This document shows, one piece after another, positions 1 to 38,783 of a stretch of DNA of 38,783 nucleotides. A program made the translations under genes and the position numbers. The stretch spans positions 1-38,783 of the forward strand of contig JAPUEE010000022.1 of NCBI GenBank assembly GCA_027492735.1, given 5' to 3'. The stretch is from Candidatus Saccharimonadota bacterium (GTDB lineage Bacteria > Patescibacteriota > Saccharimonadia > Saccharimonadales > Saccharimonadaceae). The notes beneath the pieces were generated by a model. That model searched no databases, was not told where the DNA came from, and worked only from the letters and a program-made list of their open reading frames with translations. Position 1 is the first letter of the stretch, and the number at the start of each line of letters is the position of its first letter.

Positions 1-1
1 T

Positions 2-1237
2 GCCACTGGCGCTACCGGACCCAGTGGTCCTTCCGGCCCCCAAGGTCCAACTGGCGTAACAGGCCAAACTGGTGCCACCGGAGCGCAAGGACCAACCGGA
101 ACCCCAGGTACGAATGGTGCAACGGGCGCAACCGGAGCACAAGGTAACCCTGGAACACCCGGCACTAATGGAGCGACAGGAGCCACTGGTCCAAGTGGTC
201 CTAGTGGTGCTCAAGGTTTCACTGGGTCGGTAGGAGCGACGGGAAGTCCTGGCGTAACTACCTGGGCGGGGATTACGGATAAACCTGCGGTGATTGGGGC
301 GGGTGTCACCCAAGCAGCTGCTAGGACTGCCATCGCGGCGGCTCCTGCAACAGGCATCAGCCTTGACAGCACCACCGACTCATCCAACCGCCTTGCCATG
401 ACAGCTGCAGAACGCACCAAGCTACAAAATCTCTCCGGTACAGTATACGTTACAACTGTTGGCGCGACACTACCCGATGGATTGGCCGACGGCACGCTGA
501 TTGCTCGCTACACGGCGTCAGGTCCGGCTACGCCAGTGGTGGCAAATGTGGGTCAAACTGTATCTACCACTGGAGGTACGACTATAGCCGTTGTAACGAC
601 ATCAGCCATCCCAGTCGGCGACGTACTAGCGGTAGCCGTAAACCGCGGCAGCGGTAGTGTCGGACAGACCATGGGGTCGGCAGTAGTAAGTCTGTCAAGC
701 GGCGCGGTAAGCTCGTGGACTCGTGCTTCAGCTAACCGGGCGGCTACGCACGATACAGCCCTTCTGGCTGCTCGTGTAACAACCGAAATCCCCTCTGGCG
801 CAACTATTACTGTCACTACAAGCACGAACAACACCAATCGCGCGGTAGCGATAGTTGCAGGTATACACAACTTGTCATCTGGCACTCCAGACGCAACTTC
901 AGGTGATGATGCAGCTGGACAGGATCGTAGTACCAGTAACGGTACCAATGTCAGCAGTACTACTATAACCGCACCGACGGACGCAGCAACGACAGTCCCT
1001 CATACGTTAGTACTTGGCGCATTCGGTATTAATGGCACGAATGTCTTTAGTCAAGGTGGAGGACAAACCGAAATCGGACAGGCCGCTACCAGTGCAGGGT
1101 CGGCCGATCGCGGCGTAGCATTTGGCTACAAGGTAGTTAGTTCAACTGGCGTCCAGTCTATGACGCTCAATGCTAGCGCTAGCAGCGGCCTGACTGGCGT
1201 GGTCGTGGCCTTGCCAATCGAGCTGGTAGAGGTGTAG
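2..1237 (+). CDS. Collagen-like, phage-tail-style fibre protein (5' truncated by window edge)
   Basis: The frame is open from the first complete codon, so the true start lies upstream; 411 residues are visible. Residues 1 to about 85 are Gly-X-Y triplets rich in Thr, Pro and Ala, the collagen-like pattern. A linker ([13 protein letters not shown]) follows, then a stretch resembling actinobacterial and actinophage minor tail proteins ([16 protein letters not shown]), a short [20 protein letters not shown] block, and a Thr/Ser/Val-rich beta domain of about 240 residues ending in ELVEV. No transmembrane segment or sortase motif is visible at the C terminus. The next gene begins 5 nt after the stop, so the two are very probably co-transcribed. 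A fibre or adhesin role is inferred; the substrate or partner is unknown. GC is higher than in the housekeeping genes, which may mean recent transfer. Confidence 0.75.
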
Positions 1238-1242
1238 GCCTC

Positions 1243-2274
1243 ATGGGAACTCTATCCAACGTCCAATCCTGGCAGGTCAAAGTCTTGAGCGGTGTGTGGC
1301 CTGCTGCAATGTCGATCATGCATAACGGCAGCGAGATCTCTCTCGTGCAAGGCCAGGTGATTGTTTCTGACAATCCAGGTGGCAATGAGGGGCCCAATCC
1401 CGTATGGATTAAGCCGGTGATAGGTATGGGCGGCGGCCCTGAGTCGACGCAGTTTACTCCTATAAATGCTCAGATTGGTCCCATGCTGGCTCGCCGGTCG
1501 TACGACGGCGCTTTGCCTGCAAGCTGGGCGTCATCAGCAGCAGCGAGCGATGTTGCGGCTGGCCGCCACTCATATTGGTCGTGGAAGCCGGACCTGCTGG
1601 CATTTCCGACCAACAACTCGATGAAAACCGCTTTTTCCAACTTCCTCGACACGATACCGGACGGTCATCAGGCGACGATAGTGGCGTGGCACGAGCCGGA
1701 GAACGACATTGGCAATGGCGACTGGACAGTCAACCAGTGGGGCGCTTTGCAGGACGCTGCCGGCACCGTAGTTCGTTCCAAGGGTCGTCCGGAGCTACGC
1801 TTTGGCATCTGCTTTATGGGACCATGGACGTTCGATACACGCTCGCCATACTTTAACTATGATTGGGACAATGCGCTCGATTGGGATCTGATCGACGTCA
1901 TCGGCATCGACCCGTATCGTACGACGGCTGGGTCTACTGTGTCGCTGCAAACCATGCTGACCGTGCGCAACTCCGGCTCTGGCGGCGGCAGCGCGCCGTC
2001 GATGCTTACGCGACTGCAAACGTGGAATAAGCCGGTGGCTATCATGGAGTGGGGCTGTTACAACTCGAGCGAGGCCAGTGCGTCAACATTTATCACCGAT
2101 GCCTACGCCTGGATGTGCTCGTGGAATCAAGCGCATACGACACCCGAGTCTGGCTGGATCGAGTCTGCACTGTGGTTTAACTATACCTTGACAGGCTCGG
2201 ATAACCCGTTAACTGGTATAGAAGTAGACGCTTATGCGGCTATAATTGCTGATAGTAAAATTGCACCAGTCTAA
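1243..2274 (+). CDS. Glycoside-hydrolase-like (TIM-barrel) protein linked to the collagen-like fibre
   Basis: A 343-residue protein. After about 55 N-terminal residues the pattern fits a clan GH-A-type (beta/alpha)8 barrel. VAWHEPEND carries a plausible acid/base Glu after strand 4, DLIDVIGIDPY is typical of strand 6, and KPVAIMEWGCYN carries a plausible nucleophile Glu on strand 7. GWIESALWFNYT fits strand 8. The family assignment comes from these motifs only; no substrate can be named. There is no signal peptide, so secretion by Sec is unlikely, and it starts 5 nt after the collagen-like gene. The pair repeats the layout at 33940-36264 (fibre followed by a second protein), so I infer that it acts as an enzymatic or receptor-binding tip. 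An 11-G tract starts 3 nt past the stop codon. Confidence 0.65.
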   Translation: MGTLSNVQSWQVKVLSGVWPAAMSIMHNGSEISLVQGQVIVSDNPGGNEGPNPVWIKPVIGMGGGPESTQFTPINAQIGPMLARRSYDGALPASWASSAAASDVAAGRHSYWSWKPDLLAFPTNNSMKTAFSNFLDTIPDGHQATIVAWHEPENDIGNGDWTVNQWGALQDAAGTVVRSKGRPELRFGICFMGPWTFDTRSPYFNYDWDNALDWDLIDVIGIDPYRTTAGSTVSLQTMLTVRNSGSGGGSAPSMLTRLQTWNKPVAIMEWGCYNSSEASASTFITDAYAWMCSWNQAHTTPESGWIESALWFNYTLTGSDNPLTGIEVDAYAAIIADSKIAPV

Positions 2275-2277
2275 AGA

Positions 2278-2288
2278 GGGGGGGGGGG
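2278..2288. repeat. Homopolymer G11 tract
   Basis: Eleven consecutive G residues lie directly downstream of the glycoside-hydrolase-like gene. They are followed by AAG and then TATGATATAT, which matches 8 of 10 bases of the word following the second G tract (TATGGTACAT at 33871). No convincing -35 box stands upstream here, so if this was once the same kind of promoter it looks damaged. A tract of this length is expected to slip during replication. Confidence 0.85.
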
Positions 2289-2292
2289 AAGT

Positions 2293-2346
2293 ATGATATA
2301 TGCGGGACAGGGGCGGGGCTTTACAATCGTCGAACTCCTGTCTTAA
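2293..2346 (+). pseudogene. Orphan type IV prepilin leader (truncated pilin gene fragment)
   Basis: An ATG-initiated 17-codon frame encodes MIYAGQGRGFTIVELLS and then a UAA stop. RG|FTIVELL is a textbook class III (prepilin) signal: Gly at -1, Phe at +1, Glu at +5. Where the hydrophobic pilin helix should continue, the frame stops, and no other frame downstream resumes it. The purine run ending in GGGGAAGT before the ATG could serve as a Shine-Dalgarno region. The simplest reading is the broken 5' end of a pilin gene, left by deletion or recombination. A functional 17-residue peptide is possible but less likely. Confidence 0.5.
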
Positions 2347-2605
2347 AAGGCCATACTTTTCATCTGTAAAATATATAACACAGTATAAATATAAAAGTGT
2401 TCTATTTTTTATCAAACGAGCTGGGTTCGATAGGTCCGCCAAAGATTTTTGGGTGAAATCCCTACAGTGTATTGGTGGTCGCTCTACGGTATGGCCTGGG
2501 TGTTGCAAAATATAACTTCTTGTAGGACATAACAGCTTATTTAAAGCACATATTCACGGTGTTAGATTCGACGAGGTTCTCGAGAGTAGACAAGCGGTGC
2601 GCTAG

Positions 2606-2635
2606 TTAGATGTACTAAAGCAATCCCGATATAAA
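2606..2635 (+). promoter_or_regulatory. Candidate promoter for the hairpin-rich region
   Basis: TTAGAT (2606-2611) and TATAAA (2630-2635) are separated by 18 bp, predicting a start near 2642, just before a chain of hairpins. Both boxes are imperfect, so support is weak. Confidence 0.3.
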
Positions 2636-2640
2636 AACTG

Positions 2641-2790
2641 AGAAGATCAGAAACGCTTCTGCCCGGGGCGGAGTTTTCATTCCCCGCAGGCCCCTCTTGG
2701 CACCAAAGGGGAGGCCTCATCGAGAATATCTCGATGAGGTAAAGAAAACCCGCCTCTTTGGATTTCTCCGGTTGGGGCGGGATAAAACTG
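2641..2790 (+). ncRNA. Candidate structured RNA, five consecutive hairpins, no known family
   Basis: This gene-free stretch holds stems in series: AGAAG/CTTCT (2641-2660), GGGG/CCCC (about 2665-2685), GGCCCCTCTTGG with CCAAAGGGGAGGCC (2689-2716), a perfect 11-bp inverted repeat CCTCATCGAGA-ATA-TCTCGATGAGG (2715-2739), and CCCGCC/GGCGGG (2749-2781). The last stem is followed on the opposite strand by TTTTCTTT, so it could also terminate (-) strand transcription; strand is therefore uncertain. I do not recognise a known RNA family here. Transcription itself is inferred. Confidence 0.35.
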
Positions 2791-2835
2791 TCTAAGCTAA
2801 AGTTTTTTACGTTCCTTAGATACCTTCGTAGTAAA

Positions 2836-3120
2836 TGTGGAACTGTGATAGCTTTGAGGTCTGTTGGCCTCTGCTAGATGAACTGTTGTTCATTGCGTAT
2901 ATGATTATAGCAAACTTGGTCAACAAAGTCAAGTCTCAGCACTTAAACCCTTTATATCACAGACGGTATATTTTACGTGAAATATGGCGAAAAAAATGGT
3001 GGAAAACTAGGGATAACTTCAAAATTACAGGGGTGATAATGAACGACTACGATCGAAGATACAGTGAAATTTTATGTGGAAAACTTGCGCTTAATTGTGG
3101 ATGTAGAGCCTAGGGATAAC
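2836..3120 (+). other. Gene-free AT-rich region with DnaA-box-like words and a repeated 11-mer
   Basis: Four similar words lie in one orientation: TGTGGAACT (2836), GGTGGAAAA (2998), TGTGGAAAA (3076, the complement of TTTTCCACA, which fits the DnaA-box consensus TTWTNCACA) and TGTGGATGT (3097). CTAGGGATAAC occurs exactly twice (3008-3018 and 3110-3120). The surrounding sequence is AT-rich and holds no credible gene. This could be part of a replication origin or another DnaA-regulated site, but there is no dnaA or dnaN in the window and the boxes are imperfect. Confidence 0.25.
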
Positions 3121-3146
3121 AAAAAAAGCCGCTAGTAATAGCGACT
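3118..3146 (-). terminator. Rho-independent terminator of tRNA-Val
   Basis: Read on the (-) strand, GTCGCTA-TTAC-TAGCGGC forms a 7-bp stem followed directly by seven T residues, 14 nt past the end of the tRNA. Confidence 0.85.
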
Positions 3147-3159
3147 TTTCAAATAAGTT

Positions 3160-3236
3160 TGGTGGGTCGACAGGGGCTCGAACCCCGGACCTCGTCCACG
3201 TCAAGGACGCGCTCTAGCCAACTGAGCTACCGACCC
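3160..3236 (-). tRNA. tRNA-Val (anticodon GAC)
   Basis: A 77-nt cloverleaf on the (-) strand: acceptor GGGTCGG/TCGACCC, D arm GCTC...GAGC, anticodon stem CGTCC/GGACG around TTGACGT (anticodon GAC), T arm with GTTCGAGC, discriminator A, and CCA encoded in the DNA. It is transcribed away from thrS and has its own terminator. Confidence 0.95.
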
Positions 3237-3271
3237 ACAGTGTCACTAGTATATCAAACTTTTTTACAAAA

Positions 3272-3280
3272 TGGTAGAAT
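3272..3280 (+). promoter_or_regulatory. thrS promoter, extended -10 (TGGTAGAAT)
   Basis: TGG followed by TAGAAT is an extended -10 element with no clear -35 box. The predicted start is near 3287, giving a leader of about 15 nt that contains AAAGGAG before the ATG. The same TGGTANAAT form recurs before other genes in the window. Confidence 0.6.
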
Positions 3281-3301
3281 AGAGACAAGTGAAAGGAGAA
3301 T

Positions 3302-5143
3302 ATGGACAAAGATACGTTGTTTGCGATGCGACATAGTCTCGCGCATATCATGGCTGCAGCAGTAAAGAGGCTCTGGCCCGAGGTGAAGCTGGGCGTAGGC
3401 CCGGTGGTTGAACATGGCTTTTATTATGATATTGATTTGGGTGAGACCAAGATATCCGAGGAGGATTTCCCAAAGATCGAAGCCACAATGCGCGAGATTA
3501 TCGCAGAGAATCAAGATTTTGTCCGTAGTGATAAGTCGATAGACGAGGCTATTGATTGGGCTAGCCAATCGAATCAGCCCTATAAAACAGAGCTTTTGAA
3601 CGATCTAAAACGTGCCGGTACTACTGTGGCAAAAGATTTGGATGTAGAAGAGCTGGGTCTAGACTCGGGCGATGGATCCAAAGTAGAGTCGGTATCATTC
3701 TATACGAATGGTGATTTTACAGACCTCTGTCGCGGTCCGCACCTTGCGAATACGAGTGAGGTGGGCGCATTCAAACTCATGCGCGTAGCAGGGGCGTACT
3801 GGCGAGGTAAAGAGACTAATCCGCAAATGCAGCGATTGTACGGCGTAGCGTTTGCTACTCGAGAGGAACTTGATCAGTACCTAGCAATGCTCGAAGAAGC
3901 TAAAAAACGCGATCATCGCAAACTAGGTCGGGAACTAGATTTGTTCGTGGTTAGTGAGCTAGTCGGTGCTGGATTGCCAATGTTTACTCCACGTGGCACA
4001 GTGTTACGCGAAGAACTATCTCGTTATTCCAACGAACTACGCGAACGCTATGGATTCCAAAAAGTCTGGACACCACATATTACGAAACATGAACTATACA
4101 AAAAATCTGGTCACTGGGATAAATTTGGTGAAGAGCTTTTCCTCGTCAAATCGCAGGAGACGAGTGATCAATTTGTTATGAAACCAATGAATTGTCCTCA
4201 TCACACGAGGATTTATAGCTCTCAGAGTCGCAGTTATCGAGACTTGCCGGTCCGATATTTAGAAACTACCACTGATTATCGTGATGAAAAATCTGGCGAG
4301 CTCGGCGGTCTATCGAGAGTCCGCGCACTCACGCAGGATGATAGCCATGTTTTCTGTCGACACGATCAGATCGAGACCGAGATTGAAAATCTGCTGACGG
4401 CAGCTGGTGATCTCTATCGAACAGTTGCTATGAAATTACGTGTACGACTCAGCTATCGTGATGATTCGGATGCATATCTAGGAGACGTCTCTCTCTGGGA
4501 AAGTGCACAAACACAGTTAAAGAATGCAGTCGAAAAAGCTGGTTTGGAATTCTTTGAACAGACGGGCGAAGCTGCTTTTTACGGGCCAAAGATCGACTTT
4601 ATGGCTACCGATGCTATAGGTCGCGAACACCAAGTAGCTACAGTGCAGCTCGATTTCGTACAGCCTGAACGTTTTGAGCTGGAATATTCTGCTGAGGGTG
4701 GTCAGATTGAGCGTCCTGTAATGATCCATTCCGCGTTACTCGGATCCATCGAACGCTTCCTGAGTGTATTCATTGAGCATACGGCTGGTCGATTTCCGAT
4801 CTGGTGCGCTCCAGAACAGCTACGTATTATCAAGGTGAAAGACGACCCGACAATCGATGCTTTTGCTGAACAGGTAGTAGATTTGGCAAAAGAGTATGGT
4901 GTACGTGCTACTCTGGATGACAGCAATAACTCAGTAGGCAAAAAGATTCGCAATGCCGAAGTCTGGAAAGTGCCGTATTCGGTCGTAGTGGGTGAAAAAG
5001 AAGCAACGAGCGGGCAACTCCCTCTACGTGTTCGAGCTGACCTTGCGGTAGAGGGCCGTTCTGATGCAGAATTCGAACCAGAACAGCTAGTTAAATCGAT
5101 CGCCAATGAATCACGATCGCGAGTTGCTAAATCTTCGCTGTAA
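3302..5143 (+). CDS. thrS: Threonyl-tRNA synthetase lacking the TGS domain
   Basis: ThrRS charges tRNA-Thr in the cytoplasm. The 613-residue protein starts directly in the editing domain (HSLAH, His11 and His15; CRGPH, Cys143 and His147) and lacks the roughly 60-residue N-terminal TGS domain found in E. coli ThrRS (642 aa). The class II catalytic core follows: zinc ligands Cys298 (MNCPHH), His in DDSHVFC and His in MIHSALLG; motif 2 around YRDEKSGELGGLSRVR; motif 3 LLGSIERF; then the anticodon-binding domain. The usual MNCPGH reads MNCPHH here. AAAGGAG stands just before the ATG, and an in-frame upstream extension would run into the promoter, so the short N terminus looks real. It heads a tight operon with the next three genes. 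Confidence 0.97.
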   Translation: MDKDTLFAMRHSLAHIMAAAVKRLWPEVKLGVGPVVEHGFYYDIDLGETKISEEDFPKIEATMREIIAENQDFVRSDKSIDEAIDWASQSNQPYKTELLNDLKRAGTTVAKDLDVEELGLDSGDGSKVESVSFYTNGDFTDLCRGPHLANTSEVGAFKLMRVAGAYWRGKETNPQMQRLYGVAFATREELDQYLAMLEEAKKRDHRKLGRELDLFVVSELVGAGLPMFTPRGTVLREELSRYSNELRERYGFQKVWTPHITKHELYKKSGHWDKFGEELFLVKSQETSDQFVMKPMNCPHHTRIYSSQSRSYRDLPVRYLETTTDYRDEKSGELGGLSRVRALTQDDSHVFCRHDQIETEIENLLTAAGDLYRTVAMKLRVRLSYRDDSDAYLGDVSLWESAQTQLKNAVEKAGLEFFEQTGEAAFYGPKIDFMATDAIGREHQVATVQLDFVQPERFELEYSAEGGQIERPVMIHSALLGSIERFLSVFIEHTAGRFPIWCAPEQLRIIKVKDDPTIDAFAEQVVDLAKEYGVRATLDDSNNSVGKKIRNAEVWKVPYSVVVGEKEATSGQLPLRVRADLAVEGRSDAEFEPEQLVKSIANESRSRVAKSSL

Positions 5144-5146
5144 ACT

Positions 5147-5749
5147 ATGAAAAAACCGATCATTGCTCTGGATATTGACGATGTCTTGTCGCACACGGCG
5201 CAGACTATCATAAATTATGGCAATGAAAAATGGGGACATGAGCATACGCTCGATGACTTTAACGAGCGTATGTCGGAGATGTGGCGAGTCGATGCGGATG
5301 AGGCTCATAGACGTTGGAATGAGTTCATGCACTCAGGGAATTTTGAAACACTTAACCCTATTATCGAAGCCCGCCAGGCATTAGAAAAGCTGCAGTCACG
5401 GTATACTCTCATAGCCGTCACGTCACGTCGGGAGAGTCTACTAGATATTACCGAGCGATGGATCGATAGGAATTATCCGAATCTTATTACCGAAGTCTAT
5501 AGTGCGGGTATTTACGGGCGCGATCTACCTGACGCACATCTTTTGACGAAAGCCGACAAGCTGCTATCGCTAGGCGCTAACTTTCTGATTGATGATCAGC
5601 CGAAACATTGCATTGGCGCTAGTGCGGCGGGGATCCAGTCGATATTATTTGGTGGATATCCATGGCAAACAGCGGTTACTATGCCGGAGCAAGTTGTTAC
5701 CTGTGATAGTTGGCGAGCAGTAACGCGTTATTTTGAGGTGATAGAATGA
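5147..5749 (+). CDS. 5'(3')-deoxyribonucleotidase-like HAD phosphatase (NT5C family)
   Basis: A 200-residue HAD-superfamily protein, probably dephosphorylating nucleoside monophosphates in the cytoplasm. All HAD motifs are visible: LDIDDVL near residues 8-14 (nucleophile and general-acid Asp), the Thr-Ser of AVTSRRE (motif II), Lys in LLTKADK (motif III) and FLIDDQP (motif IV). The long helical insert between motif I and motif II matches the NT5C cap. It starts 3 nt after the thrS stop and overlaps the next gene by 4 nt (ATGA), so translation is likely coupled. The exact substrate is not decided by the sequence. Confidence 0.8.
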   Translation: MKKPIIALDIDDVLSHTAQTIINYGNEKWGHEHTLDDFNERMSEMWRVDADEAHRRWNEFMHSGNFETLNPIIEARQALEKLQSRYTLIAVTSRRESLLDITERWIDRNYPNLITEVYSAGIYGRDLPDAHLLTKADKLLSLGANFLIDDQPKHCIGASAAGIQSILFGGYPWQTAVTMPEQVVTCDSWRAVTRYFEVIE

Positions 5750-6060
5750 CAGGATCTGATTTCCGCGAGCGCGTCTATGAACTAGTGGCACAGATTCCAG
5801 AAGGCCGGGTTATGACGTACGGTGATATTGCGGTACTATCTGGTCATGCTCACGCTGCTCGGATAGTGGGAGGTATTGCTCACTTTGGACCATCCGATTT
5901 ACCCTGGCATAGGGTGGTGAATAGGTTTGGCGGACTGGCTTCTGGCTATTACGATGGAAAACATGGCCATCAGTTAGCGTTAGAGGCTGAAGGTTTCGAG
6001 GTCAAAGATTTCCAGATAGTTGACTTTGAGGAGCGTCGATGGCTGCCAGATACCCGTTGA
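5746..6060 (+). CDS. Alkyltransferase-like protein (ATL), MGMT relative without the active cysteine
   Basis: A 104-residue protein with the DNA-binding fold of O6-methylguanine-DNA methyltransferase: GRVMTYGDIA, the helix HAARIVGG with its arginine finger, and PWHRVVN. In methyltransferases this site reads PCHRV; here Trp replaces the alkyl-accepting Cys, the hallmark of ATL proteins (YbaZ, Atl1), which bind O6-alkylguanine and flag it for nucleotide excision repair rather than repairing it. Its start overlaps the nucleotidase stop (ATGA), and miaA begins 22 nt before its stop. The repair role is family knowledge. Confidence 0.88.
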   Translation: MTGSDFRERVYELVAQIPEGRVMTYGDIAVLSGHAHAARIVGGIAHFGPSDLPWHRVVNRFGGLASGYYDGKHGHQLALEAEGFEVKDFQIVDFEERRWLPDTR

Positions 6061-6911
6061 TCGTTATTGTTGGTCCAACAGCTAGTGGCAAGTCTGGTTT
6101 GGCAATACGACTCGCAAAGGAGTTCGGCGGTGAGGTAGTTAGCGCTGATTCCCGGACCATTTATCGGGGTATGACGATAGGTACAGCCAAGCCAACGATA
6201 GAGGAAATGGATGGAGTGCCACATCATTTGATTGATGTCGTTGATCCTGATGAAGAGTTTACGTTGTGGAATTTTCAACAACTTGCTAAACAAAAAATAG
6301 CTGATATCTGTCATCGAGGCAATGTGCCGTTTCTCGTCGGCGGTTCGGGTTTGTACGTTGATAGTATTGTGTTTGATTATGAAATCACCCCACAATCAAT
6401 AGATCATGGTGTGCGCAAAGAATTACAAGAAAAGACTATCGATGATCTGATAATGATGATAAAAAAACAACAATTAGAAGTACCGTCTAATGATAAAAAC
6501 AAGCGTCATTTAATCCGAGTGCTAGAGCAGGGCCGGGTCAATCGAAAGCGCCTAACACAACCAGTAGATAATGCTATCGTTGTTGGAATAACAACAGATA
6601 AAGAAATACTAGAGACGAGAATTCGATTGCGGGCTGAGGAGATGATAGCGGCAGGACTCATAGAGGAGGTGCAGAATTTGATAGCTGCCTATGGAGATCA
6701 GCTGATCTTTCATAGTAATTCGTATGGCGAAGTCCAAAAGTTTTTACGTGGTGAAATTACCACCCAGCAGCAACTGATTGATCGCATCATAACAGTCGAT
6801 AGGCAACTCGTTAAAAAACAGCTGACCTGGTTCAGACGCAATGACTATATTGCATGGTTACCTCTTGACCAGTCATATGACTATATTGCAAATATTCTGC
6901 GTCAGTCTTGA
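6039..6911 (+). CDS. miaA: tRNA dimethylallyltransferase
   Basis: MiaA adds dimethylallyl to N6 of A37 in tRNAs that read codons starting with U. The 290-residue protein has the P loop IVGPTASGKS (residues 10-19), the Asp-containing VSADSRTIYRGMTIGTAKPT block, VPHHLID, and FLVGGSGLYVDS, all in family order; length is near the usual 300. The start lies inside the preceding ATL gene (22-nt overlap). No second MiaA-pathway gene (miaB) is in the window. Saccharibacteria generally lack isoprenoid synthesis, so the DMAPP donor may come from the host; that is inference. Confidence 0.96.
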   Translation: MAARYPLIVIVGPTASGKSGLAIRLAKEFGGEVVSADSRTIYRGMTIGTAKPTIEEMDGVPHHLIDVVDPDEEFTLWNFQQLAKQKIADICHRGNVPFLVGGSGLYVDSIVFDYEITPQSIDHGVRKELQEKTIDDLIMMIKKQQLEVPSNDKNKRHLIRVLEQGRVNRKRLTQPVDNAIVVGITTDKEILETRIRLRAEEMIAAGLIEEVQNLIAAYGDQLIFHSNSYGEVQKFLRGEITTQQQLIDRIITVDRQLVKKQLTWFRRNDYIAWLPLDQSYDYIANILRQS

Positions 6912-6941
6912 ATACAAAAATTCTTATAATCGGTTGCAGTG

Positions 6942-6950
6942 TGATATAAT
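6942..6950 (+). promoter_or_regulatory. Extended -10 promoter (TGATATAAT)
   Basis: TGA plus a perfect TATAAT (6945-6950) lies 20 nt before the ATG of the winged-helix gene; TTCTTA at 6921-6926 is a weak -35. The predicted start is near 6957, and GAGGAAAAAC supplies a ribosome-binding site. Confidence 0.6.
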
Positions 6951-6970
6951 ATTTAACAGAGGAAAAACGC

Positions 6971-7591
6971 ATGATAGACTCATTATTTGGTTCAAAAACA
7001 CGTATCAAGTTACTTAATCTGTTTCTAAACAATACAGGCAGGGCCTTTTATGTTCGGGAGATCACTCGCGACATCGGAGAGCAGATTAACAGTGTTCGCC
7101 GTGAACTGGCTAATTTGGTGAGCGTGGGCATAATAAAAGGTGACACCGTCGATAATAAATTATATTATGAAGTCGACACTGGCTATAAATTCTACGAGCC
7201 GCTAAAAACGATGTTTTCTAATGACCAGGCCGTTGCTAGCGATACCAAAGTATCGGTCAAGGCTTGGGCAAAGAAACTTACGGCTCTCGGTGATGTCAAG
7301 CTAGCAGTTTTCGCGGGTAAGTTAGTCCATGGTTCGGACAGCGATATCGATGTGTTGATTGCTGGAGATGATATTAGTACGATAAAGCTAAAGAATCTCA
7401 TGAAATCTCTTGAACGCGAGAATGGAACTAGCTTGTCCTATACCGCTATGAGTTTTAATGATTTTTATTATCGACTGAGTGTAAAAGATCGTTTTATTAC
7501 TGATTTGCTCAATTGCAAAAAGGAGATCGTGATAGACGCACAAGATTTACTATCTGCGGATACGTCTCATAAAGATTCGGATAATAGGTAA
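6971..7591 (+). CDS. Winged-helix protein with nucleotidyltransferase-fold domain
   Basis: A 206-residue protein. Residues 1-75 form a winged helix (GSKTRIKLLNLFLNN, YVREITRDIGEQINSVRRELANLVSVGII with a recognition helix and wing). Residues from about 95 on carry a small nucleotidyltransferase core: LAVFAGKLVHGSDSDIDVLIAG matches the G-S-x-D-x-D signature of MNT-type (minimal) nucleotidyltransferases. It could be a DNA-binding regulator or the NTase half of a MNT/HEPN-type pair, but no HEPN partner is next to it. It has its own promoter and precedes the MBL-fold gene by 15 nt, so the two probably form one transcript. Confidence 0.65.
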   Translation: MIDSLFGSKTRIKLLNLFLNNTGRAFYVREITRDIGEQINSVRRELANLVSVGIIKGDTVDNKLYYEVDTGYKFYEPLKTMFSNDQAVASDTKVSVKAWAKKLTALGDVKLAVFAGKLVHGSDSDIDVLIAGDDISTIKLKNLMKSLERENGTSLSYTAMSFNDFYYRLSVKDRFITDLLNCKKEIVIDAQDLLSADTSHKDSDNR

Positions 7592-7606
7592 AAGAAAGGC
7601 TAATAA

Positions 7607-8230
7607 ATGGATATTGAATATCGTGGCGAAAACTGTGTGGTAATAAAGTACAAGAAGACAATAATTGTTGTAGACCCTACATCAGAGTCATCTGTCAAAG
7701 AAGTCAGTAATCCTGAAACCATCGTACTGCTAACTAAAAATAATTCGTGGGCTGAAAAGCAAAAGGGCTTCTTGGTTGATATGCCTGGCGAGTATGAACA
7801 CAATGATATTTCGATCAAAGGTATTGCTGTTCATCTTCACACAGATGAGGCAGGTAAGAACGCAACTATGTATAGACTAGAATGTGATGGAATCAGAGTT
7901 GCCGTAATTGGTCATACTGATGCGCCACTCGACGATGATGATCTAGAAGAGCTGGGCATAATTGATGTCGCTGTTGTACCTGTTGGCGGCGGCGGATACA
8001 CATTAGATGCCCGCGATGCAGCAACTATAGTGAGGCAGATTACTCCAAAAGTAGTCATACCAACTCATTTTGCCGATTCGCACATTAAATATGAGGTGCC
8101 GCAGGAGCCAGTTGATGAATTTATCAAATCTATGGGCGGCAATCATGAGAAAGCTAACATATTCAAGGCCAAGGGTCTTGGTAGTCTACCAGAATCATTG
8201 ACTGTTATAGAGCTGGCCCGTACAGCCTAG
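7607..8230 (+). CDS. MBL-fold (UlaG-like) protein with degenerate metal site
   Basis: A 207-residue protein resembling UlaG-type metallo-beta-lactamase-fold hydrolases: the N-terminal YRGENCVVIKYKKTIIVVDPTS strand pair, GEYEHNDISIKGI, VAVIGHTD, VDVAVVPVGGGGYTLDARDA and PKVVIPTHF near the C terminus. The HxHxDH zinc-binding motif that should follow the first strands is replaced (IVLLTKNNSWAEKQ), so hydrolase activity is doubtful, although single His and Asp residues remain elsewhere. Function unknown. It follows the winged-helix gene and ends at a bidirectional terminator. Confidence 0.7.
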   Translation: MDIEYRGENCVVIKYKKTIIVVDPTSESSVKEVSNPETIVLLTKNNSWAEKQKGFLVDMPGEYEHNDISIKGIAVHLHTDEAGKNATMYRLECDGIRVAVIGHTDAPLDDDDLEELGIIDVAVVPVGGGGYTLDARDAATIVRQITPKVVIPTHFADSHIKYEVPQEPVDEFIKSMGGNHEKANIFKAKGLGSLPESLTVIELARTA

Positions 8231-8245
8231 GCGTTATTGCTCTAT

Positions 8246-8286
8246 AAAAATATCGCTTCCTTGAACGAGAGGCGATATTTTATTTG
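8246..8286. terminator. Bidirectional terminator between MBL gene and rpmB
   Basis: AAATATCGC (8248-8256) and GCGATATTT (8272-8280) form a 9-bp stem around a 15-nt loop, with T-rich sequence on both sides. It serves the converging (+) MBL gene and (-) rpmB. Confidence 0.7.
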
Positions 8287-8296
8287 ACAGCGTGTA

Positions 8297-8518
8297 TTAT
8301 TTCGAAGCAACTGGTGCTGCGGTCTGTGCTGCGAACCCTTTTTTCTTGAGGGTACGGATAGTGCTGGTTGCTACAGTCAAGGTAACTTTCTTGCCATTGA
8401 TAACAAAAGTCTTCTTCTGTAGATTTGGCTTGAAGACTCGTTTTGTATGGCGCATAGAAAAGCTGACATTATTGCCAAACTGCTTGCCTTTGCCTGTAAT
8501 ATCGCATCGTGATGCCAT
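8297..8518 (-). CDS. rpmB: Ribosomal protein bL28
   Basis: A 73-residue basic protein of the large ribosomal subunit. MASRCDITGKGKQFGNNVSFSMRHTKRVFKPNLQKK matches the conserved bL28 N terminus (CxxTGK, GNNVSHS, RRxxPNLQ), followed by the KVTLTVATSTIRTLKKKG block. GGAG precedes the ATG at normal distance. It stands alone on the (-) strand, between the MBL gene and the divergently transcribed protease. Confidence 0.95.
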   Translation of the reverse strand: MASRCDITGKGKQFGNNVSFSMRHTKRVFKPNLQKKTFVINGKKVTLTVATSTIRTLKKKGFAAQTAAPVASK

Positions 8519-8610
8519 GTTAGTTACTCCTTTTTTTCAGAAACTCCGATACATTATATATGTTTTATCTCTTTTGGTCAAGTGCTGCCTAGCGAAATGG
8601 CGGGTAGATT

Positions 8611-8619
8611 TGGTACAAT
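8611..8619 (+). promoter_or_regulatory. Extended -10 promoter giving a leaderless protease mRNA
   Basis: TGG plus TACAAT (8614-8619) ends 6 nt before the ATG at 8626, so the predicted start of transcription is the A of the start codon. No Shine-Dalgarno sequence is present. Confidence 0.6.
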
Positions 8620-8625
8620 AGGGTA

Positions 8626-9303
8626 ATGGATATTGATTTCACCTATTTAGGGATAGTGCTAGCAGTGGTATTTGGGTCGATGGTGCTCCATGAGTTGATG
8701 CATGGATTAACTGCCTATTGGCTCGGTGACAATACCGCCAAAGAGAATGGTCGTCTGACGCTCAATCCCATTAAACATATCGATCCTATACTGACAATTG
8801 CGTTGCCGGCCTTGCTCGTTATTATGAATGGCGTCACGCATAGTACACCGATATTTGGTGGCGCTAAACCAGTACCGTTTCGACCTGACAGGGTCAAGGG
8901 CGGCGAATGGGGCGCTGCTCTGGTAGGAGTTGCGGGACCGCTAACTAACCTAGTGCTAGCATTTTTATTCTTCGTTATAGCCTACTTCGGTGGCTATATT
9001 ACTATTGCGGGAGACACGATTTTTATGGCGAATGACACCATGTCGACGTTCTTGGGCGCTGGTATTATGGTGAACTTGGGCTTTTTCGCCTTCAACATGC
9101 TACCGATTCCACCGCTCGATGGGTCGCGATTGCTCTATGCTATTGCGCCGGAGCCAGTACAAAAAGTGATGCAAGCTATAGAGAATATGGGAGTAGTGAT
9201 CGTGTTTGCTATAGTGTTACTGGCCAGCGGTTTGATAGGAAATATTCTGAGTACGATCATAGATTTTATACTGAAATTGTTTATAGCGGTTTTGCCTATA
9301 TAG
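8626..9303 (+). CDS. Site-2 protease family (M50) membrane metalloprotease
   Basis: A 225-residue integral membrane protein of the M50 family, which cleaves substrates within the membrane. HELMH (about residues 22-26) is the HExxH zinc motif in the first helix, and NMLPIPPLDGSRLL supplies the third ligand Asp in the NPDG-like motif. The remaining hydrophobic stretches, with the conserved AGPLTNL turn, give about five to six helices. No PDZ domain is present, which matches the short, FtsH-independent class of S2P proteins. The substrate is unknown. An extended -10 element 6 nt before the ATG implies a leaderless mRNA. Confidence 0.9.
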   Translation: MDIDFTYLGIVLAVVFGSMVLHELMHGLTAYWLGDNTAKENGRLTLNPIKHIDPILTIALPALLVIMNGVTHSTPIFGGAKPVPFRPDRVKGGEWGAALVGVAGPLTNLVLAFLFFVIAYFGGYITIAGDTIFMANDTMSTFLGAGIMVNLGFFAFNMLPIPPLDGSRLLYAIAPEPVQKVMQAIENMGVVIVFAIVLLASGLIGNILSTIIDFILKLFIAVLPI

Positions 9304-9312
9304 GCGCAGGAG

Positions 9313-9321
9313 TGTTATAAT
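9313..9321 (+). promoter_or_regulatory. Promoter for the 6S-like RNA / NUDIX-RNase H transcript
   Basis: TGT followed by a perfect TATAAT (9316-9321). The predicted start, about 9328, is exactly the first base of an 8-bp helix that closes the RNA described next. Confidence 0.6.
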
Positions 9322-9327
9322 AGAGTT

Positions 9328-9452
9328 GCCCTGCGGCTGCATATGATTTCCAACGAATCGTAGAATGGGAGCTCAATATTGCATTCGGCCGTGGCCGATT
9401 GATGCGGGCACCCCCTTGCTTGGTCAAGGAAATTCTATCTGCAACGCAGGGC
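9328..9452 (+). ncRNA. Candidate 6S-like RNA (125 nt, closed by an 8-bp helix)
   Basis: GCCCTGCG at the predicted transcription start pairs with CGCAGGGC at 9445-9452. Inside, GATTTCC (9345-9351) can pair with GGAAATT (9428-9434). A central open region contains CGTAGAATGG on the 5' side. The terminal hairpin is GCATTCGGC-CGTG-GCCGATTGATGC (9381-9405). On the 3' side CCTTG-CTTGGT-CAAGG (9414-9429) can form a small hairpin that competes with the second helix. A closing stem, a large bubble, an apical stem and a 3'-side mini-hairpin are the layout of 6S RNA, which binds RNA polymerase. It is shorter than typical 6S RNA (about 180 nt). It could instead be a structured leader of the next gene. Confidence 0.4.
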
Positions 9453-9479
9453 ATTTAGTAATTATATACGGTGGGATTT

Positions 9480-10334
9480 ATGAAACAGAAAGTTGTAGTC
9501 AGAGCTATCATACCACAGCGAAACAGGGTGCTGCTGATTCGACGTTCTGGTGGACGGCCGTCAATCGATGGCTTGTATGAACTACCTGGCGGATCGATAC
9601 ACAAAGGCGAACAGCCAATTGATGCTCTAAAACGATCACTGCAGATTCATGTCGGTATTTACCCTGAGACTGCGTATTTACACGATGTAATTAGTTATAT
9701 AGATCCCGAAGACAGGGAGCTACAATATATTTTTATATTATACGAGGTGAGACTATCCGAACAGACTCCTCGAATCAGTTTAGATGACGAATACGATCAT
9801 TATATCTGGAAATCGTTGTCAGATATACAACGAGATCGTATCACAAGCTCGACAGAAGTTCTACTATATATGAATGCCGAACGTAGTTCCGGCAAGGGTA
9901 TAGTTATAGATGATAGCGAAGAGCATGATGTCACGATGGTCATCTATTCTGATGGAGGGTCGAGAGGAAATCCTGGGCCATCTGCCTCGGCGTTTATTAT
10001 TATGGATCAAAATCAAAATATTGTTGCTCAGGGCGGTAAATTCCTCGGGCGTAGTGATAGCGGTATGGCCGAATATAGAGCGGTTGAGCTTGCACTAGAG
10101 AAAGCCCTGGATATTAATGTCAGGAAAGTTGAGTTTCGTAGCGATAGCCTAATGGTGGTTAACCAGCTCAACGGCCTATTTCCTGTCAAGAATCCAGATT
10201 TTAGAGAGGTTTATAATAGAATAAAGAAACTCATGGTACGTTTTGATAAGATACGATTCCACCATGTTCATAGGGAATATAACCGTATGGCAGATGGGTT
10301 AGTAAACAAAATTCTCGATGATAGCCAAACCTGA
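9480..10334 (+). CDS. Fusion of degenerate NUDIX domain and RNase HI
   Basis: A 284-residue protein. Residues 1 to about 130 are NUDIX-like (LLIRRSGGRPSIDGLYELPGGSIHKGE), but the catalytic REUxEE motif reads RSLQIH, so the metal-binding glutamates are lost and hydrolysis is unlikely. Residues from about 150 form a complete RNase HI core: SDGGSRGNPGPSA (first Asp), MAEYRAVELAL (Glu), SDSLMVVNQLNG (Asp), and HVHREYNRMADGLVN (His and last Asp). RNase HI cuts RNA in RNA-DNA hybrids. The dead NUDIX half may bind a ligand or nucleic acid. Start chosen at the ATG at 9480 with GGTGGGA before it; a GTG three codons upstream is less likely. Confidence 0.82.
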   Translation: MKQKVVVRAIIPQRNRVLLIRRSGGRPSIDGLYELPGGSIHKGEQPIDALKRSLQIHVGIYPETAYLHDVISYIDPEDRELQYIFILYEVRLSEQTPRISLDDEYDHYIWKSLSDIQRDRITSSTEVLLYMNAERSSGKGIVIDDSEEHDVTMVIYSDGGSRGNPGPSASAFIIMDQNQNIVAQGGKFLGRSDSGMAEYRAVELALEKALDINVRKVEFRSDSLMVVNQLNGLFPVKNPDFREVYNRIKKLMVRFDKIRFHHVHREYNRMADGLVNKILDDSQT

Positions 10335-10351
10335 TTCGTGCGCATATCTGA

Positions 10352-10357
10352 TATAAT
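10352..10357 (+). promoter_or_regulatory. rnpB promoter (-10 TATAAT)
   Basis: A perfect TATAAT predicts a start near 10364, at the 5' strand of the RNase P RNA closing helix. Confidence 0.6.
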
Positions 10358-10361
10358 AGGG

Positions 10362-10711
10362 GAGCCAGATTGCTAAACGACCGCTGGCATATCGCGAAAG
10401 CGGTATGAAAAGAGGAAAGTCCGGGCAGCATAGAGCAACGACAGTCGCTAACGGCGACCGGGGGTGACCCTAGGGAAAGTGCCACAGAAACGATACCGCC
10501 TCTTCGGAGGTAAGGGTGAAAGGAGTGCGGTAAGAGCGCACAGCAACGTATGGTGACATGCGGAGGAGGTAAACCCTGTCGGCTGCAAGGAGGTCGGGTC
10601 ATTGGCTGCTCGCCAACCGGCCGTTATAACCCGCTAGAGGCTATTGGCAACAGTAGTCGTAGATAGATGGTCGTTCACGACAGAACCCGGCTTATCGGTG
10701 ATCTGGCACCT
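10362..10711 (+). ncRNA. rnpB: RNase P RNA (type A)
   Basis: The catalytic RNA that trims tRNA 5' ends. GCCAGAT (10364-10370) pairs with ATCTGGC (10701-10707) as helix P1. The conserved core is clear: GAAAGTCCGGGC (P4 5' strand and CRI), AGGGTGAAAGGAGTGCGGTAAGAGCGCAC region, GGTAAACCC, and the 3' ACAGAACCCGGCTTAT (P4 3' strand). Length of about 350 nt fits type A. A T-rich run follows the 3' end. The (-) strand ribosomal protein operon converges on it. Confidence 0.95.
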
Positions 10712-10730
10712 TGTTCTTTTTTTAGCTATA

Positions 10731-10761
10731 AAAATAACTCAGATAATCCTGAGCTATTTTA
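10731..10761. terminator. Bidirectional terminator between rnpB and rplT
   Basis: AATAACTCAG (10733-10742) and CTGAGCTATT (10749-10758) form a stem with one mismatch, flanked by A/T runs on both sides. Confidence 0.65.
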
Positions 10762-10774
10762 GGTAGTGCTCACA

Positions 10775-11119
10775 TTATTTTGTAGCGGTCTTTACGATAG
10801 CTGCGAAGGCTTCAGGTTCGCGAACTGCGAGGTCGGCGAGAATCTTGCGATCAAGGTCGATGTTGTTAGCCTTTAGGCCAGCCATTAGTCGTGAGTAGGT
10901 AGTACCATTGTCGCGAGCGGCTGCATTAATGCGGGTGATCCACAGATTGCGAAAATCGCGCTTTTTGTTACGACGATCGCGATAAGCATATTGCAAAGCG
11001 CGAATGACGCCTTGTTGTGCTAGGCGGAATGATCGGGTGCGGCTATGGCTCATTCCTTTGGCTTGTTTGAGCACTTTATTGTGCTTGGCTCTGGCGGTAA
11101 CGCCTCGTTTTACTCTCAT
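10775..11119 (-). CDS. rplT: Ribosomal protein bL20
   Basis: A 114-residue basic protein needed for early large-subunit assembly. [69 protein letters not shown] is the full conserved N-terminal helix and core of bL20. It is the last gene of the infC-rpmI-rplT operon on the (-) strand, as in most bacteria; in E. coli bL20 represses this operon, but no clear operator was seen here. Confidence 0.97.
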
Positions 11120-11167
11120 GTTCTAAACTCCTATGTAGTTAAAATTGCAATAATTATCTCTGATAAA

Positions 11168-11362
11168 TTACGCACCTATTGCGCGTCTAATATTCTTTGC
11201 GGCCTTGCCAGTAATTTGGCTATCGGCACTTTTGGCTCGTTTACCACGTTTTGTCTGCGTAGACAATTTGTGATGGGTTGCAGCGTTTTCACGCATTATC
11301 TTGCCAGTTTTAGTGGTTCTAATACGTTTAGCTGTACCTTTATGCGTCTTCATTTTTGGCAT
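11168..11362 (-). CDS. rpmI: Ribosomal protein bL35
   Basis: A 64-residue basic protein. MPKMKTHKGTAKRIRTTKTGKI and the C-terminal RRAIGA fit bL35. Its start lies 23 nt inside the end of infC, so translation is probably coupled; rplT follows 48 nt downstream. Confidence 0.95.
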   Translation of the reverse strand: MPKMKTHKGTAKRIRTTKTGKIMRENAATHHKLSTQTKRGKRAKSADSQITGKAAKNIRRAIGA

Positions 11363-11873
11363 TAGGGTTACTCCTTATCATTACGCTCAGGTTACGACCA
11401 GCCATAATAGCCTTTTGATCGGCGATTGCTACGTCTGACAGACTTTCCAAAATTTTATCCAGTATAGTGCGGCCGATTTCTGGGTGTGCCATCTCTCGAC
11501 CTTTAAACATGACCTGGATTTTTACCTTGTCACCGTCAGATAGGAATTTGCGAACCTTGCGCAGCTTGATATCAAGATCGTTTTGACCGATCTTGAGGCC
11601 TAATCTCATCTGCTTGATCTCACTCGTACGCGCGCTCTTTTTATTGCGCTGTTGTTCCTTCATCTTTTGATACTGGTATTTACCCCAGTCAACGATTTTG
11701 GCAACAGGCGGCTCAGCGTTGGGTGAAATTTCTACCAGGTCAAGTCCGGCGTCGCGGGCGGCATCGAGGGCGGCTGATCGAGAGATGATCCCGAGTTGCT
11801 CGCCACTTGCACCGATGACACGTAACTGCGAAGCGCGGATCTCACCGTTGATTCGCACCGATTGGTTGGCTAT
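11340..11873 (-). CDS. infC: Translation initiation factor IF-3, likely AUA start codon
   Basis: IF-3 binds the 30S subunit and checks start-codon pairing. The protein has the standard N domain (RINGEIRASQLRVIGASGEQLGIISRSAALDAA), the Lys-rich linker and the C domain (VKIQVMFKGREMAHPEIGRTIL). The only conventional start, a GTG at 11858, lies 19 nt from the Shine-Dalgarno sequence. AAGGAG (11878-11883) instead stands 4 nt before an in-frame ATA at 11873, giving ANQSVRINGEIR, the usual IF-3 N terminus. infC genes characteristically start with AUU, AUC or AUA so that IF-3 limits its own synthesis; I therefore place the start at AUA (177 residues). It heads the infC-rpmI-rplT operon. Confidence 0.93.
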   Translation of the reverse strand: MANQSVRINGEIRASQLRVIGASGEQLGIISRSAALDAARDAGLDLVEISPNAEPPVAKIVDWGKYQYQKMKEQQRNKKSARTSEIKQMRLGLKIGQNDLDIKLRKVRKFLSDGDKVKIQVMFKGREMAHPEIGRTILDKILESLSDVAIADQKAIMAGRNLSVMIRSNPNAKNEDA

Positions 11874-11944
11874 ATGGCTCCTTACCTGAATTAACTTTTA
11901 ACGGAATAATTGTAGCAAATTTTTCAGGGATACGCAAGGGGTAA

Positions 11945-13438
11945 TCAATGTCTATATTGCAATGCCTCAGCCATATCTGAGGCCTCTATCGATTTGTGGC
12001 TGTTGAGATCTGCAATAGTGCGGGCTACTTTTAGTATTTTGAAATGACTACGCGCTGAGAGATTTAATTTTTCTGAAGCAGCTAACAGCATGCGTTTTGT
12101 TTCATCAGTGAGATGGGCGTATCGCTCTAGTTCTTTGTTGCTGAGGGCCGAGTTGGGTTTCGATTGGCGTGCCATCTGAATCTTTCTAGCGTGAGCGATA
12201 GACTCTCGAAAAGCACTCGCTCGATCATTGCGCTGCGCGGTTTTCTCAGCGAATAGGTCTCTTCGATCTATTCTAGCCACGGGAATTGTCATATCGATAC
12301 GATCAAGAAGTGGACCACTGAGCCGTTTCTGATAGCTCAAAATCATTTGTTGCGAACAGGTGCAAGCTTTCTTGTCGTCACCAAAGTAGCCGCAGGGACA
12401 AGGGTTCATCGTTGCGACGAGCATGAAGTGAGCCGGATAGGAGACTTTGCCGTTAGCTCGAGAGATGTGAACGATTCGGTCCTCGAGCGGTTGCCTCAGA
12501 GCCTCTAGTGATGAGCGAGAAAACTCGGGAATTTCGTCGAGAAAGAGCACTCCGTTATGGGCGAGCGATACTTCGCCGGGTCGCACTTTGTTTCCACCAC
12601 CTATGAGCGACACGAATGAAGCCGTATGGTGTGGCGATCTAAAGGGTCTATGGTGCACTAGCTCATCGATTAATTCTTCGGCGAGGGAATGAATCTTGGT
12701 CGTCTCAATCATTTCTTCTCGACCGAGGTTGGGTAGTAGCCCCGGTAGGGTTCGGGCAAGCATTGTCTTGCCGGCGCCTGGAGATCCAGTGAACAATAAA
12801 TTATGATGGCCTGCAGCGGCTACAACGAGCGCTCTTTTGGCTGTTTCTTGGCCACGGATCTCGTCGATAGACGGGTAGTTTGACGTGAGATTGGAGCCTA
12901 GACTCGGGGAGGTGGGTGTAATGTTTTTTTCGTCCAATAAATACATAATTGTATCTGTAAACGTAGTTATTCCGACAACATTTATATCATCAACAAGAGC
13001 TGCCTGCGCGGCGTTTTGTTTCGGTAAAATAATTGTTCGACAGCCAGCTTTTTTAGCGGCTTCGGCAATGAGGATCGCTCCACGCGCTGGGCGTAATTCA
13101 CCACTCAGCGACAGCTCACCAGCAACCATAATGCCGTCAATATCTTTTTGTTTTAACTGCCCGCTGCATATCAAAATGCTGATAGCTATAGGCAGATCTA
13201 GGTGTGAACCTTCCTTGGCGAGACTGGCAGGCGCTAGGTTGATAGTGATACGTTTTGCGGGGAAGGTTAGTCCAGAGTTGACAATGGCAGATCTGACCCG
13301 TTCTCGGCTCTCGGCGACAGCTTTGTCTGCGAGGCCGACGATCACAAAAGCCGGAAGACCTTTTGTGATATCGCACTCAACCGTTACGGGCTGGCCGTCA
13401 AAGCCTATCGGAACAGCGGTGAGAACTCGTGCAATCAT
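11945..13438 (-). CDS. comM: ComM/YifB-family AAA+ ATPase (Mg-chelatase-like)
   Basis: A 497-residue protein of the YifB/ComM family; ComM is a hexameric helicase that extends branch migration of DNA taken up in natural transformation. The N-terminal Lon-like domain (IARVLTAVPIGFDGQPVTVECDI...PAFVIVGLADKAVAESRERVRSAI) is complete. The AAA+ core has Walker A GSPGAGKT and Walker B VLFLDEIPEF, a zinc-type CPCGYFGDDKKACTC cluster, and the C-terminal Mg-chelatase domain (SARSHFKILKVARTIADL). The start is set at the ATG at 13438: a longer frame would run through the promoter. TGCTATAAT ends 6 nt before this ATG, so the mRNA is predicted to be leaderless. Confidence 0.93.
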   Translation of the reverse strand: MIARVLTAVPIGFDGQPVTVECDITKGLPAFVIVGLADKAVAESRERVRSAIVNSGLTFPAKRITINLAPASLAKEGSHLDLPIAISILICSGQLKQKDIDGIMVAGELSLSGELRPARGAILIAEAAKKAGCRTIILPKQNAAQAALVDDINVVGITTFTDTIMYLLDEKNITPTSPSLGSNLTSNYPSIDEIRGQETAKRALVVAAAGHHNLLFTGSPGAGKTMLARTLPGLLPNLGREEMIETTKIHSLAEELIDELVHHRPFRSPHHTASFVSLIGGGNKVRPGEVSLAHNGVLFLDEIPEFSRSSLEALRQPLEDRIVHISRANGKVSYPAHFMLVATMNPCPCGYFGDDKKACTCSQQMILSYQKRLSGPLLDRIDMTIPVARIDRRDLFAEKTAQRNDRASAFRESIAHARKIQMARQSKPNSALSNKELERYAHLTDETKRMLLAASEKLNLSARSHFKILKVARTIADLNSHKSIEASDMAEALQYRH

Positions 13439-13444
13439 TAGCTC

Positions 13445-13474
13445 ATTATAGCAGTTTGCTATCTGTTTTACCAA
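13445..13474 (-). promoter_or_regulatory. comM promoter, leaderless
   Basis: On the (-) strand TTGGTA, an 18-bp spacer and TGC-extended TATAAT (13450-13445) end 6 nt before the comM ATG. It decides the comM start. Confidence 0.65.
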
Positions 13475-13489
13475 TAACGGCTATCCTTG

Positions 13490-13517
13490 TTGATAGATAG
13501 GCGTTATGTGGTATAAT
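13490..13517 (+). promoter_or_regulatory. ssrA promoter
   Basis: TTGATA (13490-13495) and TATAAT (13512-13517) are separated by 16 bp; TGTGG before the -10 adds a partial extended element. The predicted start is about 7 nt before the mature tmRNA end. Confidence 0.6.
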
Positions 13518-13530
13518 AGTAAACGTTCGT

Positions 13531-13922
13531 GGGGCTGAATTAGCTTCGACGGATGGAATTTAACAGGTTAGTTTGCGAGCAGTTGATTACTTACCATCAG
13601 AATAAGTGTAAAAACACGTTTACAAGCGTTTGCCGCTGACGTAAAGTCTATCTTTGCGCCAAAAGCTTACGCGCTAGCCGCCTAATTATCAGGCAGCCAT
13701 CACTCTGTTGACGCGAAATAGACAGTAGTGGTGTTATATTCATTTCGCTGTGCTATTAGATAGTTTTTCACGGACTATCTAGGCGAGATACTTCGTGAGC
13801 TTGACCGGATGATCTTTGTGGATCTCCATGCGTCCAGTCAAGAATCTTGAGATTCAATAGGCTTCGTAGATAACTAGCAGGTTACCATTCGGACCCGGCG
13901 GCAGTTGCCGGCAGCTCCACCA
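13531..13922 (+). ncRNA. ssrA: Transfer-messenger RNA
   Basis: tmRNA rescues stalled ribosomes with SmpB. The 392-nt RNA begins GGGGCTGAATTAGCTTCGAC and ends with a T arm (GTTACCATTCGGACCC... region), CAGCTCC, discriminator A and encoded CCA. The tag reading frame ends KAYALAA and a UAA stop (about 13672). The residues before this read AADVKSIFAP, but the exact resume codon cannot be fixed by eye. Pseudoknot-like pairs are visible downstream. Confidence 0.95.
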
Positions 13923-13953
13923 GATTTTATTATTCACATTATAGAAAAGTAGG

Positions 13954-13978
13954 AAAGCTCCGGTGACGGAGCTTTTTT
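13954..13978 (+). terminator. Terminator of ssrA
   Basis: AAAGCTCCG-GTGA-CGGAGCTTT is a perfect 9-bp stem with a GTGA loop, followed by T residues. Confidence 0.9.
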
Positions 13979-14003
13979 ATTCAACCCTAGTAAAAAGCAA
14001 AAA

Positions 14004-14037
14004 AGAACGGTCACCTGCGAGAATTAGTGACCGTTCT
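14004..14037 (-). terminator. Terminator of a short (-) strand transcript
   Basis: AGAACGGTCAC and GTGACCGTTCT form a perfect 11-bp stem. On the (-) strand it is followed by TTTTTT, so it terminates leftward transcription, from the promoter at 14115-14143. Confidence 0.75.
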
Positions 14038-14103
14038 ATGGTTTAGGATAATGTTTGTTTTAGTTTGATATATGCGCGGCTCGTGAATACATTTTTTATT
14101 CAT
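14011..14103 (-). CDS. Possible 30-residue peptide on a short (-) strand transcript (or a small RNA)
   Basis: Between a good (-) strand promoter and a terminator lies an ATG frame of 30 codons ending in TGA inside the terminator hairpin. It starts MNKKCIHEPRIYQTK and is basic, with no hydrophobic segment and no recognisable motif. GAGGTGG lies just before the ATG, but the predicted transcription start (about 14108) would leave only about 5 nt of leader. The whole unit, about 100 nt, may equally be a small noncoding RNA with a TGAATA/TATTCA hairpin at its 5' end. No function can be assigned. Confidence 0.35.
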   Translation of the reverse strand: MNKKCIHEPRIYQTKTNIILNHRTVTNSRR

Positions 14104-14114
14104 GAACCACCTCT

Positions 14115-14143
14115 ATAATAGCACACCAAAACGGTTGTGTAAA
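14115..14143 (-). promoter_or_regulatory. Promoter of the short (-) strand transcript
   Basis: On the (-) strand TTTACA, a 17-bp spacer and TGC-extended TATTAT (14120-14115). This is a near-consensus promoter pointing at the 30-codon frame and the 14004-14037 terminator. Confidence 0.6.
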
Positions 14144-14224
14144 TAGGTATAATAGGGTATTTTTTACCACGTATTTTGCCTGTGGAAAACTCTGTATACA
14201 CCTATTGACGCTATTTTTTCAATC

Positions 14225-14254
14225 TTGACACCTCAATGAGGAGGTCAGTATACT
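14225..14254 (+). promoter_or_regulatory. Pilin promoter with inverted repeat in the spacer
   Basis: Consensus TTGACA (14225-14230), an 18-bp spacer and TATACT (14249-14254). The spacer carries CCTC-AAT-GAGG and ACCTC...GAGGT symmetry, which could be an operator. The predicted start is near 14261, giving a leader of about 22 nt with AAAGGGTGGG before the ATG. Confidence 0.7.
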
Positions 14255-14282
14255 TAGAAATGATAAAAGAAAGGGTGGGCTG

Positions 14283-14744
14283 ATGTATACACGACGAGTT
14301 AGCGGCAAAAAAGAGCCGGGGTTTACAATCATAGAAGTCGTTCTGGTATTAGCTATAGCCGGGCTTATATTTCTCACCGTCTTCCTAGCCCTACCAGCCT
14401 TGCAAAAATCGCAACGAGATAATGTCAGAAAGCAGGATGTCGGTAGGGTAGTGGCCAGTATACAAGAATATGTAGCTAATAATGGCAGCATGCCTGCCAA
14501 TACTACAGCGCTTGCCGCTGGCTATGTAGTGGTGTCAGATTTAGGCCAACTGACACAGTTGTATGTGGAGGTACCTCAGCCTACCTGCTTGGCATTGAGC
14601 AGTAGCTACATGTACATGGCTTATGTTTCGGTAGGATGTAAATGTAGTGATGCCGGTACAGCTACAGCGCCAGTGAGTGGCGCTCGGTATGCTAATGTCC
14701 AAACGAGACTAGAAAATGGCGCTAGATACTGCAAGGACGTCTAG
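14283..14744 (+). CDS. Type IV pilin-like protein
   Basis: A 153-residue prepilin. A 13-residue basic leader (MYTRRVSGKKEPG) ends in the prepilin peptidase site PG|FTIIEV with Glu at +5, followed by a hydrophobic helix (VVLVLAIAGLIFLTVFLALPAL) and an amphipathic continuation (QKSQRDNVRKQDVGRVVASIQEYVANNG). The C-terminal half has four Cys (PTCLA, GCKCSD, RYCKDV) that could form disulfides. It is exported and assembled by the type IV pilus machinery; in Saccharibacteria such pili drive twitching and host contact. Whether this is a major or a minor pilin cannot be told. It stands alone behind its own strong promoter. Confidence 0.9.
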   Translation: MYTRRVSGKKEPGFTIIEVVLVLAIAGLIFLTVFLALPALQKSQRDNVRKQDVGRVVASIQEYVANNGSMPANTTALAAGYVVVSDLGQLTQLYVEVPQPTCLALSSSYMYMAYVSVGCKCSDAGTATAPVSGARYANVQTRLENGARYCKDV

Positions 14745-14893
14745 TTTGAGATGGCGTAAATTGCGCAAATCTCTCACCTAATTGATAAAATAACAACAGT
14801 AATTATGACATCAATTAATATATAATTAACAACGTTTAATCTGTTAAACATTATATAATGTGTAAAATACAACGTAAATATAAATTATTTCTA
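14745..14893 (+). other. AT-rich gene-free stretch with inverted repeat shared with the rRNA leader
   Basis: No gene is visible. At 14826-14849 the sequence TTAACAACGTTTAATC continues to a GTTTAA/TTAAAC inverted repeat; nearly the same word stands at 36637-36662 before the 23S gene. A weak hairpin GAGAT/ATCTC lies just past the pilin stop, without a clear T run. Confidence 0.4.
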
Positions 14894-14922
14894 TTGACAT
14901 AAGCACTTCTATTTGCTACAAT
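14894..14922 (+). promoter_or_regulatory. Strong promoter opening onto a gene-free region
   Basis: Consensus TTGACA (14894-14899), exactly 17 bp, then TGC-extended TACAAT (14917-14922). It is one of the best-matching promoters in the window, yet the next credible gene starts 550 nt downstream with its own promoter. Confidence 0.75.
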
Positions 14923-14928
14923 TTAGCC

Positions 14929-15400
14929 AGACTTTTGAAAATAAACATTGCTAAAAAACTAGATCATTAGTCAATTGCAACATAAAAACAAGAGTCCGTA
15001 CCTTATAAAAATTACTGACCGATTGCTACGTAGAGAAACCTGATTTTTCCGTAGCCAGATATATATGATTGAAGCGAAAACGCAGCCCAATAAGACGTTT
15101 AATCCACAATCATACTGTTTTCGGCGGAAGTGGTAGCGCCAGATGGCGCGCGAAAAACTCTGACGAGTTGGACGCTTTGCGCCCTGATGTTACCTAACTG
15201 CCGAAAACCGCGTCGAGCGTACATTTCACCCTTTGAGCGAGATCAGCTCCGCGATATGCTCCGAAAGGAGCGGTCAGTGAATCAGGCCATTCCGGCCAAG
15301 CATTTACGACTCGCGCCCTGTTATATACATTTTGCGGCGGATGAGTATGTCGCTACGACTTCGTAGTTTGGTCGGAAGGCCTCTTCTCCATATCTTATTT
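14929..15400 (+). ncRNA. Candidate long structured RNA (about 470 nt), family not recognised
   Basis: This stretch follows a consensus promoter and has no credible protein. Visible stems are: GCTACG/CGTAGC with inner GAGAAA/TTTTTC (15025-15055); TTTTCGGC (15118-15125) with GCCGAAAA (15200-15207), enclosing GGTA/TACC (15132/15191), GCGCC-AGAT-GGCGC (15136-15149) and AACTC-TGAC-GAGTT (15156-15169), a multibranched domain; GCTCC-GAAA-GGAGC with a GNRA loop (15258-15271); GGCC-ATTCC-GGCC (15285-15297); CTACG-ACTT-CGTAG (15353-15366). The domain is more GC-rich than its surroundings. tmRNA and RNase P RNA are already placed elsewhere, and no SRP motif is present. The 3' end is not defined; no clear terminator was found. 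That it is transcribed and folded is inference. Confidence 0.45.
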
Positions 15401-15463
15401 ATGGGTAACTGATGCTTTAAGAGGGAGCACGGCCCACTATTTCGTTTTGTAGTAATGGTTATA

Positions 15464-15472
15464 TGGTAGAAT
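15464..15472 (+). promoter_or_regulatory. Extended -10 promoter, leaderless start
   Basis: TGG plus TAGAAT (15467-15472) ends 6 nt before the ATG at 15479; the A of the start codon is the predicted first base of the mRNA. Confidence 0.6.
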
Positions 15473-15478
15473 GTAGTG

Positions 15479-15883
15479 ATGAAACAACGGCTATCAATTG
15501 TTGTCCTATCGGTATCAGCTATACTATCTATTTCTAGTTTGTATTTTCTATTGAATTTATTTTCTCCTAGCAATGCCGGGCCCTTGGGCGTCCTCGTGGT
15601 ATTCGCTAGCATCTATGTTTTCAGTTTTTCGGCACTATCTCTGATTGCTAGAATGTTAGAGAGCGTCTATAGGGCTTTGTGGCCTCGACAGGCTAGTGCT
15701 CAGATTCAGCATGACAGACAGCATGTTTATCAAAAAAGAACGAATCTGATAGCAGCTGTTTTGAGTCTTGCGCCTATCTTCCTGGTATCACTCAATTCCA
15801 TCGGTGAGCTAGGCTTTACTGATATTGCTCTCATAATTATTATTGAATCATTACTCATTTTCTATATATTTAAAAAGGTATAA
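15479..15883 (+). CDS. Four-helix membrane protein of unknown function
   Basis: A 134-residue protein not assigned to a family. Four hydrophobic segments are visible: about residues 5-28, 34-57, 92-112 and 114-131, with a basic cytoplasmic-type loop between helices 2 and 3 (RALWPRQASAQIQHDRQHVYQKR). A GTG one codon upstream is in frame, but the promoter position favours the ATG, with a leaderless mRNA. It lies upstream of the proline-rich protein and the VirD4-like ATPase on the same strand; each of the first two has its own -10 element, so a shared function is only suggested. Confidence 0.7.
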   Translation: MKQRLSIVVLSVSAILSISSLYFLLNLFSPSNAGPLGVLVVFASIYVFSFSALSLIARMLESVYRALWPRQASAQIQHDRQHVYQKRTNLIAAVLSLAPIFLVSLNSIGELGFTDIALIIIIESLLIFYIFKKV

Positions 15884-15907
15884 CCAGTGTTAAAATGCCT
15901 ATGGTTG

Positions 15908-15916
15908 TGCTATAAT
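15908..15916 (+). promoter_or_regulatory. Extended -10 promoter before the proline-rich gene
   Basis: TGC plus perfect TATAAT (15911-15916) ends 8 nt before the ATG at 15925, so the leader is 0-2 nt and no Shine-Dalgarno is present. Confidence 0.6.
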
Positions 15917-15924
15917 TTTTAGGT

Positions 15925-16413
15925 ATGGATTCATCAAATAATATGACTCCAGAGAGACAGCAATCTCCTCGAGTGGATTATCCTCACGTGGCCCCAAATA
16001 TAGGTGGTATGGCTGCTAATATGGCGCCGTCTGTTCCTGAAGTTGCCCCAACGATGCCAGAGATTGGACCAGTTGGTAATCAGGAAATGCTTCCTAATCC
16101 CGAACTCCAGACTGGCCCGGGTACGAGTACGCCACAGCCGCTGCTGCCTGACTCCGCATTGCCTGTTGCAACGCCAGTTCCGCAGCCAGTTACTGATGAT
16201 AATGTTGTGACTAATACAATTATTGCTTCAACTCCCACTGCGGCAGCAGACGAGGATTTGATAGAAAAAGAATGGGTTGACCAAGCCAAAAAAGTAATCA
16301 GTACGACCAAGGACAACCCTCATGAACAAGCCAGACTAGTGTCGGAGTTGATGCGAGATTATGTTCGTAAACGATATGGTAAAGAGGTGGGAAAGGCGCC
16401 CGATAACCTCTAA
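15925..16413 (+). CDS. Proline-rich protein with conserved C-terminal helix, partner of the downstream ATPase
   Basis: A 162-residue protein. Residues 1 to about 108 are low-complexity, rich in Pro, Ala, Met, Asn and Thr and probably disordered. Residues 109-160 (EDLIEKEWVDQAKKVISTTKDNPHEQARLVSELMRDYVRKRYGKEV) form a charged helical tail that looks like the only folded part. No signal peptide or membrane segment. The ATPase gene starts 5 nt after its stop, so the two are co-transcribed. From this position I infer an accessory role to the ATPase; no named family was recognised. Confidence 0.7.
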   Translation: MDSSNNMTPERQQSPRVDYPHVAPNIGGMAANMAPSVPEVAPTMPEIGPVGNQEMLPNPELQTGPGTSTPQPLLPDSALPVATPVPQPVTDDNVVTNTIIASTPTAAADEDLIEKEWVDQAKKVISTTKDNPHEQARLVSELMRDYVRKRYGKEVGKAPDNL

Positions 16414-16418
16414 ATCAG

Positions 16419-19400
16419 ATGGATAATCTTATCGGTATTATTGTAGTAGTAGCTATCGTTATAGCGATTATTGGTGCTGTTATCACGATTATCTTTATGC
16501 AGTCACGCAAGAGCTTTCGTGAGCAAAAGAACTATGAGCGAGGACTAAAGATGGTGCCATTGATGATACATCTACCTCCGGCCAGCGAAGACATTGATGC
16601 CGGGAGCCGTGATTCTCGCGATGTGGTTGATGAGACGGTATCGCAGGCTCAGACGATGTATAACGTTATTAGCTCTACGGCAACCAAAGGGTTCAAGAGT
16701 CGTTTTTATGGACAACGCCATATATCATTTGAGCTAGTAGCTCACAAGGGCCTGATTCGTTATTACGTAGTGGTGCCGATGGTCCTGCTCGAGACAGTTA
16801 AACAAGCCGTTTCGGCTGCTTATCCTACAGCAAGGCTCGAAGAGGTCGAAGCTGTTAATATTTTTAGCGACGTAGGTAAAATTAGTGGTACTATCGGAGG
16901 TGAATTCACCTTGAAAAAACCTTTTGAGTTTCCGATAGCAACCTACCAAGAGAGCAAGCGTGATGCTATGCGCGCGCTGCTCAACGCACTATCGACCTCA
17001 AATCGTGACGATGGGGTAGGGATTCAAGTGCTGATCCGCCCTGCACCAGAAGGCTGGGCGCGGCAAATTGAAAAACGCGTAGAAAATATCAAGGCTGGAA
17101 AAAAAGGTGCTTCGAGCGGCAAGTCAGGGATGTTTGGCGATGGCTCTACATTGTATTATTTCTCGCAACTCCTAGAAGTCCTATGGAAACCACCAGATAC
17201 AAAGACCGACAAAAATGGTGAGCCAGTGAGTAGTGAGAACAAGCCTCTGAGCGGTACTGATCAGACAAAGGTTGAAGCAATGGAGGAAAAATCTCGCTAT
17301 GCTGGTTACGAGGTGCTTGTGCGTGTGGTTGCGTCATCTTCTACGTCAGCACGCTCTCAGGTGCTGCTGAGTAATATCATAGCGGCTTTTGCTATGTTTG
17401 ATTCTCCGACTAAAAACGGATTTACCTTTACGCCAACACGTAATATAGAGCAGTTTGTTACGTCATATATATTTAGATTTTTCCCGCCAGAGTTAAATAG
17501 TAATATCTTGAATACCGTTGAGTTAGCGACACTATTTCATTTACCAGATCAGAGCAATATCCCGTCCAGTCAAGTTGAGCGCCAAAAGAGCAAACAGGTT
17601 GATGGCCCAACCGAAGTATTGGATCAGGGATTCTTGCTGGGCTACAATGTTTTTCGTGGTGTTAAAAAGCCGATTCGCCTCAATGATGTCGACCGTCGAC
17701 GTCATGTCTACGTTATCGGTCAAACTGGTACCGGTAAATCTGGATTGCAGAACAATCTGGCTCTCCAAGACATGCTGGATGGTAAAGGCTTTGCGCTGGT
17801 TGATCCGCACGGTGACTTGGCCGAAGAGCTGCTTGCGATGGTGCCAAAAGAGCGAGTAGAAGACGTTATTTACTTTTCACCGAGTGATCTCGATAATCCA
17901 ATAGGATTAAACATCTTTGAGGCCAAATCAAAAGACGAACAAGATTTCTTGATCTCTGAGATGATCAGTATGCTTTATAGTCTGTATGACCCTGGCCATA
18001 CCGGTATTGTTGGTCCACGTATGGAGAATATTGTGCGATACGCGGCATTACTCCTGATGGGTGACCCGAACAATCCAGCGACGTTTATGGATATTCCGAA
18101 GACCCTAGTTGATCCAGATTTTGCCAAATCAAAGATACCGTATATTACCGATCAGAACGTTCTCGATTTCTGGACCAAGGAATGGCCAAACGCGCAGCGC
18201 TCCAATGATGCGGGTGAGGTGACATCATGGGTGGTTAGTAAATGGGCGCCGTTCATGACGCCAGCAATCCGCAACATCTTGGGGCAGACCAAGAGTGGTT
18301 TTGATCTGCGCGATATTATGGATAACAAGAAAATCCTACTCGTAAACCTCAGCAAAGGTAAGCTCGGCGAAAAGAATGCTCAGCTGCTCGGTATGATATT
18401 TGTCATGAAATTCCAGCAGGCGGCTATGAGTCGAGCTAACATCCCAGAGGACGAGCGTGTGGATTTCACTCTGTATGTCGACGAGTTCCAGAACTTCGCG
18501 ACGGATAGTTTCGAGTCGATTCTCTCTGAGGCTCGAAAGTATCGGTTGTCGCTGATCGTTGCCAACCAGTTTATGACACAGCTAACCGACAAAATTCGAG
18601 AAGCTATTATCGGTAACGTCGGTACAGTCATATGTGGTCGCATCGGTACGACTGATGCCGAATTGATGGTGAAAAAATTCCAGCCAACCTTTACGGCTGA
18701 GGATCTCATGAAGATGCCTAACTATACGTCAGTTGCGTCAGTGCTGATCCGTGGTGTGCCGTCGGCTCCATTCTCAATGGATTGGATCCCGCCAATGGGT
18801 CACCCGAACCAGCAACTAGCTGATGCTCTGAAGCGACTGTCTGCTGCCAAGTATGGCCGCGATAGGGCAACGGTTGAGGCGGAGATCACGAAACGTCTCC
18901 AGTCGGCAGATATAGCCAAAGAAGAGGACAAAAAGCGTCGCCTCGAAGCAATGCGTAATTCGTCTATTCCGATGCCTGGAAACAAGTCAGGCGGCAATCA
19001 GAGCACGCCACAGGCTGCTAGTAGCAATGACCCTGTCAATGTGCCTGCTGTTGGTGGATCACCTGGCACAGTCGCTCCTGAAGCGTCTGGAGGTGGCGCA
19101 GGTTCGTCTTTCCTAGACAGTTGGCTATCTAAACGTCAGCAAATCAAGCCGGTAAGTCCGGCAGTAGCAAGCAAAGCACCGATGCCTGCATCTGCACCTA
19201 CGGTGCAAGATATGACTCCCCCAGCGCAACAAGGTAGTGTTGCATCGCTACCAGAAACACAACGGGTGAAAATCGAGGAGACGCCTATTGAGCCACCAGT
19301 AGTTACTCCGGAGAAGCCTACTAACGATTTAGTCATAACGAAACAGCCTAGTAATAGCGATAGTGAGGCAGCAATTGAGGCTGAGATATCTCGCGAGCTT

Positions 19401-19556
19401 CGTATTGCCAAGAATCAGGCTATCAGCGAGATGCAGGAAAAGACTATTATCCAGCAGGATAGTAAAGCTGCTGCCAGTACTGGTGAACTGAGACTGCAAG
19501 GGGATAGTTCAGACGAGATATTTATCGATCTCCAGGGTAACATTCATAATAAATAG
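16419..19556 (+). CDS. VirD4/TraG-like conjugation-type ATPase
   Basis: A 1045-residue protein. An N-terminal membrane helix (residues 5-28) is followed by a large domain of about 380 residues, then a P-loop motor: Walker A GQTGTGKS at residues 434-441, FALVDPHGD, Walker B LYVDEFQNF near 684-692, and a TraG/TraM-recognition-like C-terminal block (SEARKYRLSLIVANQFMTQL, GTVICGRIGTTDAELMVKKF). Residues from about 800 are a Pro/Ser/Gln-rich disordered tail ending in a charged segment. Such ATPases pump DNA or proteins in type IV secretion, or drive DNA transfer. No VirB4, relaxase or channel gene is in the window. Its substrate in Saccharibacteria is unknown; DNA uptake or effector export are both possible. 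Confidence 0.82.
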   Translation: MDNLIGIIVVVAIVIAIIGAVITIIFMQSRKSFREQKNYERGLKMVPLMIHLPPASEDIDAGSRDSRDVVDETVSQAQTMYNVISSTATKGFKSRFYGQRHISFELVAHKGLIRYYVVVPMVLLETVKQAVSAAYPTARLEEVEAVNIFSDVGKISGTIGGEFTLKKPFEFPIATYQESKRDAMRALLNALSTSNRDDGVGIQVLIRPAPEGWARQIEKRVENIKAGKKGASSGKSGMFGDGSTLYYFSQLLEVLWKPPDTKTDKNGEPVSSENKPLSGTDQTKVEAMEEKSRYAGYEVLVRVVASSSTSARSQVLLSNIIAAFAMFDSPTKNGFTFTPTRNIEQFVTSYIFRFFPPELNSNILNTVELATLFHLPDQSNIPSSQVERQKSKQVDGPTEVLDQGFLLGYNVFRGVKKPIRLNDVDRRRHVYVIGQTGTGKSGLQNNLALQDMLDGKGFALVDPHGDLAEELLAMVPKERVEDVIYFSPSDLDNPIGLNIFEAKSKDEQDFLISEMISMLYSLYDPGHTGIVGPRMENIVRYAALLLMGDPNNPATFMDIPKTLVDPDFAKSKIPYITDQNVLDFWTKEWPNAQRSNDAGEVTSWVVSKWAPFMTPAIRNILGQTKSGFDLRDIMDNKKILLVNLSKGKLGEKNAQLLGMIFVMKFQQAAMSRANIPEDERVDFTLYVDEFQNFATDSFESILSEARKYRLSLIVANQFMTQLTDKIREAIIGNVGTVICGRIGTTDAELMVKKFQPTFTAEDLMKMPNYTSVASVLIRGVPSAPFSMDWIPPMGHPNQQLADALKRLSAAKYGRDRATVEAEITKRLQSADIAKEEDKKRRLEAMRNSSIPMPGNKSGGNQSTPQAASSNDPVNVPAVGGSPGTVAPEASGGGAGSSFLDSWLSKRQQIKPVSPAVASKAPMPASAPTVQDMTPPAQQGSVASLPETQRVKIEETPIEPPVVTPEKPTNDLVITKQPSNSDSEAAIEAEISRELRIAKNQAISEMQEKTIIQQDSKAAASTGELRLQGDSSDEIFIDLQGNIHNK

Positions 19557-19586
19557 CTTTCGGTAATAGGTGGGATTGTGGCTATA

Positions 19587-19616
19587 AAAACTCGCCCTTA
19601 TGTGAGGGCGAGTTTT
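19587..19616. terminator. Bidirectional terminator
   Basis: AAAACTCGCCCT (19587-19598) and AGGGCGAGTTTT (19605-19616) form a perfect 12-bp stem with a TATGTG loop, between the converging ATPase gene (+) and the membrane protein gene (-). Confidence 0.9.
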
Positions 19617-19635
19617 GTTGTGAGATTCTATGTAT

Positions 19636-20226
19636 CTATGCTGGGCCAGCTTTTTTGCCGAGTAGAGCGACACGTACCCAATCAACAATTAACCCAATCA
19701 ACCAACCTAGGATAAAGGTTGCGATCCATTCGCTACCCGATAGTCTATAGCCATAATGATCTGCTATGACGTACACTATAGAGGTTATAACGAGAGCGGC
19801 TACGCTGCCGGCTAGTAGGGCAGCTGGACGTGCTACAGTCGCACCAGCGACTTCACTCGTTTTCTCGACGACTGGATTATGAATGACCTTGCTAAAGGTT
19901 TTTTCGGCAGGGTTCATATTCTTTTGGATCGATTTGAGAGTCTTTTTGTACTCAGTCTTTTTCTGTGACTTGGTAGCCTTTTTGATTGGCTTGGCTGCTG
20001 GAACCGACTGTCGTGGCTGCGCTACGACATTACCTTTCTTGCCGCCGACGGCTTCGAAAGCTGCTTCGACTTCGTGTTTGGCATTCTCGCGCTTCTCAGC
20101 ACGATTTTCCATAGATTGTTCTTTCTCTAGTCGACTACGTAGTGCTTCGGCATGTTTGTCGGCATTTTCACTGAGCGTGTTCAAATTTTCGATTTGATTG
20201 CCACCCAGTTTTTCATGATCAGCCAT
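19636..20226 (-). CDS. Coiled-coil protein with two C-terminal membrane helices, unknown function
   Basis: A 196-residue protein. Residues 1-65 are charged and helical (likely coiled coil), residues 65-120 are Lys-rich, and two hydrophobic segments follow (about 132-155 and 166-187), the second in SEWIATFILGWLIGLIVDWVRVALL. The N terminus is therefore probably cytoplasmic and the protein anchored by a hairpin. GGGAGGG precedes the ATG. It lies 36 nt after the surface protein gene on the same strand and is likely co-transcribed with it; a role in displaying or handling that surface protein is only suggested. Confidence 0.7.
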   Translation of the reverse strand: MADHEKLGGNQIENLNTLSENADKHAEALRSRLEKEQSMENRAEKRENAKHEVEAAFEAVGGKKGNVVAQPRQSVPAAKPIKKATKSQKKTEYKKTLKSIQKNMNPAEKTFSKVIHNPVVEKTSEVAGATVARPAALLAGSVAALVITSIVYVIADHYGYRLSGSEWIATFILGWLIGLIVDWVRVALLGKKAGPA

Positions 20227-20262
20227 TATCTTATCCCTCCCTTAAATGTGTTTATACTAGCC

Positions 20263-22422
20263 TTATAATGTTCCTGCGTTAAACTCACGTCGTACCAGAC
20301 GAACCTCTTTACCGAGCTGACGAGAGCGAGCGTAGAAGAATACTACGATTGCTGCTATGATACCGCCGAATAGTAGGTTGTCGCCAGCACCTGTAGCAGG
20401 GAGCTGTTTAACGATTGTTTGTTCGACAACTTCCTTTACAGCAGGGCAGTTGACTGGTACGCTCACTGTTCCTTCGCCACCTTCGCCGACAGCGTTGGTC
20501 ATAACACAGTCATAAGATTCAGGAGTGCCATGATTCTGAGCGGTAGATGGTACCGGGTTGTTAACGGTTACAACAAAGGTGCGAGTCGTACTAGCGCCAC
20601 CTTCGACATTGACCTCACCCCATGATAGGGTCTGAGTTGCTTCGTCAAAGTCTGCACCACCAGCGTCGGTGAGAGTAGCGTACTCTAGGGTGTCGACGAG
20701 AATATCATCGAGAGCTACTGTGCCGGCCACTTTACCGTAGTTAGTAATAGTAATGGTGTAGGCAATAACATCGCCACCGTTAGCTTTGATAGTAGTAGCA
20801 TCTTTATCGTTCTGACTCTTGTTTACTGCAGTCTTGACTAGGTCGATCTCTGGTGTGCAGCCTTCTAGATCAGGATTAGTTTCACAGTTAGGCTTACAAT
20901 TCTCATCATCTGCAGGTAGCTCAGGATTGTATTCACATTTATCAACAGGTGGGATGGTGATAACTTTTTCACAATCTTGTGAAGTTTTGTCGCCAACTGA
21001 GGTGTGTACTGTTAGGATAGCAGTGTAGGTAACGGTTTCAGTGAGACTAGTGTTGCTTGGTAGATCGACAGTCCAGGTATCCTGAGCGATTTTGCCGGAT
21101 TGTTTTACAATTTTGCCGCTAGCATCTTTTATGACGTAGCTGTATCCGGTGACTTTTGCGCCATCAACGACTGATGCGGTAGCGCTGAGTTTGTACTGAG
21201 TTCCAGAAAGTTTTTCTACGCTGAGTAACTTACATTCAGCAGATGGATTAGAGTTATCTGTAACAGTAAATGATGCGTTACAGGCGTCTGAGGTCTTGGC
21301 GCCGATACTGGTATCGACTGAGACCTTTGCGGCATAGCTACCAGTTTTTTCTGGAGTTAATGACCATGTGCTCGTTTTCTCAGAGGTAGCGGAGCTCCAC
21401 GAGTAGGTAGCAGGTCCTGTAGCGGTGAAGTTATATTTGTTGATCGTAGCTCCGCCTGAGGCTGAAGCCTTGGCAGTAATCTTAAAGGTAGTACCTTTTT
21501 TACCGCTAGCTGGAGTTATCGTCAGATCCTCACATACTGCTTTGGGGGTAACTTTTTCCTTGACAACGACTTCAACTTTACAACCGTTCGAAGTTAATCC
21601 GTTGCCAGCATTATTAGTATCTACATTGACTGAGAACTTATAGGTTCCGGCTTTTGATAGTGTTCGATTCCACGTAGTAGAGGTAGCGCTCGTTTTAACT
21701 GAGGTGCTAGCATTTTCTGGTCCGCTCTGGGCAAAGTTGTATTTTGTAACATCGGCACCACCGCTAGTCGAAGCCTTGGCGGTGAGTACGATAGAGTCTC
21801 CCGCGGTAATTTCACTCTTTGATGCTACGAGGCTCACACATTTAGCACTTGGGTTAGTTAGTTTCTTTAGGGCGAGGTTACCGCAGTTGACGAGAATAAT
21901 GAAATCTTTATCACCGGATTTACCTTTCCAACCATACTGACCGTTGTCGATGTTATTCTTGTGATTCCACTTGCGAGCCCATAGGTCACCAGCTACTTTG
22001 TCAGAGAAATTCTTGTCATCGCTAAAACGCTTTTGGTGACCAAAGGTATACCAGTCTTTGTAGGTGCTCGTGTTTCTAAATGAGGCGCTGCCGTCGAGAG
22101 CTTTCCATAGATCATCTTTCTTGATGCCAAAATAATTCATGACGTCCTTGAAGTGGCGAGTGTTATTATTGTAGCAAGCTTTGATCTTGCTAGCACCAGC
22201 TGCATTAGCTGTTACGCCTGGACACATGTCGTTGCCGTCTGCAGCGTTAGCCGATTCTGGGGGATTAAATACAGCGACACTCTGTATAACAAGGGCGAAA
22301 GCTGTAAAGATCAACCCCAAGCGACGGATTGCCTCCTCTTTCTTTAGACGCTGGGCATAAAACCCAAGTTGCCCAACTAGCGATGGGCTGAATGGCAGAT
22401 TTGACACGAGTTTCTTGAACAT
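20263..22422 (-). CDS. Exported multi-domain surface protein with LPATG-type C terminus
   Basis: A 719-residue protein. A long basic N terminus (about 34 residues) precedes a hydrophobic signal core (LGLIFTAFALVIQSVAVF) with a likely cleavage after SANA (about residue 61). A Cys-containing domain of about 130 residues follows, then three Ig-like/PKD-like repeats of about 95 residues, each with a conserved Cys pair and Ser/Thr-rich strands. Next come a short Cys-rich segment (EYNPELPADDENCKPNCETNPDLEG), a DUF11-like domain with ITITNYGKVAG, and finally LPATGAG, a hydrophobic helix and a basic tail of about 22 residues. The end resembles a sortase anchor, although the tail is long. No sortase is in the window. 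It is probably a cell-surface adhesin or shell protein. Confidence 0.85.
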   Translation of the reverse strand: MFKKLVSNLPFSPSLVGQLGFYAQRLKKEEAIRRLGLIFTAFALVIQSVAVFNPPESANAADGNDMCPGVTANAAGASKIKACYNNNTRHFKDVMNYFGIKKDDLWKALDGSASFRNTSTYKDWYTFGHQKRFSDDKNFSDKVAGDLWARKWNHKNNIDNGQYGWKGKSGDKDFIILVNCGNLALKKLTNPSAKCVSLVASKSEITAGDSIVLTAKASTSGGADVTKYNFAQSGPENASTSVKTSATSTTWNRTLSKAGTYKFSVNVDTNNAGNGLTSNGCKVEVVVKEKVTPKAVCEDLTITPASGKKGTTFKITAKASASGGATINKYNFTATGPATYSWSSATSEKTSTWSLTPEKTGSYAAKVSVDTSIGAKTSDACNASFTVTDNSNPSAECKLLSVEKLSGTQYKLSATASVVDGAKVTGYSYVIKDASGKIVKQSGKIAQDTWTVDLPSNTSLTETVTYTAILTVHTSVGDKTSQDCEKVITIPPVDKCEYNPELPADDENCKPNCETNPDLEGCTPEIDLVKTAVNKSQNDKDATTIKANGGDVIAYTITITNYGKVAGTVALDDILVDTLEYATLTDAGGADFDEATQTLSWGEVNVEGGASTTRTFVVTVNNPVPSTAQNHGTPESYDCVMTNAVGEGGEGTVSVPVNCPAVKEVVEQTIVKQLPATGAGDNLLFGGIIAAIVVFFYARSRQLGKEVRLVRREFNAGTL

Positions 22423-22456
22423 AAATATTCTCTTTATCTGTTAAGTTACCTAATAG

Positions 22457-24634
<2,178 letters not shown>

Positions 24635-24642
24635 GAGGATAT

Positions 24643-27279
24643 ATGGCTGATAACGATGATAAAATTACAACAAATAATGAATCTAATAGTGATAATATGA
24701 ATGATAATAATAACGATTCTACCGAAGTTAACGATGTAAATACTACAACGAATGAGCAAAATAACGAAGCCATTCGTGGCGAAGTAGTGAATCTCGAGGA
24801 GGATCATTCTAGGCTAGTTGAACTGCGTACAGTTGAGGATGTTATGGAGAATAGCTTTTTACGCTATTCTATGTCGGTTATCATTGATCGCGCCCTACCT
24901 GATGTGCGAGATGGATTAAAGCCAGTGCATCGCCGTATTCTCTATACGATGGAGAAGAACGGCTGGCGCCCAGGTACAAAGTTTGTGAAATCTGCTCGTA
25001 TTGTTGGTGACGTGATGGGTAAATATCACCCGCACGGCGACAGTGCTATTTATGACGCTATGGTACGCTTGGCGCAGAACTGGACAATGCGATACTGCCT
25101 CGTCGAAGGTCAAGGTAACTTCGGTTCAATGGACGGTGATCCACCAGCTGCTAACCGCTATACAGAAGCTCGTATGCACAAGGTCGGCGCTGAGCTGTTG
25201 GCTGATCTAGATAAAGAAACAGTAGATTTTCGCGATAACTACGACGGTACATTAAAAGAGCCGACTGTACTACCAGCTAAATTGCCGCAACTGCTATTGA
25301 ATGGTCAAATGGGTATCGCTGTCGGTATGGCGACTAATATACCGACGCACAACTTGGGCGAATTGTGCGATGCCATCGTTCACTTGATAGATAATGGTGT
25401 AGATAATACAACGACAGATGATTTGCTAACCTATGTTAAGGGTCCAGATTTTCCAACGGGCGGTATTGTATACGGCGGCGCACCAATGAAACAAGCCTAC
25501 CTAACAGGTCGTGGCAGTGTAGTCATTCGTGCGGTAGCTGAAATCGAAGAAGCCAAGAAGGGCCGCCATCAAATTGTCGTTACCGAGATTCCTTATGGTG
25601 TAAATAAAGCAACATTACAAGAACGAATGGCTGATTTGGTGAACGAAAAGAAGATTGGCTCAATCTATGATATTCGTGACGAATCAGCTCGCGGTAATGT
25701 TCGAGTAGTAATCGAGCTAAAGAAAGATGCCTATCCAAAGAAGATTTTGAACCAGCTCTTCAAAATGACTGCCTTGCAGACGAGCTTCCATTATAATATG
25801 CTCGCCCTCGTCGATGGCATTCAACCGCGAATTCTCGGCCTAAAGGATATTTTGACTGAATATCTAAAGCATCGTGAAATTGTGGTGCGTCGTCGTACAG
25901 AATATGAACTCAAGAAGGCGCGTGAGCGTGCTCACATTTTAGAAGGTCTCAAGATTGCACTCGATAATATCGATGCAGTGATTGCACTCATTCGAGCTAG
26001 CAAGTCATATGAAGCAGCTCGCGATGGGTTGATGACCACGTTCAAGCTCAGCGAAATTCAAGCGCAAGCTATTCTCGCGATGCAGTTGCGTAAGCTAACA
26101 GGGCTAGAGCGGCAAGCTATTGAGGATGAACTCAAAGAGCTGCAAAAATTAATTAAAGAGCTAGAGAGTATCTTGGCGGATGAGCAGAAAATTCTTGCCA
26201 TTATCCGCGATGAGCTACTCGAGATGAAAGAAAAGTATGGCGATGAACGACGTACGCAAATCATCAATCATGAAATAGGAAAGATGAGCGAAGAGGACGT
26301 TATTCCAGAGGAAGATGTTGTAATTTTGCTAACAACTGAAAATTATATCAAACGAACTCTGACGAGTGATTACCGTCGTCAAAATCGTGGTGGCAAAGGC
26401 AAGCGCGGCGTCACCACAAAAGAAACGGATATTGTTGATCAGCTCATTACCTGTAATACGCACGATTTCCTATCATTCTTTACCAACAAAGGTAGAGTGT
26501 TTAGGTTGCGTGCCTACGAAGTCCCGGCTGCGTCTCTACAGGCCAAGGGCGTCGCTGCCGTTAATCTACTTCAGCTCCAACCTGATGAGAAAATTACATC
26601 AATTATCAAATCTGAAAAGGATGCAAATGACGACGGTTACCTATTTATGACAACAGTTAACGGTACGGTCAAGAAGACGGCAGTCAAAGATTATGCCAAT
26701 ATTAGGCAGACTGGATTGATCGCAATCAAACTAGATGATGGCGACGAATTACGTTGGGTTAAACGATCGAGCGGTACAGAAGACGTTGTAATATCTACAT
26801 CTTTTGGACAAGCGATTAGGTTTAGCGAGCAGGATGCACGACCGATGGGGCGATCAGCTCGCGGTGTGCGTGGCATTAGGTTACGTCCTGGCGATAGTGT
26901 TGTCGGCATGGATCTAGCCGAAGAAGGCAAAAATCTCCTATTGTTGAGCGAAAATGGCTATGGCAAGATGACGAAGGTGGCAAACTTCCCATCACATCGC
27001 CGCGGAGGTATCGGTATCAAGGCGGCTGTTGTGAGTGGTAAAACTGGTAATTTGATTACTGTTAAATCTCTCGATAACGACGCGAGTGAGATCATTGCCA
27101 TATCGGCAGGCGGTCAGACAATTAGAGTAGCCTTGAAAGACATTCCACTTCTCGGTAGGGCGACCCAAGGGGTTCGTATCATGCGATTAGCTGATAGCGA
27201 CAGTGTAGCCTCCGTTGGTCTCATACCGGAACAGACAAAAGAGCTCAGTGAGGATGATGACGCGAAAGAGGACAGCTAA
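24643..27279 (+). CDS. gyrA: DNA gyrase subunit A with Asn/Asp-rich N-terminal extension
   Basis: The DNA-breaking subunit of gyrase. The 878-residue protein has the active Tyr173 in [10 protein letters not shown], the quinolone-region helix with Ser and Asp at the positions where resistance changes occur ([12 protein letters not shown], unchanged), and the C-terminal beta-pinwheel with a GyrA box reading QNRGGKG, so it is gyrase rather than topoisomerase IV. The first 45-55 residues are an unusual tail of Asn, Asp, Thr and Glu ahead of the normal start ([17 protein letters not shown]); it looks disordered. GGAGG precedes the ATG. Its stop overlaps the next gene's ATG by one base (TAATG). Confidence 0.97.
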
Positions 27280-27770
27280 TGTTGCACACAGACATTGGTG
27301 CGGCGTTATCGCCCTATCTAATATCGTTTGGTTTAGCATATCTGGTAACGGAGGGTGCAAAGATAGTTGGCGTTATAGTCAAATATCGGGAATTCCGTTG
27401 GCGTGAATTCTTTAAATCAGGCGGTATGCCTAGTTCACATAGCGCCAATGTCACGGCACTAGCTGTCACTATAGGTATGCTGCACGGCTTTGGATCTGCT
27501 CTGTTTGGGCTAGCTGCTGGTTTTGCTGCTATTGTCATGTATGATGCTATGCATGTTAGGCGGGCCGTTGGTGAACAAGGTGAGGTTCTGCGCAAAATCA
27601 TAGAGCACGACGCTAAACTCGAAGCAGAGGTCAGCAAACTCTTGAGCAAAAAACCTGCGAGTAAATTGCGAAAACCCTATTTCACTAGAGGCCATCGTGG
27701 TATAGAGGTCGCCGTCGGCAGTGTTATCGGAGCTGTCATTGGCTGGGTTGTTGCTGTGCTATCGGTATAA
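27279..27770 (+). CDS. DUF212 / divergent PAP2-like membrane protein
   Basis: A 163-residue membrane protein of the DUF212 (YuiD-like) family, distantly related to acid phosphatases. Visible signature parts are GGMPSSHSANVTALA, MYDAMHVRRAVGEQGEVL and RGHRGIEVAVGSVIGAVIG, around hydrophobic segments. The family's usual GHTPLEV reads GHRGIEV here. Activity is not established for the family. Translation is probably coupled to gyrA (shared A in TAATG). Confidence 0.88.
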   Translation: MLHTDIGAALSPYLISFGLAYLVTEGAKIVGVIVKYREFRWREFFKSGGMPSSHSANVTALAVTIGMLHGFGSALFGLAAGFAAIVMYDAMHVRRAVGEQGEVLRKIIEHDAKLEAEVSKLLSKKPASKLRKPYFTRGHRGIEVAVGSVIGAVIGWVVAVLSV

Positions 27771-27797
27771 AATAATAACATGAAAATTACCTGAATA

Positions 27798-27831
27798 GCG
27801 CATTGCTTATTTTTCAGCAAGCGCGTACAAT
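27798..27831 (+). promoter_or_regulatory. arc operon promoter with overlapping inverted repeat
   Basis: TTGCTT (27803-27808), a 17-bp spacer and TACAAT (27826-27831). An inverted repeat, GCGC-A-TTGCT against AGCAA-GCGC (27798-27824), covers the -35 box and most of the spacer; it could be an operator or, less likely, the end of the upstream transcript. Confidence 0.55.
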
Positions 27832-27877
27832 AGGGTTGTTGCTTGAGCAAAAAATTTATCCAGAGAGGGAGGGCGCT

Positions 27878-29137
27878 ATGGATGATCAAACAATGAATAA
27901 TCAATCTCCAATTAGGGTATATAGCGAGATTGGTGCGTTAAAAACGGTGATCTTGCACCGGCCGGGAGCGGAATTGGAGAACTTGACTCCAGACACTCTA
28001 ACGGAGCTTTTATTTGATGATATTCCTTACCTGAAAGTAGCTCAGGAGGAGCACGATGCATTTGCGAATCTATTACGCAATCGTGGTGTCGATGTTCTAT
28101 ACTATGATCAGCTGGCTGCCGGTGCTTTATCTGATCAGGGAGTAAAAGAAGAGTTTGTTCGTGATATGCTCCATAGCTCAAAACAATCTGATAGACGAAT
28201 AACAGATGCTCTGCGAAATTATCTGTTATCTATGGATACGCAGCAGATGGTTTCTAAGATTATGGCTGGCGTGCGCAAGGATGAGGTTAAAATCGCTACC
28301 GAGAACTCAACTTCATTAGAAGAGATGGTATCAGCGGATAGTGATTATCCGTTTTATCTCAATCCAATGCCTAATTTGTATTTTTCTCGTGACTATGCTG
28401 CGTCAATTGGGAATGGTATGACTGTTAACCACATGCACTATCCAGCTAGGCGTCGCGAGAGTTTATTCATGAAATATATCCTGCGTCATAATCCACGGTT
28501 CTCGAGTGCCAATGTACCTGTCTGGTACGATCGTGACAATCGTTGGTCTGTCGAAGGTGGTGACGAGCAGGTCTGGAGCAATGAAACATTTGCTATCGGT
28601 CTGAGCCAGCGTACTGAGCCGGGGGCGGTAGAAAAAATAGCCACGAGGCTCCTAGCAGATGGTGGATTCAAACGCGTTGTTGCTCTAGAGATTCCAAAAT
28701 CACATGCTCTGATGCACCTTGACACAGTTCTCACTATGGTTGATTACAATAAATTCACCGTCTTTCCCGGTATTATGGATCGACTAGGCAAGATGAATAT
28801 CTTTATATTGACGCGCCGCGATGACGGATCGTTACATGTTGAGCATCGTGAGAATTTGCTCGATGTTATGCGTGAAGTTCTAGGTCGTAATGATATCGAT
28901 TTACTGCCTACTGGTGATCATGACAAAATTGCTAGTGAGCGAGAGCAGTGGAACGACGGCAGCAATACACTAGCTATTGCACCTGGTGTAGTAGTTACCT
29001 ATGATCGCAACTATGTCTCTAATAATCTGATGCGCCAACACGGACTAGAAGTACTCGAAATACCTGGTGCAGAGCTTGGTCGAGGACGTGGTGGTCCACG
29101 TTGTATGAGCATGCCACTATGGCGGGAGGATATATAA
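27878..29137 (+). CDS. arcA: Arginine deiminase
   Basis: ArcA converts arginine to citrulline and ammonia, the first step of the arginine deiminase pathway. The 419-residue protein has the guanidino-modifying fold: GALKTVILHRPG, PNLYFSRDYAASIGNG, VEGGDEQVW, HLDTVLTMVD (His and Asp of the active site) and the nucleophile Cys409 in GGPRCMSMPLWRED. The start is the ATG at 27878 with GGGAGGG before it, about 40 nt into the transcript. The stop overlaps the arcB start (TAATG). Confidence 0.97.
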   Translation: MDDQTMNNQSPIRVYSEIGALKTVILHRPGAELENLTPDTLTELLFDDIPYLKVAQEEHDAFANLLRNRGVDVLYYDQLAAGALSDQGVKEEFVRDMLHSSKQSDRRITDALRNYLLSMDTQQMVSKIMAGVRKDEVKIATENSTSLEEMVSADSDYPFYLNPMPNLYFSRDYAASIGNGMTVNHMHYPARRRESLFMKYILRHNPRFSSANVPVWYDRDNRWSVEGGDEQVWSNETFAIGLSQRTEPGAVEKIATRLLADGGFKRVVALEIPKSHALMHLDTVLTMVDYNKFTVFPGIMDRLGKMNIFILTRRDDGSLHVEHRENLLDVMREVLGRNDIDLLPTGDHDKIASEREQWNDGSNTLAIAPGVVVTYDRNYVSNNLMRQHGLEVLEIPGAELGRGRGGPRCMSMPLWREDI

Positions 29138-30126
29138 TGGCACTTAATTTACGGGGTCGTTCACTACTAACCCTAGAAGATTACAGCAAAGAAGAAATTG
29201 AATTATTGCTGGCAACCGCTAGAGAATACAAACAGATGAAACAGGCTGGTATTCCGCATGCGACACTAAATGGCAAGTCAATTGCATTGCTGTTTGAAAA
29301 GACGTCTACGCGTACACGGTGTGCTTTTGAAGTTGCAGCGACTGATCTAGGTATTCACCCGACATATTTGGGGCAGGGTGATACGCAGTTTGGCAAAAAG
29401 GAATCCACAGAGGATACAGCAAAAGTTTTGGGCCGTATGTTTGATGGTATAGAGTTCCGAGGATATGCCCATCAAACGGTAGTAGATCTGGCTACACATA
29501 GCGGGGTGCCGGTCTGGAATGGGTTGACTGACTTCTTTCATCCGACCCAGGTATTAGCCGATTTCTTTACTATCGAGGAGTCTGTTAAGCCTCTCCATAA
29601 AACGAAAATGGTGTACGTAGGTGATGGTCGAAATAATACAGCAAATAGTCTGATGATTGGTGCGAGCAAGGTTGGTATGAATTTTACCATTGCTAGCCCA
29701 GTCGAATTGCGTCCTAGCGAAGATCTGATTAACGAAGCTGAGAGATTTGCTGCAGAATCTAGCGCCAGTATTAATTTTAGTGATGATCTATTATCGGCTG
29801 TCGAAGGTGCAGATGTGATCTATACAGATGTTTGGGTCTCAATGGGTGAGGAGGACAAGTTTGCTGAACGCATTGAATTGCTCCGAAACTATCAGGTAAA
29901 CCAGAGGGTCATAGAAGCTACCCATAATCCAGATGTCAAGTTTTTACACTGTTTACCGGCATTTCATGATACCAATACAGTTATTGGTGCTGATATTCAC
30001 GACAAATTTGGTTTAGACTCTATGGAGGTCAGTGACGAGGTGTTTCGTGGTCCGCACTCTCTAGTGTTCGACCTATCTGAAAATCGAATGCATACCATTA
30101 AAGCTCTCATCGCTTTAACGTTATAA
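29137..30126 (+). CDS. arcB: Ornithine carbamoyltransferase (catabolic)
   Basis: Second step: citrulline plus phosphate gives ornithine and carbamoyl phosphate. The 329-residue protein carries EKTSTRTRCAFEVA (carbamoyl phosphate site), HPTQVLADF, VYVGDGRNN and FLHCLPAFHD (ornithine site). Its position between arcA and the transporter supports the catabolic direction. GGGAGGA stands 6 nt before the ATG; a longer frame inside arcA is rejected. Confidence 0.96.
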   Translation: MALNLRGRSLLTLEDYSKEEIELLLATAREYKQMKQAGIPHATLNGKSIALLFEKTSTRTRCAFEVAATDLGIHPTYLGQGDTQFGKKESTEDTAKVLGRMFDGIEFRGYAHQTVVDLATHSGVPVWNGLTDFFHPTQVLADFFTIEESVKPLHKTKMVYVGDGRNNTANSLMIGASKVGMNFTIASPVELRPSEDLINEAERFAAESSASINFSDDLLSAVEGADVIYTDVWVSMGEEDKFAERIELLRNYQVNQRVIEATHNPDVKFLHCLPAFHDTNTVIGADIHDKFGLDSMEVSDEVFRGPHSLVFDLSENRMHTIKALIALTL

Positions 30127-30215
30127 CAGTAACCAAAAGGAGAGTATAGCAAAGCAGAGTTGTAGAGATAAAAAAAGTGATAACAACATAATTGATATAT
30201 TTTAAAGGAGAGGTT

Positions 30216-31820
30216 ATGGAAAAAACTGATTCGGTAGAGGGCAAAAAAGCGCTCAAACGCAAACGAAAGTTTTTTAGTCGTCTGCGTTTTCCATCGGCCC
30301 TAACGCTATTATTTATAATTATAGCGGTGATGGCAGCGTTGACGTGGATCATTCCGTCGGGACAATACAAAGTTACTGATGGCGAAGATGCCACCCCGAT
30401 TGCTGGCACGTATCAACAAGTCGACAAGTCGACTACAACGGTGGATGCGGAAACTGGTGAGAAAACTACCACAGATGTTAGGCAGGGATTATGGGAGGTG
30501 TTACAGGCACCTATCAAAGGGTTCTTGGATGCCAGTGACGTGGTAATTTTTGTGTTAGTTATCGGTGGATTCCTGGCAGTCCAGGCAAAAACTGGGGCGC
30601 TCGATGCCGGTCTAGGAAAGGTTATTCGCAAACTACGTGGCAAGGAAAAGATGATTATTCCTATCCTGATGACACTGTTTGCGATTGGTGGTACTACCTA
30701 CGGTATGCAAGAAGAAACTATTGCATTTTATCCATTGATTATACCTCTGGTTGTAGCGGCTGGCTATAACGGCATGACAGCGGTTATGGTGATCGTTTTT
30801 GGCTCAATTATTGGTGTTATCGGCTCTACGGTAAATCCTTTCTCTACAGGGATAGCGAGTGGATTTGCTGGCGTTTCAATCGGTGATGGTATCGTTGAGC
30901 GACTCATCATACTGGTGCTATCTCTAGTGGCCGGCATATGGTTTACGATGCATTATGCTGCAAAGGTCAAGCGTTGCAACGAAGAGCTAGCGGTGATGTG
31001 CGAAGTCCACGGCACTCATCAGAGCAAAGAATGCAAAGAATACCTAGCTGACCGTGCGGCAACCGAAGCAGTTCGTTCTCCGCAATACAATAAAAAGCGC
31101 AAACTAGTAGTATGGGTGTTTGGGTTGACGTTCTTTGTTATGATCTTGACGGTTATCCCATGGGCTAGTAAATTTAACATCACTATATTTGAAGATGCAG
31201 TTAAATGGCTCTATACCGTACCGTTTGTTGGTCCATTCTTGGGTCACATCATTCCGTTTGGAGACTGGTGGTTTGGTGAAATCGCTTCGCTATTCCTATT
31301 GTCATCTATTATCATCGCGGTTATTTACCGAATGAAAGAGAGCGATTTTACGGAAACGTTCGTCAACGGTGCAAAAGATCTACTAGGGGTGGCGCTCATC
31401 ATTGCTGTATCTCGTGGTATATCGGTCATCATGAGTGACGGTATGATTGCAGATACGATAATTCACTGGGGAGAGGCTGGGCTCAGTGGTCTTCAAAGTT
31501 CTGTGTTTGGTGCTCTGGCCTATGTCTTTTATCTGCCTTTGTCAGTTTTGATACCATCAACGTCAGGTCTGGCAACAGTTACGATGCCGATATTGGCTCC
31601 ACTGGCAGATTTTGCGAACATCGATCGTAGTTTGATGGTAACAGCTTTCCAGACCTCATCAGGCCTAATCAATATGATTGCGCCAACAGTTGGTGCCTTG
31701 ATGGGCGGATTGGCTCTCGCGAAGGTGTCGTACGGTAAATATCTACGTGTGTCGTGGCCACTTTTCGCTATACTGGCCGTTATCAGTATAGCTGTTATAG
31801 CAGTTGCGGCAGCTCTCTAA
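30216..31820 (+). CDS. arcD: YfcC-family transporter, probable arginine/ornithine exchanger
   Basis: A 534-residue membrane protein with about 12 hydrophobic segments and a basic N terminus (KKALKRKRKFFSRLRFPSALTLLFIII). It resembles the YfcC/DcuC-type carriers that replace classical ArcD in many arc operons. Conserved-looking glycine and proline stretches are TYGMQEETIAFYPL, GSTVNPFSTGIASGFAG and PSTSGLATVTMPILAPLADF. Its place between arcB and arcC suggests it swaps arginine for ornithine, but the substrate is inferred from context. AAAGGAGAGG precedes the ATG. The 90 nt before it are purine-rich and hold no clear terminator. Confidence 0.85.
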   Translation: MEKTDSVEGKKALKRKRKFFSRLRFPSALTLLFIIIAVMAALTWIIPSGQYKVTDGEDATPIAGTYQQVDKSTTTVDAETGEKTTTDVRQGLWEVLQAPIKGFLDASDVVIFVLVIGGFLAVQAKTGALDAGLGKVIRKLRGKEKMIIPILMTLFAIGGTTYGMQEETIAFYPLIIPLVVAAGYNGMTAVMVIVFGSIIGVIGSTVNPFSTGIASGFAGVSIGDGIVERLIILVLSLVAGIWFTMHYAAKVKRCNEELAVMCEVHGTHQSKECKEYLADRAATEAVRSPQYNKKRKLVVWVFGLTFFVMILTVIPWASKFNITIFEDAVKWLYTVPFVGPFLGHIIPFGDWWFGEIASLFLLSSIIIAVIYRMKESDFTETFVNGAKDLLGVALIIAVSRGISVIMSDGMIADTIIHWGEAGLSGLQSSVFGALAYVFYLPLSVLIPSTSGLATVTMPILAPLADFANIDRSLMVTAFQTSSGLINMIAPTVGALMGGLALAKVSYGKYLRVSWPLFAILAVISIAVIAVAAAL

Positions 31821-31842
31821 TATTAGTGAAAGGGTAAAAGTC

Positions 31843-32784
31843 ATGAAGCAAAGGATTGTCATAGCACTGGGCGGAAATGCTCTGCAGATTAACGGCGCTG
31901 CGACAGCAGATGAACAAAAGGCAGTAGCCTCGTTCACTGCGCAAAAAATCGTTGATCTCGTAGAGGACGGCCATGATCTCATTATTGGTCATGGTAATGG
32001 GCCGCAGGTGGGGGCAATCCTACTTCATGAAGAGGCCGGATCTACAAAAGAAGCACCTTCTATGCCACTCGAAACCGATGGCGCTATGAGTCAGGGGCAG
32101 ATTGGCTACTGGCTACAGCAAGCTATCGGCGATGAACTGAGGTCTCGTCATATCGATAAAGATGTGGCTACAGTTATCACTCAGACAGTTGTTTCTAGCG
32201 ATGATCCGGCATTCGAGAGTCCTTCCAAACCCATCGGACCTTTTTATGATGAATCGACAGCTCGAGAGCTTGCTAGTACGAGAGGTTGGACAGTCAAAGA
32301 AGATGCTGGTCGTGGTTGGCGGCGCGTTGTACCATCGCCGAGACCGGCAGATATCGTTGAGAGACGAGTTATCAAAGGGCTTGCCGACAGAGGTATACTT
32401 GTCGTAGCGGCGGGTGGTGGCGGAGTGCCAGTACTCAATAAAAACGGTGATTTGACAGGGGTAGATGGAGTTATCGATAAAGACTTTGCTGCCTCTTTGC
32501 TAGGTCAAATTGTAGAGGCCTCAGTCTTGTTGATACTAACAGCGGTTGATGCGGTGACTATTGGATATAAGACTGATCACGAAACAGCGCTGACGGATGT
32601 CGGTGTCTCTGAGCTAAAACGGTATGCTGAGGCTGGCGAATTTGCCCCAGGATCGATGTTGCCAAAAGTGCAAGCGGCAGTTGAATTTGTCGAGTATCGC
32701 CCTGAAAATGTTGCAATAATAACATCAATCGAACAGGCGAGGGCAGCGCTAGAGGGCAAAGCGGGAACACGTATACATAGATAA
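31843..32784 (+). CDS. arcC: Carbamate kinase
   Basis: The last step: carbamoyl phosphate plus ADP gives ATP, CO2 and ammonia, the energy yield of the pathway. The 313-residue protein has RIVIALGGNALQ, LIIGHGNGPQVG, GAMSQGQIGYWLQQA, VVAAGGGGVPV, GVIDKDFAA and FAPGSMLPKVQAA in family order. The start is the ATG at 31843, 22 nt after arcD, with AAAGGG before it. It closes the arcABDC operon. Confidence 0.97.
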   Translation: MKQRIVIALGGNALQINGAATADEQKAVASFTAQKIVDLVEDGHDLIIGHGNGPQVGAILLHEEAGSTKEAPSMPLETDGAMSQGQIGYWLQQAIGDELRSRHIDKDVATVITQTVVSSDDPAFESPSKPIGPFYDESTARELASTRGWTVKEDAGRGWRRVVPSPRPADIVERRVIKGLADRGILVVAAGGGGVPVLNKNGDLTGVDGVIDKDFAASLLGQIVEASVLLILTAVDAVTIGYKTDHETALTDVGVSELKRYAEAGEFAPGSMLPKVQAAVEFVEYRPENVAIITSIEQARAALEGKAGTRIHR

Positions 32785-32788
32785 CTAC

Positions 32789-32817
32789 TTGTGTTCACAC
32801 ACAAAATTAGCTACAAT
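32789..32817 (+). promoter_or_regulatory. tRNA-Ala promoter
   Basis: TTGTGT (32789-32794), a 17-bp spacer and TACAAT (32812-32817); predicted start near 32824, 12 nt before the tRNA. Confidence 0.6.
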
Positions 32818-32835
32818 AGTCGCTGTATTCGTTTT

Positions 32836-32912
32836 GGGGATATAGCTCAGTTGGCTAGAGCACCTGCTTTGCAAGCAGGGGGTCCAGGGTTCGAGTCCCT
32901 GTATCTCCACCA
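32836..32912 (+). tRNA. tRNA-Ala (anticodon TGC)
   Basis: A 77-nt cloverleaf: acceptor GGGGATA/TATCTCC (one G-T pair), D arm GCTC/GAGC, anticodon stem CCTGC/GCAGG around TTTGCAA (anticodon TGC), T loop GTTCGAGT, discriminator A, CCA encoded. Confidence 0.96.
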
Positions 32913-32914
32913 GA

Positions 32915-32985
32915 ATACGGGCGATTAGCTCAGATGGGGAGCCGTCAGCGTTAAAAATGCGCGGCACTCTAACCAGCTGTCCTAG
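32915..32985 (+). pseudogene. Broken tRNA-Ile copy with an inverted D-arm fragment
   Basis: ATACGGGCGATTAGCTCAG (32915-32933) repeats exactly the 5' end and upstream bases of the tRNA-Ile at 33013-33031, 98 bp earlier. It then diverges and has no anticodon or T arm of that tRNA. Further on, CTCTAACCAGCTG (32967-32979) is the reverse complement of the tRNA-Ile D arm (33029-33041). Together they make an imperfect hairpin around GCCG...CGGC. This is not a functional tRNA; a duplication with template switching, or a relic of an integration event, would explain it. Confidence 0.7.
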
Positions 32986-33016
32986 TTGTTCATAAGTGTA
33001 AATACAATGGGTATAC

Positions 33017-33093
33017 GGGCGATTAGCTCAGCTGGTTAGAGCGCGTCACTGATAATGACGAGGTCCCAGGTTCAAGTCCTGGATCGCCCACCA
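33017..33093 (+). tRNA. tRNA-Ile (anticodon GAT)
   Basis: A 77-nt cloverleaf: acceptor GGGCGAT/ATCGCCC, D arm GCTC/GAGC, anticodon stem CGTCA/TGACG around CTGATAA (anticodon GAT), T loop GTTCAAGT, discriminator A, CCA encoded. TACAAT (33003-33008) just upstream may be a -10 box. The next gene's ATG lies 12 nt after CCA. Confidence 0.96.
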
Positions 33094-33105
33094 GAAATTA
33101 TTTTT

Positions 33106-33828
33106 ATGAAGAAATTTGCAATTTTTGATATAGACGGCACCCTTTATAGATGGCAACTATACCATGAATTAGTCGAATATTTGGCGTTAGACGGTAAATT
33201 GCCGGCTAGTGCGGCAACTGAACTGGGCGACGCTTGGAATAGCTGGCGTGGCGGAGAGATATCTTTTGATAATTACGAAAAAGTCGTTATCGGGACGATG
33301 GTCGAGAATCTGCCGAAAATATCAGTTGATGATTTTGAGACGGCTTGTAATGTGGTGGTCGAAAACAGTGCGCACAAAACATATTATTATACGAGGACGT
33401 TATTAAAGGACTTGAAGTCGCGAGGGTATTGCATCATCGCTATTACCGGGTCTCAACAGGAATTGATAGATCGATTCGGTAAAGTGTACGGCTTTGATCT
33501 AGTGGTAGGATCAAAATACGAACGCCAAGGTAATACATTTACTGGCAAGACCGAGGTTATGACTATAGGGCGCAAACTGGATATATTGAAACAACTCGTT
33601 AACGAACACGAGCTGTCCTGGACTGACAGCTATGCTATAGGTGACAGTGATGGTGATGCCAGCTTGCTCGAAGTTGTCGATAATCCGATCGCCTTTAACC
33701 CGTCAGAGGGCCTGTTTGAGCAAGCCAGGGTAGAAGGCTGGCCTATTGTCGTAGAGCGCAAGAATATAGCGTATGTTTTCGGAGAAAAACATCAGGATTT
33801 AGTTCTAAAAGAAACAGTTACTTACTGA
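33106..33828 (+). CDS. HAD-superfamily IB phosphatase (SerB-like)
   Basis: A 240-residue cytoplasmic phosphatase. FDIDGTLYRW (residues 6-15) is HAD motif I, AITGSQQELIDRFG is motif II, the Lys region lies near TVEVMTIGRK, and AIGDSDGDASLLEVVDNPIAFNPS is motif IV, with the spacing of the subfamily IB group to which phosphoserine phosphatase belongs. The substrate is unknown. There is no Shine-Dalgarno sequence, and the ATG stands 12 nt downstream of the tRNA-Ile CCA, so the mRNA 5' end may come from tRNA 3' processing. A longer frame reading through the tRNA is rejected. Confidence 0.85.
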   Translation: MKKFAIFDIDGTLYRWQLYHELVEYLALDGKLPASAATELGDAWNSWRGGEISFDNYEKVVIGTMVENLPKISVDDFETACNVVVENSAHKTYYYTRTLLKDLKSRGYCIIAITGSQQELIDRFGKVYGFDLVVGSKYERQGNTFTGKTEVMTIGRKLDILKQLVNEHELSWTDSYAIGDSDGDASLLEVVDNPIAFNPSEGLFEQARVEGWPIVVERKNIAYVFGEKHQDLVLKETVTY

Positions 33829-33850
33829 CGCTTTGTACTTTGTTGTTCTC

Positions 33851-33881
33851 TTGACACCATGGGGGGGGGGTATGGTACATT
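33851..33881 (+). promoter_or_regulatory. Promoter with G10 tract in the spacer (candidate phase-variable promoter)
   Basis: A consensus TTGACA (33851-33856) and a TGG-extended TACATT (33876-33881) enclose CCAT, exactly ten G (33861-33870) and TATGG. With ten G the spacer is 19 bp; with eight G it would be the optimal 17. A perfect inverted repeat AGCTATAA-CAAT-TTATAGCT (33885-33904) covers the predicted start of transcription. AAGGAGG lies 12 nt before the ATG of the collagen-like gene. Confidence 0.6.
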
Positions 33882-33939
33882 ATAAGCTATAACAATTTAT
33901 AGCTCTCTAGGTAGCAGAGCAAGGAGGCGTATAACACCT

Positions 33940-34641
33940 ATGACCAGACTTCCCACACCGGGTTCCGATGAAGGCCAATGGGGTCAAATACTGAACGATT
34001 ACCTCTCTGCTGTTCACAAGACTGATGGTACGCTAAAAGACAGTATTATCACTGCAAACAATCTTGCCCCTAATGCTATTACTACAAGCACTATTCAACC
34101 CGCTACTATCACTGAAGACAAACTCGATTCCACTGTACAATCTAAACTAAACTCAGGCGGTGGCACACCGGGAGCCACTGGCCCAACTGGTCTTCAAGGA
34201 CTAACCGGTGCTACCGGGCCATCCGGTACGCCAGGTGTCGCTGGAGCTACAGGTGCTTCTGGTACACCTGGATCTAATGGCAACCCAGGTGCTACTGGTG
34301 CTACTGGCCCGATAGGCGCCACAGGACCAGCTGGAGTACCTGGCGCTACGACTATTGAGGGTATAGACGGACTACGGGACGAACTGGATGGCAAGGCAGC
34401 CGTGTCACACGTTCACAGTGCAGTAGAGATCACGAGCGGTACCTTTGGGCTTGAGCGTGCTGTACCCGGTACTACCTTTGATGTTATCTATGATGGTACT
34501 GATTGGCGATATGCAGGTAGCGTTGTCTCGGCACGACCTACAGCCCGCACCGATCTGATTATGCAATGTGTCAATCCCGTAGACGCTACGGTGCCGGCTT
34601 GGGCAATCACCGGTGACAGGCTGCTAAGGATAGATACCTAG
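33940..34641 (+). CDS. Collagen-like fibre protein with phage-tail-type N terminus
   Basis: A 233-residue protein. Residues 1-72 start [20 protein letters not shown] and contain [22 protein letters not shown], phrases typical of tail-fibre-like proteins in actinobacteria and their phages. About 21 Gly-X-Y triplets follow (residues 74-138), then a C-terminal domain with [24 protein letters not shown]. No signal peptide, membrane helix or anchor motif is present, which makes Sec export and sortase display unlikely. It is followed 9 nt later by the beta-helix gene. A fibre on a tail-like or other export device is inferred. Expression is likely to vary through the G10 promoter upstream. Confidence 0.75.
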
Positions 34642-34650
34642 GGCTAAGCC

Positions 34651-36264
34651 ATGGCGCGGTATAGCTATACATTCGAAAACGGTACCAATGGGCAACCGTA
34701 CGTCATCGATACTCCCACGACCGGTAGTATTGTCGCTGATACGGCTCATGCCGGCCACGGCACGACGTCGCTACGCATGGACTATGGTGGCAGCGGGCAG
34801 TATGTGCAAGTCAATCTGCCTGCCGCTGCTACGGACGTGGCGGTACGCTACTATATGTATGTTGATGAACTAAGTGGTAATGACTCGTCAGAGCTGCGTG
34901 TTGGCAACAGCACTACTGCTAATGACAACGGCACCACTGCTGTGCGTATAACGCGAAACTCGGCCGGAAGGCTACGAGTGTTCAGTAACGGCGTGACTTC
35001 GGTATTTACGGCAACGAACACGTTAGAAGTGAATACATGGTATCGCATCGAGGCCCGCGTCCAGTGCGATACTGGAGGTAATGCCAGTATAAACGGTGCC
35101 TACTATGTAGGTGAATCCACTACGCCAGTGCAGACATTTAGCACGTCTACGGCTACCACTACGGCCGATATCGTCTGCGTGCGTATGGGTAAGATCAATA
35201 ACCCGGTGATCAGCCCGAACACGGGACACGCGTGGTTTGATAGCTTGGCGATAGACGATGCCCCGACGGGCTTGATTGGACCTTACAGCGAGGGCGAAGA
35301 ACCACCGGAGCCTGTACATCCATTGTGGCACATTGCCAATCCGGTGGGGCCGGTCTTGCAGCCGATCAACACTGGCACTATCATTGGCGTTGATCCTGGA
35401 GATCCTGGTGAGCCACCGGTTGATCCTGGAGACTGGGCCGGTGTATTTGCCTCTCGTGACATCAATGGCGACATCAGAGATTGGTACGAGGTCAATACCG
35501 GACACGATCCAAATCTTAGCTATCAAGACGTTGCCGGCAACCTAGCCATCACTGACGCCTGGCTGGCGAGTAACAATGGCAACGGCCGTGTCTGGATGGA
35601 CGGTGGTCGCTGGCACGTCGAGCGCTACCGCACGACCGGTACCATTACGGTTAATGCTAATGACGTTACGATCATTAACTGTCACGTCAACAGCACTGGT
35701 GCGCTATACGCTATGCGCTCGCAAACCAATTGTACCGGACTAGTAGTCGAGCATTGTACTTTCCAAGGTAATTATGCCAGCTCAAACGGTGCGACAATCA
35801 ATTTCCCAGCAGCAACCGAACCGGATCAGATTATCTTCCGTTACACTGAATTCACTGGTTGGCGCGCCGGTATCTATTGTTTTGGCGGGGTGCGGGCTGA
35901 ATACTGCTGGAGCCATGATCTTATGTTTACCGAAACCTCACACAATACTGGTGCATCTATCCGTAGCCGCAATGTCACACTGTATCGCTGCCTGATTAGC
36001 GATGGTAATTCAGCTGCTATTAGCTGCTACGCCGAAAATACTCCGTACACTGGTATTCTCATTCAGGAAAACATCTTACGCTTGCCAGAGCATGACACGG
36101 GAGCGGAGGTATTTATCGGCAAAGAGTATGCTATTCCTTTGCCGGGCGAGACCCGCCGCCTGATTGGCAACCTGTTTTATCGCGGCAACATCGGCGGCAC
36201 CACTGAGGGCTTCACCGAAGTATCCGGCAACATTGACATAAACGGCAATCCAGTAACGGTATAG
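34651..36264 (+). CDS. LamG-like plus right-handed beta-helix (tailspike-like) protein
   Basis: A 537-residue protein. Residues 1 to about 210 look like a concanavalin/LamG-type sandwich (YSYTFENGTNGQPY, TSLRMDYGGSGQYVQVNLP, WYRIEARVQCD, HAWFDSLAIDD). A Pro/Gly-rich linker (about 225-265, DPGDPGEPPVDPGD) leads to a right-handed parallel beta-helix (about 290-520) with repeated Asn/Cys turns (VTIINCHVNS, LVVEHCTFQGN, VTLYRCLISDGN, ILIQENILRL). Such helices are found in polysaccharide-cleaving tailspikes and pectate-lyase-like proteins, but no catalytic residues could be assigned. No signal peptide. It is the second gene of the cassette, in the place of the glycoside-hydrolase-like gene at 1243. 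Confidence 0.7.
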   Translation: MARYSYTFENGTNGQPYVIDTPTTGSIVADTAHAGHGTTSLRMDYGGSGQYVQVNLPAAATDVAVRYYMYVDELSGNDSSELRVGNSTTANDNGTTAVRITRNSAGRLRVFSNGVTSVFTATNTLEVNTWYRIEARVQCDTGGNASINGAYYVGESTTPVQTFSTSTATTTADIVCVRMGKINNPVISPNTGHAWFDSLAIDDAPTGLIGPYSEGEEPPEPVHPLWHIANPVGPVLQPINTGTIIGVDPGDPGEPPVDPGDWAGVFASRDINGDIRDWYEVNTGHDPNLSYQDVAGNLAITDAWLASNNGNGRVWMDGGRWHVERYRTTGTITVNANDVTIINCHVNSTGALYAMRSQTNCTGLVVEHCTFQGNYASSNGATINFPAATEPDQIIFRYTEFTGWRAGIYCFGGVRAEYCWSHDLMFTETSHNTGASIRSRNVTLYRCLISDGNSAAISCYAENTPYTGILIQENILRLPEHDTGAEVFIGKEYAIPLPGETRRLIGNLFYRGNIGGTTEGFTEVSGNIDINGNPVTV

Positions 36265-36324
36265 ATTGCGGGCTAGTATTTTATCCAGTTCTAATGAATA
36301 AGATAATAATTTCCAGCGAATCTA

Positions 36325-36353
36325 TTGACACGCTAGGATGTATAGTGTAAACT
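36325..36353 (+). promoter_or_regulatory. Second possible promoter upstream of the rRNA promoter
   Basis: TTGACA (36325-36330), a 17-bp spacer and TAAACT (36348-36353). The -35 is consensus, the -10 is weaker. It would add about 110 nt to the 23S precursor. Confidence 0.4.
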
Positions 36354-36436
36354 GGTCGACAGTTTGTGAATGTTTCTCGATTAGAAACCTCTGACGAAAG
36401 GTGATGGGTGCTGTTAAAAATACAGCAAAAAATACC

Positions 36437-36466
36437 TTTACAATGTGCAGTTGGTTTTGTTATAAT
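36437..36466 (+). promoter_or_regulatory. 23S rRNA promoter
   Basis: TTTACA (36437-36442), an 18-bp spacer and TGT-extended TATAAT (36461-36466). The predicted start is near 36473, which leaves a leader of about 270 nt before the mature 23S. Confidence 0.65.
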
Positions 36467-36636
36467 GTCTAACGGTATAGACGAGTGTAGATAGAATTCT
36501 TTAATGAAATAGAGATTTCGGTTGTGCACTCTACCACAACATGCGAGACAATGAGGATTTAATATCTTTCGTAACGCATCAGAGCTGTCACTGCAACTTA
36601 ACAATTTATGTTCAATCGTAAGATGATGATGTGGAG

Positions 36637-36667
36637 TTAACAACGTTTTAATCTATTAAAACTTGTT
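36637..36667 (+). repeat. Inverted repeat in the rRNA leader
   Basis: AACAA (36639-36643), a bulged C and GTTTTAAT (36645-36652) pair with ATTAAAAC (36655-36662) and TTGTT (36663-36667): 13 pairs around a CT centre. The word TTAACAACGTTT also opens a smaller inverted repeat at 14826. It may form a leader hairpin or bind a factor. The rest of the leader holds no gene. Confidence 0.6.
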
Positions 36668-36744
36668 GATTTCACACGACAATTTTGTAAGGATTTGACG
36701 GCAGTTAATCTTTTTTTAAAGATTCGACTACCGATTCAGTCAAT

Positions 36745-38783
36745 GCATAAAAAGGTACTCAAGGGCACAAAACGGATGCCTTGACATATACTACCGAAGA
36801 AGGACGTGGAAGACTGCGAAAAGTCTCGGGGAGCCGTCAACAGGCTTTGATCCGGGAATATCCGAATGGGGAAACCCGCCGCGGGTCATGCCGTGAGCAT
36901 CGTATGCTGAATTCATAGGCATAGCGAAAGGGAACCGTCTGAACTGAAACATCTTAGTAGGACGAGGAAAAGAGAGTAAATAACGATTCTGGGAGTAGTG
37001 GCGAGCGAAACCGGAAGAGCCCAAACCTTTTTGGTTCTGTCTTTATTTTTCATCCCGATACGTCGGGGTGACGAATAAAGACAGTACGGCTGACAGGCCA
37101 ATGCCAAGAGGGTGTTGTGAGTTTACATAATTTTAGAGTTAAGTGCTGTACTTTGTACAACATTTGGCTTTAAAACCGACAACTGTCATTGAGCGGATAA
37201 GGTAAGAAATCGGCGTGGTTAGCAGAACAAGTTGGAAAGCTTGGCCCAAGACTGTGATAGCCAGGTATGCGAAAACGACGCTGACCTTATATATGTATTC
37301 TCGAGTAGGACGGGGCACGAGAAACCCTGTTTGAATCTGGCAGGACCACCTGCCAAGGCTAAATATAGTATATGATCGATAGCGAACTAGTACGGTGACG
37401 GAAAGGTGAAAAGAACCCCGGGAGGGGAGTGAAATAGAACCTGAAATTTTGTGCCTACAAGGAGTCGGAGCCCCCTCGGGGGTGACGGCGTGCTTTTTGT
37501 AGAACGATCCAGCGAGTTAATTTTATGTGCAAGGTTAAGTTAAATAACGAAGCCATAGTGAAAGCGAGCCTGAATAGGGCGAATTAGTACATAGGATTAG
37601 ACCCGAAACCAGGTGACCTAACCATGAGCAGGCTGAAGCGACGGTAACACGTCGTGGAGGGCCGAACCAGGGTACGCTGCAAAGTGCTTGGATGACTTGT
37701 GGTTAGCGGTGAAATGCCAATCGAACTTGGAGATAGCTGGTTCTCCGCGAAATAGCTTTAGGGCTAGCGTCATGTGGTAGCAAACAGGGGTAGAGCTCTG
37801 TAAAGGACTGGGGGGAGCAATCCTACCCACCCTTAACAAACTACGAATACTGTTTGTGGAATCATGGCAGTCAGAACGTCGGTGCTAAGATCGGCGCTCG
37901 AAAGGGAAACAGCCCAGACCATCGTCTAAGGTCCCTAAATTAACACTAAGTGGTAAACAAGGTGAAATTTCTTAAACAGCTAGGATGTTGGCTTAGAAGC
38001 AGCCATTCATTTAAAGAGTGCGTAACAGCTCACTAGTCAAGAGATTTTGCGTGGAAGATGTAACGGGGCTAAGTGTTATACCGAAGACATGGATTTGTAA
38101 TTTATTACAAGTGGTAGCGGAGCGTTCCTATCGCGCAGAAGCGGTTCTGTGAGGAACCGTGGAGCATTAGGAAGTGAGAATGCTGGAATGAGTAACCATA
38201 AGTGGGGTGAGAATCCCCACGGCCGAAAGAGCAAGGATTCCTGGGCTACAGTAATTGTCCCAGGGTTAGTCGGGCCTAAGCCGAGGCGTATAGCGTAGGC
38301 GATGGACACCAGGTTAATATTCCTGGACCGGTTAAATTTTGTATGCTGTTCGCGGCGAGATAGGAGGAGCGGATTCATGGTTTTTATCCGTTCAACGCAC
38401 ACGGGAACGTGTGTGGAGTAAAAGTTAGCCCTCGGGCTGACGATTCTTCCGAAAGCGCTGACTAGAAAAGCAGGCATACGCGTGGATTTAGCCGCCCGTA
38501 CCGCAAACCAACACAGGTGCTCGAGTCGAGAAGACTAAGGCTTACGAGAGAACCTTTGCTAAGGAACTCGGCAATACAGCGACCGTAACTTCGGGATAAG
38601 GTCTGCCTCCGTACCATACGGATGAGCCGCGATTTCTGCAAAAACAAGACAATGTCAGGAAATTTGAAAAGATTTTCGATAAGTTCAGATGTCGCGAACT
38701 TCTCGTACGTATCGTACGGAGGCTGCAACAAAAGAGCCCACGGAACTGTTTATCAAAAACACAGGTCTCTGCTAACACGAAAG
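36745..38783 (+). rRNA. rrl: 23S rRNA (5' two thirds, runs off the window)
   Basis: Sequence blocks follow E. coli 23S in order: GGATGCC near the 5' end, CCGAATGGGGAAACCC, GAACTGAAACATCT, AAAGAACCCCGG, ATAGACCCGAAACC-type block, GGAGATAGCTGGTTCTC, CCAGACC, GATGTTGGCTTAGAAGCAGC, GGAAGATGTAACGGGGCT, AGGTTAATATTCCTG and finally ACTGTTTATCAAAAACACAG, near E. coli position 1780. The 5' end is estimated within a few bases. A GC-rich hairpin near 37040-37085 is longer than in E. coli. No intron or homing endonuclease is visible in the part covered. No 16S gene precedes it: a beta-helix gene does, so the rRNA genes are unlinked or rearranged. Confidence 0.97.

What the first reader, a model, noticed from the sequence alone, without database searches (positions are those of the whole stretch)
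33851..33904. Poly-G tract inside a promoter: probable phase variation of a fibre cassette
Seen directly: consensus TTGACA, ten G in the spacer and an extended -10 TGGTACATT, with a perfect 8-bp inverted repeat at the predicted transcription start. Slippage in G tracts between -35 and -10 is an established on/off switch (for example Neisseria porA). With 10 G the spacer is 19 bp; loss of two G gives 17 bp. The genes behind it encode surface-type fibre proteins, the usual targets of such switching. I know of no description of this for Saccharibacteria; novelty is inference.
Basis: partly seen in the sequence, partly recalled or inferred. Interest (0 to 1): 0.75.

Follow-up and report, generated by a model that had tools for sequence, protein, structure and literature searches.

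The report
Poly-G promoter switches in Saccharibacteria
A run of ten Gs inside a promoter is one of about fifteen similar switch-like promoters in this tiny episymbiont's genome, placed before surface-fibre and pilus genes, and the same design recurs in many related genera, which suggests that these bacteria flip such genes on and off at random by copying errors.

Summary
In detail: TTGACA (33851-33856), G10 (33861-33870), TGGTACATT (33873-33881; spacer 19) and a perfect 8-bp inverted repeat. It is not isolated. Of 21 G>=9 tracts in this genome, 15 lie in the same architecture, before fibre genes or type IV prepilins. TTGAC-N-G8+ occurs in 41 of 245 genomes of the family (23 of 61 genera) against 9 for the backwards control. 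The -10 box was not part of the search pattern, yet it directly abuts the tract in 53-54 of 86 promoters. Bases before and after the tract compensate each other (rho -0.66, p 7e-12), so the preserved quantity is the -35/-10 distance. Promoters of this clade without a tract peak sharply at 17 bp; poly-G promoters spread over 15-21, with only 6 of 86 at 17. Near-identical promoters in one genome differ in G count (12 and 13; 7 and 10). MutS is absent here and in 61 of 61 genera sampled. The best reading is porA/tp0126-type transcriptional phase variation, used as a multi-gene regulon of mostly surface proteins. Not shown: length variation within one population, or any effect on transcription. 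I found no report of this in Saccharibacteria or Patescibacteria.

The parts
33851..33856 (+). -35 box TTGACA
   Evidence: sequence; TTGAC shared by 13 of the 15 poly-G promoters of this genome
33861..33870 (+). G10 tract in the spacer, the proposed slippage site
33873..33881 (+). extended -10 TGGTACATT (-10 TACATT 33876-33881), spacer 19 bp
   Evidence: sequence; homologous TATGGTATAAT in relatives
33885..33904 (+). perfect 8-bp inverted repeat AGCTATAA-CAAT-TTATAGCT across the predicted start; shared with paralogous promoters at G000:C11:6028 and (one change) C3:4229; role unclear
33940..34641 (+). fibre protein, 233 aa: N-terminal [22 protein letters not shown] domain, collagen repeat, C-terminal domain
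   Evidence: Pfam Collagen 1.2e-9; PHROG tail fibre families via the collagen part; N-terminal domain shared with paralogues
34651..36264 (+). second gene of the cassette, 537 aa, starts 9 bp after the first; weak SO2946-like C-terminal match only
   Evidence: structure prediction uninformative, pLDDT 32
36325..36353 (+). promoter before the 23S rRNA gene, TTGACA-17 bp-TAAACT, a nearby reference with a fixed 17-bp spacer
   Evidence: sequence; 23S rRNA starts 36749
2278..2288 (+). second long G tract (G11), 3' of fibre ORF 1243-2274 and before a truncated prepilin reading frame; no good -35; possibly a decayed member

Best explanation
The element is a phase-variable sigma-70-type promoter. The run of G between -35 and -10 gains or loses bases by slipped-strand mispairing during replication. 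This changes the -35/-10 distance and hence initiation of the two-gene fibre cassette behind it. With N+offset = 9 bp, G8 gives the clade's preferred 17 bp, while the assembled G10 gives 19 bp and is predicted weak or off. It is one of about 15 similarly built, independently switching promoters in this genome (fibre cassettes and type IV prepilins), so a clonal population would carry many combinations of expressed fibres and pilins. Shown here: the architecture, its recurrence, conservation of total spacer, the 17-bp reference, differing tract lengths between near-identical paralogous promoters, and absence of MutS. Inferred: slippage in living populations, the effect on transcription, surface exposure, and use in host attachment or avoidance of phages or predators.
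For: (1) 15 of 21 G>=9 tracts of the genome sit between a -35-like hexamer and a TAnnnT box, before fibre or prepilin genes; no TTGAC promoter with only G6-G8 followed by T turned up. (2) 9 of 10 visible fibre gene starts have it; the exception (C4:103861) has TTGACC-18 bp-TACACT with no tract. (3) Family scan: 41/245 genomes, 241 overlapping matches, against 9 genomes and 19 matches for the backwards pattern. (4) 86 of 103 fetched G8+ tracts have both boxes; TAnnnT directly abuts the tract in 53-54, about 1.7 expected. (5) N and offset anticorrelate, rho -0.66, p 7e-12, 0 of 20,000 permutations; it holds without the own genome, rho -0.60. (6) Tract-free TTGAC/TAnnnT pairs peak at 17 bp, 52 against about 18 per other spacing; only 6 of 86 poly-G promoters are at 17. 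(7) The C5 and C17 promoters have near-identical flanks but G12 and G13; a near-identical promoter in MAG JAPUDS has G7, G10 and G10. (8) In 9 of 11 prepilin genes the start codon lies 6-8 nt after the -10, which places the -10 independently. (9) MutS_V absent here and in all 61 genera sampled; found in 11 of 14 controls. (10) The same arrangement is experimentally established in N. meningitidis porA and T. pallidum tp0126, as described in PMC2791445 and PMC7864442.
Against: No reads, and no two strains of one species, were available, so length variation at one locus has not been seen. No transcription data. Most genomes of the family (204/245) lack the G8 pattern. A few genomes (G072, G028) also have C8 tracts near TTGAC that were not examined. 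In some genera the genes behind are not obviously surface proteins. The tract length in a metagenome assembly is a consensus.
Confidence: 0.83

Rival explanations
1. The tract is a fixed structural or binding element (stiff G-rich spacer, G-quadruplex or regulator site) of a co-regulated promoter family; its length matters little.
For: Same strand and composition in all own-genome members; C tracts are much rarer in this place.
Against: Tract position relative to -35 and to -10 is free (N 1-9, offset 0-10) while the total is kept; lengths run from 7 to 17; near-identical promoters differ only in G number.
Confidence: 0.07
2. Length differences tune promoter strength over evolutionary time (a slow rheostat), without frequent switching within a population.
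For: Many intermediate spacers (15-21); graded effects are known for promoter-spacer tracts (PMC2791445).
Against: Long pure tracts are unstable where mismatch repair is missing (established knowledge), and own-genome promoter tracts are all 9 or longer.
Confidence: 0.08
3. Chance, mutational bias or assembly artefact: poly-G runs are common without MutS and some fall upstream of genes.
For: Six G>=9 tracts of this genome are not in promoters; MutS is absent.
Against: Backwards control near nil, box-tract abutment p about 1e-67, 9 of 10 fibre genes.
Confidence: 0.02

Closest known systems
Neisseria meningitidis porA (and fetA) promoter-spacer phase variation
   Same: Homopolymer between -35 and -10; length sets the spacing; outer-surface protein gene.
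   Different: Here about 15 such promoters in one 0.8-Mb genome of an ultrasmall Saccharibacterium, before fibre and prepilin genes; no variation data yet.
Treponema pallidum tp0126 poly-G promoter
   Same: Poly-G between -35 and -10, with optimum at a 17-nt spacer (PMC7864442, citing earlier work); here too the clade's reference spacer is 17.
   Different: Unrelated phylum and genes; reporter evidence exists there, not here.
N. meningitidis opc (poly-C at the promoter)
   Same: Homopolymer length in the promoter graduates transcription of a surface protein.
   Different: Poly-C that reaches the -35 region; here poly-G clear of both boxes.
Hypervariable 9-mer repeat gene of a Gracilibacterium (PMC6851277)
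   Same: Repeat-driven variation in a Patescibacterium.
   Different: Repeat inside a coding region, not a promoter spacer; one gene, not a regulon.

Membership tests
Promoter-spacer (porA/tp0126-type) phase-variable promoter | Homopolymer between recognisable -35 and -10 boxes | tested here: met
Promoter-spacer (porA/tp0126-type) phase-variable promoter | Spacing between the boxes, not tract position, is what is conserved; reachable optimum about 17 bp | tested here: met
   N/offset compensation; tract-free promoters peak at 17
Promoter-spacer (porA/tp0126-type) phase-variable promoter | Tract length differs between otherwise identical copies | tested here: inconclusive
   Met between paralogues (G12/G13; G7/G10); not testable for one locus between strains
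Promoter-spacer (porA/tp0126-type) phase-variable promoter | Mixed tract lengths within a population | not testable with these tools
   no reads held
Promoter-spacer (porA/tp0126-type) phase-variable promoter | Transcription depends on tract length | not testable with these tools
   needs reporters or RNA
Promoter-spacer (porA/tp0126-type) phase-variable promoter | Controls surface-exposed product | tested here: inconclusive
   Collagen-like fibre, prepilins with N_methyl above cut-off, many N-terminal hydrophobic segments; export of the fibre unproven
Coding-frame (frameshift) phase variation | Tract inside an open reading frame | tested here: not met
   Tract is intergenic, between ORF 33055-33828 and ATG 33940

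The most novel reading that the evidence does not exclude
The Saccharibacteria family of this window, which appears to lack MutS throughout, has evolved a combinatorial regulon of poly-G spacer promoters (up to about 15 or more per sub-megabase genome, including leaderless pilin transcripts) that randomises host-contact fibres and pili cell by cell, as a bet-hedging route to host range and phage or predator escape.
Probability: 0.5. Interest if true: 0.85.

Novelty: new member of a known kind. Interest (0 to 1): 0.72.

Why it matters
Saccharibacteria depend on binding bacterial hosts, and type IV pili drive host binding (PMC12206443). I found no published report of phase variation in the phylum. 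If these genes switch stochastically, clonal populations would be mixtures of host-binding phenotypes. That would bear on host range, on failed re-infections and on variable knock-out phenotypes, and it can be tested by counting G-tract lengths in existing reads. Scattered hits in one many-species genus of the family (g2) suggest that better-studied members may carry such promoters too.

Tried and rejected
Strain-level orthologues: none found by all-against-all comparison of promoter flanks or by DNA search of 41 relatives, which share little but a tRNA end with this locus. One named-genome scan gave names and paralogues but the same assemblies as the unnamed handles, so no strain pairs. A transcript hairpin from the inverted repeat: rejected, fold no better than shuffles and the start lies inside the left arm. 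Phage origin of the cassette: PHROG hits come from the collagen repeat, and only 5 weak viral-contig relatives of the N-terminal domain exist. Structure of the second protein: single-sequence model useless (pLDDT 32). Solved-structure searches gave nothing meaningful.

Full report
Observation. G8+ runs exceed chance. The tract is intergenic, between an HAD-type hydrolase gene (33055-33828) and a two-gene cassette: a 233-aa collagen-like fibre protein and a 537-aa protein starting 9 bp later. The 23S rRNA gene follows, with its own upstream TTGACA-17 bp-TAAACT.

Not one promoter but a set. The genome (816,744 bases, 97.6% complete) holds 21 runs of nine or more G. Fifteen lie between a -35-like hexamer and a TAnnnT box: before fibre genes sharing the N-terminus [22 protein letters not shown], before prepilins (one tested has N_methyl above cut-off), or, in two cases, at contig ends with the same promoter as a fibre gene. 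Of ten visible fibre starts, nine have the tract; the tenth has TTGACC-18 bp-TACACT instead. The other six tracts lie in or antisense to reading frames, or at window 2278.

Across the family. TTGACN{2,10}G8 is present in 41 of 245 genomes and 23 of 61 genera, with 241 overlapping matches; the same pattern backwards gives 9 genomes and 19 matches. A C8 version gives 15 genomes and 46 matches, and none in the own genome. Across the phylum 28 of 380 genomes match, and outside the family mostly singly. The feature is patchy: 204 of 245 family genomes lack it.

What is conserved. The search pattern did not ask for a -10. Nevertheless 86 of 103 fetched tracts have both boxes, and TAnnnT directly abuts the tract in 53 or 54 of them depending on scoring, where about 1.7 would be expected. 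Bases before the tract (N) and after it (offset) vary but compensate: rho -0.66, p 7e-12, 0 of 20,000 permutations; rho -0.60 without the own genome. The tract is therefore placed freely inside a constrained total distance, as expected if the -35/-10 spacing is what matters.

Reference spacing. Among TTGAC sites without a G run, TAnnnT is enriched at exactly 17 bp (52 against about 18 at other distances; 20 against about 6 in the own genome). Poly-G promoters in the same genomes scatter: 12 at 15 or less, 34 at 16-18 (only 6 at 17), 40 at 19 or more. Here G8 would give 17 bp and the assembled G10 gives 19. On/off assignments are inferred; a pure G run may shift the optimum by a base.

Variation. 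Near-identical promoters inside one genome differ in G count: C5 and C17 (G12, G13, flanks otherwise the same), a relative on C15 (G10), and three copies in MAG JAPUDS (G7, G10, G10). These are paralogues, so they show tract-length divergence, not switching in a population. No strain pairs were available.

Why slippage is plausible. MutS domain V is absent from this genome and from all 61 family genera tested, though the control search finds it in 11 of 14 known genomes. Without MutS, homopolymer slippage is expected to be frequent (established knowledge).

Independent support for the -10. In 9 of 11 prepilin genes with these promoters the start codon lies 6-8 nt after the -10. This is the usual -10 to start distance, so these mRNAs are probably leaderless.

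Target genes. Of 86 promoters, 14 precede fibre genes, 11 prepilins and 34 proteins with an N-terminal hydrophobic segment; 20 precede others, including polar proteins arranged in series in G020. Surface proteins dominate but are not the only targets. The fibre proteins have no evident signal peptide, so their export is unexplained.

Literature. Promoter-spacer homopolymer switching is known in N. meningitidis porA, fetA and opc (PMC2791445), and in T. pallidum, where tp0126 works best at a 17-nt spacer (PMC7864442). Full-text searches combining Saccharibacteria or Patescibacteria with phase variation or slipped-strand found no report of this. The Saccharibacteria pilus paper (PMC12206443) does not mention phase variation. 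Subscription papers and preprints were not searched.

Verdict. The mechanism class is known; its presence as a multi-gene regulon in Saccharibacteria appears new. Reads are the decisive missing test.

Noticed in passing
L174:1409, L180:1407, L201:1406: (GA)8-9 repeats inside a short leader ORF about 90 nt upstream of fibre genes in two other Saccharibacteria MAGs (JAPUDS, JAPUET); possibly a second repeat-based switch for the same gene family.
   Followed up: partly
window 2278-2345: G11 tract followed by TATGAT and a prepilin-like start MIYAGQGRGFTIVELLS that stops after 17 codons; looks like a decayed poly-G pilin locus.
   Followed up: partly
L041, L045, L072, L113, L122, L128, L129, L141: Prepilin genes with start codon 6-8 nt after the -10, so probably leaderless mRNAs.
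   Followed up: partly
L199, L206, L207, L221, L224: The fibre N-terminal domain also occurs in Gordonia, Mycolicibacterium, Microbacterium and a Solirubrobacteraceae MAG: possible gene exchange between Saccharibacteria and Actinobacteria.
   Followed up: no
L242, L247, L252, L257, L262, L269 (G020): Series of poly-G promoters before related polar, non-secreted-looking proteins in genus g21.
   Followed up: no
window 27803-32784: Arginine deiminase cluster: ADI, ornithine carbamoyltransferase, DcuC-type carrier, amino acid kinase.
   Followed up: no
window 33055-33093: The listed start of the HAD ORF lies inside the tRNA-Ile gene (33017-33093), so the true start is further downstream.
   Followed up: no
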